Shown here: positions 1 through 64,000 of the stretch, piece by piece
Position numbering within the stretch: position 1 is the stretch's first letter
Layout: every line of letters starts with the position of its first letter
Source: Pararhodobacter oceanensis
Lineage (GTDB): Bacteria > Pseudomonadota > Alphaproteobacteria > Rhodobacterales > Rhodobacteraceae
Assembly (NCBI RefSeq): GCF_003076755.1
Contig: NZ_QDKM01000001.1
Location: 806,001-870,000 of the forward strand
Reading direction: 5' to 3'
DNA: 64,000 nucleotides
Notes under the pieces: model-generated
What the model was told of the DNA's origin: nothing
The model's input: the letters and a program-made list of their open reading frames with translations, nothing else
The model's database searches: none
Program-made: the position numbers and the translations under genes

Positions 1-140
1 AAAAGACGACGCAGCGCGGGGTCCATCGCCGCAAGCTGCGCATCGCTGGCGCGCGCGGCAAAGGCGCGCAACACGTCCAGCGCGGCCTCGGCCTGTGCGG
101 TATCCGGCTCGAAATCAGCCGCAGGTTTCTGGATATTCAT
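1..140 (-). CDS. N-terminal fragment of an unidentified protein (runs off the left edge)
   Basis: Only the first 46 codons lie in the window; the protein begins MNIQKPAADF and continues as an alanine-rich, apparently helical segment. A purine-rich GGGGGCGAG stretch just before the ATG at 140 works as a ribosome binding site. Codon use is the same G/C-third-position style as the neighbours. I do not recognise the family from this fragment. It lies downstream of metZ on the same strand, with about 150 bases between them in which I see no clear terminator. Confidence 0.5.
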   Translation of the reverse strand, partial: MNIQKPAADFEPDTAQAEAALDVLRAFAARASDAQLAAMDPALRRL

Positions 141-288
141 CGCTCGCCCCCCAAAACATGACGATCACCTTGCTCGACCTGTGGCTCGGCCCGTCCCCGG
201 GCACTTAGGGCCTATAAGGTAAACCTCACACGCGCAGTTTCAACGGTCATACGCGCCAATCTCGCCATCGGATCACCCTTTGGCGACA

Positions 289-1476
289 CTATACGGATGC
301 CAACGCCGCCTGCAAATCCGCCAGCAGATCGCCGGTATCTTCCAGCCCGACACTGAGCCGGATCAACCCGTCGGTGATCCCCAAGAGCGCCTTTTGATCC
401 TCGGGCAGCCGCTGGTGGGTGGTCGTCGCCGGATGCGTGGCGATCGAGCGCGCATCGCCCAGATTGTTCGAGATCAGCACAATCTCCAGCGCATCCATAA
501 AGGCAAAAGCTGCCGTTTTTCCGCCCTTCAGATCCATCGCCAGCACCGTGCCCGGCCCGCCCATGATCGCCTGCGCCAGCGCGTGTTGCGGATGCGCAGG
601 CAGCCCCGGAAACAGCACATTCGAGACCGCCGCATGGCCCGCAAGCGCCTCGGCAATCGCCTGCGCACTGGCCGCCTGCGCCTTGACCCGCAGTTCCAGC
701 GTGGTCAGCCCGCTGAGCAGCATCCAGGCGTTAAACGGGCTCATCGCGCCGCCGGTATGTTTCATATAGGGCTCGATCTTGCCGCGGATCAGCTCCCGCG
801 AGCCCAGGATCACCCCGCCCAGACAGCGGCCCTGCCCGTCGATATGTTTGGTCGCGGAATAGACAATGATATCAGCGCCATGCTCGGCCGCGCGGCTGAA
901 CACCGGGGTGGCAAAGACATTATCCACCACCACCAAAGCGCCCGCCTTATGGGCGATCTCGATCACCGAAGGCAGGTCGATCACCTCCAGCGTCGGGTTC
1001 GACACGCTCTCAAGGAACACCAGCTTGGTATCCGCGCGGATCGCCGCCTGCCACTGCGCCAGATCGGTGCCATCGACGAATTCGACCTCAACCCCGTAGC
1101 GCCCCAGCACATCCTCAAGCACATAAAGACACGAGCCAAAAAGCGCGCGGCTGGCGACCACATGGTCGCCCGCTTGGCACAACGCCAGCAAAGCACCCGA
1201 GACCGCCGCCATCCCAGAGGCGGTGGCGAATGCATCCTCGCAGCCCTCAAGACTGGCAATGCGCTCTTCGAACACCGCCACCGTCGGGTTGCCATAGCGC
1301 GCATAGATGAACTCATCCGCGCCGGATTTGACGAACCGCGCCTCGGCGCTGGCCGCATCGGGATAGGCGAAACCCTGCGTCAGATACATCGCCTCGGCCA
1401 TCTCGCCATATTGGCTGCGGCGGGCGCCGCCATGAACCGCGCGCGTGCGTGACTTCCAACCAGATGAATTGACCAT
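289..1476 (-). CDS. metZ: O-succinylhomoserine sulfhydrylase
   Basis: Cytosolic PLP enzyme of the Cys/Met metabolism family. It makes homocysteine directly from O-succinylhomoserine and sulfide in methionine synthesis. The 395-residue product has the family layout: YARYGNPT near residue 60, the PLP lysine in SATKH (about K210), and a C-terminal SVGLEDTGDL. The open frame extends to 1599, but that part overlaps the riboswitch; the ATG at 1476 has AAAGGGAC in front of it and the normal family N-terminus. The SAM-II riboswitch and promoter upstream fit methionine feedback control. MetZ rather than cystathionine gamma-synthase is inferred from overall resemblance and from the usual partners of SAM-II. 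Confidence 0.9.
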   Translation of the reverse strand: MVNSSGWKSRTRAVHGGARRSQYGEMAEAMYLTQGFAYPDAASAEARFVKSGADEFIYARYGNPTVAVFEERIASLEGCEDAFATASGMAAVSGALLALCQAGDHVVASRALFGSCLYVLEDVLGRYGVEVEFVDGTDLAQWQAAIRADTKLVFLESVSNPTLEVIDLPSVIEIAHKAGALVVVDNVFATPVFSRAAEHGADIIVYSATKHIDGQGRCLGGVILGSRELIRGKIEPYMKHTGGAMSPFNAWMLLSGLTTLELRVKAQAASAQAIAEALAGHAAVSNVLFPGLPAHPQHALAQAIMGGPGTVLAMDLKGGKTAAFAFMDALEIVLISNNLGDARSIATHPATTTHQRLPEDQKALLGITDGLIRLSVGLEDTGDLLADLQAALASV

Positions 1477-1555
1477 CGCCTGTGTCCCTTTTGCGGCGCT
1501 CAACACCGCGTGATCCGACGCCGGCAGGGGCGGTTGCGCAGTGACGCGAAACCAA

Positions 1556-1611
1556 GCCTCTTTAGCGGAAGGTTTAGCGTGGACCGCAAGCCGGCACAAA
1601 GCCCCACGTTA
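1556..1611 (-). promoter_or_regulatory. SAM-II riboswitch in the metZ leader
   Basis: Read on the minus strand, ACGTGG pairs with CCACG around a loop containing GGCTTT and CCGGCTTGC. A TAAAC and then CGCTAAAGAGG follow. This order (P1, loop, TTGC element, P1 partner, TAAA, GCTAAARAGG) is the SAM-II (metA motif) pattern, a pseudoknot known in alphaproteobacteria upstream of metA, metX and metZ. It begins at about the predicted +1 and ends roughly 80 bases before the metZ start codon, farther than in many SAM-II examples, so it may not mask the ribosome binding site directly. Confidence 0.8.
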
Positions 1612-1617
1612 CGCCTT

Positions 1618-1647
1618 GCGTTACGGCATTTGCGCGGGTTTCGTCAA
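1618..1647 (-). promoter_or_regulatory. Probable sigma-70 promoter of metZ and its riboswitch
   Basis: On the minus strand there is a TTGACG -35 (1642-1647) and a TAACGC -10 (1618-1623), 18 bases apart. The implied transcription start, near 1610, coincides with the first base of the riboswitch P1 stem, which supports both calls. Confidence 0.55.
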
Positions 1648-1796
1648 TGCCGCTGCGGTGGTTTTCACCGCACCTGCGCTGCGCCCTGCCGCGGCATTTC
1701 CCAAACAACGCCCCGCAATCGCCCGCCGCCTGCCCCGCTATTGCCCCGATTGGGCGCGACAAGCAGCAGGTAGAATGAGTGCAGGACGAATTTAAT

Positions 1797-2234
1797 ATGA
1801 AACCGACGATCAAGAATTTTGTGTGTAACGAGTTCGGCGGTGTCCCTTTAAATATCATAGCCCTGACCGCCTCGGTGTTCGGCGCCTCGGTCTTTGGCCT
1901 TGGCAAATTTGTCGATCAGGCGCGCGCCCAGACCATGCTGCAGACCGAAATCTCGCTGGTCATGCCGCTGCAAGAGCTGCATATGACCCGCCCGGCGCGG
2001 CAATCGACCGAAGCGGCGCTGCGGGCGATGGATGACGCCACGCTGAGCCTCGCCTATGCGCGCATTCATGCAACCTTTCGCGAATATATTGGCCGCGATG
2101 ACCTGACCGTGGCCCGTGCGCTGGTCGATTACGCGATGCTGACCGAGGCCGAATTGCACGCCCGCGGGGTGATGCGCCCCGGCGGCACCGATAGCGCGAT
2201 CGACATGCTGACCACCTATCAACTGGTGCTCTGA
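1797..2234 (+). CDS. Small hypothetical protein with an N-terminal membrane segment
   Basis: 145 residues starting MKPTIKNF, with AGGACGAA about 8 bases before this ATG; an in-frame GTG at 1779 is the alternative start. Residues about 15-35 (PLNIIALTASVFGASVFGLG) are hydrophobic and could anchor the protein in the inner membrane. The rest is a soluble helical domain with TEAALRAMDDATLSLAYARI. I do not recognise the family. It lies divergently from metZ and upstream of an unrelated hydrolase gene. The call rests on codon bias and a plausible start, not on homology. Confidence 0.6.
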   Translation: MKPTIKNFVCNEFGGVPLNIIALTASVFGASVFGLGKFVDQARAQTMLQTEISLVMPLQELHMTRPARQSTEAALRAMDDATLSLAYARIHATFREYIGRDDLTVARALVDYAMLTEAELHARGVMRPGGTDSAIDMLTTYQLVL

Positions 2235-2459
2235 GCGACCCAAAAACCACAGCTGCAGGGTTAAAGCCGCGGACGGGGTCACCGTCACGCGGTTTTCACA
2301 TTTTCGACATTTATCGCGCTCAGGCTGAACTGATGAGGCGATTTGACCGTCTTACTTCCATAGGCTGGACGACCGCGCCGCGACCGGTGCCCGCCAGCCA
2401 AGCTAGATTTGAGAATAAGGACGCCCCATAAACCGCAGATTTTAAGTGAAAGCCGCGAG

Positions 2460-3446
2460 ATGACCCTGATCCCGATCACCGCATCCAAAACCGGCCTGCA
2501 GCTGGCAGGTGATGGCGGTGATTTGGGCGGGGATATCGGCGGCGGACAGGGCAACAAGGCACCGGATCTGGCCATCGCCGCAGCGCTCAAACATCTCCCC
2601 GCCTCGGCGCCGGTGGTGATCATGCTCCACGGCAAAGGCTATTGCCCCGGTGTCTCGGGCAAAGACCCCCATGATCTGATTTTCGCCCCCCGCGCCGGTC
2701 ATGGCCGCAGCCGCTTTGTCTCCTGGCCGCGGCGCCTGGGCTTTGCCCTGCCCGGCCCGCGCCAGCCCCTCGGCCTGTGTATCGCGCTCGGCTGGGATGC
2801 CAGCGGCCGCCTGTGGCGCGCCACCGCCGCCGCCGATGCCACCGCGCCGATGCTCGCGCGCCTCATCCAGATCATCCGCCGCGCCGATCCTTCGCGCCGC
2901 GTCGATTTGATCGGCCATTCGCTTGGCGTGCGCATCATTCTCGGCGCGCTGCCGCTCCTCGCCGCAGGCAGTGTCGGCCGTGTGTTGATGCTCGCCGGCG
3001 CCGATTTCACCCACCGCGCGCTCCATGCCCGCGCAAGCCTTGCCGGAGCCGAGGCGGAGTTTTTCAACATCACCACCCGCGAGAACGATCTTTACGATTT
3101 CCTCTTCGAGCGCGCCTTCTCGCCCCGCGGCGCAGGCGCCTCGCTCGGTCGCGGCCTGCCAGCGGCACCGAACTGGCTCGATATCCAACTCGACAACCCC
3201 GCCACCGACCTGGCCCTGCGCCGCCTCGGCCTGCCCTTGGCGCCGCCGAAATCGCGCATCTGCCATTGGTCGGTCTACCTGCGCCCCGGCGTCTTCCGCC
3301 TCTACCGCGCGCTCCTGCACGACCGCACGCGCCTGACCCTGCCGGTGCTCACCGAAAGCCTCGCCACCCCGCCCGAGCCACGCTGGTCCCGCCTGCGCCG
3401 CCGCGCGCAGCCAATAACTGCGCCCGGCTTGACACAGCCCCTCTAA
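2460..3446 (+). CDS. Alpha/beta hydrolase (serine esterase-like)
   Basis: 328 residues. VVIMLHGKGYCPG near residue 55 looks like the oxyanion-hole HG motif, and DLIGHSLGVRI near residue 150 is the GxSxG nucleophile elbow of alpha/beta hydrolases. A middle stretch (HRALHARASLAGAEAEFFNI, then TRENDLYDFLFER) resembles the DUF900-type hydrolases that act on unknown esters. No signal peptide is visible. The start at 2460 was preferred to an upstream TTG because it begins at the domain edge. The substrate is unknown. The gene is followed at once by one of the recurring 3'-end repeat modules. Confidence 0.75.
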   Translation: MTLIPITASKTGLQLAGDGGDLGGDIGGGQGNKAPDLAIAAALKHLPASAPVVIMLHGKGYCPGVSGKDPHDLIFAPRAGHGRSRFVSWPRRLGFALPGPRQPLGLCIALGWDASGRLWRATAAADATAPMLARLIQIIRRADPSRRVDLIGHSLGVRIILGALPLLAAGSVGRVLMLAGADFTHRALHARASLAGAEAEFFNITTRENDLYDFLFERAFSPRGAGASLGRGLPAAPNWLDIQLDNPATDLALRRLGLPLAPPKSRICHWSVYLRPGVFRLYRALLHDRTRLTLPVLTESLATPPEPRWSRLRRRAQPITAPGLTQPL

Positions 3447-3460
3447 CCCCATCTTTGTGC

Positions 3461-3512
3461 AATAAATATCCTGGTGGGAGGTGCGCCAGCACCGTGGGAG
3501 GCAAAGCCTCCC
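3461..3512 (+). repeat. 3'-end module: AATAAATATCCTGG plus hairpin
   Basis: Fifteen bases after the upstream stop codon comes AATAAATATCC, then two short palindromes: GGTGCGCCAGCACC, and GGGAGGC-AAA-GCCTCCC at 3496-3512. The same arrangement recurs at seven other intergenic sites here and probably acts in transcript ending or RNA processing. Confidence 0.6.
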
Positions 3513-3583
3513 GGCGGGCCGCAGGGCCTCGATGGCCCTAAGTCCCGCCCCCTACAGCCCCGCGCCAGCCTCAGCAGCCCGAC

Positions 3584-4300
3584 TTAGCGCGGCCCGGTCC
3601 AATAGCGGTCGATCAACCTGTAATTGCCCATCAGGAACACAAACATCACCCCCATCTGCCCGAAGGTGTCCCAGAGCACATAGATATCAGTTGAGAAATT
3701 GCGCCAGACCACTTCATTCATCGCCGCAAAGACCAGAAAAAACCACGCCATGCGCCGGGTCAGCACCATCCAGCCCTCATGGCTGATCGGCAGCGCCTGA
3801 TCGAGCACAAAGGCCAGCCACGACTGCCCGCGCCACAGACCGATGAACAGCAAAATACCAAACAGGCCGAAAATAAACGTGCTCTTCATCTTGAACACGC
3901 GTTCGTCGTTGAACAAGACCGTCGCCAGCCCCAGCACCACCACCATCGCCAGCGTCACCAGTTGCATCCGCGACAGCCGCCCGGTGAGCTTACGCAGCAC
4001 CAGCGCCGAGGCGATCTGCAGCGGCACAAACAGCACAATCGCCACGACAAACCCGCCGTAGTCACGCCCCGCGACCGTGACACTGGCATCGCGCAGCCAG
4101 AGGTAGGCGGCCAGAAACACCAAAAGCGGGCCGAATTCCAACAGCTGTTTGACCAGCGGTGAGGGCTGCGTTGCTGGCTGCGGTGAAGGCTGCGATGTGG
4201 GCTGGGCGGCATCTTGCGGCTCGGCGCCTGCCGCGGTTGCGGGCTCTACGGGCGAGATCGGCTCAACATCAGGCGCGCGGGATTTGTCTGGATCGGTCAT
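3584..4300 (-). CDS. ispZ: Inner membrane-spanning protein YciB / septation protein A
   Basis: 238 residues: a Pro/Gln-rich soluble N-terminal tail of about 48 residues, then five or six membrane spans starting LLEFGPLLVFLAAYLWL and ending near the C-terminal NYRLIDRYWTGPR. FGPLLVFF-type and NEVVWRNFSTDIYVLWD segments are hallmarks of the YciB/IspZ family, which is linked to cell envelope synthesis and septation. GGAGTTTAG lies right before the ATG. The long N-terminal tail is longer than in the E. coli protein. The exact function is unsettled in the literature. Confidence 0.9.
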   Translation of the reverse strand: MTDPDKSRAPDVEPISPVEPATAAGAEPQDAAQPTSQPSPQPATQPSPLVKQLLEFGPLLVFLAAYLWLRDASVTVAGRDYGGFVVAIVLFVPLQIASALVLRKLTGRLSRMQLVTLAMVVVLGLATVLFNDERVFKMKSTFIFGLFGILLFIGLWRGQSWLAFVLDQALPISHEGWMVLTRRMAWFFLVFAAMNEVVWRNFSTDIYVLWDTFGQMGVMFVFLMGNYRLIDRYWTGPR

Positions 4301-4509
4301 CTAAACTCCGAAGGGTCACTGCGGCCCCATCTGCCCGGTTTTACCCCTGCAAGGCAAGCCGCATCCCGCCCCGCCGCGCTCACGACCCCGCGACACCGGC
4401 TGTGATACCGACTGCGACACCGGCGCTTTGCTTGCCTTTCCCCCCTGCCGCGCGGCATACACAAGGCAACGATCCATCCACTGCGACCCCATTCCCTGCG
4501 GAGGCCCAA

Positions 4510-4965
4510 ATGACCCTGTCCATCTATCTGTCCGGCGAAATCCACACCAATTGGCGCGACGAGATCGAAAGCGGATGCGCCGCCGCCGGTCTCGATGTCA
4601 CTTTTTCCGCACCGGTCACCGATCACGATGCCTCCGATGATTGCGGCGTCGCCATCCTCGGCGCCGAATCCGATAAATTCTGGCATGACCACAAGGGCGC
4701 GAAACTCAACGCGATCCGCACCCGCAAGGCAATTCAGGATGCCGATATCGTCGTCGTCCGCTTTGGCGAGAAATACAAACAATGGAACGCCGCCTTTGAC
4801 GCGGGCATGGCCGCCGCGCTGGGCAAATCGCTGATCGTGCTGCACAGCGCCGAACACCAGCACGCGCTCAAAGAGGTTGACGCCGCCGCCCTCGCCGTTG
4901 CCGAAACCCCGCAGCAGGTGGTGCAACTCCTCACCTATGTGCAGCGCGGCACCCTGCCCGCGTAA
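4510..4965 (+). CDS. ytoQ: YtoQ family protein (nucleoside 2-deoxyribosyltransferase fold)
   Basis: 151 residues. It opens with LSIYLSGEIHTNWRDEI, contains VTDHDASDDCG, AKLNAIRTRKAI and DIVVVRFGEKYKQWNAAFDA, and ends in a helical HALKEVDAAA segment. This is the compact YtoQ family, related in fold to nucleoside 2-deoxyribosyltransferases; its reaction is not established. A GGAGGCCCAA ribosome binding site precedes the ATG at 4510. It is divergent from ispZ with about 200 bases between them. A longer in-frame extension to 4159 was discarded as non-coding in character. Confidence 0.85.
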   Translation: MTLSIYLSGEIHTNWRDEIESGCAAAGLDVTFSAPVTDHDASDDCGVAILGAESDKFWHDHKGAKLNAIRTRKAIQDADIVVVRFGEKYKQWNAAFDAGMAAALGKSLIVLHSAEHQHALKEVDAAALAVAETPQQVVQLLTYVQRGTLPA

Positions 4966-5064
4966 CCGCGCGCGGCCGGCGCGCTTAGCCGCACCGCGAA
5001 TGCACAATTGAATACCGCCGCCTTGAACGGCACAAGGAAACCTGACCTCGCAGCGGATCGCATC

Positions 5065-5811
5065 ATGCCCGAACCTCGCCTTGCCGACAGTTTGATCGAG
5101 AGCTTCGGGCATATCATCATCATCAACCTGCCGGGACGCGCCGACCGGCGCCGCGAGATTGACCGCGAGCTGCGCCGCTTCGGCCTCTCGCTCACCCATC
5201 CCGCCGTCACCCTGTTTCCGGCGATCCGGCCCAAGGATGACGGCGGCTTCCCCTCGATCGGCGCGCATGGGGCGTTCCACAGCCATCTCGGCGTGTTGGA
5301 ACATGTGCTTGCCGAGGGCTGGGACCGCGCCCTGATCCTTGAGGACGACATGGGGTTCGCGCCCGATTTCGCCGCGCGCCTGCCCGCCCTTGCCACGGCG
5401 CTGGCCACCCGCGACTGGCACATGCTTTACGGCCACCCCGGCCATAAGCCCGATCAAACCCCGGCGCCTGACGCCGAGGGTCTGATCCCCCTGCCCGCCG
5501 ATCTCGGGTTGATCCAATTGCATTTCTACGCCGTGACCCGTGATTTCGCGCAGACCGCGGTGCCGGATTTGCGCGCCATGCTCACCCGCCCCGTGGGCAG
5601 CCCCGAGGGCGGGCCGATGCATGTCGATGGCGCGCTCAATTGGGTGCGCCGCTGCCATCCCGAGTTGACTGCGCTCGCCATCAGCCCCGAGATCGCCGGT
5701 CAACGCGCCTCACGCAGCGATATCGCCGCGCCCCGCTGGTTCGACCGCCTGCCGCTCCTGCGCCACCTCAGCGCGGCGCTGCGCACATACCGCCAAGGCA
5801 AGCGGCGCTGA
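5065..5811 (+). CDS. Glycosyltransferase family 25 protein (LPS biosynthesis type)
   Basis: 248 residues. IIIINLPGRADRRREIDREL near the N-terminus, GAHGAFHSHLGVLEHVL, and LILEDDMGFAPDF carrying an acidic EDD motif follow the GT25 pattern (HxxLL/EDD). These are cytoplasmic galactosyl- or glucosyltransferases that build lipopolysaccharide or surface glycans. The conserved HVDGALNW comes near the C-terminus, as expected. An upstream TTG start at 5008 in the same frame is possible; the ATG at 5065 gives the normal family start. The sugar donor and acceptor cannot be inferred. Confidence 0.8.
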   Translation: MPEPRLADSLIESFGHIIIINLPGRADRRREIDRELRRFGLSLTHPAVTLFPAIRPKDDGGFPSIGAHGAFHSHLGVLEHVLAEGWDRALILEDDMGFAPDFAARLPALATALATRDWHMLYGHPGHKPDQTPAPDAEGLIPLPADLGLIQLHFYAVTRDFAQTAVPDLRAMLTRPVGSPEGGPMHVDGALNWVRRCHPELTALAISPEIAGQRASRSDIAAPRWFDRLPLLRHLSAALRTYRQGKRR

Positions 5812-5893
5812 TTTTCTGGCGCGCCCGCATGCGCTGCGCAATCACTGCGCCAGCCCAACAGACAAACCTGCAACGGATGGGCCCCGACAGGCT

Positions 5894-6739
5894 CTAAATC
5901 CCGCTCCCCGCATGCCCTGACACCACCCGCCAGACCAGCGCCTCATACCACGCCGCCTGCGCCGCGCTCACCCCCTCGGGCCGCGTCAACCCGCTGGGAT
6001 CGCTCCTGAAAATCACCGCGTAATGGGCCAGCGCCACCAGCCAAGCGCCCAATTCCGAGGGATGGATCGCATCGCGAAACAGGGCGCTGATATCCGCCAC
6101 CGGCGCGCGTCCGGCCTCGATCTCATCGTAGAGCGCCGCCATCACCGAGATCGCCGGGATCAACCGCATCTCCGCCACGCCCGCGGGCCGCGATTCATTG
6201 ACCGAAGCGCGGATCTCCTCCCAGACACGCAACTCTCGGTCCAGCCGCTCGCGCCACGGCAGACCCCGCTCCACATCCGAGCCACGCCCCTCAAACTCCG
6301 GCCCGCTCTCCAGCGACACCCAGGACGCATAGAGCACAACATCCGCCCCCGCCGCCCAAGCCAGTTCGGCAAACCGCCGCGCGAACCCCATACTGTCGTG
6401 ATAGCGGACGGTATTCGACAGCGCCACACGCTCGGTCAGCACCAGCAGATCGAACTCCGCCATCCGCGCCCGCAGGTCCAGTCGCGGCGCATTATTCCAG
6501 CGCCACTCCATCGGGCTGCCGGGGATCGTCGATAATTCCACCGACCCGCGCGGGCCACCCGCCGCGCGGATCATCGCCTCCAGCGGATCATGGACCGGAT
6601 CGGTCAGACTATGCCCCGACATCACAATCCGCAGATCCAGCGGCACCTCCTGCGCCGCCGCAGCCAGCGAAGACACCACCAACACCACGGCCAAGACCAG
6701 CCGCGCGATACACTCATGAAACCTGCGAAACCTGAACAT
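5894..6739 (-). CDS. Secreted SGNH/GDSL-like hydrolase
   Basis: 281 residues from the chosen start, with a clear Sec signal peptide (ARLVLAVVLVVSSLAAAAQ) cleaved after AAA. IVMSGHSLTDPVHDPLEAM carries the block I serine region (SGHSLTD) and DAIHPSELGAW near the C-terminus is a block V DxxH, so the catalytic Ser, Asp and His are all present. The enzyme probably de-esterifies an extracytoplasmic substrate. The start is uncertain because in-frame ATGs at 6781 and 6841 exist upstream; 6739 gives the best signal peptide. It is divergent from the nitroreductase gene. Confidence 0.65.
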   Translation of the reverse strand: MFRFRRFHECIARLVLAVVLVVSSLAAAAQEVPLDLRIVMSGHSLTDPVHDPLEAMIRAAGGPRGSVELSTIPGSPMEWRWNNAPRLDLRARMAEFDLLVLTERVALSNTVRYHDSMGFARRFAELAWAAGADVVLYASWVSLESGPEFEGRGSDVERGLPWRERLDRELRVWEEIRASVNESRPAGVAEMRLIPAISVMAALYDEIEAGRAPVADISALFRDAIHPSELGAWLVALAHYAVIFRSDPSGLTRPEGVSAAQAAWYEALVWRVVSGHAGSGI

Positions 6740-6843
6740 AGCGTTAAAGCTAACGCGCAATTTCCATACAAACCAGCGCATTCGCCCCGCATCTTGCCCG
6801 CCTCGGCTGCGCGCGCTATGCCAATCCCAACCGGAGGACATCC

Positions 6844-7515
6844 ATGACGCCCAAAGATTTCGACACGCTGGTGCACAGCCGCCGCTCGGTGCGCGGTTAC
6901 CTGCCTGATCCCGTTGACGATGCGGTGATCACCCAAGCCGTGCAAACCGCGCTCTGGACCCCGTCGAATTGCAACGTCCAACCATGGTCGCTGCATCTGG
7001 TGTCGGGCGCCAATCTGCGCGCCCTCGGGGCAGCGATGATCGCACAGGCCAGCACGGGGCAACCCGCCCCCGATGTGCCGATGGATACCGCCTATCAAGA
7101 CGTGTTCCGCAGTCGCCAGATCGGCGCCGCCAAAGCGCTCTATACGGCAATGGAGATCGCCCGCGACGACCATCAGGGCCGCACCGACGCCTTCCTGCGC
7201 AATCTCGACGCTTTCGGCGCACCGCATGCGTTTTTCGTCTTTCTGCCCGAGGGTTTCGGCACCCGCGAGGCCGCCGATCTCGGCGGTTTCGTGCAAACGC
7301 TCCTCCTCGCGCTCACCGCGCAGGGGCTCGGCAGCTGTCCGCAGGGCGCGCTTTCACTCTACCCAGATCTGGTGCGCGATCACCTCGGCCTGCCACAAGG
7401 CCCGCAACTGATCTGCGGCATCGCCTTTGGCCATATCGACCCCGATCACCCGAGTAACACCGCCCGCACCGACCGCGCCGCGCTCACCGATATCCTCACC
7501 CGCCATCCCGCCTAA
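6844..7515 (+). CDS. Nitroreductase family flavoprotein
   Basis: 223 residues of the FMN-dependent nitroreductase fold. The N-terminal HSRRSVRGYLPDPV holds the arginine motif that contacts the FMN phosphate, ALWTPSNCNVQPW contributes to the active site, and GLGSCPQGALS comes before the C-terminal CGIAFGHIDPDHPSN. Such enzymes reduce nitro groups, quinones or flavins with NAD(P)H; the natural substrate is not predictable. A GGAGGACATCC ribosome binding site precedes the ATG. A 3'-end repeat module follows the stop codon. Confidence 0.85.
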   Translation: MTPKDFDTLVHSRRSVRGYLPDPVDDAVITQAVQTALWTPSNCNVQPWSLHLVSGANLRALGAAMIAQASTGQPAPDVPMDTAYQDVFRSRQIGAAKALYTAMEIARDDHQGRTDAFLRNLDAFGAPHAFFVFLPEGFGTREAADLGGFVQTLLLALTAQGLGSCPQGALSLYPDLVRDHLGLPQGPQLICGIAFGHIDPDHPSNTARTDRAALTDILTRHPA

Positions 7516-7530
7516 CCGCTTCATCTTGCG

Positions 7531-7580
7531 ATAAATACTCTGGGGGTGAGGCCCGCAGGGCCGAGGGGGCAACGCCCCCT
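7531..7580 (+). repeat. 3'-end module: ATAAATACTCTGGGG plus hairpin
   Basis: Same arrangement as at 3461, 16 bases after the nitroreductase stop codon. ATAAATACTC is followed by GAGGCCCGCAGGGCC and by the perfect small palindrome AGGGGGC-AAC-GCCCCCT (7564-7580). Confidence 0.6.
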
Positions 7581-7645
7581 GAAACCGCGCCGCAAGGCGC
7601 TCATACCCACCACCGGGGCGCCAGACCCGGTGACAATTTAACAAC

Positions 7646-8362
7646 TCAAACCTGCGCCAACCCGTCAAGGATCCGCGCCAGAGCCTTCGGTTGCGTCAGC
7701 TGCGGCACATGCCCGCTGTCCAGCGTAAACACCGCCTCGCAGGGGGTGCGCGCGACCATCTCTTGTTGCAATGCAAGGGTGACAACGCGGTCCTGCGCGC
7801 AAAACACATAGGCCCGCGGCACCTGCGCGAAACCGCCACCAAGGATCGCCGGATCCCCCTGCGCCTTATTCGATTGCGCGCAGACCTCCTGCATCGCGCG
7901 CGCCGCCTGCGCGGGGCTGGCGTCGGGAAACAGCGCCTGCGCCGCCAGCTCGGGCTCCAACACCGTGGTGCCGCGCAGAGGACCGGGGCGCACCGCGTCC
8001 TGCACGCCGCGCGCGTCTTGCTGGCGGATCAGGTCCAGCAGGCTCTCGCCGTCGCGTGGCAAGAGCGCCGCGACATAGACACAGGCACGCACCCGCGCGG
8101 GTTGACGCGCCGCCACCTGCGCGATCACCATCCCGCCCATCGAATGGCCGACCAATACCGCCGGCGGCCCACCCGCAAGCACCGCCTCTACATGCGCCAC
8201 ATACTCCGCCATGCCGACCTGATCGGGCGGCACCGCGCTTTCGCCATGGCCGGGCAGATCGAGCGCCTCAACATCATGCCCGGCGGCGGTTAACAAAGGC
8301 GCAACCGCCGCCCAGGTTTTGCGCGTGCCCCATGCCCCGTGGATCAAAATTATCCGTGCCAT
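7646..8362 (-). CDS. Alpha/beta hydrolase (methyl-esterase / salicylate-esterase-like)
   Basis: 238 residues. IILIHGAWGTRKTW at the N-terminus is the oxyanion HG region, LVGHSMGGMVIAQVAARQP has the GHSMGG nucleophile elbow, VFCAQDRVV carries the acid Asp, and DSGHVPQLTQP the catalytic His. This is the compact group that includes plant methylesterases and bacterial esterases; it is cytoplasmic with no signal peptide. The start at 8362 has GGGATGACAGC upstream and was preferred to 8404. The substrate is unknown, and the downstream neighbour gives no hint. Confidence 0.8.
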   Translation of the reverse strand: MARIILIHGAWGTRKTWAAVAPLLTAAGHDVEALDLPGHGESAVPPDQVGMAEYVAHVEAVLAGGPPAVLVGHSMGGMVIAQVAARQPARVRACVYVAALLPRDGESLLDLIRQQDARGVQDAVRPGPLRGTTVLEPELAAQALFPDASPAQAARAMQEVCAQSNKAQGDPAILGGGFAQVPRAYVFCAQDRVVTLALQQEMVARTPCEAVFTLDSGHVPQLTQPKALARILDGLAQV

Positions 8363-8561
8363 GCTGTCATCCCGCCCTATCTGTCGCCATACCTTACCGG
8401 TCAAATCCTACCCGCGCGATCCCCCTGCGCAACCACCCAATCCGGCCACTGACGTTGCGTCGGCCAGAGCCTATGGCTTGCGCCAGCGCCCCGCCGCGTT
8501 ACCTTTCCGACAGATCTCTGACCACTGACCCGCATCGCCAAGGCAGCCTAAGGAAAACGCC

Positions 8562-9593
8562 ATGACCCATCCGACCAGCACCAAAGCCCTCAGCCTGCGC
8601 GACGGCGGTTTTGCCAGCGCGCCCACGCCGCAAACCCCCGAGAGCCTCGCCGCACATCTCGACTGCACCGACGTCACCCTGCCCGCTCCTGCCGAGGGCC
8701 AAGTGGTGATCGAAGTGATCCTCGCGCCGGTCAACCCGTCGGACCTGTTCTTCATCCAGGGCGGCTATGGCCAGCCCCGCGTGCAAGGACAGGCGGCAGG
8801 GTTCGAGGGTGTCGGGCGGGTGATTTCGGGCAACGGCAAAGCCGCCGAGGCGCTGATCGGCCAGCGGGTCTCGTTTCTGGGCACCGGCAGTGGCACATGG
8901 GCGCAGTATGCGATCTCGGATGCGGCGCTCTGCATTCCCCTGCATGACGCGGTTGCTGACGCCGACGCCGCCGCGCTGATCGTCAACCCGCTGACCGCCG
9001 TGGCGCTGGTCGAGCGGGTCAAAGAGGCGGGCAGCACATCCTTCATCGTCAATGCCGCAGGCTCGCAATTGGGCCGCTTGATCCTCGGCTTGGCCCGCGA
9101 CGAGGGGCTCGCGGCTATCGCGGTGATCCGCCGCAGCGGTGTCGAGGATGAACTCCGCGATCTGGGCGCCGCCGAGGTGATCACCGCCGCCGACGCCGAC
9201 GCCGCCGCGCAAACAAGCGCCGCGCTCAAAGCCCATAAACCGCGAGTGCTACTGGATGCGGTCGGCGATCAATCCACCGCCGATCTGTTCTTCGCCATGC
9301 CCTCGGGCGCGCGCTGGATCAGCTACGGCAAAATGTCCGACGAGGCCCCGCGCCTCACCCAGATGGGCCAGTTCATCTTTATGGACAAACATATCGAGGG
9401 CTTCTGGCTCAGCCGCTGGCTCCCCTCGGCCCCGCCCGAGCGCCGCGCTTCAGTGATCACAAAGGTGCAGGAACGCTTTGCCAGCGGCAAATGGAGCACC
9501 CGCGTCGCGGCCGAAGTGCCGCTGGATCAGGCGCTCGACAAGGTGCTGCCGCTGCTCGCCCAAGGCGCGGGCAAGGTGTTGATCAAACCCTAG
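8562..9593 (+). CDS. Zinc-less MDR oxidoreductase (quinone / enoyl reductase-like)
   Basis: 343 residues of the medium-chain dehydrogenase/reductase superfamily. The N-terminal catalytic half has VNPSDLFFIQGGYG, a Tyr motif seen in MECR-type trans-2-enoyl-ACP/CoA reductases, and the Rossmann half has VNAAGSQLGRLILGLA. No Cys/His structural zinc motif is visible, so an NADPH-dependent quinone or enoyl reductase is likelier than an alcohol dehydrogenase. It ends six bases from the convergent extensin-like gene, leaving no room for a separate terminator. Confidence 0.75.
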   Translation: MTHPTSTKALSLRDGGFASAPTPQTPESLAAHLDCTDVTLPAPAEGQVVIEVILAPVNPSDLFFIQGGYGQPRVQGQAAGFEGVGRVISGNGKAAEALIGQRVSFLGTGSGTWAQYAISDAALCIPLHDAVADADAAALIVNPLTAVALVERVKEAGSTSFIVNAAGSQLGRLILGLARDEGLAAIAVIRRSGVEDELRDLGAAEVITAADADAAAQTSAALKAHKPRVLLDAVGDQSTADLFFAMPSGARWISYGKMSDEAPRLTQMGQFIFMDKHIEGFWLSRWLPSAPPERRASVITKVQERFASGKWSTRVAAEVPLDQALDKVLPLLAQGAGKVLIKP

Positions 9594-9599
9594 GATCCC

Positions 9600-10550
9600 T
9601 TAGCGACAATAGGTTCCGCCATTGCGGTGGCGGGCCAGATCGAAGTGGAAATGATCCTGATGATAGCGGTCAGCTTCGGGGCCGAGCGTGGTGCGGAAGA
9701 TGCCGCAGGCGGCGCTATACATCGCGCGCAGATCGCTGCGATGCGGGCGGCGGCGCCAGTGCCGGTCAACCCGCACCACATCGCCGTTGTTCAGCCTATA
9801 GCCCGCCACATCAATCGCCATCCCGCGCCCGTGTTCCGAAATCCGCGCGCCGGGCCGGTTGTTGCGGGTGCGGCAGGAATAATCCCCGATCACACGGATC
9901 TGCGCAACGCCGCCCCCGCGCCGCCCGACCGCCGGTAGCATCGCCCCCTGCACCCAATCGGCAAAAGCGCGGCCAAGGGCGCAATCCACCGTTGCAGGCT
10001 GCGACAACGGGATGCCGTGCACCGCTGTGATACTCACCGGTTCCTCGACCCCGCAGCCCCGCGTTGCCGCGCGGATACGCGGCAATTGCCGCCCCTGTAG
10101 CGCCCGACTGCCGCAGATACCCTGCCGCACGCCGCCGCTGGCGCCGCGCAGGGGCGCCGCCACCCGTGCCACCTGTGCAGGCCGGGTCTGGACCAATCTG
10201 GCCTGAGCGGCGGCAAAACGCGCCGCCGCGGCCCGTGACCGCGCCCTTGGGTGCAGGCTGCGCGCCACGCCGGGCAGCCTTGGATCAACCAGCGTTAGCG
10301 GCGAGGCGGGCGGCGAGAGGGGCGGCGGGCTGGGCAGTGCGCTTTGTGTGCCGACACCCAGCGCCTGCGCCACCGCGCCATCGGTCTGCGGCACCAGCAG
10401 CGGCACGTTCAGCGGCAAAGTGCCCGTCGCGCCGCCCAGATGCGCCGGACGCGGACGCGGGAAAAGCGAGTGCCAGGGCACCTGCGCCGCCGCCGCTCCG
10501 GCGATCGCCAGTAGCGCGCAAATCATCCCTGCCCCTGCCAGCCTCCGCAT
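9600..10550 (-). CDS. Secreted extensin-like D-Ala-D-Ala-type metallopeptidase
   Basis: 316 residues: a Sec signal peptide (ICALLAIAGAAAAQ), a Pro/Ala/Arg-rich linker to about residue 150, then the extensin-like C-terminal domain (DUF882/VanY-related fold). ISEHGRGMAIDVAGYRL and YHQDHFHFDLARH carry the expected His/Asp zinc ligands, and several cysteines (CGSRAL, RGCGV, YSCRT, TYCR) suggest disulfides. Cell-wall hydrolysis in the periplasm is the likely role. It sits four bases behind tyrC on the same strand and may be cotranscribed with it. Confidence 0.8.
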   Translation of the reverse strand: MRRLAGAGMICALLAIAGAAAAQVPWHSLFPRPRPAHLGGATGTLPLNVPLLVPQTDGAVAQALGVGTQSALPSPPPLSPPASPLTLVDPRLPGVARSLHPRARSRAAAARFAAAQARLVQTRPAQVARVAAPLRGASGGVRQGICGSRALQGRQLPRIRAATRGCGVEEPVSITAVHGIPLSQPATVDCALGRAFADWVQGAMLPAVGRRGGGVAQIRVIGDYSCRTRNNRPGARISEHGRGMAIDVAGYRLNNGDVVRVDRHWRRRPHRSDLRAMYSAACGIFRTTLGPEADRYHQDHFHFDLARHRNGGTYCR

Positions 10551-10553
10551 GCC

Positions 10554-11471
10554 TCAGTCCCGTTTGATCCGGCCAAAATCGGGCGCATCGGTGTCCTGCC
10601 CGGCGTCGATGATACCACGCCGGATATCGCGTGTGCGGGTAAAATACGCATGTAGCTGCTCGCCGTCGCCCATGCGGATCGCGCGCTGCAAAACGAACAG
10701 CTCCTCGGTGAACCGCCCCAGAATATCCAGCGTCGCGGCCTTATTGGTTAGGAAGACATCACGCCACATCGTCGGGTCCGAGGCCGCGATCCGGGTGAAA
10801 TCGCGAAACCCCGAGGCGGAATATTTGATCACTTCGGATTTCGAGACACGGTGCATGTGATCGGCGACACCGACCATCGTGTAAGCGATCAAATGCGGCG
10901 TATGCGAGACCACCGCCAGCACCAGATCATGATGCTCGGGGTCCAGCTCATCGACCTTCGCCCCCAGCGCCTCCAGCAAGTCGCGCAGCCGCGCCACCGG
11001 CGCCGGCGCGCTCCCTTCCAGCGGCGTCAACAGCCACCAGCGGTTCTCGAACAGCGTCGCAAACCCCGAATACGGGCCGGAATGCTCGGTCCCCGCCAGC
11101 GGGTGGCCGGGCACGAACTCCACGCCCTCGGGGATATGCGGCGCCACCGCCTCGATCACCGCCTGTTTCACCGAGCCGACATCAGTCACCGTCGCCCCCG
11201 GTTTCAGATGCGGCGCGATCTCGGCGGCGACCTCGGCCATCGCCCCCACCGGCACCGCCAGCACCACCAGATCGGCGCCCTGGACCGCCTCGGCGGCGCT
11301 TTGATAGACGCTATCGGCAAAGCCGATCTCCAGCGCCGCGGCCCGCGTTTCGGCGCTGCGCGCATAGCCCGCGATATGCGCCACCAGCCCGTGCCGCCGC
11401 ATCGCATGCGCCATCGACGAGGCGATCAGCCCCATCCCGATCAGCGCCACGCGCTCATAGATCACAGCCAT
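10554..11471 (-). CDS. tyrC: Prephenate/arogenate dehydrogenase
   Basis: 305 residues. VALIGMGLIASSMAHAM is the NAD(P)-binding glycine motif; PGHPLAGTEHSGPYSG and VVSHTPHLIAYTMV are active-site segments typical of the family. The cytosolic enzyme oxidatively decarboxylates prephenate or arogenate in tyrosine synthesis. Its ATG shares one base with the hisC stop codon (TGATG), so the two are translationally coupled. The pairing with an aromatic/histidinol-phosphate aminotransferase fits a tyrosine or phenylalanine branch role. Confidence 0.88.
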   Translation of the reverse strand: MAVIYERVALIGMGLIASSMAHAMRRHGLVAHIAGYARSAETRAAALEIGFADSVYQSAAEAVQGADLVVLAVPVGAMAEVAAEIAPHLKPGATVTDVGSVKQAVIEAVAPHIPEGVEFVPGHPLAGTEHSGPYSGFATLFENRWWLLTPLEGSAPAPVARLRDLLEALGAKVDELDPEHHDLVLAVVSHTPHLIAYTMVGVADHMHRVSKSEVIKYSASGFRDFTRIAASDPTMWRDVFLTNKAATLDILGRFTEELFVLQRAIRMGDGEQLHAYFTRTRDIRRGIIDAGQDTDAPDFGRIKRD

Positions 11472-12556
11472 CAGCGGACCCCTTTGAATTTTGCGATCAC
11501 CGCCACGATCCGGCGGCAGGCGTCCTCATCTCCGACGGTGATCCGCAGGCAATCGGGCAATTGGTAACCGCCGACCTTGCGCACCAGTATTCCCGCCGCC
11601 CGCAGCGCCGCGTCGCAGGCCTCGGCCTCGGCGGGGCTGTCAAACCGCGCCAGCAGGAAATTCGCGTGGCTCTCGTCGCAGCCGACACCCATCTGCTCCA
11701 AAGCGGCACGCAGCCAGTCGCGCCAACGCGCGTTCTCACTGGCGCACCAGCGGGTATACTCCACATCGCGCACCGCCGCTTCCGCCGCCGCCATCTGCCC
11801 GTTCGACAGGTTGAACGGCTGGCGCACACGGTTGAGCACATCAATGATCTCTTGCCGCGCATAGCCCCAACCAATGCGCAGCCCGCCGAGCCCGTAAATC
11901 TTGGAAAACGTCCGCGTCATGATCACATTGGGGAACTCTTCGACCAGCGACACGCCGCCGTCGAACCCGTCCGCATATTCCGTATAGGCCCCGTCATGGA
12001 CCAGCAGCACCGAGGGCGGCAATTCCCGCGCCAACCGCTGCAACTCGCCCTCCTCCAGCATTGTGCCGGTGGGATTGGCCGGATTGGCGATGAACACGAT
12101 CCGCGTGCGCGGCGTCACCGCCGCAAGGATCGCATCCACATCAACCACCCGCTCGGCCTCATCCACTTCAACGGGCACCGCGCCTGCGGCATGGGCCAGA
12201 ATCGGATACATCGAGAACCCGTGCCGCGTGGTGATCACCTCGTCACCGGGACCGGCGTAGCATTGGGTGATGAATTGCAGCACCTCATCCGAGCCCACGC
12301 CGCAGATAATCCGCGCCGGATCCAGCCCGTAGACCTCGCCAATCGCGGCGCGCAGGGGCGCATGATCGGTCGCCGGATAGCGGTGCAACTCGCCCGAGGC
12401 CGCGGCATAGGCCGCTTTCGCCGCCGCACTCGGCCCGTAAGGGTTTTCATTGGCCGAGAGTTTCAACACCTCGGTCTGCCCCGCCAACTGGCTTTCGCCA
12501 CTGACATACAGCGCGATATTCATGATACCCGGCTGCGGTGGGATGATCTCGCCCAT
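11471..12556 (-). CDS. hisC: Histidinol-phosphate / aromatic aminotransferase
   Basis: 361 residues of the class I/II PLP aminotransferases, HisC type. ANENPYGPS (substrate clamp), [18 protein letters not shown], and the PLP lysine in [15 protein letters not shown] are all present. The start [11 protein letters not shown] matches the normal HisC N-terminus. Because it is coupled to tyrC rather than to histidine genes, it may mainly transaminate aromatic keto acids; HisC paralogues are known to do both. Substrate preference is inference. Confidence 0.88.
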
Positions 12557-12667
12557 CCTCAGTCTCCGTTCCCTGCCCTTGCGGACGTTTCTACCTGCCG
12601 CCCCATCTGACCGCCCATTGCGCGCCCAGATCTGCGGCTGTGAAAGCCCTATCCGGCTTCATCTTGC

Positions 12668-12680
12668 CCTAAATACTCAT
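12668..12680 (+). repeat. 3'-end motif CTAAATACTCATA
   Basis: Copy of the recurring AAATAYYC motif, preceded by CTTCATCTTGCC as at other sites. Here it lies between hisC and rpsD, with no plus-strand gene ending just before it, so it is an exception to the usual placement after a stop codon. Confidence 0.45.
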
Positions 12681-12750
12681 ACACGGCCTGCCACGGGCAC
12701 AACGCCAGACCCTTACACCCCGCCGGCCCCGCAAACGCCCTGCACAACAG

Positions 12751-12785
12751 ACAAAAGGGCCGCGCCGGTTCTCCCGGCGCGGCCC
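12751..12785 (-). terminator. Rho-independent terminator of rpsD
   Basis: A perfect 12-bp GC-rich stem (12757-12768 with 12774-12785, loop TTCTC) is followed on the minus strand by CTTTTGT. It lies 37 bases after the rpsD stop codon. Confidence 0.85.
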
Positions 12786-12821
12786 CAATGCATCTGCAAG
12801 ACCTGAAAAGCCGAGGCTAAA

Positions 12822-13442
12822 TCAGTTCTTCGCGTAATATTCGACCACCAGGTTCGGCTCCATTTGCACGGCGAAGGGCACATCGGCCAGCGTCGGGGTG
12901 CGCAGGTAGGTGGCGGTCATTTTCGAGTGATCGGCTTCGATGTAATCGGGCACTTCACGCTCGACCAACTGGGTGGCTTCCAGCACGATGGCCAACTGGC
13001 GCGAACGCTCGCGCACGGCAATCACGTCGCCTTCTTTAACACGGTACGAGGCGATGTTGACGCGCTGGCCGTTGACGGTGACATGACCGTGGTTGACGAA
13101 CTGGCGTGCGGCAAAGATCGTCGGCACGAATTTCGCGCGGTAGACCACGGCGTCGAGACGACGCTCCAAGAGACCGATCAGGTTCTCACCGGTGTCGCCC
13201 TTGATCCGGGTCGCGTCGCTAAAGATGCGCTTGAACTGCTTCTCGGTCAGGTCGCCGTAATGGCCCTTGAGCTTTTGCTTGGCACGCAGCTGGGTGCCGA
13301 AGTCCGAGATCTTGCCCTTGCGGCGCTGACCATGCTGGCCCGGACCGTATTCACGGCGGTTGACCGGCGATTTGGCGCGGCCCCAGATGTTCTCGCCCAT
13401 GCGGCGGTCAATTTTATACTTGGCAGCGGTGCGTTTGGTCAT
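12822..13442 (-). CDS. rpsD: 30S ribosomal protein S4
   Basis: 206 residues, full length. The N-terminal [19 protein letters not shown], the conserved [11 protein letters not shown], and the S4 RNA-binding domain ([15 protein letters not shown] through [12 protein letters not shown]) are present. S4 binds 16S rRNA early in small-subunit assembly. There is no zinc-type CxxC motif at the N-terminus, as usual for this group. AGAAGGAGATCAGCG precedes the ATG. It is a single-gene unit with its own promoter and terminator, not part of an alpha operon. Confidence 0.98.
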
Positions 13443-13562
13443 CGCTGATCTCCTTCTGTTAAAGCGAAGGGCGTTGTCCTTCCCCCGAGGGGTGACAGGT
13501 ATCCTCTTGCGAGGTCCACCAACACCAATAAAATGCCGGGCGCAAAGCCCCCGGACGGGGCG

Positions 13563-13590
13563 CTTATAGCGGCGCGGCAGATGGTGTCAA
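13563..13590 (-). promoter_or_regulatory. Strong sigma-70 promoter of rpsD
   Basis: On the minus strand a consensus TTGACA (13585-13590) and TATAAG (13563-13568) are 16 bases apart, giving a leader of about 110 nucleotides before the rpsD ATG. This is the best match to a housekeeping promoter in the window. Confidence 0.75.
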
Positions 13591-13602
13591 TCGGTTTTGC
13601 CG

Positions 13603-14703
13603 TTAAACCGGCGCGCGGCTTGGCGCGCGGGGTGGCGCGTTGGCCGGCTGGGCGCGCAAGATCGCCGCTTCGCCACGCGACAAACAGCGACGCGCGGTCG
13701 CGCCGAAACGCTCGGGATGGCTGGCCAGCGCCGGATCGACCTGCGCCAGGGAGCGCGCGTGCCAGGCGATCACCCGTGGATCGGCCAGACCGGGATGAAA
13801 GCTTTCGCAAGGTTGGCCGTTGGCACTGATGATCTCGTGACGCTCGAGCATCAGATGCACATAGCGCACCGTCTCAAGGGTGAAATCGCGGCGGACCAAG
13901 CGCCCGTCCTCCAGATCCTCGGCGGCAATCAGCACCTCGTCCGCCGCCGCCCCACCGTGCGGCAGATCCCCGCGCGCCGCCTGCTGCGCCAAAGGCATCA
14001 ACATCCGGTGCGACGGCGAGACCAGCAGATCCGCCTCGGGCCGATCATTGCCCAGCGCGCCGGCGTGGATCCGCAGCGGCCGCAGATGCGGATAAAGATA
14101 GAGCTCCGCCCCGGTTAGCTTGGTTTCGCCGCGCCAGACAACTGGCTGCGCGCCGTTATCGCGGGTCTCGACAGGCTCGCCGGGCTGCAACTCCTCAACC
14201 GGTCGCAGCCCCTGCGGCGTGGCGATCTGCGTGCCGGGCAGGAAACAAATCACCCCCATGCGGCGCTGCGTTGCCAGCGGTGCGATCTGCAGCGCGCTGA
14301 TCCACAGCTTGCAGTCGGGCGGCGGCAATAAGGGATCAAACACCGCCAGCAGCCGCGCGCCGCTGCGCACAATCCGCGCGCTATATTCGCGTATCCCGTC
14401 GGTGAGGGTGAACCCGTCACCCGGCGGCATCTCGTCATCGGGCAGAACCGCAGCGCGATGCGGCATCTCGGCCAGCGCCAGCCGCTCCATCCGCGCGCGC
14501 ACCCGCGCCCGCGCATCAATCCGGTCCACCGGCCGGTCCAAGAGCAGGGTTTCCACCGGTGCATCCAGCCGTCGCGCGCGCCCGCGCCACTGCCAGATCA
14601 TGCCAATCTTCAGGAATGCGGGGTCCAGCCCCCATTCCTCGCCGGGCGCGGTTTGCGCCCAGTCCACGGCATACACGCCGTTGAAACCGGAAACACTGCT
14701 CAT
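13603..14703 (-). CDS. Hint-domain (Hedgehog/intein-type) protein
   Basis: 366 residues. The N-terminal about 165 residues are unassigned (MSSVSGFNGVYAVDW). A Hint module then begins at CFLPGTQIATPQGLRPVEEL, with the Cys that would be the self-splicing nucleophile. It continues through VVWRGETKL, LLVSPSHRML (block with conserved Ser-His) and HEIISANGQPCESFHPG. This variant is abundant in Rhodobacteraceae but functionally uncharacterised; self-cleavage is inferred from the fold. An ATG at 14817 upstream in frame was rejected in favour of 14703, where the conserved-looking start lies. Confidence 0.75.
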   Translation of the reverse strand: MSSVSGFNGVYAVDWAQTAPGEEWGLDPAFLKIGMIWQWRGRARRLDAPVETLLLDRPVDRIDARARVRARMERLALAEMPHRAAVLPDDEMPPGDGFTLTDGIREYSARIVRSGARLLAVFDPLLPPPDCKLWISALQIAPLATQRRMGVICFLPGTQIATPQGLRPVEELQPGEPVETRDNGAQPVVWRGETKLTGAELYLYPHLRPLRIHAGALGNDRPEADLLVSPSHRMLMPLAQQAARGDLPHGGAAADEVLIAAEDLEDGRLVRRDFTLETVRYVHLMLERHEIISANGQPCESFHPGLADPRVIAWHARSLAQVDPALASHPERFGATARRCLSRGEAAILRAQPANAPPRAPSRAPV

Positions 14704-14830
14704 TGTTATGCCTGTTTGTTTTCCTTTGGTTAACAAAGCCGGCAGAGTCTGACCAGTTTTAACTGATTCGCACCCCGAATCGCGGTGCGCGCTGTTGCGG
14801 CGCTGCCACCTGATCACCGCGCGTCAGTGG

Positions 14831-16996
14831 TCAATACACCCAAGGCCGCGCGCCCGAGACCTGCCGCGCCGTTACCTCGCGCCCGTCCTCATAGAGTGCA
14901 ATCGCCCCGCTGCGCCGGAAGGCCCGCGGATCAAGCAAACGACACGCGCCGCTCGGAGGCGCCTCCAGCCGGATGTCGGTGACAATCGTCATCCCCTCGC
15001 GGCACCACGCGGGCAGCGCCGCCTCGCCTGCAACGCCGCGCAAATGCAGCCAGTCCGCCCCGGCAAAGCGAAACCGAACGCCGCCCGCGACCGGCGTAAA
15101 CCCGCCCCGCGCCGCCGAAACCTCCTGCGTCGCTGCATCGCCGTCTGCCTCCAGCCAATGCCGCGCCACAAAGCCCGCGCCGCGCGCACGGCTCAAAGCG
15201 CGGCCCTCGGGCGTCATCAGCCCGACCAAAGCGCCGCCGCGGTCGATCAACAGCGCCGGACGCTCTACCGAAGCCCAGCCCAGCGCCGCGACACCGGCCA
15301 GCACCACGCCCGCCCAGCGCGCCCGCCCCGGCCAGAGCGCCAGCCACAGCCCGCCCAACGCCAGCAGTGGCACCACAAAGACCGGCGGCGCCGCGACCAG
15401 ACGCACCGCGCCCGCGCTGCCGCCGACGGTCTGCGCGACAAACAGGATCCAGCGCGTGCCCAATTCCATCAGCCACAGCCCGACGCCCTCCAAGCCTACG
15501 GGCCATAAGAGCGCCGAAGCCACCGCCGCCGGCATCACCAATAGCCCCATCAAGGGCACGCTCAACAGGTTCGCCAACAGCCCGTAATCGGTGAACCGGT
15601 GGAATTGCGCGGCGGCAATCGGCGCCGTCGCCAGCCCCGCGACCAAGGAACACAGCGCCGCCGTCGCCACCACCCGCAAGAGCCGCATCGCCCGCGTGGG
15701 CCGCCCCTTGCCGCCCGCCGCCTGCCGCCGCTCGCGCAGCGCCCGGAACACCGCGACCAGCGCCACGGTGGCCGCGAATGACATCTGGAACCCCGCCGAC
15801 AACAGCGATTCGGGCCGCCAGACCAGCACAATCAGCGCCGCCAGCGCCACCGAGCGCATCGAGATCGCGCGCCGGTCGATCAGCACCGCCACCAGCATCG
15901 CCGCCGCCATCACAAAGGCCCGCTGGGTGGCGATATTCCCGCCCGAGAGCGCCAGATAGCCCAGCGCCGCCATGAGCGCGCAAAGCGCCGCGATCTTGCG
16001 GATCGGCCAATAGAGCGCCAGCGCCGGGATCAGCGCCAGCGCCGCGCGGGCGCCGCCGTAGACCACGCCGGTCAACAGCCCCATATGCAGCCCCGAAATC
16101 GCCAGCAAATGCGCCAGATTGGACCGCCGCAGCGCCTCGGTCATCGCCAGCCCCACGCCCGAGCGGTCGCCGGTCAGGATCGCCGCGACAAAGCCGCCGG
16201 TCTCGCCGGGCAGGCGGGCGCGGATCCCCGCGCTCATCCGGTGGCGCAAACGGGTCAGGGCCAGCCCGATCCCCGCCGCGATCCCCGGTGTGAAGCCCGT
16301 TTCCGGCGCGCTCCATGCCACCACCGGCGCGCGCGTATAGCCGACCGCACCCAGCCGCGCGAACCAGGCGTGGCGGCGAAAATCAAAGCCCCCCGGCTCG
16401 GTCGGCCCCGAGGGCGGCGCCAGATGGCCGGTCATCATCACCCGCGTGCCCGCAATCGGCGCCACATCCAGCGGCCCGCCATGCAGCGAAATCCGCACTC
16501 GCACGGGCGTGCGCTCCGGCTCCAGCCCGGCCAGCACCACGCGGTCCAGCGTCAAGCGCACCGCGCCCGAGGCCGAGCGGTCTACCGCCACGATCCGCCC
16601 CTCAATCGGCCCGTAGCGCTGCCAGCCCAGCACCGGCGCCTCGACCATCCGCGTGCGCAGCCCCGCCGCGGCAAAGCCCAGCGCCATCAGCGAGAGCGCC
16701 AAAAACACCGGCCGCGCCAGTTCCGGCCCGCGCAAGGCGGCGCCCAGCAGCGCAGATGCCGCGAGGGCAACGCCCAGCAGCAGGCCGCCCGTGGGCTCCT
16801 CGCTACCAGCAAAATAGACACCGACACCGGCGCCCAAAAACACCGGCACAAAGGGAAATAAATGCCCGCGCGCCACCATAACTGGTAACAATAGCGCCCG
16901 CAGACCCCGCGCCACGGCACCGCGCAGCCCCCGATTCTCGGCACCCAGAGCGGCTGACGCATATGGCGAGGTTTCAGGGGATGCACCGCTCGACAC
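14831..16996 (-). CDS. comEC: ComEC/Rec2 family DNA-uptake channel
   Basis: 721 residues. An N-terminal membrane pair and DUF4131/OB region (IEGRIVAVDRSASGAVRLTL) lead to the competence domain with about 8-10 spans, including the signature AHLLAISGLHMGLLTG, then a soluble tail. ComEC carries single-stranded DNA across the inner membrane during transformation. The tail lacks the HxHxDH motif of the metallo-beta-lactamase nuclease domain found in longer ComEC proteins, as in many alphaproteobacteria. It is divergent from gltX. Confidence 0.88.
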   Translation of the reverse strand: MSSGASPETSPYASAALGAENRGLRGAVARGLRALLLPVMVARGHLFPFVPVFLGAGVGVYFAGSEEPTGGLLLGVALAASALLGAALRGPELARPVFLALSLMALGFAAAGLRTRMVEAPVLGWQRYGPIEGRIVAVDRSASGAVRLTLDRVVLAGLEPERTPVRVRISLHGGPLDVAPIAGTRVMMTGHLAPPSGPTEPGGFDFRRHAWFARLGAVGYTRAPVVAWSAPETGFTPGIAAGIGLALTRLRHRMSAGIRARLPGETGGFVAAILTGDRSGVGLAMTEALRRSNLAHLLAISGLHMGLLTGVVYGGARAALALIPALALYWPIRKIAALCALMAALGYLALSGGNIATQRAFVMAAAMLVAVLIDRRAISMRSVALAALIVLVWRPESLLSAGFQMSFAATVALVAVFRALRERRQAAGGKGRPTRAMRLLRVVATAALCSLVAGLATAPIAAAQFHRFTDYGLLANLLSVPLMGLLVMPAAVASALLWPVGLEGVGLWLMELGTRWILFVAQTVGGSAGAVRLVAAPPVFVVPLLALGGLWLALWPGRARWAGVVLAGVAALGWASVERPALLIDRGGALVGLMTPEGRALSRARGAGFVARHWLEADGDAATQEVSAARGGFTPVAGGVRFRFAGADWLHLRGVAGEAALPAWCREGMTIVTDIRLEAPPSGACRLLDPRAFRRSGAIALYEDGREVTARQVSGARPWVY

Positions 16997-17071
16997 TTGA
17001 GATCACCCGCATCATTGCCTAGAGCATTCCCTACCCTATCCTCCGCATAGTTTCCGAAAGGTTAACACCCG

Positions 17072-18484
17072 ATGAACGCCCCAGTCGTGACCCGCTTCGC
17101 CCCTTCGCCCTCCGGGTTCCTGCATATCGGCGGGGCACGCACCGCGCTGTTCAACTGGCTCTATGCCCGTGGCCGTGGCGGCAAATTCCTGCTGCGCATC
17201 GAGGACACCGACCGCGCCCGCTCAACGCCCGAGGCCACCGCGGCGATTCTCACCGGCCTGACATGGCTCGGGCTCGATTGGGACGGCGAGGCGGTCAGCC
17301 AGTTCGAAGGCGCCGAGCGTCACGCCGAGGTTGCCCTTCAGATGCTGGACAGCGGCCACGCCTATAAATGCTTTGCCACCCAAGACGAGATCGAAGCCTT
17401 CCGCGAGGAAGCCCGCGCCGATGGCCGTAGCACGCTCTATCAATCGCCCTGGCGCGATGCCGATCCGGCCAGCCACCCCGATGCGCCCTATGTGGTGCGC
17501 CTGAAAGCGCCGCGCGATGGCGAGACGGTAATCGAGGATCAGGTGCAGGGCCGCGTGGTGATCAAGAACGCACAGCTTGATGATATGGTGTGCCTGCGCT
17601 CGGATGGGACACCCACCTATATGCTGGCAGTGGTGGTTGATGACCATGATATGGGCGTCACCCATGTCATCCGCGGCGATGACCATCTGAACAACGCCGC
17701 GCGGCAGATCCAGATTTACCACGCGATGGGCTGGCCGGTGCCGGTATTTGCCCATATCCCGCTGATCCATGGCGCGGACGGTAAGAAACTCTCGAAACGC
17801 CACGGCGCGCTGGGGGTCGAGGATTACCAGCGCATGGGCTTTCCCGCGGTGGCGATCCGCAACTATCTGACGCGGCTCGGCTGGAGCCATGGCGATGACG
17901 AGTTTTTCACCGATGCGCAGGCGCTGGAGTGGTTTGATCTTGGCGGTATCGGCAAGGCTCCGGCGCGGCTGGACCTGAAGAAACTCGAGCATTTGGCAGC
18001 GCAGCATTTCTCCGCGATGGAGGATGCTGCAGCGCTGCATGAGCTGGCGGGATATCTGGCCGCGACCGAGGCCGCCCCGCTAACTGACGCGCAGTCAGAT
18101 GGAATTCTCAAAGCCATGCCCGCGCTCAAGGACAAGGCCCGGAATTTCGGCCAAATCATTGAACGCGCTCACTTTATTCTGACCGAGCGGCCGATTGCAC
18201 CGGATGCCAAGGCAGCAAAAGCGCTGGATGATGTATCCCGTGGTATACTGGATGAATTGACGCCGCAGTTGCGAACTGCTAGCTGGGAGCGCGAAACACT
18301 GGAAACCATTGTGAGCACATGCGCCACGCAACGCGGCTTGGGCCTTGGCAAACTGGCCCAACCTTTGCGCGCCGCGCTGGCTGGACGGATGGTGTCCCCT
18401 AGCGTGTTCGACATGATGGTCGTTCTGGGACGAGACGAAACCCTGGCGCGGCTGAGCGACGCCGCCTCGGAGGGCACAGAATAA
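17072..18484 (+). CDS. gltX: Glutamyl-tRNA synthetase
   Basis: 470 residues, class Ic aminoacyl-tRNA synthetase. The HIGH-type signature is in [20 protein letters not shown], and the KMSKS-type loop is in [15 protein letters not shown]; a helical anticodon-binding region follows. It charges tRNA-Glu, and in bacteria lacking GlnRS also tRNA-Gln before amidation. Alphaproteobacteria often have two gltX copies, and which one this is cannot be told here. AAAGG lies upstream of the ATG. It lies 59 bases before gltA on the same strand. Confidence 0.95.
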
Positions 18485-18543
18485 GCGGGGCCCGTCAGAC
18501 GGACCCAAAAACCGCAGACCACACAGAATAAGCGAGGGAATCG

Positions 18544-19839
18544 ATGGCCGAATCCAAAAAGAGTGCGACACTGACAGTAGGCGAGACGTCGCTGGAATTG
18601 CCGATTTTTACCCCCACGGCGGGCCCGGATGTCTTGGATATCCGCAAGCTCTACGGTCAGGGCGATGTGTTCACCTATGATCCCGGGTTCACCTCGACCG
18701 CGTCCTGCTCTTCGACCATCACCTATATTGATGGTGACAAGGGCGAGCTGCTCTATCGCGGCTATCCGATCGAGCAATTGGCCGATAAATCGCATCATCT
18801 CGAAGTCTGCTATCTGCTGCTTTACGGTGAGCTGCCGGATGCCAAACAGATGCTCGAGTTCGAAGCCCTGGTGACCCGTCACACGATGGTTCACGAGCAG
18901 ATGCAGTATTTCTTCCGTGGTTTCCGCCGCGATGCGCATCCGATGGCGACGATGGTTGGTGTGGTCGGCGCGATGTCGGCTTTCTATCACGATTCCACCG
19001 ACACCAATGACACCTACCAGCGCGAGGTCGCGGCGATTCGCATGGTCGCGAAACTGCCGACGATTGCGGCGATGGCCTATAAATACTCGATCGGCCAGCC
19101 CTTCGTGTATCCCAAGAACACCCTCGATTACGCCGGCAACTTCCTGCATATGTGCTTTGCCGTGCCCGCCGAGGATTATGTCGTCGACCCGATCCTTGCC
19201 AAGGCAATGGACCGGATCATGATGCTCCACGCCGATCACGAGCAGAACGCCTCGACCTCGACCGTGCGTCTGGCCGGCTCCTCGGGCGCCAACCCCTTCG
19301 CCTGTATCGCTGCTGGTATCGCCTGTCTCTGGGGTCCGGCCCATGGCGGCGCCAATCAGGCCTGCCTCGAGATGCTGCGCGAAATCGGCACCGTTGACCG
19401 CATCCCCGAGTTCATCGAGCGCGCCAAGAACAAGGACGATCCGTTCCGTCTGATGGGCTTTGGCCACCGCGTCTATAAGAACTTCGACCCGCGCGCGCGG
19501 GTGATGAAGGAAAGCGCCGACGAGGTGCTTGGCCTGTTGGGGATCGAGGACAACGAGACCCTGAAAGTCGCCAAGGAGCTTGAGCGGATCGCGCTGGAAG
19601 ACCCGTATTTCGTCGAGAAGAAACTCTACCCGAACGTCGATTTCTACTCGGGGATCATTCTCGAGGCGATGGGCTTCCCGACCTCGATGTTCACCCCGAT
19701 CTTCGCGCTCAGCCGCACGGTGGGCTGGATTTCGCAGTGGAAAGAGATGATCTCGGATCCAGAGCTGAAAATCGGTCGTCCGCGCCAGCTCTACACCGGC
19801 GCCCCGCGCCGCGACTACGCCGAAGTCGAAGACCGCTAA
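18544..19839 (+). CDS. gltA: Citrate synthase (type II, hexameric type)
   Basis: 431 residues. The first TCA-cycle step, condensing acetyl-CoA and oxaloacetate in the cytosol. Active-site segments [18 protein letters not shown] and [15 protein letters not shown] carry the catalytic histidines, and the N-terminal beta-strand domain ([16 protein letters not shown]) marks the NADH-sensitive Gram-negative form. Codon use is somewhat more biased than in its neighbours, as expected for a highly expressed gene. GAGGGAATCG precedes the ATG. A strong terminator follows. Confidence 0.97.
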
Positions 19840-19859
19840 ACCGCGACACCCAAACACAA

Positions 19860-19890
19860 AACGCCGCCCCACCCGGGCGGCGTTTTCTTG
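19860..19890 (+). terminator. Rho-independent terminator of gltA
   Basis: A perfect 10-bp stem AACGCCGCCC / GGGCGGCGTT (19860-19869, 19875-19884, loop CACCC) is followed by TTCTTG, 20 bases after the gltA stop codon. Confidence 0.9.
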
Positions 19891-19989
19891 TTTCCGAGGG
19901 ACTGTCACACCCACTCCAATTTGCGCGCCCCGCTCCCCTCTTCTGGCCCGTGAGCACCACGGGCCTCGCTCGCCCCAACCCATGGGCGC

Positions 19990-20156
19990 AAGCCGCGCAT
20001 CACCAGACCGCGGGATGGCGTCGCAACGATAGAACAGCGCGATTTATAGCTGCAAAGTCCGGCAAACATAGTAGCGTAGCGCCTCGGCCAACCAGATCGC
20101 CAGCCCTGTGGGCGGTCTGGCGATGCGTGGCGGCTTCGCCTTGATTCCACGCAGGG
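19990..20156. repeat. MITE-like palindromic element, copy 1
   Basis: The left arm AAGCCGCGCATCACCAGACC (19990-) and the right arm ending GGTCTGGCGATGCGTGGCGG (to about 20136) are imperfect inverted repeats of about 25 bases flanking a roughly 100-base core. A conserved tail (CGCCTTGATTCCACGC) follows the right arm. The same element occurs twice at 46.6-47.1 kb. There is no open frame inside, so any movement would need a transposase from elsewhere. Confidence 0.65.
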
Positions 20157-20730
20157 CACATTGGCGATGCCTCACGCAGCCCAACCGACATTGAAGCTTT
20201 CATGCGCTGCGCATCGCTCACCGGGCACCTGCACCCACATAGGGCCGGGCGCGTCCCTTCGTGCCGCGTTCAACGGTGTCAGCGCGTGATGATCTGAGGG
20301 ATAGCCACGGCAGGACCGCCCGAGCCGCTGAACCTTACCTGCTCCATGTCACCCGCCTGGCCCGCGGGCACCACGGGCCGCGCCCGACCCTCCCCCCGGG
20401 AGGGCGCATTGGCGGTGTCCTTCACCGCTCGCGCGACATAGATGCTTCGGGGCGCCGCACATCGCTCAACCGGCACCTGCGCCCACCCAGGCTCGGGCGC
20501 GTCCCTTCGCGCTTCGTTCAACGGTGTCAGCGCGTGATGATCTGAGGGATAGCCACGGCAGGACCGCCCGCGCCGCTGAACCTTACCTGCTCCATGTCAC
20601 CCGGGAGGGCGCATCGGCGATGTCCTTCACCGCTCGCCCGACATAGATGCTTCGAGGCGCAGCGCATCGCTCAACCGGCACCTGCGCCCACCCAGGATCG
20701 GGCGCGTCCCTTCGCGCTTTGCTCAACGCA
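20157..20730. repeat. Tandem copies of a long intergenic repeat
   Basis: A unit starting CAACGGTGTCAGCGCGTGAT is present twice (about 20270-20516 and 20517-20729). A truncated end-copy lies before it (about 20190-20270). The second unit lacks some 42 bases present in the first (around 20355-20397). Units share TTCACCGCTCGCSCGACATA and CGGGCGCGTCCCTTCG, segments also found in the single copy at 39.8 kb. Short open frames across the unit differ between copies and do not look coding. This block explains the lack of genes between gltA and the M20 gene. Confidence 0.7.
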
Positions 20731-20790
20731 GTAAACGCCTGCGGGGCCAATAATCGCTAGACCTGCCAGTCCTACCCCGCCCCCACTTTA

Positions 20791-20837
20791 TGCCCCAAAT
20801 ATCCTGGGGGAAGCCGCAGGCTGGGGGCAAAGCCCCC
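20791..20837 (+). repeat. 3'-end module: CCCCAAATATCCTGGGGG plus hairpin
   Basis: AAATATCC followed by the palindrome GGGGGC-AAA-GCCCCC (20823-20837). It lies just past the stop codon of the minus-strand M20 gene and after the tandem repeat block, so here it is not in the orientation of a neighbouring gene. Confidence 0.55.
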
Positions 20838-20843
20838 AAACCT

Positions 20844-21998
20844 TTACCCCCGCGGCTGCGCCCGCTCCACCAGCCGGGCAAAGAAACTCGCCCCGATCGG
20901 CGCGATCTCGTCGTTGAAATCATACTTCGGATGATGCAGCCCCGCGCTCTCGCCCTGCCCCAAAAACAGATACGCGCCGGGCCGCGCCTCCAGCATATAG
21001 GAGAAATCCTCCGCCCCCATCACTGGCGCGCTCTCGCCGGTGCCGGCGCCGATCTCGCGCGCCACGTCAAAGGCGAAATCGGTGTTCTCGGCGTGGTTAA
21101 CCGTCGCCGGATAGCCGCGCTCGTATTTGACCTCGGCGCTCACCCCCATGGCGGCGGCGATCCCGTGGACGATCTCGGCGCTGCGCTGCTCGGCCATGCC
21201 GCGCACCTCCTCGTCAAAGGTGCGCACGGTGGCGCAGAACCAGCCCTGATCGGGGATCACATTATCCGCCGAGCCGGTGTGGATTTGCGTCACGCTGATC
21301 ACCAGCGCATCGGTGCCCTTGCGGTTGCGGCTGACGATGGTTTGCAGGGCCGAGACCATCTGCACAATCGCCGCCACCGGATCGGCGCAATTCTCGGGAT
21401 GCGCACCATGGCCGCCGCGCCCGTTCACCGTCACCCAGAGCACATCCGCCGAGGCCATCAGCGGCCCCGAGCGCCCGTGAAACTCGCCCACCGGCACATC
21501 CGGCGCATTGTGGATGCCGTAGACCTGCGTGATCCCGAAGCGGTCCATGATCCCCTCTTCGACCATCACCCCGGCACCGCCACCCCATTCCTCGGCGGGC
21601 TGGAAAATCAGCGCCACTTTGCCGGCGAAATTGCGCGTTTCCGCCAGATAGCGCGCCGCGCCCAGCAGCATCGTGGTGTGTCCATCATGACCGCAGGCGT
21701 GCATTTTCCCCGCCACCGTCGAGGCATAGGGCAGGCCGGTTTCCTCATCCATCGGCAGCGCATCCATATCCGCGCGCAGACCGATCACCGGCCCCTCGCC
21801 CTGCCCCTCGATGATCGCCACCACGCCGCTTTCGGCAATCCCTTCGTGGATCTCGGTGATCCCGAAACTGCGCAGCCGCTCGACCACGAAAGCCGCCGTC
21901 TCGTGGCACTCGAAACGGATTTCGGGATGTCGGTGCAAATGCCGCCGCCATGTCTTCAGGTCATCGGCAAAATCGGCGATACGATTGATCACAGGCAT
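20844..21998 (-). CDS. M20 family amidohydrolase (hippurate hydrolase-like)
   Basis: 384 residues, two-zinc M20D peptidase type. RRHLHRHPEIRFECHETAAF at the N-terminus, GLRADMDALPM, the metal-binding HACGHDGHTTMLLGAA, and FQPAEEWGGGAGVMVEEG carrying the catalytic Glu are all present. These cytosolic enzymes cleave N-acyl amino acids or amino-acid conjugates; the precise substrate is unknown. GGAGT precedes the ATG at 21998, preferred to 22028. It is divergent from mazG with 64 bases between them. Confidence 0.9.
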   Translation of the reverse strand: MPVINRIADFADDLKTWRRHLHRHPEIRFECHETAAFVVERLRSFGITEIHEGIAESGVVAIIEGQGEGPVIGLRADMDALPMDEETGLPYASTVAGKMHACGHDGHTTMLLGAARYLAETRNFAGKVALIFQPAEEWGGGAGVMVEEGIMDRFGITQVYGIHNAPDVPVGEFHGRSGPLMASADVLWVTVNGRGGHGAHPENCADPVAAIVQMVSALQTIVSRNRKGTDALVISVTQIHTGSADNVIPDQGWFCATVRTFDEEVRGMAEQRSAEIVHGIAAAMGVSAEVKYERGYPATVNHAENTDFAFDVAREIGAGTGESAPVMGAEDFSYMLEARPGAYLFLGQGESAGLHHPKYDFNDEIAPIGASFFARLVERAQPRG

Positions 21999-22062
21999 GG
22001 TGGACTCCGGCAGTCTGGTTTGAAACAACGGCCTAGATTGAGCAATTAAGCGAGCACTTGCA

Positions 22063-22884
22063 ATGGCCGACGATCCCCTGATCTATGACCCCGAGGGCGG
22101 GCTGCCCCGCCTCGCGATGATCATGGCGCGGCTGCGCGCGCCGGAGGGCGGCTGCCCGTGGGATATCGAGCAGGATTTCGACAGTATCGCCCCCTATACC
22201 ATCGAGGAATCCTATGAGGTCGCCGATGCCATCGCGCGCCGTGACTGGGACGGGCTGAGGGGCGAATTGGGCGATCTGCTGTTCCAGTCGGTCTATCACG
22301 CGCAGATGGCCGAGGAGGCGGGGCATTTCACCCTTGATGACGTGCTGCGCGGGATTGCCGACAAGATGGTCGCGCGTCACCCGCACGTATTCGGCGACAC
22401 GGTGATCGACAGCGCCGAGGCGCAGACCGACGCTTGGGAAGAGGTCAAAGCCCGCGAGCGCGCCGCCAAGGCGCAGACCGGCGTCCTTGATGATGTGCCG
22501 CTGGGCCATGCCGCATTGACCCGCGCGATCAAACTGCAAAACCGCGCCGCACGGGTCGGGTTTGACTGGCCCGATGTGGCACAAGTCATTGATAAAGTTG
22601 CCGAAGAAGCGCAGGAACTGACCGAGGCCGCGCCCGAAGACCGCTTTGAGGAATACGGCGATCTTCTGTTCGTCATGGCCAATCTCGCCCGCCATCTTCA
22701 GATCGACCCCGAGGCCGCCCTGCGCGCCGCCAACGATAAATTCACCCGCCGGTTTCGCTTTATCGAGGCCGCGCTCGCCGCTCAGGGCCGCCGCCCCGCC
22801 GACTCGGATCTGGCGGAAATGGATGCGCTCTGGGATGCCGCCAAAGCCGCCGAGCGAACCACCAAGAAGGATCAGCCCGCGTGA
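22063..22884 (+). CDS. mazG: Nucleoside triphosphate pyrophosphohydrolase MazG
   Basis: 273 residues with two tandem MazG domains. Each has the EExxE...ExxD magnesium motif: EESYEVADAI with GELGDLLFQ in the first, EEAQELTEA with EEYGDLLFVM in the second. It hydrolyses dNTPs/NTPs to monophosphate and pyrophosphate, cleaning the nucleotide pool. The start is the ATG at 22063. Its stop overlaps the next gene's GTG start by four bases, so the two are coupled. Confidence 0.93.
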   Translation: MADDPLIYDPEGGLPRLAMIMARLRAPEGGCPWDIEQDFDSIAPYTIEESYEVADAIARRDWDGLRGELGDLLFQSVYHAQMAEEAGHFTLDDVLRGIADKMVARHPHVFGDTVIDSAEAQTDAWEEVKARERAAKAQTGVLDDVPLGHAALTRAIKLQNRAARVGFDWPDVAQVIDKVAEEAQELTEAAPEDRFEEYGDLLFVMANLARHLQIDPEAALRAANDKFTRRFRFIEAALAAQGRRPADSDLAEMDALWDAAKAAERTTKKDQPA

Positions 22885-23603
22885 CCATCCGCATCGCCAT
22901 GTGGTCCGGCCCGCGCAACCTCTCGACCGCGCTGATGTATGCCTTTCGCGCGCGCGGCGATTGCAAGGTCAGCGATGAACCCTTCTACGCCGCCTATCTT
23001 GCGGCCACCGGTCTCAACCACCCGATGCGCGACGCCATTCTCGCCAGCCAGCCCCAGGACCCCGCGGTGGTGGCGCAGACGCTGACGCAGGATCAGCCAG
23101 AACCGCTGTGGTATCAAAAGCATATGACCCAGCATATGATCCCGCAGATGCCGCGCGACTGGATGGGGTCTTGCCGCCACGCCTTCCTGATCCGCCATCC
23201 GGCGCGGGTCATCGCCTCCTATGCGCGCAAACGCGAGGCGCCGGTGCTGGAAGACATCGGCTTCACCCAGCAGGCAGAGCTCTTCGACCGGATCTGCCAG
23301 AGCACCGGCACCGCGCCGCCGGTGATCGACAGCACCGATATCCGCGCCAATCCGGCGCCGATGCTGCGCGCGCTCTGCCAAGCGCTCGACATCCCCTATA
23401 GCGACGCGATGCTGCACTGGCCCGAAGGCCCCAAGCCCGAAGACGGTATCTGGGCGCCGGTCTGGTATCACGCGGTGCATGGCTCGACCGGTTTCGACGC
23501 CGCCGAAGGCCCGCTGCCCGAACTGCCAAAGGCCTACCAGAGCCTCGCCGACGCCGCCCTCCCCGCCTATACGCGCCTCGCCGCCCATAAGCTGACCGGC
23601 TAG
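22881..23603 (+). CDS. Sulfotransferase-family P-loop protein
   Basis: 240 residues, GTG start overlapping the mazG stop (GTGA). IAMWSGPRNLSTALMYAF is the phosphosulfate-binding loop of PAPS sulfotransferases. FLIRHPARVIASYARKR is the 3'-phosphate-binding region, with the conserved Arg and Ser. The same domain is often found fused to branched-chain aminotransferases in other bacteria. Whether it transfers sulfate is untested. A 3'-end repeat motif follows. Confidence 0.7.
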   Translation: MTIRIAMWSGPRNLSTALMYAFRARGDCKVSDEPFYAAYLAATGLNHPMRDAILASQPQDPAVVAQTLTQDQPEPLWYQKHMTQHMIPQMPRDWMGSCRHAFLIRHPARVIASYARKREAPVLEDIGFTQQAELFDRICQSTGTAPPVIDSTDIRANPAPMLRALCQALDIPYSDAMLHWPEGPKPEDGIWAPVWYHAVHGSTGFDAAEGPLPELPKAYQSLADAALPAYTRLAAHKLTG

Positions 23604-23610
23604 CCCTCTT

Positions 23611-23628
23611 TATGCTCTAAATATCCAA
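23611..23628 (+). repeat. 3'-end motif CTCTAAATATCCAA
   Basis: Copy of the AAATAYYC motif eight bases after the sulfotransferase-like stop codon, in the gene's orientation. No strong hairpin follows here; only GCGGCCTGCC-rich sequence. Confidence 0.5.
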
Positions 23629-23664
23629 ACTCCGCGGCCTGCCACCGGCACCCGAACGCAGGCC

Positions 23665-24558
23665 CTAAGCCGCGCCGCGCCGCAAGCGTCGCCAGAGCCG
23701 CCCGTCGATCGCCGCCAACCCGAGGCCGATCAGCGCCATCCCCGCCACATGCCGCGGCAGCAGAACCTCGCCCAGCACCAGCACGCCCAGCGCAATCGCC
23801 GAGACCGGGATCAGAAAGGTCACCAGCGAGGCATTCACCGCCCCGGCGCTGGAAATCAGCCCGAAATAGAGCCAATAGGCCAGCGCCGTCGAGAGCACCG
23901 CCAAGCCAATGAGCGCCAGTATCACCTCAAGCCCCGGCATCGGCAGCGCCCATGGCCGGTCGACCACCAAGACCAAGGGCAGCATCATCAGGCTCGACAT
24001 CGCCACCTGTCCGAAACTGGTCGAGAGGGGCGCCATGCCCATCGCGCGGAACCGCCGGCCCCAGACGCTGGAGACCGCATAGCTGAAGGCGGCGCCGATA
24101 CAGGCCGCCTGCGCCCAGATCGTGCCCTCGCCCAGCGCCGCGCCCATCATCACCGCGACACCGGCGAAACCGATCACCACGCCCAGCGCCTTGGCCGGCG
24201 TCATCCGCTCGTCCGATAGCGCCAGATGCGCGACGACCACGCTCCACAGGGGCGTGGTGGCGTTGAGGATCGAGGCCAGACCGCTGGAAATCTGCCCCTG
24301 CGCGACGACAAACAGGGTAAACGGCACCGCGTTGTTCAAAAACCCCATCACCGCCAAAGCCGCCCAAGCCTGCCCCCCGCGTGGAAACGGGATGCGCAGC
24401 AGCGGCAGCAAGACGGCCAGCACCAAAGCGCCCAAGCCGACGCGGATGAGCACAATGGTGAAGGCGGGCAAATAGGGCACCGCCACCTGCACAAAGAAAA
24501 ACGAGCCGCCCCAAAGCAGCGACAGCAGCGCCAACCGCAGCCAATCCCCAATCGACAT
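23665..24558 (-). CDS. EamA/DMT-family transporter
   Basis: 297 residues with ten predicted membrane spans in two EamA repeats, starting WLRLALLSLLWGGSFFFVQVA and with the second repeat around LAQAACIGAAFSYAVSSVW. FLNNAVPFTLFVVAQGQI and LTFLIPVSAIALGVLVLGE are typical of drug/metabolite exporters of the RhaT/YdcZ superfamily. The ATG at 24558 is preceded by AAAGGG. The substrate cannot be assigned. Confidence 0.85.
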   Translation of the reverse strand: MSIGDWLRLALLSLLWGGSFFFVQVAVPYLPAFTIVLIRVGLGALVLAVLLPLLRIPFPRGGQAWAALAVMGFLNNAVPFTLFVVAQGQISSGLASILNATTPLWSVVVAHLALSDERMTPAKALGVVIGFAGVAVMMGAALGEGTIWAQAACIGAAFSYAVSSVWGRRFRAMGMAPLSTSFGQVAMSSLMMLPLVLVVDRPWALPMPGLEVILALIGLAVLSTALAYWLYFGLISSAGAVNASLVTFLIPVSAIALGVLVLGEVLLPRHVAGMALIGLGLAAIDGRLWRRLRRGAA

Positions 24559-24749
24559 GTCCAAAACCCTTTGTTAGAGCCCGCCGCGATGCGAAAACCC
24601 TGCCGTCGGGGCGCGCATGTGCCTGTCACATGCCGCCTTACCCCAACCCGCAGAGAGCCCGATCGCGACCGGCTTCGTCAGGGTTCGACCCTGCCGTGAT
24701 CCGCCGCCACAAGCGACCCGTTTCCTGCGCAATTCTGCCGGTGAACGCC

Positions 24750-25139
24750 TCAGTCGATACGGGTCCAGACCTGCTCGCGGCAGATCACCAGAAAACAGCC
24801 CGAGACGGTCAGCCGGTCGCCCGCCAGATCCATCGTCGCGCGGTATTCCTGATCGCGGTCCGGCGCCCAGATCCGCCCGCCGCGATACTGGCCACTGCCG
24901 CGCGGCTCCATATCCCAGACGATCCGCCGTCCGGTATTCTCGGATTCCATCGGATTGCCCGAAGCATCCCGAGGCTGGCCCAAAACACCGCAGAGCGTGT
25001 TGCCGCACATGGAGATGGTCACCACGCCGGTATTGCCATTGTCATCGGGCTGGGTGCTCCAGCGGCCCTCGGCAGGGTCGGCCCAAGCGGCGCTCGCACT
25101 CAGCGCCAGAACAGAGATCGCAACATATAGGTTTTTCAT
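24750..25139 (-). CDS. DUF2147 secreted protein
   Basis: 129 residues with a Sec signal peptide (LYVAISVLALSASAAWA cut before DPAEG). The mature part, EGRWSTQPDDNGNTGVVTI through GQYRGGRIWAPDRDQEYRA, is a small beta-rich DUF2147 domain with two cysteine pairs (CGNTLCG and CFLVIC). The function is unknown; it is periplasmic or extracellular. GGAGGATCAACCG precedes the ATG. It is followed, after 190 bases with nothing I can recognise, by the DMT transporter. Confidence 0.8.
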   Translation of the reverse strand: MKNLYVAISVLALSASAAWADPAEGRWSTQPDDNGNTGVVTISMCGNTLCGVLGQPRDASGNPMESENTGRRIVWDMEPRGSGQYRGGRIWAPDRDQEYRATMDLAGDRLTVSGCFLVICREQVWTRID

Positions 25140-25257
25140 CGGTTGATCCTCCCTCGCCGCAGCATCCTTGGATGTGAGCAGCGAGGCAAGCCCCATGTTC
25201 AGCCCCGCGCGATTCCCCGCGCGCGCCCGCTCTGGCAGGCTGCGTCAACCTGCACAG

Positions 25258-25676
25258 TCACTCGCGCAAACGCTGATGCCCCGCTGCCAGTCGCTGCCCC
25301 GAGGCCAGATCCTTGAGGATCGGGCAATCGGGCCGCGCATCACCCGCGCAGGCCGAGACCAGCCCCGCCATGGTGCGCCGCAACTCGCCCAGTTCCGCAA
25401 TCCGCGCGTCTATCCGCGCCAGATGCTCGCTGGCCAGCCGTTTGACATCCTCGCTGGCGCGGCCGGTATCATCGTAAAGATCCAGCAGCGCGCGGCAGTC
25501 CTCGATGGAAAACCCCAGCCCCCGCGAGCGGTTCAAAAACGCCAGCCGGTGCACGTCATCAGCGTCAAACACCCGGTAGCCATTGCTGTCACGGCCTATG
25601 CGGATCAGCCCGATATCCTCATAATAGCGGATGGTTTTCGCCGGCAGACCCGAGGCTTTGGCGGCCTCTCCGATAT

Positions 25677-25680
<4 letters not shown>
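25258..25680 (-). CDS. cueR: Copper-responsive MerR-family regulator CueR
   Basis: 140 residues. An N-terminal winged helix ([26 protein letters not shown]), a coiled-coil dimer helix, and the metal loop CAGDARPDC, which has the two-cysteine spacing of CueR's Cu(I) site (C112/C120 in E. coli). It activates its target by twisting a promoter with a 19-base spacer, as found upstream of copA. Its ATG overlaps the copA stop by four bases, so it is transcribed from the promoter it controls. Confidence 0.92.
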
Positions 25681-28163
<2,483 letters not shown>

Positions 28164-28192
28164 CTCACACCTCGTTTTGCCATCCTACACCG

Positions 28193-28223
28193 GACATAGG
28201 GCTTCCAGTAGATGGAGGGTCAA
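28193..28223 (-). promoter_or_regulatory. CueR-controlled copA promoter
   Basis: On the minus strand, TTGACC (28218-28223) and TATGTC (28193-28198) are separated by exactly 19 bases, the overlong spacer characteristic of MerR-family promoters. The spacer holds the near-palindrome CTCCA-TCTAC-TGGAAG, comparable to the CCTTCC-N-GGAAGG CueR operator. It lies about 30 bases upstream of the copA start codon. Confidence 0.8.
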
Positions 28224-28310
28224 GAGGATGTTTTCAACTTTCTCGCCTGCGCCGCCGCTTGTCGGCAGGGGCGCCCCTGCTATGCTGCGCGCGCAGCACG
28301 AGGAGCCGAT

Positions 28311-28913
28311 ATGAGCCTATCCCCCCAGATCGCCGGAGTCATTCTGGCCGGTGGCCGCGCCACGCGGATGGGCGGCGGCGACAAAGGGGCGCTGCTGCTC
28401 GGCGGCCAGACGATGCTCGCCCATATCATCGCACGGGTGCAGCCGCAGGTCGATGCGCTGGCGCTCAACGCGAACGGCGATCCGGCGCGGTTTGCCGCCT
28501 ACGGGCTGACGGTCCTGCCCGATCCGGTCCAAGGCCACCTTGGCCCGCTCGCCGGTGTTCTCGCCGCGATGGAACACGCCGCAACATTGGGCGCGAGCCG
28601 CGTGCTCACCGTCGCCGCCGATACGCCGTTTCTGCCGCGCGATCTGGTGCAACGCTTGGGCGAGGGCTTCGCGGTGGCCGCCAGCCCCGACCCCGAGGGC
28701 CACCCCCGCGCCCATCCCACCGCCGCACTCTGGCCGGTATCGCTGGCGCCCGATCTGCGCCAAGCCTTGGAGGGGGGCGAACGCCGTGTTGGCCGTTTCG
28801 CCGACCATATGGGCGCGCGCCGCTGCCTGTTTGCCGAACAGCCCGACCCGTTTTTCAACGTCAACACGCCCGAGGATCTGGCACTGGCCGAGGCACGGCT
28901 CGCGCGCCTTTAA
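28311..28913 (+). CDS. mobA: Molybdenum cofactor guanylyltransferase
   Basis: 200 residues. ILAGGRATRMGGGDKGALLL is the nucleotide-binding LAGGxxxRMGGxDK motif. LPDPVQGHLGPLAGVLAAM, VAADTPFLPRDL (metal Asp) and PDPFFNVNTPEDL complete the MobA signature. The enzyme adds GMP from GTP to molybdopterin to make the bis-MGD cofactor of DMSO-reductase-type enzymes. GAGGAGCCGAT precedes the ATG. It converges with, and overlaps by four bases, the tusA-like gene. Confidence 0.93.
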   Translation: MSLSPQIAGVILAGGRATRMGGGDKGALLLGGQTMLAHIIARVQPQVDALALNANGDPARFAAYGLTVLPDPVQGHLGPLAGVLAAMEHAATLGASRVLTVAADTPFLPRDLVQRLGEGFAVAASPDPEGHPRAHPTAALWPVSLAPDLRQALEGGERRVGRFADHMGARRCLFAEQPDPFFNVNTPEDLALAEARLARL

Positions 28914-29164
28914 CCCGCCCCACCGCAGCGGATCAGATGCGCCGCCGCGCCGTCATCCTCATGCATCCCCAGATAGTCATGCCCCGATTGCGCGCAGAAA
29001 TGCGGCATGTCGATCACCGCCGCCGGATCCGTCGCCCAGACCCGCAACACCTGCCCCGCCTCCATTGCCAACAGCCGCTTGCGCGCGCGCAGCACCGGCA
29101 GGGGGCACAGCAGATCGCGCGCATCAATCTCGGCATCATAGGGAAAATCGGGCATCTGGCTCAT
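28910..29164 (-). CDS. TusA/SirA-family sulfur carrier
   Basis: 84 residues. IDARDLLCPLPVLRARKRL contains the CPxP motif with the persulfide-carrying cysteine, followed by the usual beta-alpha-beta sandwich (VLRVWATDPAAVIDMPHFC). Such proteins relay sulfur for tRNA thiolation or molybdenum cofactor metabolism. The 3' ends of this gene and mobA overlap, which is suggestive but not proof of a link. Confidence 0.85.
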   Translation of the reverse strand: MSQMPDFPYDAEIDARDLLCPLPVLRARKRLLAMEAGQVLRVWATDPAAVIDMPHFCAQSGHDYLGMHEDDGAAAHLIRCGGAG

Positions 29165-29237
29165 GCCCTCGCCTTAGGCCGCCGCCGCCGCCCTGTCCAG
29201 CGCGCTCAGAACGCGGGCGCCCCTAAACGCGGGCACT

Positions 29238-29783
29238 CTAAAACGCCGGCGTCGCGTTCACCCTGACCAAGAGCCGCCCGTCCTCTTCCTGCCGCAGCGC
29301 GCCCACCGGACGCCCGCCCGCGCCCAGCGCCGAGGCCGCCGATAACCGCCCCGGCAGGTCCCAAGAGTAATCGCCCGCGCCCACCGTCACCCGCATCGAA
29401 GAGGCCGCCGCCGGAGACCCCCGCGCCACCAGTCTCGAGCCGACCAGATCGACATTGCCCACGACCCGCGCCTGCTGCCAACGCACCCGAAACGGCGTGC
29501 GAAACAGCCCGCCCAGCCCCGAGCCCGACAGATTCACCCGATCCTCATGATAACACGGCAGATGCTGCGTCCAGCTTACCCCGACTGCACGGCTGGAATC
29601 GGTGACAATGAACCCGTCCATCGTCTGGAAGGTCGCGTCGGGAAACCGCAGCCGCAACGCCCTGAGCGCGCCTTGGGTGAAAACCTCGCCCTCATTCGCC
29701 CGCGCGGCACGGGCGAAAGGAGAGACCAGCATGCCGCCCATCAGGGCGCTGCCGAAACCAAGCGAAAAACTCCTGCGATCCAT
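29238..29783 (-). CDS. Hypothetical exported protein with possible Tat signal
   Basis: 181 residues. The N-terminus MDRRSFSLGFGSALMGGML has a twin-arginine followed by F and a hydrophobic stretch, ending near FARAARA, so export by Tat (or Sec) is likely. The mature part (FPDATFQTMDGFIVTDSSRA, CYHEDRVNLSGSGLGGLFR) shows no family that I recognise. It lies in the same orientation as the tusA-like gene with about 70 bases between. Confidence 0.55.
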   Translation of the reverse strand: MDRRSFSLGFGSALMGGMLVSPFARAARANEGEVFTQGALRALRLRFPDATFQTMDGFIVTDSSRAVGVSWTQHLPCYHEDRVNLSGSGLGGLFRTPFRVRWQQARVVGNVDLVGSRLVARGSPAAASSMRVTVGAGDYSWDLPGRLSAASALGAGGRPVGALRQEEDGRLLVRVNATPAF

Positions 29784-29875
29784 CGGGACATCTTAGCGTT
29801 GCTGCATTCGCCCCTCTATAGCACATCGCGGCGCGGGCTTGGATCACCTCTGCGCGCGCGGGCGATATTGCGCCC

Positions 29876-30442
29876 TCACAGCAGCCGCAGACGCACTGAA
29901 TTCTCGACAAACCGCCCGGGGATCAGAAAACCCGAATCACTCAGAAACGGAAATTCGCCGCTCCAGTCGCGGAATTTGTCATTGGTCACCACCCGCGCGC
30001 GCAGGGTCTTGGCGCTGTTCAGGATCAGCGGATCGGCGGGGGTGCCCTTGGGCGCGACAAAAATCGCCCGCTCCGGCACCCCGATATGGCGCGCCAAAGG
30101 CTTCGGCCCCAGATATTGCCCTTTGGTCAGATAGCCTGCATTCGCATCAAACCAGACCACCGGCGTCAGCCCTTCGCGCTGCAGTGCGCCAACCACCTGT
30201 TTGACGCTGTCGAGATCGGGCTTGTTGTCGCGCCAATGCATCACATTCGAGCCGTCGATCACCACATGCCCGCGCCGCCGCGGCGCCTCGGGCTTGAGCG
30301 CCGCCAGCACCAACAGCAGGAACGCCGCCGAGGCCGAGACCAGCCCGAGCAACAAGGCAGTCTGCCCCAATGGGCTACCGGGAAGCATGCTGCCGAAGAC
30401 GGTGGCGATGGAGAGGGAGAAAAGGACCAAGGGAATCTGCAT
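29876..30442 (-). CDS. Membrane-anchored NYN-domain (Zc3h12a-like) ribonuclease
   Basis: 188 residues. Two hydrophobic segments occupy residues 1-48 (IPLVLFSLSIATVFG; ALLLGLVSASAAFLLLVLAAL). A PIN-like NYN domain follows: VVIDGSNVMHWRDNKPDLDSV, PVVWFDANAG and VVTNDKFRDW. The conserved acidic residues (Asp of DGSN, Asp of DNK, Asp of NDKFRDW) are those used for metal-dependent RNA cleavage in the Zc3h12a/MCPIP1 family. Ribonuclease activity is inferred from the fold. Confidence 0.75.
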   Translation of the reverse strand: MQIPLVLFSLSIATVFGSMLPGSPLGQTALLLGLVSASAAFLLLVLAALKPEAPRRRGHVVIDGSNVMHWRDNKPDLDSVKQVVGALQREGLTPVVWFDANAGYLTKGQYLGPKPLARHIGVPERAIFVAPKGTPADPLILNSAKTLRARVVTNDKFRDWSGEFPFLSDSGFLIPGRFVENSVRLRLL

Positions 30443-30595
30443 GCGCGCAACCTGCGCAGTCTAAATGGTCCAAGGCGGGCCGATCTGTGGCAATTCCATG
30501 GCCCTGCGGGTTAATTTCACAACGCTGTGGTTCCGCAACCGCAACAATCGCGGGACCCTCTCGGGCACGGCCCAAGGCGCCATGCTCCGCGGCAT

Positions 30596-30630
30596 AAAAA
30601 AGGGCCGCCCTGCATCCGTAAGACGGCCCC
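30596..30630 (-). terminator. Rho-independent terminator of ilvC
   Basis: On the minus strand GGGCCG(TC)...GGCGGCCC forms a stem around an internal loop and runs directly into TTTTTT. It lies 21 bases after the ilvC stop codon. Confidence 0.75.
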
Positions 30631-30650
30631 GAATGGTGAGTGAACAGCGC

Positions 30651-32262
<1,612 letters not shown>

Positions 32263-32313
32263 CCTCCACAACCAACGCCCGCACCGCGAAGGCCCTGCAC
32301 ACCCCGGCTTCAA

Positions 32314-32333
32314 CTTGCCCCAAATACTCATTC
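32314..32333 (+). repeat. 3'-end motif CCCCAAATACTCATTC
   Basis: Copy of the AAATAYYC motif about 50 bases after the first Lrp stop codon, preceded by GGCTTCAACTTG as at 12.66 kb. No hairpin follows. Confidence 0.5.
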
Positions 32334-32368
32334 TACGGCCACAACAAGCACCCCGCGATGCTAACCCG

Positions 32369-32824
32369 ATGCTAACCCTCGATGACACCGACCGCGCGAT
32401 CCTGCGCGCGCTCAGCCAGGACGCCACCCTCAGCGCTGGCGCTCTGGGCCGCCAATTGGGCCTGAGCCAACCCGCGACATGGCGCCGGATCAAAGCCCTG
32501 ACCGAGAGCGGCGCGTTGGCGGGCCGCCGGTTGATCCTCGACCACGCCGCGCTTGGCTTTGGCGTCACGGTATTTCTGGGCATCACTCTCGCCACCAAAG
32601 GCCGCGTCTCGCTCGAGGATTTCGAGCGCGCGGTCAGCGCCATCCCCGAGGTGCAAACCGTGCAGCATGTCTTGGGTCATTACGATTACCGTCTAAGGGT
32701 GGTCGCCCGCGACCTGCCGGATTTCGAGCGTGTGCTGCGCCGCCGGATCATGACATTGCCCGGGGTGGGCAATGTCGACGCCAATGTGCTGCTGAGCGAA
32801 GACCGCCGCCCCGGCCCCCTCTAA
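32369..32824 (+). CDS. Lrp/AsnC-family transcriptional regulator (second copy)
   Basis: 151 residues, same layout as its neighbour: DDTDRAILRALSQDATLSAG, recognition helix QPATWRRIKALTESGAL, then the RAM domain (LGHYDYRLRVVARDLPDF). The sequences are clearly related but divergent, so this is an old duplication rather than a recent one. The ribosome binding site is weak, and a direct repeat GATGCTAACC(C) straddles the start codon. Targets are unknown. It ends directly before the strongest 3'-end hairpin module. Confidence 0.82.
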   Translation: MLTLDDTDRAILRALSQDATLSAGALGRQLGLSQPATWRRIKALTESGALAGRRLILDHAALGFGVTVFLGITLATKGRVSLEDFERAVSAIPEVQTVQHVLGHYDYRLRVVARDLPDFERVLRRRIMTLPGVGNVDANVLLSEDRRPGPL

Positions 32825-32936
32825 CGTCATCTGTCCAGAAAATATCCTCGGGGGTCTCCAAGGGGGTGGAAAACCCCCTTGGCGGGTGTGGGCAGGCCCA
32901 TGCGGTCATTGGGGGCTCGATGCCCCCGATGACCGC
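32825..32936 (+). repeat. 3'-end module with two long hairpins
   Basis: CGTCATCTGTCCAGAAAATA with the following TCCTCGGGG is followed by stem CCAAGGGGG/CCCCCTTGG (32858-32866, 32874-32882). A 15-bp stem then pairs 32902-32916 with 32922-32936, with one G-T pair and loop TCGAT. The first 28 bases almost exactly match, in reverse complement, the site at 40.07 kb. It probably ends transcription of the second Lrp gene, although no T-run follows. Confidence 0.65.
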
Positions 32937-33036
32937 CCCCTAATCGCCCCTTTCCCGACGCATTCCCCGCGCAGCACCCTTGATTCCCCCCGCTAACCCC
33001 CGTAGAGACAGCCCGATTCAATTCAGGAGCCGTCCG

Positions 33037-34200
33037 ATGCAAGCCGCCCAGAAGTCGCCGCGCCCGACCGCCTGTCTCGTTCTCGCCGATGGCACAATTT
33101 TCTATGGCTATGGCTTCGGCGCCACCGGCCAGACCGTCGCGGAACTCTGCTTTAACACGGCAATGACCGGCTATCAGGAAATCATGACCGACCCCTCCTA
33201 TGCGGGGCAGGTGGTGACCTTCACCTTCCCGCATATCGGCAACACCGGCGTCACCGCCGAGGATGACGAATCGCAGCAGGGTGTCGCTGCCGGCATGGTG
33301 GTGAAATGGGATCCGACCGAGCCGTCGAACTGGCGCGCCACGGCCGATCTGACCGAGTGGATGACCCGTCAGGGGCGCATCGGCATCGGCGGGATCGACA
33401 CCCGTCGCTTGACCCGCGCGATCCGCCAGTTGGGCGCGCCGCATGTGGCGCTGGCGCATGATCCCGAGGGCAATTTCGACATCGACGCGCTGTTGCAACA
33501 GGCCCGCGACTGGAGCGGGCTTGAGGGCCGCGATCTCGCCCGCGAGGTCTCTTGCACGCAAAGCTACCGCTGGGACCAGATGCTCTGGGCCTGGCCCGAT
33601 GGCTATGCGACGCAAACCGCACCGCTGCATAAGGTCGTCGCACTCGATTTCGGCGCCAAACGCAACATCCTGCGCTCGCTGGCCTCGGCGGGCTGTGATG
33701 TCACCGTGCTGCCCGCCACCGCCACCGCCGAAGAGGTGCTGGCGCTCAATCCTGACGGCGTATTCCTGTCCAACGGTCCCGGCGATCCGGCGGCGACCGG
33801 CGAATACGCGGTGCCGATGATCAAGGGCGTTCTGGCCGCCGATCTGCCTGTCTTTGGCATTTGCCTTGGCCACCAGATGCTGGCGCTGGCGCTCGGCGCC
33901 AAGACGGTGAAAATGAACCACGGCCACCACGGCGCCAACCATCCGGTGAAAAACCACGCCACCGGCAAGGTCGAGATCACCTCGATGAACCACGGGTTTA
34001 CTGTCGACAGCCAGAGCCTGCCCGCGGGCGTCACCGAGACCCATATCTCGCTGTTTGACGGCTCGAACTGCGGCATCCGTCTGGCCGACAAGCCGGTGTT
34101 TTCGGTGCAATACCACCCCGAAGCCAGCCCCGGCCCGCAGGACAGCCATTATCTGTTCGAGGATTTCACCAAGGCGATGGCCGCGCGGGTGCCCGCTTAA
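33037..34200 (+). CDS. carA: Carbamoyl-phosphate synthase small (glutaminase) subunit
   Basis: 387 residues. An N-terminal CarA domain (CLVLADGTIFYGYGFG, CFNTAMTGYQEIMTDPSYAG) is followed by a class I glutamine amidotransferase. That domain has FGICLGHQMLALALG (nucleophile Cys) and VQYHPEASPGPQD (catalytic His-Glu). It supplies ammonia to CarB for arginine and pyrimidine synthesis. AGGAGCCGTCCG precedes the ATG at 33037. carB is not adjacent; a hairpin and an unrelated gene follow. Confidence 0.96.
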   Translation: MQAAQKSPRPTACLVLADGTIFYGYGFGATGQTVAELCFNTAMTGYQEIMTDPSYAGQVVTFTFPHIGNTGVTAEDDESQQGVAAGMVVKWDPTEPSNWRATADLTEWMTRQGRIGIGGIDTRRLTRAIRQLGAPHVALAHDPEGNFDIDALLQQARDWSGLEGRDLAREVSCTQSYRWDQMLWAWPDGYATQTAPLHKVVALDFGAKRNILRSLASAGCDVTVLPATATAEEVLALNPDGVFLSNGPGDPAATGEYAVPMIKGVLAADLPVFGICLGHQMLALALGAKTVKMNHGHHGANHPVKNHATGKVEITSMNHGFTVDSQSLPAGVTETHISLFDGSNCGIRLADKPVFSVQYHPEASPGPQDSHYLFEDFTKAMAARVPA

Positions 34201-34210
34201 GACCAGCCGC

Positions 34211-34234
34211 CCAAGATCAGCCGCCTGATCTTGG
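34211..34234 (+). terminator. Hairpin downstream of carA
   Basis: A perfect 9-bp stem CCAAGATCA/TGATCTTGG with a six-base loop lies ten bases after the carA stop. No T-tract follows, so it may stabilise the 3' end or be a weak terminator. Confidence 0.45.
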
Positions 34235-34454
34235 CGCCACTCGCCTTGATTTGAACGCGCCGGATGGTGTGAGCGCATCTGCCATGCAAAGTGCCTCGCC
34301 CCCTCCGGCACTTCCTCCGATCTATGTGTCACAGGGCGCTTCGCCGCCTTTCGCAGTGAGTTGCAACAAACCCGTTGGCGGGGCGGTATTCGCCTTGCCA
34401 TTACGGTCTCGGCGCAACCGGCGTCTGCGCAAATCCTTTGGACTGCGGCCCGCT

Positions 34455-34469
34455 TTAACCTCCCGTTAA
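34455..34469. promoter_or_regulatory. CtrA-type box TTAA-N7-TTAA
   Basis: TTAACCTCCCGTTAA matches the full alphaproteobacterial CtrA consensus with the exact seven-base spacing. It lies 14 bases before the ATG of the MshEN-glycosyltransferase gene, or about 60 before an alternative GTG at 34528. One match can arise by chance, so binding is a prediction. Confidence 0.45.
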
Positions 34470-34482
34470 CCCCTTTTCACCC

Positions 34483-36528
34483 ATGCTGAGCCTTTGGCCC
34501 TCACCCGGGGCGCAAGGGGGCAACCGCGTGACGCTCGCAACTGCCGCAGTATCGCCGACACCATCCGCGCTGCCGCCACTGGCACCGGCGCGCGCCCCTG
34601 CGCCCATCACGCCAAGCAACCTCACGCCAGCAGATCCTCCCCCTGAAACCCCGCCCGAAACCACCGCCGGGAACCGCCTGCCCTTGGGCGCGATCCTCTT
34701 GCGCAAGGGCGCGATCACCCCCGCCGCGCTGCGCTATGCGCTCGACATCCAGTCACGCCAACAGGCGCGGCTTGGCGACATCCTGCGCGCCCATGGGCTG
34801 GCCAGCGAAGAGATGGTGATCGCCGCGCTGGCCGAGCAATTCCACACCACCGTCATCGACCCCGCCACCAGCCGCCCCGACCCGCGGCTGATCGACAGGC
34901 TCGGACCGCGTCGCTGCCTGCGGCTCAACTGCCTGCCGTGGCTGCGCGCCGGCTCCATCATCGTGGTCGCCTGCTCCACCCCTGACCAATTCGCCCGTAT
35001 CCGCCCCGAACTCGAGGCGGCGCTGGGGCCGGTGACCATGGCGGTGATCGGCGAGACCGCATTGCACCGCGCGCTGATCGCCTCGCACCGCAGCACCCTG
35101 CAGTTGATGGCGGAAACCTGTGTCGAGGCCGAGGAAAGCTGCCGCACTTGGGACGCGCGCCGTTTCAGCCGGTTGATCGCGGGGTTCGCCCTCGGCATAC
35201 TGATCGCCAGCGTGATCGCGCCGGTCGCCGCCTTTCTGACCCTCTTTGGCGTGGTGATCCTTGCGCTGGTGCTGGGCAACCTGCTGAAAATCGCCGCCGC
35301 CACCACCCAAATCCGCGCCACACGGGCCGAAGAGGCGCGCGGACACAGCGATCTGGCGCTCAGTCAGACCGCGCGCAAACCCACCGTGACAATGATGGTG
35401 CCGATGTTTCGCGAGCCCGATATCGCGCCGCGTCTGGTGCGCCGGCTCGGCGCGCTGACCTACCCGCGCGAACTTCTGGACATCCTGCTGGTTGTTGAAG
35501 AGGACGACCATCTGACCCGCGACGCGCTGGCGGCCAGCGATCTGCCGCATTGGATGCGGGTGATTCCGGTGCCCGATTCCGACCTGCGCACCAAGCCGCG
35601 GGCGCTCAATTACGCGCTGAATTTCGCCCGTGGCTCGATTGTCGGGGTCTATGACGCCGAGGATGCGCCCGAATCCGACCAACTCCACCGCGTCACCGCG
35701 CATTTCGCCCGCGCAGCACCGGATTTGGCCTGTATCCAAGGGGTTCTGGACTATTACAACCCGCGCACCAACTGGCTCAGCCGCTGTTTCACCATCGAAT
35801 ATGCGGCATGGTTCCGGCTGATGCTGCCGGGGCTTGAAAAACTCGGGCTGGTCGTGCCCCTCGGCGGCACCACGCTGTTCTTTCGCCGTGCATTGCTGGA
35901 AAAACTCGGCGGTTGGGACGCCTATAACGTCACCGAAGACGCCGATCTCGGCATCCGGCTGGCGCGCCACGGCTACCGCACGGAGCTGTTGCAAACCGTG
36001 ACCATGGAGGAGGCCAATTGCCGCGTCTGGCCGTGGATCAAACAACGCTCGCGCTGGCTCAAGGGCTACGCGATGACCTATGCGGTGCATATGCGGCAAC
36101 CGGCGCTGCTCTGGCGGCAATTGGGCGCGCGGCGGTTTTTCGGGATGCAGGTGCTGTTTCTCGGCACCTTGATCCAGTTCCTGCTGGCGCCGATCCTGTG
36201 GAGCTTCTGGATCATGCTTTTCGGCCTTGGCCATCCGCTGGCCGCGACCCTGCCCGCTTGGGCCCTGCCCTGTGTGGCGGCGATATTCTTCCTGTCCGAA
36301 GTCGCGGGGCTGACGATCAATATCATCGCCCTCAAGGCCGCGCGCCACCGCTTCTTGCGGCTCTGGGCGCTGTCACTGCATCTGTATTTCCCGCTCGCCG
36401 CCGTCGCCGCCTATAAGGGGCTCTGGGAGATGATCACCAGCCCGTTTTACTGGGATAAAACCGCCCATGGCATCCATGACAGCGCCAGCCTGCCGCCTTT
36501 GCAAGCTCTGCGCCCGATGGCGGGATAG
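34483..36528 (+). CDS. Membrane glycosyltransferase family 2 with N-terminal MshEN (c-di-GMP-type) domain
   Basis: 681 residues. A Pro/Ala-rich leader to about 62 precedes an MshEN/T2SSE_N domain: two repeats RLPLGAILLRKGAITPAAL and RLGDILRAHGLASEEMVIAA fit the RLGxxLxxxGxI c-di-GMP-binding pattern. Two spans (about 228-270) lead to a GT2 catalytic domain with YDAEDAPE (metal DxD-like), TEDADLGIRL and QRSRWLKG, the processive-synthase QxxRW motif. Four C-terminal spans follow. It probably makes or exports a surface polysaccharide under c-di-GMP control, comparable to E. coli NfrB with the domain order reversed. The polymer is unknown. Confidence 0.82.
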   Translation: MLSLWPSPGAQGGNRVTLATAAVSPTPSALPPLAPARAPAPITPSNLTPADPPPETPPETTAGNRLPLGAILLRKGAITPAALRYALDIQSRQQARLGDILRAHGLASEEMVIAALAEQFHTTVIDPATSRPDPRLIDRLGPRRCLRLNCLPWLRAGSIIVVACSTPDQFARIRPELEAALGPVTMAVIGETALHRALIASHRSTLQLMAETCVEAEESCRTWDARRFSRLIAGFALGILIASVIAPVAAFLTLFGVVILALVLGNLLKIAAATTQIRATRAEEARGHSDLALSQTARKPTVTMMVPMFREPDIAPRLVRRLGALTYPRELLDILLVVEEDDHLTRDALAASDLPHWMRVIPVPDSDLRTKPRALNYALNFARGSIVGVYDAEDAPESDQLHRVTAHFARAAPDLACIQGVLDYYNPRTNWLSRCFTIEYAAWFRLMLPGLEKLGLVVPLGGTTLFFRRALLEKLGGWDAYNVTEDADLGIRLARHGYRTELLQTVTMEEANCRVWPWIKQRSRWLKGYAMTYAVHMRQPALLWRQLGARRFFGMQVLFLGTLIQFLLAPILWSFWIMLFGLGHPLAATLPAWALPCVAAIFFLSEVAGLTINIIALKAARHRFLRLWALSLHLYFPLAAVAAYKGLWEMITSPFYWDKTAHGIHDSASLPPLQALRPMAG

Positions 36529-36530
36529 GC

Positions 36531-37187
36531 CTAAGGTCCCTGCCGGTCGCGGCCCTCGGATTCCAGCTTGAGCCGCGCCTCGAAGGCCTTGGAAATATGA
36601 TTGCGCAGCGCCGCATCCGCCGCCTCGCCATCGCCGCGCTCGATCGCCCTGACCAGCGCCGTATGCTCGTCCAGCGCCGCCGAACCGCGCCCCGCAACCT
36701 CCAGCGAGGTAGTCGCCAAAAGCGCCATCGAGCGATGCACCAGATCCAGTTGCTGCACCAAAAACCGGTTGTGCGAGGCCAGATGGATCTGCTTGTGAAA
36801 CCGTTTGTTCGCGCGGCTCAGCGCCTGCGGGTCATCGACCAGCGCCTGATCCTCCTCGATCATCGCATTGAGCAGCCGCACCTCTTCGACATTGGCATGT
36901 TTCGCCGCCAGCCGCGCCGCCAACCCCTCGAGTTCGGCGCGCACCACATAGAGTTCGGCCAGTTGGTTGTGATCCAGCGAGGCGACAATCAGCGAGCGCC
37001 CGTCGCGGGTCAGCAGGGATTGCGTCTCTAACCGCTGCAGCGCCTCGCGGATCGGGGTGCGCGAGACGCCCAGACGCTCGGCCAGTTCCGATTCCACCAG
37101 CCGGTCACCGGGCCGATAGACACCGTCATCAATCGCCTGCAGGATCAGCGAATACGCATCAAGCGAGGTCTGGCGGGCGTCATTCAT
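36531..37187 (-). CDS. GntR-family regulator (FadR/FCD subfamily)
   Basis: 218 residues. The N-terminal winged helix (YRPGDRLVESELAERLGVSRTPIREALQRLE) is the GntR signature. An all-helical FCD effector domain follows with NKRFHKQIHLASHN and ALVRAIERGDGEAADAALRNHI, whose His/Asp residues usually bind a metal and a carboxylate ligand. The start at 37187 was preferred to 37286. It ends two bases from the convergent glycosyltransferase gene, and its target is not evident from position. Confidence 0.88.
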   Translation of the reverse strand: MNDARQTSLDAYSLILQAIDDGVYRPGDRLVESELAERLGVSRTPIREALQRLETQSLLTRDGRSLIVASLDHNQLAELYVVRAELEGLAARLAAKHANVEEVRLLNAMIEEDQALVDDPQALSRANKRFHKQIHLASHNRFLVQQLDLVHRSMALLATTSLEVAGRGSAALDEHTALVRAIERGDGEAADAALRNHISKAFEARLKLESEGRDRQGP

Positions 37188-37343
37188 AGCAAGGTCACAC
37201 GGCTGTTGAGGGCATCTATCGGTTGCGCGGGCCACTATGGTCTTGCGCTGCGCCGCTCTGCAAGCCCCGATTGCCGCAAGCCGCACGCCCCGCAGATGCC
37301 CCCGCCCCTTGCGCCACAGACGCCAAGCGGCTAGCGATCACTC

Positions 37344-37985
37344 ATGGCACAGATAGATTTCCAGCATGTCGACACTTGGGTCTTTGACCTCGACAACACG
37401 CTTTACCCGCCCCATATGCGCCTCTTCGACCAGATCGAGCGCAAAATGGTCGATTATGTCATCCGCACCACCGGCGTTGATCACGCGCAGGCGCATCACC
37501 TGCGGCGCAGCTATTGGGCCGAATATGGCACCACGCTGGCCGGTCTGATGGCGCATCACGGTGTCGATCCGGTGCCCTATCTGGTCGAGGTGCATGACAT
37601 TGATTTCTCCGTGCTCGACCCCGATCCCGAGTTGCGCGCGGCGATCACCCGTCTGCAGGGGCGGCGCATTGTCTATACCAATGGCTCGGCCCCCTATGCG
37701 CAGCGGGTGCTCGAAGCACGCGGGCTCTCGGGCCTGTTTGATGCAGTTTACGGGGTCGAGGATGCCGATTATCACCCCAAGCCCCGCGCCGAAGCCTTCG
37801 ACAAGGTCTTCACCCGCGACGGGCTGAAAACCCAAAGCGCGGCGATGTTCGAGGATGATCCGCGCAACCTCAAAGTGCCGCATGATCTGGGCATGCGCAC
37901 GGTGTTGGTGACCCCCGAGCATGAGGCCCATGACCATGTCCATCACCACACCGACGATCTGACCGGCTTTCTGACGCGGCTCTGA
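37344..37985 (+). CDS. HAD-family pyrimidine 5'-nucleotidase
   Basis: 213 residues. Motif I VFDLDNTLYPP (nucleophile Asp), motif II IVYTNGSAPYA, the Lys in DYHPKPRAEAFD, and motif III MFEDDPRNLKVPHDLG are all intact. The cap has the helical pattern of the YjjG/SDT1-type pyrimidine nucleotidases. It likely dephosphorylates UMP/CMP or related small phosphates. The C-terminus is His-rich (HEAHDHVHHHTDD), possibly metal-binding by chance. Confidence 0.83.
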   Translation: MAQIDFQHVDTWVFDLDNTLYPPHMRLFDQIERKMVDYVIRTTGVDHAQAHHLRRSYWAEYGTTLAGLMAHHGVDPVPYLVEVHDIDFSVLDPDPELRAAITRLQGRRIVYTNGSAPYAQRVLEARGLSGLFDAVYGVEDADYHPKPRAEAFDKVFTRDGLKTQSAAMFEDDPRNLKVPHDLGMRTVLVTPEHEAHDHVHHHTDDLTGFLTRL

Positions 37986-38245
37986 TCGCAGGGCGGGTCT
38001 GCTGCCGATCTCTCGCTGTCCTGTCACTATTCCGGCGCTGGCCTGACACCAGATCGCTGCCGGTCTGCTGTTGCGCGGTCGCCCTTGTGGCGCCTCTGAT
38101 CGGGCGCCGTTTGCGCCCCTCTACCTCGCAGCCGCAGCGCCGTTTTGTCGCAGGGGGCAGAATGTCGCGCCGTGGCATTTCGTCCAATGGCGGGCGCGGC
38201 AGGGCAAACCCATATCCGGCATATATCTTTGAACCGGAGTGCCCC

Positions 38246-38482
38246 ATGACCACCGCAGACAGCTTCACCCTTGCCCCCTCGCGCAGCCAGCGGAATTCGC
38301 TCGGCGCGATTGCCCGTCTTTGGGCCGCCATGGGCGAGCATGCGCCGCTCTATGTGGTCTTGGTGGTGGTCGCGCTCTGGGCCAGCGCGGTGGCGATCTT
38401 TGGCCTGCCCGGTCTCTATCTGCCTGCGGTCGGTTTCGCGCCGATGATGATTGCCATGCTGGTCGCGATCACCCGCGGCTAA
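38246..38482 (+). CDS. Small membrane protein
   Basis: 78 residues with a soluble 33-residue N-terminus (MTTADSFTLAPSRS) and two hydrophobic spans, YVVLVVVALWASAVAIFGL and LPAVGFAPMMIAMLVAI, separated by a GLY-containing turn. CCGGAGTGCCCC precedes the ATG. I do not recognise a family with certainty. The 260 bases upstream show no gene, and nothing else stands out there. Codon bias and the clean ribosome binding site support a real gene. Confidence 0.65.
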   Translation: MTTADSFTLAPSRSQRNSLGAIARLWAAMGEHAPLYVVLVVVALWASAVAIFGLPGLYLPAVGFAPMMIAMLVAITRG

Positions 38483-38594
38483 ATCCGCCCCGTCAGTGGC
38501 ATAAAACCGGTGCCTGCGCTGATCTGGCGCTGGCCCTGACCTCGCAACCCGCGCGCGCCTGCGTTACACAGGCGGCAGGCAATCGGAGGTCACT

Positions 38595-39785
38595 ATGCGC
38601 GAGTCGGTGGATATCTTGATTTCTGGCGGAGGCGTGGCCGGTCTGGCCGCCGCCGCCGGTTTCGGCGCGGCAGGCTATTCGGTGGTCATTGTCGACCCCG
38701 CCCCGCCGATCACCGAAGGCACCGCGACCGGTGCCGATCTGCGCACCACCGCCTTCTTGCAGCCCTCGCTTCCGGTTCTGCGCGACACCGGCCTCTGGGA
38801 GCGGCTCGAGCCGCATGCGATGCCGCTGCAGGTGATGCGGATTGTCGATGCCGGCGGCGCCGAGCCCGAAGCCCGCATTGTCCATGACTTCAACGCCGCC
38901 GATGTCTCGGAGCAACCCTTTGGCTGGAACCTGCCGAACTGGCTGCTGCGACGCGAATTTGTCACCCATCTGGCGCGCCTCCCGAATGTCGATTTCCGCC
39001 CCGGCACCGGCACCAAATCCCTGTTCACCCGCGAAAGCGAGGCGCTGGTCACGCTGAGTGACGGCGCGCAGCTGCGGGCGCAACTGGTGATCGGTGCCGA
39101 CGGGCGCAACTCAAAGGTGCGCAAGGCGCTCGGCATCGGTGTCAGCACCACCCGCTACGGGCAAAAGGCGCTGGCCTTCGCCGTCACCCACCCCGAGCCG
39201 CATGGCAATGTCTCGACCGAGATCCACCGCAGCGGAGGCCCTTTCACCTTGGTCCCGCTGCCCGATCATCAAGGCAAACCCTGTTCGGCGGTGATCTGGA
39301 TGGAAACCGGCCCCGAGATCGAGCGCCTGCGCAATCTGTCGCCCGAAGCCTTCACCGAAGCGATGAACACGCGGTCTTGCGGGCTCTATGGCTGGCTGGA
39401 ACTGGCCACGCCGCTGACCGTCTGGCCGATCATCTCGCAGATTGCCGAGCGCTGGACCGGCCAACGCAGCGCGCTGATGGCCGAAGCCGCGCATGTGGTG
39501 CCGCCGATTGGCGCGCAGGGGCTGAACATGAGCCTCGCCGATCTGACCACATTGCTGGAACTCGCCACGCCCGAGACGCTGGGCACGCCCGAGATGCTGC
39601 AGGCCTATGAGCGTCGCCGCGCGCTGGAGGTCAAACTGCGGCAGGTCGGGGTCGATGCGCTCAACCGCGCGTCGATGTTGGAGAGCCGCCCGCTGCGCGA
39701 TCTGCGCGCAGGCGCGTTGAACGCGCTCTATTCCGTCGCCCCGGTGCGCCGCAGCCTGATGCAATTGGGCATCGGGATGCGGTGA
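38595..39785 (+). CDS. UbiH/UbiF/Coq6-family FAD monooxygenase
   Basis: 396 residues. DILISGGGVAGLAAAAGFG is the N-terminal FAD motif, VIGADGRNSKVRKALGI the DG motif, and AHVVPPIGAQGLNMSLADL the second FAD-contact signature of ubiquinone hydroxylases. It probably hydroxylates the ubiquinone ring (C5, C6 or C7 position undetermined) at the membrane surface. The usual GD in the GDAAH stretch reads AEAAH here, a variation also seen in relatives. GGAGG lies before the ATG. Confidence 0.87.
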   Translation: MRESVDILISGGGVAGLAAAAGFGAAGYSVVIVDPAPPITEGTATGADLRTTAFLQPSLPVLRDTGLWERLEPHAMPLQVMRIVDAGGAEPEARIVHDFNAADVSEQPFGWNLPNWLLRREFVTHLARLPNVDFRPGTGTKSLFTRESEALVTLSDGAQLRAQLVIGADGRNSKVRKALGIGVSTTRYGQKALAFAVTHPEPHGNVSTEIHRSGGPFTLVPLPDHQGKPCSAVIWMETGPEIERLRNLSPEAFTEAMNTRSCGLYGWLELATPLTVWPIISQIAERWTGQRSALMAEAAHVVPPIGAQGLNMSLADLTTLLELATPETLGTPEMLQAYERRRALEVKLRQVGVDALNRASMLESRPLRDLRAGALNALYSVAPVRRSLMQLGIGMR

Positions 39786-39829
39786 AAGGGGGCGGGAGCC
39801 AATAAGTTTATGAGCCCCGCAGCACCCCA

Positions 39830-40020
39830 CCCTCTGGCACGGGGGAACCCCGGGCCGCGCCCGACCCTCCCCCCGGGAGGGCGCATCGGCGATGTAAGGC
39901 ACCGCTCGCCCGACATGAGTGCTTTCAAGCTCCACGCGCCATGGAAAGCGCAGGTGCGCCCACCCAGTGTCGGGCGCGTCCCTTCGCGCATTGCTCCGAC
40001 AGTCCAAAGCCGTTTCGGGC
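39830..40020. repeat. Single copy of the long intergenic repeat
   Basis: Shares GGGCCGCGCCCGACCCTCCC, GGGAGGGCGCATCGGCGATG, CACCGCTCGCCCGACAT and CGGGCGCGTCCCTTCGCGC, in the same order, with the units at 20.27-20.73 kb. It lies directly after the UbiH-family gene. It has no coding character of its own. Confidence 0.7.
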
Positions 40021-40037
40021 CAAACAGGTAAGAAAGT

Positions 40038-40130
40038 GGGCGTTGCCCCCTCGCGCTGCGCGCTCACCCCCAGGATATTTTTGGACAGATGACGGGGGGC
40101 CGAGCTGACGGGGGGCCGAGCTGACGGGCG
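40038..40130 (-). repeat. 3'-end module (inverted) plus short tandem repeat
   Basis: GGGCGTTGCCCCC, then CCCCAGGATATTTTTGGACA followed by GATGACG: the reverse complement of the module at 32.83 kb, placed downstream of the minus-strand DUF2783 gene. Directly between it and that gene's stop, the 16-base unit TGACGGGGGGCCGAGC is repeated twice in tandem. Confidence 0.6.
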
Positions 40131-40131
40131 C

Positions 40132-40320
40132 CTACCCCTCGGCAATGGCCAGCGCTTGCGCGATCACCTCTTTATCGCCGATATGGTTGATCAAGGTGAT
40201 GATCAGCCGCGCATTAAACGCGTCGCTTTCGGGCTTGCTCTTGCCCTCATGCGCGTCGATCAGCATCTCATAGACATCATCGGCCTGCGCCATATTGCGG
40301 GTGGTGTTCAACTGTCCCAT
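40132..40320 (-). CDS. DUF2783 small protein
   Basis: 62 residues (MGQLNTTRNMAQADDVYEM...), matching the DUF2783 pattern with DAHEG, NARLIITLINHIGD and a short C-terminal helix. The ATG at 40320 has AAGGAG eight bases upstream, located inside the end of the preceding monooxygenase gene. It is the last gene of the three-gene operon. In other bacteria this domain regularly follows FAD-dependent aromatic hydroxylases, but its role is unknown. Confidence 0.75.
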   Translation of the reverse strand: MGQLNTTRNMAQADDVYEMLIDAHEGKSKPESDAFNARLIITLINHIGDKEVIAQALAIAEG

Positions 40321-40322
40321 TC

Positions 40323-41966
40323 TCACAGCTCCTTGCCGATGGCGCGGCCCAGCGCTTCGGTGGTCTCGGCCGCGTCAAATGACCCAAAACGCGCCGCCAC
40401 ATGTTGATCGGGACGGATCAGATAGACCGCCGAGCGCGCCCCGCCGAGATAGCGTTCGCGCAGCATGTCGTTCTCTGCCACCGAGAGCGCGATCACCTCG
40501 CAGTCGATCCCATGGGCCGAAAACGCCTCGGGCACTTCGGCATCCAGCGCCAGCAGCTGGAACGCCGCATCCTTGGCGCGCCCCAACCTGCCCAGCAGGA
40601 ACCCCTCGTCCAAAGGCGCGTCGGGACATGGCGCGCCCGGCCGCGTGCGCGGCGGCCCCGCGGGCAGCGCATCATCGGTGTTCAATGCCGAACCGTCATA
40701 GGTGCAGGGCACCGACAGACGGCCGGAATTGACGAACGGCCGCGCGAAATCATGATCTTTGGACAGCGTCAGCACCGCATCACGGAACTGGCGGCTGACC
40801 TCGGATTTGGGCGTGATGAAATCCGTGGCGCGGGTCGAATTGAGGATATTCTCCTTGGCGCCGTGGATCCGCTCGTCGTCATAGCTCGCCAGCAGCGCGG
40901 GCGGCGCCTTGCCCTCGAGCACCAGCTGCAGCTTCCACGCCAGATTATCCGCGTCCTGCAGCCCCGAATTCGCCCCGCGCGCACCAAAGGGCGAGACCTG
41001 ATGCGCCGCGTCACCGGCGAAGATCACCCGGCCATCCTGAAACTGGGTCATCCGGCGGCACTGGAAGGTATAGATCGACGACCAGACCAGCTCGAATTCC
41101 ACATCATCGCCGATCATCTGCGCCACGCGCTTGCGGATATTCGCCTCTTTCATCTCTTCGGCGCGGTCGGCGTCCCAGCCGATCTGGAAATCAATCCGCC
41201 AGACATCATCGGGCTGTTTGTGCAAGAGTTGCGAGGCCCCGGCCTTGGACGGCGGATCAAACCAGAACCAGCGCTCGGTGGGGAAATCGGCCTTCATCCG
41301 CACGTCGGCAATCAGGAAGCTGTCCTTGAACACCTCGCCCTCGAACCCCAGCCCCAGCATCTTGCGCAGGGGCGAGGAGGCGCCGTCGCAGGCGACCACA
41401 TAATCCGCCGCGACCTGATACGGCCCGTCCGGCGTCATCACCGTCAGCGTGGCGCCCTCTGCGTCCTGCTCGATGGCATCAACGCGGTTCTTGCCACGGA
41501 TTTCCAGCGGCAGACCCTGCGCCTGCAACGCCGCCACATGATCCAGAACGAACTTCTCGAAATAGGGCTGCTGCAGGTTGATGAACGCCGGAAACTTATG
41601 GCCATCCTCGGGCAAGAGGTTGAACTCATAGACCTTTTCCTCGCCGTGAAACACTTTGCCAATGTTCCAGACGACACCTTTTTGCGCCACCGTCTCGCCG
41701 CAGCCCAGCCGGTCAAGGATCTCGAGCTGGCGTTTGGCAAAGCAGATCGCCCGCGAGCCCATGCCGACGCCCTCATGGTCATCAAGCACCAGCACGCGCG
41801 TGCCCTTCAGCGCCAGATCCAGCGCCAAAGCCATGCCCACCGGCCCGCCGCCGACCACCACCACCGGATGACGCGCGGGCGCCTCGGCCTCCTGATCGGC
41901 ACATTTGGCGTAAGGATAGGTCTTATAGGCCAGCGGATAGCGGTCCTGCATGGTCATCGCGCTCAT
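40323..41966 (-). CDS. FAD-dependent aromatic monooxygenase (MhpA/PHBH-like)
   Basis: 547 residues. VVVVGGGPVGMALALDLALKG (FAD dinucleotide fold), YVVACDGASSPLRKMLG (DG motif) and VIFAGDAAHQVSPFGARGAN (GD motif) define the class A flavin hydroxylases. The thioredoxin-like C-terminal domain of the phenol/MhpA branch follows. It likely hydroxylates a phenolic or heteroaromatic acid with NAD(P)H and O2. Its ATG overlaps the stop of the MBL gene (ATGA), so the two are coupled. The substrate is not determined by sequence. Confidence 0.85.
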   Translation of the reverse strand: MSAMTMQDRYPLAYKTYPYAKCADQEAEAPARHPVVVVGGGPVGMALALDLALKGTRVLVLDDHEGVGMGSRAICFAKRQLEILDRLGCGETVAQKGVVWNIGKVFHGEEKVYEFNLLPEDGHKFPAFINLQQPYFEKFVLDHVAALQAQGLPLEIRGKNRVDAIEQDAEGATLTVMTPDGPYQVAADYVVACDGASSPLRKMLGLGFEGEVFKDSFLIADVRMKADFPTERWFWFDPPSKAGASQLLHKQPDDVWRIDFQIGWDADRAEEMKEANIRKRVAQMIGDDVEFELVWSSIYTFQCRRMTQFQDGRVIFAGDAAHQVSPFGARGANSGLQDADNLAWKLQLVLEGKAPPALLASYDDERIHGAKENILNSTRATDFITPKSEVSRQFRDAVLTLSKDHDFARPFVNSGRLSVPCTYDGSALNTDDALPAGPPRTRPGAPCPDAPLDEGFLLGRLGRAKDAAFQLLALDAEVPEAFSAHGIDCEVIALSVAENDMLRERYLGGARSAVYLIRPDQHVAARFGSFDAAETTEALGRAIGKEL

Positions 41967-42913
41967 CCTTGCAAATCGCTCCACATCTGCTGGTCGCGCT
42001 CGGCGGTCCAGATGCGGGGGGTGTCGATGCCGCGGGCCTCATCATAGGCGCGGGCGACGTTGAACGGCAGGCAATGCTCGTAAATCGCGTAATCGGCGAA
42101 TTTCGGATCGCATTCGGCGCGCACAGCGTCCCAAGCCTCTTTCAGCGAACCACCACGGGCAGCCACACGCTGCGCCGGCCGGTAGGTGCTTTCAACGAAA
42201 TCATAGGTGTTCGACAGCGCCGCTTCGACCATCTCTTCGCCAACCAGCGCATCCCCGCGACCGGGGGCAATGGCCACCGGATTGAAATCTGCAATCGCCG
42301 CCAGAGTATCGCCCCAATCGGCAAAATGCCCGTCACCGCAATAACACGCCGAGTGGTATTCGACGATATCGCCGGTGAACATCACCTCGGCATCCGGCAC
42401 CCAAACCACCGCATCACCGGCGGTATGGGCGCGGCCCAGATGCATGATATCAACGCGGCGCTTGCCCAGATAGACGGTCATCTTGTCGCTGAAGGTCGTC
42501 GTCGGCCAAGTCAGGCTGGGGATTTCCTCATGGCCCTGGAACAGGCGCGGGAAACGGCCGAATTCGCTGTCCCAGTCTTCCTGCCCGCGCTCGACCACCA
42601 TCGCGCGAGCGGCGTCGGACATGATGATTTCGGGCGCGCCGTAAGCACTGGCACCGAGCACGCGGACGGCATGATAATGGGTCAACACCAGATGGCTGAT
42701 CGGCTTGTCGGTGACGCTACGGATGCACTCAACCACCTTGCGCGCCAGACGGGGCGTCGCTTGCGCTTCAATCACCATCACCGACTCGTCGCCGATGATC
42801 ACGCCGCTGTTCGGGTCGCCCTCGGCGGTGAAGGCATAGAGCCCCTCGCCGATCTGGGTAAAGCTGATCTCTTTGTCTTCCATATCTCCGGCGGAGGCGA
42901 AGGATTTGCTCAT
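41963..42913 (-). CDS. MBL-fold metallohydrolase with atypical metal site
   Basis: 316 residues of the metallo-beta-lactamase fold. The canonical HxHxDH is THYHAVRV here: His79 and His81 are kept, but the Asp is Val83 and the next His is Arg84. His163 (GRAHTAGD) and Asp182 (FTGDIVEY) are present. The C-terminal metal His is replaced by Arg219 (APGRGD). A single-metal or altered active site is expected. First gene of the operon with the monooxygenase, so it may open or hydrolyse the hydroxylated product. Confidence 0.8.
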   Translation of the reverse strand: MSKSFASAGDMEDKEISFTQIGEGLYAFTAEGDPNSGVIIGDESVMVIEAQATPRLARKVVECIRSVTDKPISHLVLTHYHAVRVLGASAYGAPEIIMSDAARAMVVERGQEDWDSEFGRFPRLFQGHEEIPSLTWPTTTFSDKMTVYLGKRRVDIMHLGRAHTAGDAVVWVPDAEVMFTGDIVEYHSACYCGDGHFADWGDTLAAIADFNPVAIAPGRGDALVGEEMVEAALSNTYDFVESTYRPAQRVAARGGSLKEAWDAVRAECDPKFADYAIYEHCLPFNVARAYDEARGIDTPRIWTAERDQQMWSDLQG

Positions 42914-42964
42914 GAGTGTCTCACTTGTGCCAAATGGGGTATCCGAATCATATGTCTCAGACTA

Positions 42965-42984
42965 ATAGTTGAAAATGTAACTAT
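42965..42984. promoter_or_regulatory. Candidate MarR operator
   Basis: A perfect dyad ATAGTT-N8-AACTAT in the 91-base divergent gap, of typical MarR-site length. On the minus strand it covers the -35 of a possible promoter (TTTTCA-N17-TATGAT) for the MBL operon, consistent with repression. Confidence 0.55.
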
Positions 42985-43004
42985 CAACACTCACGGCTAG
43001 CATC

Positions 43005-43433
43005 ATGTTTTTGAACAATTATCTACCCTATAGGCTGAACCTTTTGGCGGAAAAAACCTCGCAGAACACCCGCGACATCTACCGCAAGCGGCACGGGCTG
43101 ACGCGCACCCAATGGCGGGTTTTGGTTAATCTGGCCGAGGTGGCGTCGCTGACCGCCAGCGAGTTATGCGAGCTGGTGCCGGCGCATAAGACCAAGGTCA
43201 GCCGCGCTTTGGCGGATCTGGAGGCGCGCGGCTGGGTCAAGCGCAGCACCGACAGCAGCGACCGCCGCATCGCCCATGCGGTGATCACCGCCAAGGGCAA
43301 ACGCGCGCTGGCCACGATCCAGCCCGAGATGATCGCCGCCACCGAGGCGCTGCTGGCGCCCCTGAGCGCCGAGGAGCGCGCCAAGATTGACGAGGGGCTG
43401 GCGGTGCTGGAGCGGTTGTTCGAGCGCGATTGA
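43005..43433 (+). CDS. MarR-family transcriptional regulator
   Basis: 142 residues. A winged helix with LTRTQWRVLVNLAEVASLTASEL, recognition helix KTKVSRALADLEARGWVKR and wing DSSDRRIAHAVIT is flanked by dimerisation helices. It is divergent from the monooxygenase operon with a shared 91-base control region, so it is probably the local aromatic-responsive repressor. The ATG at 43005 is used; the upstream ribosome binding site is poor. Confidence 0.87.
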   Translation: MFLNNYLPYRLNLLAEKTSQNTRDIYRKRHGLTRTQWRVLVNLAEVASLTASELCELVPAHKTKVSRALADLEARGWVKRSTDSSDRRIAHAVITAKGKRALATIQPEMIAATEALLAPLSAEERAKIDEGLAVLERLFERD

Positions 43434-43504
43434 TCCGCCGCGAACCCCCACGTCAATTCGCGCGCCAAATCCTGCGCCGCCACCGCAGCAAACAGCGCGT
43501 GCGC

Positions 43505-43789
43505 TCAGTTGTCGTTGATATCGCGGTCGATGCGTTTGACCTGCCCGTGACGCACCCCGACAATCGCGCGCATCGACAGCCATGCGACCACCGAAAGCAC
43601 CGCAAACACCAACAGCGCATTGACCGGCGTCACATTCATCCAGCCCGCGCCGGGAATGCCCAGCCCGATGATCGCGCCGGTCAGCACCGCGCCGATGGCG
43701 AAGCCGGCAAACAGGAAACCGGGCACCAAGAGTTCAACGATGCCCAGCGCCAGACCGGCGGCCACCCAGACCCACCATTCGTCAAACAT
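43505..43789 (-). CDS. NfeD-family membrane protein
   Basis: 94 residues: WVWVAAGLALGIVELLVPGFLFAG and further hydrophobic segments with conserved Gly and Pro (GIPGAGW), ending in a short polar tail. This is the short NfeD type without the C-terminal OB fold. Its ATG shares a base with the stop of the SPFH gene (TGATG). The pairing with an SPFH/stomatin gene is conserved widely and implies a joint membrane quality-control or microdomain role. Confidence 0.82.
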   Translation of the reverse strand: MFDEWWVWVAAGLALGIVELLVPGFLFAGFAIGAVLTGAIIGLGIPGAGWMNVTPVNALLVFAVLSVVAWLSMRAIVGVRHGQVKRIDRDINDN

Positions 43790-44670
43790 CAGCCGCGTCC
43801 TTTCAGCATCTTGAAGGCATCGCCAAAGGCATCGAGCGCCTGCGAGGGGATCAGCACCGTCTGCTTGCCATCGCCCACCGCCACTTGCGTCAGCGCCTCG
43901 ACCTGCGCCAGCGCCACCTGATATTGCGCCGCTTCTAGCCCGTTCTTCTGGATCGCCTCGGCAATCACGCCGGTGGCATAAGCCTCGGCATCGGCGCTGA
44001 CCCGTTTGGCCTTGGCCGCCTGCTCGGCGGCATATAACTCACCGTCCGCCCGCAGTTCCACCGCTCGGCGCGCGCCCTCGGCCTCGGTCACCGCCGCGCG
44101 GCGTGCGCGTTCGGCGTTGAGCTGCTGCAACATCGCGGCGCGGGTGGCCTCATCGAGGTTCACATCCAAGAGTTCCGCCCGCGTCACCTCAATGCCCCAG
44201 TCATCGACCACATCGGCAATCGCCGCGCCGATCTTCTGGGTCAGACGGGCGCGATTCGATTGCACCTCGTCCAACTCCATGGTGCCGATCTCGGACCGCA
44301 CGATCCCCGCCACTGTGGTCAGGATCGCCGCATCGACATCGCGGATGCGGTAGACGGTCTTTTCCGGCTCCATAATCCGGTAGAACACCGAGGTTTCCAC
44401 CTGCACCAGCACGTTATCGGTGGTGATCGCGTCCTGCTGCTGGTTCGGCAACTGCCGCTCGAGGATCGAGACCTTATGCGCCACCGTATCAATAAACGGC
44501 ACGATCAGGTTGATCCCCGGCCCCAGCACCGAGCGCAGGCGGCCAAACCGCTCGACGACATATTTCTGCGATTGCGGCACGATCCGCACGCCCAGAAACA
44601 GCGAGACGATGATGAAGACGGCAAGAAGCAGCAGGATGATACTGCCACCATTCACGAAATCGAGGGGCAT
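43789..44670 (-). CDS. SPFH/band-7 (stomatin, QmcA-like) membrane protein
   Basis: 293 residues. One N-terminal span (SIILLLLAVFIIVSLFLGV), then the SPFH domain (VERFGRLRSVLGPGINLIVPFID ... QDAITTDNVLVQVETSVFYRI), and an alanine/glutamate-rich coiled coil (AERARRAAVTEAEGARRAVE). It probably forms large oligomers in the inner membrane with NfeD. The start at 44670 has GGAGACATCC upstream. Confidence 0.9.
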   Translation of the reverse strand: MPLDFVNGGSIILLLLAVFIIVSLFLGVRIVPQSQKYVVERFGRLRSVLGPGINLIVPFIDTVAHKVSILERQLPNQQQDAITTDNVLVQVETSVFYRIMEPEKTVYRIRDVDAAILTTVAGIVRSEIGTMELDEVQSNRARLTQKIGAAIADVVDDWGIEVTRAELLDVNLDEATRAAMLQQLNAERARRAAVTEAEGARRAVELRADGELYAAEQAAKAKRVSADAEAYATGVIAEAIQKNGLEAAQYQVALAQVEALTQVAVGDGKQTVLIPSQALDAFGDAFKMLKGRG

Positions 44671-44871
44671 GGATGTCTCCGGAATAAAGGGCGTGTCTGG
44701 TTTCACAACAGGACCACAGATAAATCAATAGACCCTTTATGCGCAAAGGAAGCCCGCAGGAAAAGCCCCCGAGGCCTCACGTTGGCTTGCGAAAGCTTGC
44801 ACCGCACCCCATGTCACGATAGGGAAGCGGCAAATTCCCCTTATCTTATCCCAAGTTTTCGGAGCATCGGC

Positions 44872-46527
44872 ATGGCGGCGTATCAGTTTGTCTATCACAT
44901 GGACGGCGTGTCCAAGACCTATCCCGGCGGCAAGAAATGTTTCGAAAACATCCGCCTGAACTTCCTGCCCGGTGTGAAAATCGGTGTCGTCGGCGTCAAC
45001 GGCGCCGGTAAATCGACGCTGCTGCGCATCATGGCGGGGATCGACAAGGATTTCACCGGCGACGCCTGGGCCGCGAAAGGCGCCAAGATCGGCTATCTGC
45101 CGCAGGAGCCGCATCTGGATGAAAGCCTTGATGTGCGCGGCAACGTGATGCTGGGGGTCGCCGCGAAACAGGCGAAACTCGAGCGCTATAACGAAGTGGC
45201 GATGAACTACTCGGACGAGACCGCCGACGAGATGGCGCAGTTGCAAGACGAGATCGACGCCGAGAATCTTTGGGATCTCGACAGCCAGATCGACGTCGCG
45301 ATGGAAGCCCTGCGCTGCCCGCCCGATGATGCGGATGTGACCACGCTTTCAGGCGGTGAGAAACGCCGCGTGGCGCTGTGCAAGCTGTTGCTCGAAGCGC
45401 CCGATATGCTGCTGCTCGATGAGCCGACCAACCACCTGGACGCCGAGACCATCGCCTGGCTGCAAAAGCATCTGATTGAGTATAAGGGCACGATTTTGGT
45501 GGTCACCCACGACCGCTATTTCCTCGATGATATCACCTCGTGGATTCTCGAGCTGGATCGCGGGCGCGGCATTCCCTATGAGGGGAATTACTCCTCGTGG
45601 CTGGAACAGAAGGCCAAGCGTCTGTCGCAGGAATCGCGCGAGGATAAATCCCGCCAGAAGACCCTCGAGCGCGAGCTTGAGTGGATCCGGGCCGGTGCCA
45701 AGGCGCGTCAGGCCAAGCAGAAGGCGCGGATCAACGCCTATGAGGAAATGGCCTCAAAAACCGAGCGCGAGAAGATGTCGACCGCGCAGATCATCATTCC
45801 CAACGGCCCGCGTCTGGGCGGCAAGGTGATCGAAGTCGAAGGTCTGAAAAAGGCGATGGGCGACAAGCTGTTGATCGAGGATCTCTCGTTCTCGCTGCCG
45901 CCCGGTGGCATTGTCGGGGTGATCGGCCCGAACGGCGCCGGTAAATCGACGCTGTTTCGGATGTTGACCGGTGAATTGCAGCCCGACGAGGGCACGATCA
46001 CTTACGGCGACACCGTGCAACTGGCCTTCGTCGACCAGTCGCGCGACGATCTCGACCCCAAGAAAACCGTCTGGCAAGAGGTTTCCGAAGGGCTCGAAGT
46101 GCTCGAACTGGGCGATATCACGATGAACTCCCGCGCCTATTGCTCGGCGTTCAACTTCAAGGGCGGCGACCAGCAGAAGACCGTCGGCCTGTTGTCCGGT
46201 GGTGAGCGCAACCGCGTGCATATGGCGAAACTGCTGCGCGAGGGCGGCAACGTGCTGCTGCTCGACGAGCCGACCAACGATCTCGACGTCGAAACCCTGC
46301 AGGCGCTGGAAGCCGCGCTGGATGATTTCGCCGGCTGCGCGGTGATCATCTCGCACGACCGCTTCTTCCTTGACCGGCTGTGCACGCACATTCTGGCCTT
46401 CGAGGGCGACGCGCATGTCGAATGGTTCGAGGGCAACTTCGAGGCCTATGAGGAAGACAAAATCCGCCGCCTCGGCCCGGATAGCGTCGAGCCGAAGCGG
46501 GTGAAATACAAGAAATTCTCGCGCTGA
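44872..46527 (+). CDS. ettA: ABC-F translation factor EttA (energy-dependent translational throttle)
   Basis: 551 residues, two ABC ATPase domains with no membrane part. Walker A is GVNGAGKSTLLR and GPNGAGKSTLFR, the signatures LSGGEKRRVAL and LSGGERNRVHM, and Walker B LLLDEPTNHLD and LLLDEPTNDLD. The arm insertion in the first domain and the linker (EELEWIRAG-type, here LERELEWIRAGAKARQAKQK) match EttA. It binds the ribosomal E site and couples entry into elongation to the ATP/ADP ratio. GGAGCATCGGC precedes the ATG. Confidence 0.95.
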   Translation: MAAYQFVYHMDGVSKTYPGGKKCFENIRLNFLPGVKIGVVGVNGAGKSTLLRIMAGIDKDFTGDAWAAKGAKIGYLPQEPHLDESLDVRGNVMLGVAAKQAKLERYNEVAMNYSDETADEMAQLQDEIDAENLWDLDSQIDVAMEALRCPPDDADVTTLSGGEKRRVALCKLLLEAPDMLLLDEPTNHLDAETIAWLQKHLIEYKGTILVVTHDRYFLDDITSWILELDRGRGIPYEGNYSSWLEQKAKRLSQESREDKSRQKTLERELEWIRAGAKARQAKQKARINAYEEMASKTEREKMSTAQIIIPNGPRLGGKVIEVEGLKKAMGDKLLIEDLSFSLPPGGIVGVIGPNGAGKSTLFRMLTGELQPDEGTITYGDTVQLAFVDQSRDDLDPKKTVWQEVSEGLEVLELGDITMNSRAYCSAFNFKGGDQQKTVGLLSGGERNRVHMAKLLREGGNVLLLDEPTNDLDVETLQALEAALDDFAGCAVIISHDRFFLDRLCTHILAFEGDAHVEWFEGNFEAYEEDKIRRLGPDSVEPKRVKYKKFSR

Positions 46528-46544
46528 TCGCGGGAGTTCTGCTC

Positions 46545-46570
46545 AGGCTGCCCCGAGGGGCGGCCTTTCT
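46545..46570 (+). terminator. Rho-independent terminator of ettA
   Basis: A 10-bp stem AGGCTGCCCC/GGGGCGGCCT (one G-T pair) followed by TTCTATTT, 18 bases after the ettA stop codon. Confidence 0.8.
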
Positions 46571-46589
46571 ATTTCCACCCTCGGGCGCC

Positions 46590-46835
46590 AAGCCGCGCAT
46601 CGCCTGACCGCGGGATGGCAAAGCAAAGCGGGTTCTCCTTGCCGCCCCGCGGGAAACCACACCCCACAGAGCGCATCGCCAGACCGCGGGATGGCGCCCG
46701 ATCCGCCGAACGAAGTGCTTCATGGCGCATTCTACATCCAACATACGAACGACGCGCTTACCCCCACAAAATCGCCAGCCCCCGGGGCGGTCTGCCGATG
46801 CGCGGCGGCTTACGCCTTGATTCCGCGCGGCGCAC
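46590..46835. repeat. MITE-like palindromic element, copy 2 (duplicated left arm)
   Basis: Two left arms (46590-46616 and 46671-46697, both carrying GCGCATCGCC plus GACCGCGGGATGGC) precede one right arm (GGTCTGCCGATGCGCGGCGG, ending about 46811). The conserved tail CGCCTTGATTCCGCGCGGCG follows. The core shares GAACGAAGTGCTT-like and GCGCTTACCCCCACAAAATC segments with copy 3. No coding content. Confidence 0.65.
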
Positions 46836-46899
46836 TGGCAGGAACGACAGCCTAAGAATACCGCCGTAGTCGTTGCTCTGAGAAACCAGACCAATCACC

Positions 46900-47066
46900 A
46901 AGCCGCGCATCGCCAGACCGCGGGTTGGCGACCCACCCGCCGAACAACGCGCTTTATACCGGCAACCCCGCAATAGCTCCAAGCGGAGCGCTTACACCCA
47001 CCAAATCGCCAGCCCTGCGGGCGGTCTGGCGATGCGCGGCGGCTTACGCCTTGATTCCGCGCGGGG
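46900..47066. repeat. MITE-like palindromic element, copy 3
   Basis: The cleanest copy: left arm AAGCCGCGCATCGCCAGACC (46900-) and right arm GGTCTGGCGATGCGCGGCGG with CTT (to 47045) are near-perfect inverted repeats around a 100-base core. The shared tail CGCCTTGATTCCGCGCGGG follows. Copies 2 and 3 together with some unassigned sequence fill the 640 bases between ettA and the DUF302 gene. Confidence 0.7.
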
Positions 47067-47170
47067 GCGCAGCCGACCGTCCAGCCCTCCCCCCAACCTG
47101 CGACCATTGCGCCCCTTGTTCGGCCCCCTTTCGCCCCCATGTTGAGGGTAAGCAACCGAAAGGACCGACC

Positions 47171-47557
47171 ATGGCCTATACCATCGACCGCCTTCTCTCC
47201 GGTGTCAGCTTTGAAGATGCCGACACAAGCACCCGCGCCGCCCTGCAAGCCAAGGGCTTCGGCGTGCTCACCGAGATCGACGTCACCGCGACGATGAAAA
47301 AGAAGCTCGACAAGGACATGTCCGGCTACCGCATCCTTGGCGCCTGCAACCCCGGCATGGCTTATGCGGCGATCGGGATCGAGCCCCGCGTCGGCGCGAT
47401 GCTGCCCTGCAATGTGATCCTGCGCGAGGTCAAGGGCGGCGTGGAGGTCTCCGCCGTTGATCCCGTCGCCTCGATGTCCGCCATCGACAACGCCGAGCTG
47501 CACAGGGTCGCCGGAGAGGTCCGCGAGATGCTCGCCGAAGCAATCGCGGCGATCTAG
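47171..47557 (+). CDS. DUF302 domain protein
   Basis: 128 residues: GFGVLTEIDVTATMKKKL, GYRILGACNPGMAYAAIG, MLPCNVILREVKGG and SAVDPVASM are the conserved DUF302 segments, a small alpha-beta sandwich of unknown function. Similar genes are often near redox or metal-stress functions, but nothing in this neighbourhood supports that. GAAAGGACCGACC precedes the ATG. Confidence 0.85.
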   Translation: MAYTIDRLLSGVSFEDADTSTRAALQAKGFGVLTEIDVTATMKKKLDKDMSGYRILGACNPGMAYAAIGIEPRVGAMLPCNVILREVKGGVEVSAVDPVASMSAIDNAELHRVAGEVREMLAEAIAAI

Positions 47558-47648
47558 ACCCCGCCGCGAACGACCCGCCCGGCCTATCTGCTGTCGGGGT
47601 GAGCGCAGACGAATCGCACTCACCCTAACCGGCTAAAAACCGCGCCCG

Positions 47649-48680
47649 TCAGACCCCCTCGGAGGAGCCCTTCCACAGGTTCACCCCGGCATCAGGCGCG
47701 AGCCGGTCGATCTCGGCCAGTTCCGCATCCGTGAACTCCAGATTGCCCACCGCGCCGACGCAATCCTCGACCTGCTCGGGCCGCGACGCGCCGATCAGCG
47801 CCGAGGTCACCCGTCCGCCGCGCAAGACCCAGGCAATCGCCATCTGCGCCAACGTCTGGCCCCGCGCTTTGGCGATATCATTCAGCGCCCGCAGATCCGC
47901 CTGCCGCTCCGGCGTCAGGAACGCCTTGTTCAAGGACGTCCCCTGCGCCGCGCGCGAATCCTCGGGCACCCCGTTCAAATAGCGACCGGTCAACAGCCCC
48001 TGCGCCAGCGGCGTGAACACAATCGAGCCCGCGCCCAACTCGTCCAGCGTCTCCAACAGCCCGTCCCGCTCGACCCAGCGGTTGAACATATTATAGCTCG
48101 GCTGGTGGATCAGGAGCGGCACCCCAAGACCCCGCAGAATATCCGCCGCCTCACGGCTGCGCTGCGAATTATACGAGGAAATCCCGATATATAGCGCCCG
48201 CCCCGAGCGCCAGATATGCTCCAGCGCGCCCATGGTTTCCTCGAGCGGCGTGTCGGGATCGAAGCGGTGCGAATAGAAAATATCGACGTAATCCACGCCC
48301 AAACGACGCATCGACTGGTCACATGACGCAATCATATATTTGCGGCTGCCCCATTCGCCGTAGGGCCCCGGCCACATATCATAGCCCGCCTTGGAACTGA
48401 TGATCATCTCGTCGCGGTAACCGCGGAAATCCTCGCGCAGGATCTGCCCGAAGGCTTCCTCGGCCGAACCCGCCGGCGGGCCATAATTATTCGCCAGATC
48501 AAAATGGGTGACGCCCAGATCAAACGCCTTGCGACAGATCGCCTGTTTGGTGTCATGGCGCGTGTCATGGCCGAAATTATGCCACAGCCCCAGCGACACG
48601 GCAGGCAGTTTCAACCCAGAACGTCCGCAACGCCGGTAGGGCATCCGTGAATAGCGATCCTCGGCGGGGGTATAGGACAT
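47649..48680 (-). CDS. Aldo/keto reductase (YghZ / L-glyceraldehyde-3-phosphate reductase type)
   Basis: 343 residues, TIM-barrel AKR. FDLANNYGPPAGSAEEAFG carries the catalytic Asp and Tyr, ISSKAGYDMWPGPYGEWGSRK the Lys and the YghZ-specific WPGPYG, and DYVDIFYSHRFDPDTPLEE the His. The C-terminal LIGASRPEQVEDCVGA binds NADPH. Relatives reduce methylglyoxal or L-glyceraldehyde 3-phosphate. It is a stand-alone gene. Confidence 0.88.
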   Translation of the reverse strand: MSYTPAEDRYSRMPYRRCGRSGLKLPAVSLGLWHNFGHDTRHDTKQAICRKAFDLGVTHFDLANNYGPPAGSAEEAFGQILREDFRGYRDEMIISSKAGYDMWPGPYGEWGSRKYMIASCDQSMRRLGVDYVDIFYSHRFDPDTPLEETMGALEHIWRSGRALYIGISSYNSQRSREAADILRGLGVPLLIHQPSYNMFNRWVERDGLLETLDELGAGSIVFTPLAQGLLTGRYLNGVPEDSRAAQGTSLNKAFLTPERQADLRALNDIAKARGQTLAQMAIAWVLRGGRVTSALIGASRPEQVEDCVGAVGNLEFTDAELAEIDRLAPDAGVNLWKGSSEGV

Positions 48681-48808
48681 GGGGGTCTCCGACTGTTGCG
48701 CGGTGATGGAAGGCGCGCGCCCGATGCCGGAATGGCACGGGCGGTGACCTCTGTCCTAGGCGCTCGCACCGCCCGCGTCAAACGGCGTCAATCGCCGCCC
48801 CGCGCCAC

Positions 48809-49450
48809 TCACTCCGCGTCGTCAAAAATCATCCGCCGCAGCGTCTCGCCCCGCAACTCCGGCGGAAAGAACCCCGGCCCGACCATGATCTCGGCATAAT
48901 ACGGAATATTCGCCAGCCGCTCCTCCTGCGTCTCGTCAATATTCATCTGGTAATAGCCGCTCTGGTGAAAATAGGTCATCATCGCCCGCACCCGCGCCGA
49001 GCGGGAATTGAACCCCAATTCGGTGAACAACCCCTCAAGCTGCGCCACCCGCCGCGCGTCCACTTCGGTCACCACCGCATGGGATTTCTCGCAAGAATGC
49101 GCCCAATCACGCATCGCACTGTCATATTTCGGATCATATTCATCTTCACGCAGCAAAATCCGCACATAGCCCAGATAGCGGCCGAACCCGTCGAGATCGG
49201 GATCGCCAAACACCCGGTCAAACGCCGCCGAGTTGCGCCGCCGCCAATCCTCGCGCAGATCCGCCAGCAGCGCCTCGAGATTGGCGAATTGCCAGTAAAA
49301 CGCCCCCGTCGTCGCCTCCAGCACCGCCGCGATCCGCCGCAGGCTCAACCCGCCAACGCCGTCACTGATCAGGATCCCCCGCGCTGCCCTGATCCAGTCG
49401 TCATGGATTAAATGACTGTTTTTCTTCGCGTTTCCCAATACCCTGCCCAT
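48809..49450 (-). CDS. TetR-family transcriptional regulator
   Basis: 213 residues. The N-terminal HTH (AARGILISDGVGGLSLRRIAAVLEATTGAFYWQFANLEALL) is diagnostic, followed by an all-helical ligand domain (YHQSGYYQMNIDETQEER). A single TetR gene between an aldo/keto reductase on the same strand and a divergent acetyltransferase; it could control either. The ATG at 49450 is used; one two codons upstream is equivalent. Confidence 0.85.
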   Translation of the reverse strand: MGRVLGNAKKNSHLIHDDWIRAARGILISDGVGGLSLRRIAAVLEATTGAFYWQFANLEALLADLREDWRRRNSAAFDRVFGDPDLDGFGRYLGYVRILLREDEYDPKYDSAMRDWAHSCEKSHAVVTEVDARRVAQLEGLFTELGFNSRSARVRAMMTYFHQSGYYQMNIDETQEERLANIPYYAEIMVGPGFFPPELRGETLRRMIFDDAE

Positions 49451-49658
49451 CCGCATCTGATCAAATTCTGCCCGGCTACATCTATGTTGATAACATATGC
49501 TTGGCCATGGAAACCCTGTAAGTCATTGTATATGTGGCTGACCTCGCGGCCCGTATGGTGCTTTTGCGGCTCGACCAGCAGCACCGCAGCCTCGGATATA
49601 ACGCCCGGCGCAACCCTAGAGGGCCAAAACAATTGGCCAGTAAACCGAAGGCAAAAAC

Positions 49659-50087
49659 ATGATCCGCAAATTTAAGCCCTCCGATACCGATCACCTGATG
49701 AATATCTGGGACAAGGCCGAAGCGCTTGCCCATCCGTTTTTACCAGCGGAGATCAGAGCCCAAGTGCGCAAGGATATTCGCGACATCTATCTGCCCAATG
49801 CCGAGGTCTGGGTGATTGAGGATCAAGGCGCTCCGGTCGGGTTTATCGCCATGATCGACCGTGAAATCGGCGGGCTCTTTCTTGATCCCTCCTGTCACGG
49901 CAAAGGCTTGGGCCGCCAATTGGTTGATCACATCGTCACCCTAAAAGGCCCGCTTACGGTGGAGGTGTTCAAAGACAACCAGATCGGCGTGCCATTTTAT
50001 CAACGTTATGGGTTCGAGATTACTGGAGAAGGCAAATTCGACGCCAGTGGCGACGAGACCTTCAAAATGGCAATGCCCGCTGTATAA
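49659..50087 (+). CDS. GNAT-family N-acetyltransferase (YjaB-like)
   Basis: 142 residues. IRKFKPSDTDHLMNIWDKA, VIEDQGAPVGFIAMID, LFLDPSCHGKGLGRQLVDHI (acetyl-CoA binding, Q/RxxGxG/A) and VPFYQRYGFEITGEG give a full GNAT fold. The closest type is the small YjaB-like group. The gene and its flanks are visibly more A/T-rich than the surroundings, hinting at acquisition from elsewhere. GAAGGCAAAAAC precedes the ATG. Confidence 0.85.
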   Translation: MIRKFKPSDTDHLMNIWDKAEALAHPFLPAEIRAQVRKDIRDIYLPNAEVWVIEDQGAPVGFIAMIDREIGGLFLDPSCHGKGLGRQLVDHIVTLKGPLTVEVFKDNQIGVPFYQRYGFEITGEGKFDASGDETFKMAMPAV

Positions 50088-50224
50088 TCCTCACCCATCG
50101 GGCAATTGATATTGAGCCCCTCCACAATTCACTCCTCAAACATCAGCAATCCATCACGCCCGCACACTTGCAAACACCCTGCCGGACGGGCCGAAAACCG
50201 GACTTGCGAGGGTCAGGAACCCAC

Positions 50225-50254
50225 TTGACACCGCGCGCCGCGAAACCGTAAGAC
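50225..50254 (+). promoter_or_regulatory. Probable sigma-70 promoter of the MATE gene
   Basis: TTGACA (50225-50230) and TAAGAC (50249-50254), 18 bases apart, would give a leader of about 135 bases. The leader contains GCAGG-N9-CCTGC and other short inverted repeats, but I recognise no riboswitch. The rest of the 310-base gap shows no gene. Confidence 0.45.
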
Positions 50255-50397
50255 AGCGCAGGTTATGGGCACCTGCCGCCTGCAGACGCAAGTCACGGTG
50301 AAGCCCGACATGGATACGACACACACCCTCGAAGCATTTCGTTGGTGGCAATGCAGGCTCCCATCGCATTTGAAATGCCTCATTTGAGGAGTTGATA

Positions 50398-51795
50398 ATG
50401 TCGTCCCCCCACGCATCCGAAAACCGTTTTCTAACGGACACACCGGCGCGGCTGTTTGTGGCCAACGCGCTGCCGATGATCCTTGTCATGATGATGAGCG
50501 GCCTGTTGACCGTGGTCGATGCCGCGTTTCTGGGCCATTTTGTCGGCGCCGGAGCCCTTGCCGCGGTCAGCGTCGTCTTTCCCGTTATCATGATCACCAT
50601 CGCCCTTTCGACGCTGGTCGGCGGTGGCATGTCCAGCCTCCTCGCCCGTCATCTGGGCGCCGGACACCATCAGGACGCCGCCGGTGTTTTCGCCCAAGCC
50701 CATGGTTTGGCACTGTTTTTATCCCTCCTGCTGATTGCGGGTTTCGGCATCTTTGGCGGGGCGGTGATCGCCGCGCTCTCGGACGGTCAGGCCGATATCG
50801 CCCGCATGGCCTATACCTATCTGGCGATCATGATCCTCGCCTCGCCGGTGCAATTGCTGTTGAGCGTCCATGCGGATGCCTGGCGCAACGAGGGCCGCGC
50901 CGGTCTTATGGCGCTGATGTCGGTGGGCGTCACGCTGGCCAATATCGCGCTCAATTACCTGTTGATCGCTTGGCTTGATATGGGCGTTGCGGGTTCGGCC
51001 TGGGGCACCACCATCGCGCAGGGGTTGGGGCTTGCGCTGCTCGTCGGGCTGCGCCTGCGCGGCGGTGGCACCCTATCGCTGCAATCCCTGAAATTCGCGC
51101 GCTGGGTGGGGAAATGGCGGATCATCCTGACCCTCGGCGCCCCCGTCAGCCTCAGCTTTATCGGCATCGCATTGGTCTCGGCGACGGTGATCACCACCCT
51201 GCGCCTGACCTCCGGCGCTGCCTATGTCGAGAGCATGGCCGCCTATGGCATCGTGACACGGGTGTTCAGTTTCACTTTCATGCCCTTGATGGCGATTGCC
51301 TTGGCCACGCAAAGCATTGTCGGGAATAATTTCGGCGCCAAACTTTACCAGCGCTCAAATGCCGCCCTACGCCTCGCCCTTACCGTGGCCGTTGTTTATT
51401 GCGCCACGATCGAGCTGGTTTTAATCACCGGATCCGGCTGGATTGGCCGCGCCTTTGTCGATAACCCTGAGGTGATCGCACAGGTCGGCAGAATAATGCG
51501 CCCGATGGTGTCGCTTTATCTGTTTTCCGGCCCGCTGCTGGTCCTCGCGCTGTATTTTCAAGCAATCGGACGGCCCGCCCATACCGCCGCGCTCACGCTG
51601 ATCAGACCCTTTATTCTGAGCCCGCTGTTGATCTCGACCTTGGGTTTTACATTCGGTGCGCAGGCGATCTGGTTTGCCTTCCCCATCGGTGACGCGATTG
51701 TCATCGTCATTGCCATCTGGATCGTGATCACCAGCCAGAAAAACGGCGGGGGCGTCAATGCGTTCGGGCTTCCGGCAGCGGAGGAAATACAATGA
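50398..51795 (+). CDS. MATE-family multidrug efflux transporter
   Basis: 465 residues with twelve spans in two MatE halves: FVANALPMILVMMMSGLLTVVDAAFLG at the start, and the second half beginning near ILTLGAPVSLSFIGIALVSA. It exports cationic compounds using a Na+ or H+ gradient. GAGGAG sits eight bases before the ATG at 50398. The stop overlaps the next ORF's ATG (ATGA), so the two are co-translated. Confidence 0.9.
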   Translation: MSSPHASENRFLTDTPARLFVANALPMILVMMMSGLLTVVDAAFLGHFVGAGALAAVSVVFPVIMITIALSTLVGGGMSSLLARHLGAGHHQDAAGVFAQAHGLALFLSLLLIAGFGIFGGAVIAALSDGQADIARMAYTYLAIMILASPVQLLLSVHADAWRNEGRAGLMALMSVGVTLANIALNYLLIAWLDMGVAGSAWGTTIAQGLGLALLVGLRLRGGGTLSLQSLKFARWVGKWRIILTLGAPVSLSFIGIALVSATVITTLRLTSGAAYVESMAAYGIVTRVFSFTFMPLMAIALATQSIVGNNFGAKLYQRSNAALRLALTVAVVYCATIELVLITGSGWIGRAFVDNPEVIAQVGRIMRPMVSLYLFSGPLLVLALYFQAIGRPAHTAALTLIRPFILSPLLISTLGFTFGAQAIWFAFPIGDAIVIVIAIWIVITSQKNGGGVNAFGLPAAEEIQ

Positions 51796-52220
51796 CCCTG
51801 CAATCGGTAAAAGACGCCAAGTCACAGGCTAAAATCCTGCGCAAAGCCCTATCCGCCCAAGGCACCAGCATCACCCATGCGCAGGCTCTGGAACTGATCG
51901 CCCAGCAAAACGGCGCGCGCGACTGGAATACGCTGCAGGCCAAACTGTCACGGAGCGAGCCGCAGGCCTTCCATCTGAACGATCAGGTGCGCGGGCAGTA
52001 TCTGGGGCAGGCCTTCACCGGCCGGATCGTCGCGCTCTCGAAACTCGGCCCGAATACGCAGCTATCTCTGCGGCTGGATGAGCCGGTGGATGCGGTGCAA
52101 TTCGAGAGTTTCTCAAACCTGCGCCGCCATATCAAAGCCGTGGTCGCCCCCGACGGCCGCTCCCCCCGCAAAACCTCAGACGGCACACCGCATCTGATCA
52201 TCGACATCACCGGCGACTGA
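51792..52220 (+). CDS. Glyoxalase-superfamily-related protein
   Basis: 142 residues. The N-terminus SVKDAKSQAKILRKALSAQG with HAQALELIAQQNGARDWNTL matches the helical module of glyoxalase-related proteins (Glyoxalase_8 family). The C-terminal half (RGQYLGQAFTGRIVAL, VDAVQFESFSNLRRHI) is a small beta domain rather than a complete glyoxalase barrel. Its function is unknown; coupling to the MATE pump suggests a joint stress or resistance role. Confidence 0.65.
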   Translation: MTLQSVKDAKSQAKILRKALSAQGTSITHAQALELIAQQNGARDWNTLQAKLSRSEPQAFHLNDQVRGQYLGQAFTGRIVALSKLGPNTQLSLRLDEPVDAVQFESFSNLRRHIKAVVAPDGRSPRKTSDGTPHLIIDITGD

Positions 52221-52227
52221 CCCGACA

Positions 52228-52264
52228 GCCCTGAAGGATTGCCAAAACTCCATCCCTTCAGGGC
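52228..52264. terminator. Hairpin between the glyoxalase-related gene and iolB
   Basis: A perfect 10-bp stem GCCCTGAAGG/CCTTCAGGGC with a 17-base loop lies between two converging genes, eight bases after the plus-strand stop. There is no T-run, so it may act as a two-way weak terminator. Confidence 0.45.
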
Positions 52265-52371
52265 GGCTTGAAACCGTGGATGCTGCAGGCTTCCACCCCG
52301 GCCCACAGATGACCCAACCGCGGAACCTATCGCCGCTCAAACGCCAATACCCCAGCCTTCAATGGCACGTC

Positions 52372-53178
52372 TCAGCCATCCCGCTCCATGATCCATTCCA
52401 CTTCGGGCGCGGCGACAAAGCGCCATTTGCGCTTGGGTCCGGCCATGACGTTGAGGTAATACATCTCGAACCCGTAAGGGGCGCCGCAGGGGTGGTGGCC
52501 ACGGGGCACGCAGACCACATCGCCGTCCGAGACCGCCATGGTTTCATCAAGGCTGCGGTCATCGGTATAGACCCGCTGGATGCCAAATCCCGAGGCGGGG
52601 TTGAGCCGGTGGTAATAGGTTTCCTCAAGATAGGTGATGCGGGGATAGTCATCCTCGTCGTGACGGTGGCTGGGAAAGGACGACCAATTGCCCGCCGGTG
52701 TAAACACCTCGGTGACCAACAGGCTGTCGCAGTAATCCTCGTTTTCCATCGCGATGTTATTGATATAGCGCGTGTTTGCGCCTTTGCCGCGCGGGGTCAG
52801 GGTGATGCCATCCGGTCCAATTCGGCGCGCCTCGTGGCCGCCCATACCCGGCGCCGAGCAGACCGCGATGATGCAATCGGTATCTGCCCTGGCCTCCCAT
52901 TCGGTGCCGTTGGGCAGATAGAGGCAATGCGGCGCGGTTTTGTCGAACACATTCATCCGCTCGCCCAGCACACCCCAGTCCTGCCCCGCGCCGGTGATCT
53001 GCGCGCGGCCTTCCACCATCACCAGAATGACTTCGCGGTCTCCGGTTGCCTCGGCGGCCCTGTCACCTGCATTCAGCCGGTAAAGCGAAAAGCCGACATA
53101 GCGCCACCCGGCGCTTTCGGGCGTGATCTGGTGGACCTTGCCACGGGTTCCAAAGGGTTTCTTGAGAAGATCGGGCAT
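52372..53178 (-). CDS. iolB: 5-deoxy-glucuronate isomerase
   Basis: 268 residues, bicupin IolB/KduI family. SHRHDEDDYPRITYLEETYYHRL carries the metal-binding His/His/Glu, and GDVVCVPRGHHPCGAPYGFEMYYLNVMAG is the second cupin core. It converts 5-deoxy-glucuronate to 2-deoxy-5-keto-gluconate in myo-inositol breakdown. The ATG at 53178 has GAGGCGTGAT upstream. It is the last gene of the long inositol/moc operon, eight bases after iolE. Confidence 0.95.
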   Translation of the reverse strand: MPDLLKKPFGTRGKVHQITPESAGWRYVGFSLYRLNAGDRAAEATGDREVILVMVEGRAQITGAGQDWGVLGERMNVFDKTAPHCLYLPNGTEWEARADTDCIIAVCSAPGMGGHEARRIGPDGITLTPRGKGANTRYINNIAMENEDYCDSLLVTEVFTPAGNWSSFPSHRHDEDDYPRITYLEETYYHRLNPASGFGIQRVYTDDRSLDETMAVSDGDVVCVPRGHHPCGAPYGFEMYYLNVMAGPKRKWRFVAAPEVEWIMERDG

Positions 53179-53186
53179 ATCACGCC

Positions 53187-54092
53187 TCATCGTTGAATGG
53201 TTAGGCCAGAGCGGTGACATATCTGGGTGATATGGTCGTATCCGAGTTTTGAATAGGCAAAGGGATCGGCTTTGGCCGGGTCCTGTTCGGCCTCGACCAC
53301 GATCCAGCCGTTGTAATCCATCGCCTTCAAGGCATCGGTGACGGCCTGAAAGTCGATGCAGCCTTGGGCATCGCCGGGCACGGAAAACACCCCTGCCGCC
53401 ACCCCATCAAGGAAACTCCGGTCTTCGGCATGAACCCAATCCAGAACCGGCTGGCGCACATCCTTGAAATGGACATGACCCACCCTGTGGCCCCATTTGT
53501 CCAGCACCGCCAAAGGGTCCGCCCCGGCAAAATGCAAATGGCCGGTGTCATAGAGCAGGGCCAGCGCGTCGTCGCTTCCCTCCATCAGCCAGTCGATATC
53601 TTCGGCATCCTGAACCATCGCGCCCATATGGTGATGATAGGCCAGAGCACAGCCCTGATCGGCGGACCATTTGGCAAGCTCGGACAGTTTGGCGGCATAG
53701 GCGATCACCTCATCACGGCCCAGCTTCGGGCGGCGCGACACAGGTGTGTTTAGCGCACCCTGAATGGAGTTCGAGCATTCCGCATAGACGACGCAGGGCG
53801 CCTCCAGCGCGGCGAATTGCTCAACCTGCTGGCGGATGGCGTCTTTCTCCTCTGCCAGCGAGGCAGTGAGCAAATTGCCCGAACACCAGCCACCACAGAG
53901 CGCCACGCCAAAACGGTCCAGATAGGTCCGCAGCCCGTCGGTATCGGCAGGCATGCGGCGGCCACGCTCGACCCCCGCATAGCCGATGCGTGCCGCGTCC
54001 TTCATTGCGCCTTCGGTGGTGAAACCCGCGGTCAGGTCTGGCAGGTCATCATTCTGCCATGCAACCAGCGATATGCCTAGTCTCACCGCCAT
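53187..54092 (-). CDS. iolE: myo-inosose-2 dehydratase
   Basis: 301 residues of the xylose-isomerase-like TIM barrel. AYHHHMGAMVQDAEDIDWLM, LLYDTGHLHFAGADPLAVLD, VGHVHFKDVRQPVL and VVEAEQDPAKADPFAYSKLG supply the metal ligands and IolE signature. It dehydrates 2-keto-myo-inositol to the 3D-trihydroxycyclohexane-dione. Its ATG shares a base with the iolD stop (TGATG). Confidence 0.95.
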   Translation of the reverse strand: MAVRLGISLVAWQNDDLPDLTAGFTTEGAMKDAARIGYAGVERGRRMPADTDGLRTYLDRFGVALCGGWCSGNLLTASLAEEKDAIRQQVEQFAALEAPCVVYAECSNSIQGALNTPVSRRPKLGRDEVIAYAAKLSELAKWSADQGCALAYHHHMGAMVQDAEDIDWLMEGSDDALALLYDTGHLHFAGADPLAVLDKWGHRVGHVHFKDVRQPVLDWVHAEDRSFLDGVAAGVFSVPGDAQGCIDFQAVTDALKAMDYNGWIVVEAEQDPAKADPFAYSKLGYDHITQICHRSGLTIQR

Positions 54093-55921
54093 CAGTCGGT
54101 CCTCTGGCTGGCTTTTTTCGCCTCATATGCGGCCCGCGCCGCGGTCACTTGCGTGCGCTCCGAGACTTCGGGAACCCCGACATCCCACCATGTGCCGCCG
54201 GGTTCGCTGCTGGGGTAGGGATCGGTGTCGATGACGATGACATAGGGGCCGTTGACCTCGCCGCGTTTGGCCAACGCCGCTTCCAACTCTGCGATCGACG
54301 AGACCTTGACCGATCTCGCCCCCATCGACGCCGCATGGGCGGCAAAATCAATATCCGAGGGCTGCTGGTGAATCGTATGCTCCAGCAGGTTGTTGAACTC
54401 GGCGCCGCCAGTGTTCATTTGCAGGCGGTTGATACAGGCATAGCCGCGGTTATCGGTCACCACGACGGTAAAGCTGATCCCCATCATCGCCGCCGTCGCC
54501 ATCTCGGAATTGGCCATCATATAGGTGCCATCGCCGGTGAAACAGATCACATCCCGCACTGGCTGGGCCATCTTGATCCCCATCGCACCGGCGATCTCAT
54601 AGCCCATGCAGCTAAAGCCGTATTCCATGTGATAGGACATCGGGCGGGTCGATTTCCAAAGTTTGTGCAACTCGCCCGGCATGCTGCCAGCCGCGCAGAT
54701 CACCACGGTCTCCTCGGTCGATGCGCGCTGCACCGCACCGATCACCTGCATATCGGTCGGCAATCCATCGCCGCCGGGGGCCTCGGTCAAGGGATCTACC
54801 GCGGCGAACCATGCGGCCTTCAACCCTTCGACACCCGCAGCAACCCTAAAGGTTTCCAAGGCCTTCGACAGTTCGCTCAGTCCGATTCTGGCATCGGCCA
54901 GCAAGGGCAGCGCGTTGTGTTTGCTGGCGTCATAGGCGGCGACATTCAGACAGGCGATCCGGCGGTCTGGATGCGCGAATAACCCCCAGCTTCCGGTGGT
55001 GAAATCCTGAAACCGCGTGCCCACACCAAGTATCAGATCCGCCTCCGCGCAGACCGCATTGGCCGGTTCACCGCCAGTGACACCGATCGGACCAAGGTTC
55101 AGCGGATGATCCCATGGGAGCGCGGATTTTCCGGCCTGGGTTTCGGTAACCGGGATATTATGCGCCTCGGCAAAGCGGCGCAGCGTCTCACTTGCGCCCG
55201 AGTAATGGACCCCGCCACCGGCCACGATGACCGGGCGCTTGGCGGATTTGATCGCTTCGGCCATCGCCGCAAGCTCCGCCAGATCAGGGCGGATACGGCG
55301 CTGCCGCCAGATCTTTGGCTCGAAAAAGCTGACAGGATAGTCAAAGGCCTCGGCCTGCACGTCCTGACAGAAGGCAAGGCAAACCGGCCCGCAATCGGCG
55401 GGATCGGTCAGGATGCGAAAGGCCCGCGGCAGGGCGGTCAACAGGTGTTCAGGCCGCGAGATACGGTCGAAATACCGTGTCACCGGACGAAACACGTCAT
55501 TCGCGCTGACGGTTCCGTCGCCGAAATCCTCGATCTGCTGCAATACGGGGTCAGGGCCGCGATTGGCGAAGACATCGCCGGGCACCAAGAGAACCGGCAG
55601 CCGGTTCACATGGGCCAGCGCCGCCGCGGTCACCATATTTGTCGCCCCCGGTCCGATCGACGACGACACCATCATCGTGCGCTTGCGGCCCAATTGCTTG
55701 GCGTAGGCGATGGCGGCATGGGCCATTGTCTGCTCGTTATGCCCGCGCCAGGTCGGGAAATACGCTTTGGCGCCGTGCAGAGCCTCGCCCAGCCCCGCGA
55801 CATTGCCATGGCCGAATATCGCCCAGCAGCCAGCGATGATCGCTTCGCCCTCTTCGTTTTTCTGGGCGGCAATATAGCGGATCATTGCCTGCGCTGCGGT
55901 CAGTCTAACGGTCTTGATCAT
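54092..55921 (-). CDS. iolD: 3D-(3,5/4)-trihydroxycyclohexane-1,2-dione hydrolase
   Basis: 609 residues, thiamine-diphosphate enzyme that opens the inositol-derived ring. The N-terminal domain has GAKAYFPTWRGHNEQTMAHA with the activating Glu. The central domain is DHPLNLGPIGVTGG-like, and the C-terminal ThDP/Mg motif is GDGTYMMANSEMATA with TDNRGYACINRLQ. GGAGGATGCAGC precedes the ATG, which overlaps the end of the DUF2090 frame by four bases. Confidence 0.95.
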   Translation of the reverse strand: MIKTVRLTAAQAMIRYIAAQKNEEGEAIIAGCWAIFGHGNVAGLGEALHGAKAYFPTWRGHNEQTMAHAAIAYAKQLGRKRTMMVSSSIGPGATNMVTAAALAHVNRLPVLLVPGDVFANRGPDPVLQQIEDFGDGTVSANDVFRPVTRYFDRISRPEHLLTALPRAFRILTDPADCGPVCLAFCQDVQAEAFDYPVSFFEPKIWRQRRIRPDLAELAAMAEAIKSAKRPVIVAGGGVHYSGASETLRRFAEAHNIPVTETQAGKSALPWDHPLNLGPIGVTGGEPANAVCAEADLILGVGTRFQDFTTGSWGLFAHPDRRIACLNVAAYDASKHNALPLLADARIGLSELSKALETFRVAAGVEGLKAAWFAAVDPLTEAPGGDGLPTDMQVIGAVQRASTEETVVICAAGSMPGELHKLWKSTRPMSYHMEYGFSCMGYEIAGAMGIKMAQPVRDVICFTGDGTYMMANSEMATAAMMGISFTVVVTDNRGYACINRLQMNTGGAEFNNLLEHTIHQQPSDIDFAAHAASMGARSVKVSSIAELEAALAKRGEVNGPYVIVIDTDPYPSSEPGGTWWDVGVPEVSERTQVTAARAAYEAKKASQRTD

Positions 55922-56298
55922 GCTGCATCCTCCTGTGCGCCACGCCGCACCAACTCCCATGTTTCGCACAATTGGCGATACCGACCGGCCATTTGCGCCA
56001 CCGCTTCGGCATCGGTCATCTCGCCCTTCATCCAGGCCCGCGCCGCATCGCCAAAGATCGTGCGACCAACCGCGAAACCTTTGACCAAAGGCTGTTTGGC
56101 GGCCATTGCGAAACTGGCCGCGAGTTCATCCTGCGGCGCATCGAGCCCAAGCACGACAATACCGCGTGTATGCGGATCATTGCGCTCGATGGCCGACACC
56201 GCATTGGCCCAGGCCGCATCGGTTTTAAATGGCTCGAGCTTCCACCAGTCGGGGTAGATCCCCGCCTCATAAAACATCTGGATCAGCCGGGACGACGT
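55918..56298 (-). CDS. C-terminal part of the IolC-fused DUF2090 domain, cut off by an in-frame amber codon
   Basis: The frame continues without shift after the TAG at 56299-56301 as TSSRLIQMFYEAGIYPDWWKL..., the normal continuation of IolC-DUF2090 fusion proteins, and ends KSFAV-type VVLGLDAPQDELAASFAMAA and LVKGFAVGRTIFGDAARAW. It includes WWKLEP, which by similarity to class I aldolases is the likely Schiff-base lysine. An internal ATG at 56277 could start it separately, but no good ribosome binding site is visible. It is either a separate piece, a readthrough product, or dead. Confidence 0.7.
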   Translation of the reverse strand, partial: TSSRLIQMFYEAGIYPDWWKLEPFKTDAAWANAVSAIERNDPHTRGIVVLGLDAPQDELAASFAMAAKQPLVKGFAVGRTIFGDAARAWMKGEMTDAEAVAQMAGRYRQLCETWELVRRGAQEDAA

Positions 56299-57831
56299 CT
56301 AGTCATTCGCCGGCGCGACCTTTGACGGGATAATCTCAAGCAGGAATTCCAGCCCGTTGCGCCGCGCGGCGGTGAACAGCCGTTTGACCCGCGCCACCTG
56401 CATCTGCGTGGTCTTCTCGCCATCATCGGGGTGACAGAAGACCAAGAGCTTCACCACATTCTCGCGCGCCCATTCCCGCAGACCGCCAAGATCCTCGCCC
56501 AGATCAGGCTCGAATTCGATCGGGCGGGAACCGGGCAATTCAGTGGGCCGCCCGATCCAAAGACCGCTTCCGCTGGCCCGGTGCAACGCCTCGCGTCCAA
56601 TGCGGTTGTCACAAAGGATCCCGTGCCCCCCCTGCCCGTCCTGCACCTGCAGCGCGGCATCAAGGCAAAGCTGTTTGAACGCGCCGCCCTTTTCCAGCGT
56701 ATACCCCTCCATCTGCTCAAGCTGCATACGGTGATCAAAGGCGAAGGCCTTGACAGATGGCCAATCGCCAGCGCGATTCGTCGCCCAATGCACCTGCTCC
56801 AACTCCGTGTCGTTGCGCAGATCGGGGCGTTTGATCCCGCGCTCGAGGAAAAACTGTAGCTCTTCCCAGCTTGGATAGGCGGGCGTGCAGCCGTGCCGCG
56901 AGACAGCGAAGGCGCCGCAGGCATTGGCGTAGGTCAAAGCCGTCGGCCAGTCGGCCCCGTCAAGCCATCCCTTGAGCAGGCCCGACATGAACCCGTCGCC
57001 CGCGCCCAAGACGTTGAACACTTCGATCGGAAAGCCGGGACCGGCCTGCCCCGCGTCCAGACTGTCAGGAATGTCACCGGCAAAGGCCACCGCGCCATCG
57101 GCGCCGCGCTTGCAGACCAGCGACGCCCCCGATACCGCCCGCACCGCGCGCAAGGCGGCAAGCGTATCGGTGGACCCGCCGGCGATATGGAACTCTTCCT
57201 CGGTGCCGACGATCAGATCGAACAGATGCAAGCTGGCCTGCAATTTCTCCGTCACCGCCGCGCTTTCGACAAAGCGGCTTTCGCCCTCGCCATGCCCCGC
57301 CACGCCCCAAAGGTTGGGACGGTAGTCAATGTCGAGCGCGGTCTGCATATTGTTTGCACGGGCGATCTCCAGCGCCTTGCGTGTCGCCGCCTCCACCTGT
57401 GGATTGCTCAGATGCGTTCCGGTCGCCACCACCGCACGGGCCGAGGTGATGAACCCCTCGTCCACATCATCGCAGGTCAGCCCCATATCCGCGCAATTCT
57501 CTCGGTAAAAGATCAGCGGGAACTGCTCACTGTCGCGAATGCCCAGCAGCACCAGCGCGGTCAGCCGCTCGGGATCGACCTTTACCCCGTCGGTGTTCAC
57601 CCCCTCGCGCCGCAACTGCTCGATGATGAACCGGCCCATATGCTCATCGCCGACGCCGGTGATGACCGCGGATTTCATACCCAGCCGCGCGGTGCCACAG
57701 GCGATATTGGTCGGGGAACCGCCGATATATTTATCGAACGATCCCATGTCCTCCAACCGCCCGCCAATCTGCGCGCCATAGAGATCAACCGAGGACCGGC
57801 CGATGGTGATAAGGTCAAGTGCTTTGGTCAT
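56299..57831 (-). CDS. iolC: 5-dehydro-2-deoxygluconokinase with truncated DUF2090 domain
   Basis: 510 residues to the TAG. PfkB kinase domain: ITIGRSSVDLYGAQIGGRL, GGSPTNIACGTARLG and the ATP/anion-hole motif NVLGAGDGFMSGLLKG. It phosphorylates 2-deoxy-5-keto-gluconate. From about residue 330 a DUF2090 aldolase-like domain begins (WPSVKAFAFDHRMQLEQMEG) and is interrupted at ...KVAPAND-stop. Homologues of this fusion are about 640 residues. GAGGAGACTGAT precedes the ATG. The kinase half looks intact. Confidence 0.9.
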   Translation of the reverse strand: MTKALDLITIGRSSVDLYGAQIGGRLEDMGSFDKYIGGSPTNIACGTARLGMKSAVITGVGDEHMGRFIIEQLRREGVNTDGVKVDPERLTALVLLGIRDSEQFPLIFYRENCADMGLTCDDVDEGFITSARAVVATGTHLSNPQVEAATRKALEIARANNMQTALDIDYRPNLWGVAGHGEGESRFVESAAVTEKLQASLHLFDLIVGTEEEFHIAGGSTDTLAALRAVRAVSGASLVCKRGADGAVAFAGDIPDSLDAGQAGPGFPIEVFNVLGAGDGFMSGLLKGWLDGADWPTALTYANACGAFAVSRHGCTPAYPSWEELQFFLERGIKRPDLRNDTELEQVHWATNRAGDWPSVKAFAFDHRMQLEQMEGYTLEKGGAFKQLCLDAALQVQDGQGGHGILCDNRIGREALHRASGSGLWIGRPTELPGSRPIEFEPDLGEDLGGLREWARENVVKLLVFCHPDDGEKTTQMQVARVKRLFTAARRNGLEFLLEIIPSKVAPAND

Positions 57832-57844
57832 ATCAGTCTCCTCG

Positions 57845-58729
57845 TCAGCCCATGCGCTCTGAGGCGTATGAGCCGGGTGATGGCGGGAAAACCACCGTCT
57901 TGTTGCCATTGATGAACACCCGCCCGTTCACATGGGCGTGGATCGCGCGGGCCAAGACCTGTGCCTCGACATCGCGCCCCAGCGAGACGTAATCCCTGGG
58001 CGATTGGGCATGGGTGACACGCACGATATCCTGCTCGATGACCGGCCCCTCATCGAGGTCGGCGGTCACATAATGCGAGGTCGCGCCGATCAGCTTCACG
58101 CCGCGCTCGAAGGCCTGTTTATAAGGGTTCGCGCCCTTGAACGACGGCAGGAAAGAATGGTGGATGTTGATGATCCGCCCCGACATTTTCTGGCACATCT
58201 CGTCGGACAGGATCTGCATGTAACGCGCCAGAACGATCAGCTCGGCGCCGGTCTCCTCGACCACAGCCATGATGCGGGCTTCGGCATCGGGCTTGTTCTC
58301 CTTGGTGACCTTGATGCAGTGAAACGGGATATCACTGTTCACCACGTCCTTCTGGTAATCCATATGGTTCGAGATCACGCCGACAATCTCGACCGGCAGC
58401 GCCCCGATCCGCGCCCGATACAGCAGATCATTCAGGCAATGGCCAAAGCGCGACACCATGATGATGACCCTGCGCTTGGCGCTTTCGTCAAAGAACGCGG
58501 ACTCCATGCCGAATTGCTCTGCCACCGGGGCAAAATGTTCGGTCAGCGCATCCAGTCCGCGCCCCTCTTCCGACTGAAAGCTGACGCGCATAAAGAAATT
58601 GCCGGTCTCGCCATCATCGAATTGCGCGCTGTCGGTAATGTTGCAGCCCTGATCCGCCAGAAAACCCGAGATAGCAGCGACAATGCCGCGGCGGCTGTTG
58701 CATTGAACGCGGAGGGCGAATTTGGTCAT
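57845..58729 (-). CDS. purU: Formyltetrahydrofolate deformylase
   Basis: 294 residues. An N-terminal ACT domain (FALRVQCNSRRGIVAAISGFLADQGCNI) and a formyltransferase-fold hydrolase with NIHHSFLPSFKGANPYKQA and the catalytic Asp in DLDEGPVIEQDIVRV. It hydrolyses 10-formyl-THF to formate and THF. This is not a usual inositol gene; here it lies 13 bases before iolC and 53 after iolG, clearly within the operon. AAGGT precedes the ATG at 58729. Confidence 0.93.
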   Translation of the reverse strand: MTKFALRVQCNSRRGIVAAISGFLADQGCNITDSAQFDDGETGNFFMRVSFQSEEGRGLDALTEHFAPVAEQFGMESAFFDESAKRRVIIMVSRFGHCLNDLLYRARIGALPVEIVGVISNHMDYQKDVVNSDIPFHCIKVTKENKPDAEARIMAVVEETGAELIVLARYMQILSDEMCQKMSGRIINIHHSFLPSFKGANPYKQAFERGVKLIGATSHYVTADLDEGPVIEQDIVRVTHAQSPRDYVSLGRDVEAQVLARAIHAHVNGRVFINGNKTVVFPPSPGSYASERMG

Positions 58730-58782
58730 CGGTCGTCTACCTTCAAGTATTTGCGCCAAGACATTGCGGCACAGGAACGGGA

Positions 58783-59778
58783 CTAGATCTCGGCAAGCCG
58801 CACCGGCGCGCCGGACGCGAGCGAGCGGCTCGCGGCCTCGGCCATGGCGAGGGCCGCAACACCATCAGCAAGCGAGACCGGCACCGATGTGCCCGCCACA
58901 ATGGCCTCGACAAAAGCGGCCCATTCGGCGGCATAGGCCGGCATATAGCGTTCCAGAAAGAAATAGGTCGGCTTGGCGCTGATCACCCCGTTGGCGGTGG
59001 ATTTCACCACGGTGTTCTCCAGCATGTTCTGCGCTTGCAGCAGCCCCTCGGACCCCAACAACTCGATCCGCTGGTCATGCCCGTAGACCGCGCGGCGCGA
59101 GTTCTTGATGACGCCGATACGCCCGTCGGCATAGCTCAGGGTGACAACCGCGGTATCCACGTCACCCGCCGCCCCGATCTCGGGGTCGACAATCGACGAG
59201 GCCATGGCCGAGACCGACACCGGCGCCGCGCCCATGATGAAATTCGCCATGTCAAAATCATGGATCATCATGTCGCGGAACAAACCGCCCGAGACCTTGA
59301 TATAGGCGACCGGCGGCGGCGCGGGATCAAACGAGGTGATCGACAGCAGTTCAGCCTTGCCGATCTCACCCGCATCGAGCGCAGCCTTCAACGCGCCAAA
59401 GCCGGGATCAAAGCGGCGGTTGAAGCCGATCATAACCGGCTGGCTGGTTTTGGCGGCGGCTTGCTGGCAGGCGCGCGCGCGCTCAAGGCTCAGATCAACC
59501 GGCTTTTCGCATAGAACCGCCTTGCCCGCCGCCGTGGCGGCCTCGATCAGGTCGGAATGCGTGTCGGTCGATGTTGCGATCAGCACCGCGTCGATCTCAG
59601 GGTCGGCGATGATCTCGGCGGTGCTGCGGGCCGCGCAACCATAGTCTGATGCCAGCTTTTCAGCCATATCGGGATAATGGTCCGAGACCGCCACCAGCCG
59701 GCTTGCCGGATGGGTGGAAATCGCCGCCGCATGCACACCGGCAATGCGGCCAGCCCCAAGAAGTCCTACTTTGATCAT
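58783..59778 (-). CDS. iolG: Inositol 2-dehydrogenase
   Basis: 331 residues, Gfo/Idh/MocA family. GLLGAGRIAGVHAAAI binds NAD, LCEKPVDLSLERA holds the catalytic Lys, and LFRDMMIHDFDMANFIMG the Asp/His pair. It oxidises myo-inositol (or a related cyclitol) to inosose, the entry step of the Iol pathway. Substrate width (scyllo-inositol, chiro-inositol, inosamines) cannot be read from sequence. Confidence 0.92.
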   Translation of the reverse strand: MIKVGLLGAGRIAGVHAAAISTHPASRLVAVSDHYPDMAEKLASDYGCAARSTAEIIADPEIDAVLIATSTDTHSDLIEAATAAGKAVLCEKPVDLSLERARACQQAAAKTSQPVMIGFNRRFDPGFGALKAALDAGEIGKAELLSITSFDPAPPPVAYIKVSGGLFRDMMIHDFDMANFIMGAAPVSVSAMASSIVDPEIGAAGDVDTAVVTLSYADGRIGVIKNSRRAVYGHDQRIELLGSEGLLQAQNMLENTVVKSTANGVISAKPTYFFLERYMPAYAAEWAAFVEAIVAGTSVPVSLADGVAALAMAEAASRSLASGAPVRLAEI

Positions 59779-59847
59779 TCTGTTGTTCTTTCAATACCGG
59801 GAGAAGCCTCCCGCGGCGCGCGCATTCATCCGCGCCAATGGGTCGGG

Positions 59848-60666
59848 TTAGCCTTGCACATTGGCGAGAAAGGCGTCGAATTCATCATCCTTGATCGCCA
59901 CCGTATGCTCGGCGGCCGGATAGCTGCCCGCATCCACATCGGCCTTGTAAGCGGTGAAGGCGGCGATGCGTTCCTGCTGCAGCTTGTCCAGCAGGCCGGA
60001 CATATCGCGGTAGATCTTGCCATGGCGCGGCTTGTGGTTAACGCCGTAGCCGCAGACATCCTCGGTAAACAGATACTGCGCATCCGCATATTTGCCCGAC
60101 CCCATCCCCAGCGTGATCAGTGAGGAGTTCTCGCTGAGATATTGGCCGATACGGTCCGGCACCACCTCCAGCTCGGCGGCAAAGACGCCGATCTCTTCCA
60201 TCTTGCGGGCGTGGCGCCAGAGCGCGGCGGCCTCATCCGCCGTTTTGCCCACCGCCCGCCATCCGGTCCAAGTGATATAGGACGGCGTCAGTCCGATATG
60301 GCCGACAACAGCGATATGGTTGTCACAGAGCACCTTCTGGATGTCGTAGGAGGCCGCGCAATAAAAGCAGTCGCCGCCCAAGGCCGCATAGTGGAAGGCG
60401 GCGCGCAGATAATCCTCGGCGGTGGCCAAGGGACGGCCATTGAACTGGCCCCAACCGCCATAGGGCAGACCGACTTGCACAAAGCAGTCCCCCGCCGCCT
60501 CGCGCATTTCGGCATCAAACACCTTGCCTTCGATCGACAGCATATGGATGCCTGCCGCCGCAGCCGCCGCAGCCTCATCCGGCGTGCTGACATAAAGCAT
60601 CGAGATTTTCTCACCGCGCTGTTTCATCTTGCGGATGTCATGGGCGTGGGGGCGATTGTGATACAT
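59848..60666 (-). CDS. Divergent PanB-like (ketopantoate hydroxymethyltransferase superfamily) protein
   Basis: 272 residues. The PanB fold is recognisable from VVGHIGLTPSYITWTG (compare GHLGLTP in PanB; His123), AELEVVPDRI (Glu167) and LGMGSGKYADAQ (GIGAG region). However, the metal aspartates of PanB (GDSLG and ADLPF) align with SIEGKV and VGLPYG, and the MVKIEG lysine/glutamate with FYCAAS, so key catalytic residues are missing. It is probably not a genuine pantothenate enzyme. Its place in the inositol/moc operon suggests a related one-carbon or retro-aldol step. Confidence 0.7.
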   Translation of the reverse strand: MYHNRPHAHDIRKMKQRGEKISMLYVSTPDEAAAAAAAGIHMLSIEGKVFDAEMREAAGDCFVQVGLPYGGWGQFNGRPLATAEDYLRAAFHYAALGGDCFYCAASYDIQKVLCDNHIAVVGHIGLTPSYITWTGWRAVGKTADEAAALWRHARKMEEIGVFAAELEVVPDRIGQYLSENSSLITLGMGSGKYADAQYLFTEDVCGYGVNHKPRHGKIYRDMSGLLDKLQQERIAAFTAYKADVDAGSYPAAEHTVAIKDDEFDAFLANVQG

Positions 60667-60684
60667 GGTTGACGTCCTTGTCGT

Positions 60685-61872
60685 TCAGGCGGCGCGAAGT
60701 AGCCGTTTGAGGTTGTGTTCCGGGTCTTGCAGCACAGCCGGATCATGGGCGGCCCCGCGTGCGATCAGTTTTTCAAAAATCGAGATGTCCTTGGCGATGC
60801 TATTGCCGGACCCGATGCCGGCCACGGCGGTCAGACAGCCCTGCGCATTGCACTGGAATAACAGGCACTGGCCCGAGACCGTGGGGCGCGTATGAACAGG
60901 GGCGGAGATGTCAAACAGGCCCGCCACCTGCAGCGTCAAATCATACTGGTCCGACCAGAACCACGGCACCGCATTATAGGCGCTGGCCTCGCCCAGCATC
61001 GCCGCCGCCGCATGCGCACCCTGATCCTGTGCCGCTTTCCAGCTTTCCAGCCGCAGCCTTGCCCCGCGCCAGGTGAAATTGCAGCAATCTCCCGCGGCAT
61101 AGATATGCGGATCGGAGGTCTGGAAAGACTCGTTCACCACGATGCCATTGGTCACCGCCAATCCGGTCTTATGGGCCAGTTCGGTGTTTGGCAGCGCGCC
61201 AACGCCGGCGATCACCAGATCGAACCCCTGCACGGTGCCATCAGCCAGCGTGATGCTGGTCGCCTCGGCTGTGGCAACGCCGGTTTCAGTCAGGATCGTC
61301 ACCCCCTCGGCCGCGTGCCGCTGGTGCAGGATATCCGCGATCGGCGCGGGCACGGCGCGTTGCAATAGCCGCGCGGCCCCTTCGACAACGGTCACCTCGG
61401 CACCGGCTTTGACCGCCGTTGCCGCGAGTTCCAGACCAATGAACCCGCCACCGATGATACCGATGCGCGCGCCCGGCTTGAGCTGCGCCATAATCGCGGC
61501 GGCATCCTCATCGGTGCGCAGGGTCAGGCAGGTCTCCATACCCGAAAACACCCGCGCCCTTGCCCCGGTCGCAATCAGCAACCGGTCATAATCCAACGTC
61601 TCGCCATCAGCCAGCGCCACGGTTTTATGCGACGAATCGATATAGAGCGCGGTCTGACCGCTGCGCAGATGGATATCCGCCTCGGCAAATGCCGCTGCGC
61701 TCTTGATCAGTATTGGCGCTGACCCGAGGCGCTTGGACAGCGGCGGGCGTTCATAGGGCAAACCGGCCTCGCCATTCACCAGCGCAACCGAACCGCCATA
61801 GCCTCTGGCGCGCAGTTCGAACGCGGCCCTGACACCGCATTCCCCTGCCCCGATGATGACAATCCCTGTCAT
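60685..61872 (-). CDS. Ferredoxin reductase-type FAD oxidoreductase (MocF-like)
   Basis: 395 residues. IVIIGAGECGVRAAFELRARG (FAD motif), LPYERPPLSKRL and IGIIGGGFIGLELAATAVKAG (NADH motif), DPHIYAAGDCCNF. This is the class that reduces Rieske ferredoxins of oxygenase systems (rubredoxin/putidaredoxin reductase type). With the MocE ferredoxin two genes away it would pass electrons from NADH to an oxygenase not in this window. Confidence 0.85.
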   Translation of the reverse strand: MTGIVIIGAGECGVRAAFELRARGYGGSVALVNGEAGLPYERPPLSKRLGSAPILIKSAAAFAEADIHLRSGQTALYIDSSHKTVALADGETLDYDRLLIATGARARVFSGMETCLTLRTDEDAAAIMAQLKPGARIGIIGGGFIGLELAATAVKAGAEVTVVEGAARLLQRAVPAPIADILHQRHAAEGVTILTETGVATAEATSITLADGTVQGFDLVIAGVGALPNTELAHKTGLAVTNGIVVNESFQTSDPHIYAAGDCCNFTWRGARLRLESWKAAQDQGAHAAAAMLGEASAYNAVPWFWSDQYDLTLQVAGLFDISAPVHTRPTVSGQCLLFQCNAQGCLTAVAGIGSGNSIAKDISIFEKLIARGAAHDPAVLQDPEHNLKRLLRAA

Positions 61873-61875
61873 GGC

Positions 61876-62649
61876 CTACACCGTGAAGGCAGCGCGAAAG
61901 GCGTCGAGCGCTTGCTCCGGGCGGGTTTTGGCAAAGGCTTCAAGCCCCACCGGCCCATCATAGCCCATATCCGCCAAGGCGCGCGCGATCACCGGCCAGT
62001 TCATCTCGCCGGTGCCCGGTTCGCACCGGCCGGGATTATCCGCGACCTGCACCTCGCCAATCCACGGCAGACAGGCTTTGGCCCAACGGATCACATCCCC
62101 CTCGCCGATCTGCGTGTGATAAAGATCAAGGTTGATCCGCAACTGCGGGCGGTCAACCGCGGACACCAGCGACAGCACATCAGCCGTGCTGTTGAACGGG
62201 CAGCCGGGATGTTCGCGCAGATTGAGGTTTTCGAGGGTGAAAATGACCCCCTCTTCCTCGGCCAGATCGCAAATCCGGTGCAGCGTATCCCGCGCCCGCA
62301 GCCACATGCCCGGCGCCACATGCGCGATCTGCGGCACAGGGATACCGTGATCGCCAAGTCCGGTGCCATGCAGGTTCAACCGCTGCACCCCCAGCCGTTT
62401 GCCGACCTGAACCGTCTCGCGCGCCGAGGCGAGCAGCAGCTCGGCCCCCGCCTCATCGGCAAGACGCCCCTCAAGATAGCCGTTCATGATGGTGAAACTG
62501 GCGCCGGTGGCGGCCAGCGCGTCCAGATCCCACGTAGGCCAGTTCCACAGACCGACGCCAAAACCCATCTCGTGCAGCGCCGCCGCCCGCCAATGGATGG
62601 GCCGGTCCTGCCAAAGCATTTCGGCACAGGCCGAGAGTTGAAAGCCCAT
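61876..62649 (-). CDS. Sugar phosphate isomerase/epimerase-like TIM-barrel protein
   Basis: 257 residues, AP-endonuclease-2/xylose-isomerase-like fold close to hydroxypyruvate isomerases. LENLNLREHPGCPF (metal Glu), INLDLYHTQIGEGDV (Asp/His), EVQVADNPGRCEPGTGEMNW and VGLEAFAKT (Glu) are the metal site. It probably isomerises or dehydrates an inositol-derived keto sugar. It sits tightly between mocE and the reductase gene (2- and 3-base gaps). Confidence 0.8.
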   Translation of the reverse strand: MGFQLSACAEMLWQDRPIHWRAAALHEMGFGVGLWNWPTWDLDALAATGASFTIMNGYLEGRLADEAGAELLLASARETVQVGKRLGVQRLNLHGTGLGDHGIPVPQIAHVAPGMWLRARDTLHRICDLAEEEGVIFTLENLNLREHPGCPFNSTADVLSLVSAVDRPQLRINLDLYHTQIGEGDVIRWAKACLPWIGEVQVADNPGRCEPGTGEMNWPVIARALADMGYDGPVGLEAFAKTRPEQALDAFRAAFTV

Positions 62650-62651
62650 GG

Positions 62652-62963
62652 TCAGATCTCCACGAAAACCCGGCCATTTTCGACCTTGGTTGGATATGTG
62701 TGCAGGTTTTCACAGGCAGGCGGTGTCTCGACCTCACCATTGGTGCAGTCAAAGATCGAGGAATGCTTCGGGCATTCGATCGTTGCTTCGACCACCAGAC
62801 CGTCGCTCAGATGCACGTCTTCATGGGTGCATAACCCGTCGGTGCAGTAATAGTTGTCTTCATGATCGCGCACGATGATGAAGGTCCGCGCGCCGTGGTC
62901 GAAACGGATCACGTCTTCTTCGTCGATATCGGTGGTTGCGCAGGCGTCTACCCAATTGGCCAT
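62652..62963 (-). CDS. mocE: Rieske-type [2Fe-2S] ferredoxin MocE
   Basis: 103 residues. C45-x-H47 in LCTHEDVHLSDG and C64-xx-H67 in ECPKHSSIFDCTNG form the Rieske cluster site. The small single-domain form is the electron carrier of a multicomponent oxygenase; in Sinorhizobium meliloti, MocE with MocD and MocF demethylates the rhizopine 3-O-methyl-scyllo-inosamine. GAGGCAAGA precedes the ATG. No oxygenase partner is in the window. Confidence 0.85.
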   Translation of the reverse strand: MANWVDACATTDIDEEDVIRFDHGARTFIIVRDHEDNYYCTDGLCTHEDVHLSDGLVVEATIECPKHSSIFDCTNGEVETPPACENLHTYPTKVENGRVFVEI

Positions 62964-62973
62964 TCTTGCCTCC

Positions 62974-63933
62974 TCAAATGTCTTGTGGCTTGTAATCAGC
63001 GGCGGCGGAGGGCATCACGCCCTGCAGAAGCGACACGGATTTCTCCAATCCTTCCAGCGAGTTGAGCAGAACGTCCTCATGCTCGATACTCAGCCATCCG
63101 TCATAGCCGCTCATCTTGAGGCGATAGCAGAACTGCCGCCACCATTCCTCGCCATGGCCGAACCCAAGGGTGATATAGGACCAACTGCGCGCCGGAATAT
63201 CCATCAGACTGCCGGTCTCGAGTAGGCTGGTCACCGCCTGCACGGGGGCATTCAACATCGTGTCCTTGGCGTGGACATGATAGATCGCCTCGCCCAGGGC
63301 TTCGGCGGCCAGCAGCGGATCGGCACCCATCCAGAACAGATGGCTGGGGTCAAGATTCGCCCCGATCACCGGCCCGACCGCCGCGCGCAGTTTCAGCAGC
63401 GACGGCACGTTGTAAACGCATTGATTGCCATGCAGCTCCAGCGCGATTTTCTCGACACCATGCGCTTTGGCAAAGGCGGCAATCTCGGTCCAGAAGGGGA
63501 TCAGTTTCTCGTGCCATTGATAGCGCAGGATCTCCTGCGTCTCCGGCGGCCAGCTGGAAACCACCCAGTTGGGCATCGTATCCTGTGCTGATCCGGCGGG
63601 CAGACCGGACATGCTGCAGACCGTTTTGATCCCCATCTCACCGGCCAGACGAATGGTTTTCTTCAGATCCTCGCCCTGTTTCAGGTCGGTCGGATGCAGC
63701 GGATTGCCATTGGCATTGAGACTGATGATCTCAAGCCCGCGGTCGGTGAATGCCTGCTGAAACGCCGCCTGCGCCGCCGGATTGCCCAGCAGATCGTCGA
63801 TTTTGCAATGCGGCGCGGTCGACCAGCCGCAGGTGTTGACCTCGACCCCCGAAACACCCATGCGGGCGGCGTGATCCAGCATTTCGGTGAATGACATCGC
63901 GCCAAGACTGTCGCTTACGAATCCAAGTTTCAT
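62974..63933 (-). CDS. mocC: MocC-like sugar phosphate isomerase/epimerase
   Basis: 319 residues, xylose-isomerase-like TIM barrel. GFVSDSLGAMSFTEMLDHAAR starts the fold; IALELHGNQCVYN (Glu), IGANLDPSHLFWMGADPL (Asp/His), IYHVHAKDTMLN (His) and LSIEHEDVLLN (Glu) carry the metal ligands. It resembles MocC of rhizopine catabolism and IolE. Its ATG overlaps the upstream gene's stop codon (ATGA). Confidence 0.8.
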   Translation of the reverse strand: MKLGFVSDSLGAMSFTEMLDHAARMGVSGVEVNTCGWSTAPHCKIDDLLGNPAAQAAFQQAFTDRGLEIISLNANGNPLHPTDLKQGEDLKKTIRLAGEMGIKTVCSMSGLPAGSAQDTMPNWVVSSWPPETQEILRYQWHEKLIPFWTEIAAFAKAHGVEKIALELHGNQCVYNVPSLLKLRAAVGPVIGANLDPSHLFWMGADPLLAAEALGEAIYHVHAKDTMLNAPVQAVTSLLETGSLMDIPARSWSYITLGFGHGEEWWRQFCYRLKMSGYDGWLSIEHEDVLLNSLEGLEKSVSLLQGVMPSAAADYKPQDI

Positions 63934-64000
63934 CGGTAGAACTCCGGCATTGCAATCAGCTCGATCGGCTGTTTCATTCCTGTTTCAAGTGCTTTGACGC
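63930..64000 (-). CDS. C-terminal end of a probable Gfo/Idh/MocA-family dehydrogenase (partial)
   Basis: The last 22 codons of a gene read VKALETGMKQPIELIAMPEF plus YR and stop. The KAL-E/S-GxxxxL pattern at the extreme C-terminus is common in Gfo/Idh/MocA oxidoreductases, which fits a second cyclitol dehydrogenase (MocA-like) heading this part of the operon. Little more can be said from the fragment. Confidence 0.55.
   Translation of the reverse strand, partial: VKALETGMKQPIELIAMPEFYR

Follow-up and report, generated by a model that had tools for sequence, protein, structure and literature searches.

The 64,000-nucleotide window analyzed here (Pararhodobacter oceanensis, contig NZ_QDKM01000001.1, positions 806,001 to 870,000) contains an iol operon in which the gene fusing the kinase IolC to a DUF2090 domain is interrupted by one in-frame amber codon, which raises the question of whether the stop is real and, if so, whether a complete aldolase is still made. 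We infer that TAG is the organism's true codon and that the locus is most likely a nonsense allele of an already known fusion gene. With a probability of about three in four, the stop is a real nonsense mutation of recent origin, affecting the one IolC-DUF2090 gene that the genome was found to carry; an ordinary, fairly recent loss-of-function mutation is the likeliest explanation, rather than a new genetic mechanism. The original prediction had offered four options (a recent nonsense mutation, readthrough, two separate polypeptides, or a sequencing error) side by side; the first now leads, and the other three rank below it.

The interrupted gene and its predicted aldolase barrel

Translation of the whole frame gave 638 codons including the natural TGA (55918-55920), the fusion itself having 637. 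The sole internal stop is the TAG at codon 511, and the reading frame is unchanged across it (Table 1), confirming that there is a single in-frame amber codon and no frameshift. The 510 residues before TAG matched NCBIfam model NF047869 at profile positions 5-514 (620.3 bits, cut-off 600), and the 126 residues after it matched positions 523-585 (57.1 bits). The Pfam DUF2090 match was split by TAG as well, and a genome-wide Pfam scan returned one DUF2090 match, reported with "1 TAG" within it. These matches on both sides of the stop uphold the identification of the gene as an IolC-DUF2090 fusion. A chance open frame 3' of TAG was excluded, as this part is 71 to 83% identical to the same part of 15 near relatives. 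In length, domain order, conserved residues, and iol operon context, the gene is like the NF047869 fusions; it differs from them in the one TAG that splits its aldolase domain, whereas NF047869 enzymes have a single uninterrupted frame through the kinase and aldolase domains.

Table 1. Features of the interrupted gene and its iol operon neighbors (window coordinates)
Feature	Position	Strand	Evidence
iolB	52372..53220	-	TIGR04378, 348.6 bits (cut-off 205)
iolE	53187..54092	-	TIGR04379, 369.8 bits (cut-off 290)
iolD	54092..55921	-	TIGR04377, 891.7 bits (cut-off 715), scanned minus first three residues
iolC-DUF2090 fusion, bifunctional 5-dehydro-2-deoxygluconokinase/putative DKGP aldolase, in-frame amber inside	55918..57831	-	
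DUF2090 domain 3' of stop, residues 512-637 (helix 5, strands 6-8, Lys531)	55921..56298	-	PF09863 196-307
Lys531 codon (WWKLEP), strand 6, probable Schiff-base lysine	56239..56241	-	Model and relatives
Private in-frame ATG (Met519), candidate restart codon, eight codons 3' of TAG	56275..56277	-	
In-frame TAG, codon 511, loop joining barrel strand 5 and helix 5	56299..56301	-	
DUF2090 aldolase domain 5' of stop, residues 324-510 (barrel strands 1-5, Lys461, Glu499)	56302..56862	-	PF09863 1-191, model, conserved residues
Kinase domain (IolC, PfkB family), residues 1-323, intact	56863..57831	-	TIGR04382, 397.9 bits (cut-off 300)
iolG, TAG as stop	58783..59778	-	TIGR04380, 419.6 bits (cut-off 355)

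We predicted the structure of the read-through aldolase domain from an alignment with 54 of 86 usable relatives. The model is a barrel (mean pLDDT, 92.2) with strands at domain residues 37-41, 80-83, 102-106, 135-143, 172-179, 206-209, 234-239, and 260-265. TAG corresponds to domain residue 188, directly before helix 5 (domain residues 189-199; protein residues 512-522). A complete (beta/alpha)8 barrel is obtained only with TAG read through. Termination at codon 511, the expected outcome, would yield a product of 510 residues, comprising the whole kinase domain and five of the barrel's eight strands. In the model, strands 1-5 are kept, together with Lys461 and Glu499, and helix 5, strands 6-8, and Lys531 are lost. 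The DUF2090 segment 3' of the stop is conserved, yet its translation is not expected.

Class I aldolases carry their Schiff-base lysine on strand 6. Lys531, in the WWKLEP segment, lies on strand 6 of this LacD-like barrel, and like Lys461 and Glu499, it is invariant in 89/89 relatives; both observations fit, but do not prove, the proposal that it is the Schiff-base lysine, a role that we consider probable. Since Lys531 is encoded after TAG, the loss of the WWKLEP segment from the expected product holds as originally predicted. The nearest solved folds to the read-through model were LacD (tagatose-1,6-bisphosphate aldolase) and the Paracoccus sulfohexulose-1-phosphate aldolase 8tnf (Z, 26.9 to 28.2; rmsd, 2.3 to 2.5; 267 to 269 residues aligned; 16 to 18% identity), with top Z values of 28.2 for LacD and 28.1 for 8tnf. 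Unlike the DUF2090 fusion, LacD is a separate protein without a fused kinase (chains of about 320 to 330 residues). A literature search for the LacD Schiff-base lysine found none naming Lys205 among the papers listed. In alignments with 3jrk and 3mhf, with the numbering shifted by hand to 5ff7, Lys461 and Glu499 aligned with the LacD Lys and Glu termed catalytic in the available excerpts of PMC9007349.

The stop position across relatives

We compared the gene with 89 loci from relatives, 80 of which were the best 80 of at least 589 contig matches and 9 of which came from further genomes; L003 and L028 are one gene, leaving 88 independent relatives. This comparison, which the original prediction had named as a check, showed a sense codon aligned with TAG 511 in 89/89 relatives (with a loose alignment near the site in L008 to L010, the three most distant). 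None of the 89 aligned relatives had an inside stop, the one flagged in L076 being the natural end of that gene. A premature stop missing from relatives is what marks a nonsense pseudogene; a stop conserved at the place of codon 511, the mark of conserved readthrough, occurred in 0/89. Furthermore, the relatives had 22 different codons at the aligned place, which is thus a variable one, as suits a loop tolerant of change and not a programmed site. The codon was one base change away from TAG in 14/89 relatives, and when nonsense arises by a single-base change in iolC-DUF2090, TAG is expected in 62 to 65% of cases, so an amber codon here is unsurprising.

The nearest sequences among the best 80 of at least 589 matches had 84 to 85% protein identity and came from genomes labeled Rhodobacteraceae, Loktanella, Marivita, and an alphaproteobacterial metagenome-assembled genome. 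The fusion was found at high similarity in only 1 of 17 congeners (G015, 81%), several of these 17 genomes being incomplete, so there is no close relative for comparison. A near copy on a plasmid was also considered and rejected: there were 12 matching records, with only 60 to 80% identity among the matches listed (10 of the 12). Across the family, 130 matches (some of them partial) in 119 of 394 genomes passed the DUF2090 cut-off by hand count, and two of these had inside stops, namely, the present gene and a gene in genome G319, which has two copies. The G319 stop, also TAG, aligns with query residue 473 and not 511, and the other G319 copy has no stop; a TAG located elsewhere, beside an intact copy, is the pattern expected of independent losses. 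G319 is a second nonsense case in the same family, and unlike G319, the present genome had no second DUF2090 copy that we could find. Single-nonsense pseudogenes are ordinary in bacteria, and the present gene shares their features: a single base lesion, an otherwise preserved gene, and relatives without a stop there.

A rival reading is that the stop is a sequencing or assembly error, the organism itself having a sense codon and making a normal bifunctional enzyme. A single wrong base would suffice for this, the gene is otherwise well preserved, and its iol neighbors are intact (the four tested pass their cut-offs). However, the contig with the gene is 986 kb long, and the genome is 99.9% complete in 32 contigs, figures that point to good coverage; in addition, consensus assemblies rarely contain wrong base substitutions. 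We regard an error as unlikely.

Constraint after the stop and the decoding of TAG

Conserved columns were defined with 86 relatives (excluding L007, which is partial, L210, and one near-duplicate), and the codon table held 90 sequences, the gene itself and 89 relatives (L028 omitted as a copy of L003, and L210 added). At columns conserved in at least 95% of the 86 relatives, the gene was changed at 1/183 in the kinase, 0/81 in the aldolase before the stop, and 2/46 after the stop, with both of the latter near the C-terminus. The dN and dS values were compared with those of the 25 relatives nearest by whole-length identity, excluding saturated dS values. The ratio of dN after the stop to dN before it was 1.04 (relatives, 0.98 ± 0.18), and dN/dS after the stop was 0.085 (relatives, 0.137 ± 0.038), a rough measure with synonymous sites near saturation. 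Segment identity to six near relatives was 0.79 to 0.83 before the stop and 0.76 to 0.82 after it; it was 5 to 6 points lower after than before for L057, L058, and L059, a mild sign of decay, and about equal for the other three. Relaxed selection after the stop would also mark a nonsense pseudogene, and in these comparisons, changes were not in clear excess, as would be expected of a recent mutation. Without clear decay downstream, the stop must be recent, an error, or bypassed; constraint on the 3' part is much like that in relatives, so the gene, if dead, died recently.

One form of bypass would be gene fission, in which translation restarts at the ATG of Met519 and the resulting 119-residue piece (strands 6-8) joins the 510-residue piece in a two-chain aldolase. 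Besides the constraint on the downstream part, this idea draws on the break falling in a loop of the model and on the ATG itself, which is the first start codon downstream of TAG. Met519 is the protein's only private methionine (Met in ≤2% of others), and 0/89 relatives have a Met there; with private methionines averaging 0.56 per relative, the chance of one within ten codons is about 1% (hand arithmetic, made post hoc). However, the ATG pattern was itself spotted post hoc, no Shine-Dalgarno-like sequence was visible by eye upstream of it, and Met519 lies inside helix 5, such that the restart product would be without seven of the helix's eleven residues. The absence of inside stops from all 89 aligned relatives argues in the same direction. 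A restart giving a two-piece enzyme is thus unlikely, more so than an error. If it were true, the translation-coupled kinase-(beta/alpha)5 and 119-residue chains would represent a naturally split TIM barrel, caught very early.

The other form of bypass would be readthrough, or a suppressor tRNA, yielding enough full-length protein. Release factor RF1 (prfA) is intact (488.7 bits, cut-off 423.25), and TAG terminates two further genes of the operon, iolG and a hydroxypyruvate-isomerase-like gene; these observations rule out global amber recoding. TAG also terminates 13 of 51 window open reading frames (ORFs) picked by length, a rough set with the iolC-DUF2090 ORF among them, as well as some antisense frames that are likely spurious. 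Pyrrolysine is improbable, as the sole PylS match scored 27.5 bits, far under the cut-off of 178.15. RNA folding around TAG was not unusual (z = -1.45; 17/200 shuffles folded as well), and a structured readthrough signal was rejected on this basis. An RNA-family search, run at two thresholds, gave an identical set of 39 tRNAs each time, and ARAGORN typed 39/39. The search for a suppressor tRNA, another check named at the outset, thus found no CTA anticodon in these 39, a set that is incomplete in that tRNA-Tyr, tRNA-Ile, and tRNA-Ala(TGC) are not among them. tRNA-Tyr is the classical source of amber suppressors; for a hidden tRNA-Tyr suppressor, an anticodon-arm pattern occurred at two places (2 mismatches), and ARAGORN called no tRNA at either. 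Readthrough is consistent with the downstream constraint, and the missing tRNA-Tyr leaves a possible suppressor source. Set against this, the lack of a CTA anticodon among the typed tRNAs, the low PylS score, the intact RF1, the use of TAG as an ordinary stop in the same operon, and the unexceptional folding make it very improbable, the least probable of the readings considered.

Predicted consequences for inositol breakdown

According to the available excerpts of PMC9007349, IolC-DUF2090 fusions matter for myo-inositol growth in nine bacteria on fitness evidence, and DUF2090 is proposed to be the DKGP aldolase. In the present genome, the IolJ family (PF01116) had no match at E ≤ 1, and the Pfam scan found no second DUF2090 gene. 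These results agree with the suggestion that the domain supplies the missing IolJ step, for which it is the best candidate here. The genome encodes three further class I aldolases that belong to the DeoC/LacD Pfam family: one on contig C2 passes the cut-off of the class I fructose-bisphosphate aldolase model, one on C5 passes that of DeoC, and one on C12, located in a separate sugar/polyol operon, passes no NCBIfam cut-off. For another system considered, MocDEF, the background is a demethylating role. A literature search on MocDEF demethylation found none naming MocDEF among the papers listed, and the available excerpts of PMC10107442, which make mocDEF part of rhizopine catabolism, do not mention demethylation.

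With no second DUF2090 gene and no PF01116 match found, a genuine stop is expected to block the inositol pathway after its kinase reaction. DKG would still be phosphorylated, the truncated aldolase would be dead, and DKGP would not be cleaved by the truncated enzyme; growth on inositol would fail or be weakened if no other class I aldolase substitutes. The effect might extend to the next gene. The iolD start codon (55921-55919) overlaps the natural iolC stop in the sequence ATGA, and iolD may be translationally coupled to iolC, so early termination in iolC might also reduce iolD translation; an AGGAGG sequence belonging to iolD itself is also present.

For annotation, the gene serves as a warning: the stretch of 510 residues 5' of TAG is by itself enough to exceed the cut-off for the bifunctional enzyme, so automated pathway assignment could list an aldolase that this genome probably lacks. 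Should the strain still grow on inositol, it would offer a natural way to test DUF2090 as the DKGP aldolase and to learn what can take its place.

tRNA complement and a second interrupted gene

In the whole P. oceanensis genome, which is rated 99.9% complete, we found no tRNA-Tyr, tRNA-Ile or tRNA-Ala(TGC), an absence that perhaps reflects an assembly gap. An IolC-DUF2090 gene in another genome of the same family, G319, has a second inside TAG that arose independently of the first, and G319 also carries a copy without a stop.

A DhnA-type aldolase on another contig

Contig C12 of P. oceanensis encodes a DhnA-type aldolase that adjoins genes like those for an FGGY kinase, a GlpD-type dehydrogenase, an aldo-keto reductase and a ribose-type ABC transporter, with every score, for the aldolase and its neighbors, under the NCBIfam cut-offs.

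Coordinates of the features discussed
Feature	Location	Strand	Basis
Additional iol operon and upstream genes	window 57845-63933 and L248:1021-8383	-	profile scores, translations
Second TAG-interrupted IolC-DUF2090 gene	L210:1187-3097 (G319:C19)		
DhnA-type aldolase	L258:7362-8204 (G000:C12)		

Further genes in and upstream of the iol operon

One further product of the iol operon is a MocE-family Rieske ferredoxin, whose score of 151 bits exceeds the cut-off of 136.15. The operon also encodes a ferredoxin reductase closest to dioxygenase reductases but scoring below those families' cut-offs, PurU and a ketopantoate hydroxymethyltransferase-like protein. Upstream lie a gene for a fatty-acid-hydroxylase-family protein, which scores 58.6 bits against a cut-off of 31, and genes for a sugar-type ABC transporter, the latter named by eye from translations. 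MocDEF has a demethylating role. PMC10107442 names mocDEF as belonging to rhizopine catabolism. The ferredoxin, reductase, PurU, ketopantoate hydroxymethyltransferase-like, hydroxylase and ABC genes together resemble a set that would carry out MocDEF-type O-demethylation of methylated inositol with C1 handling.
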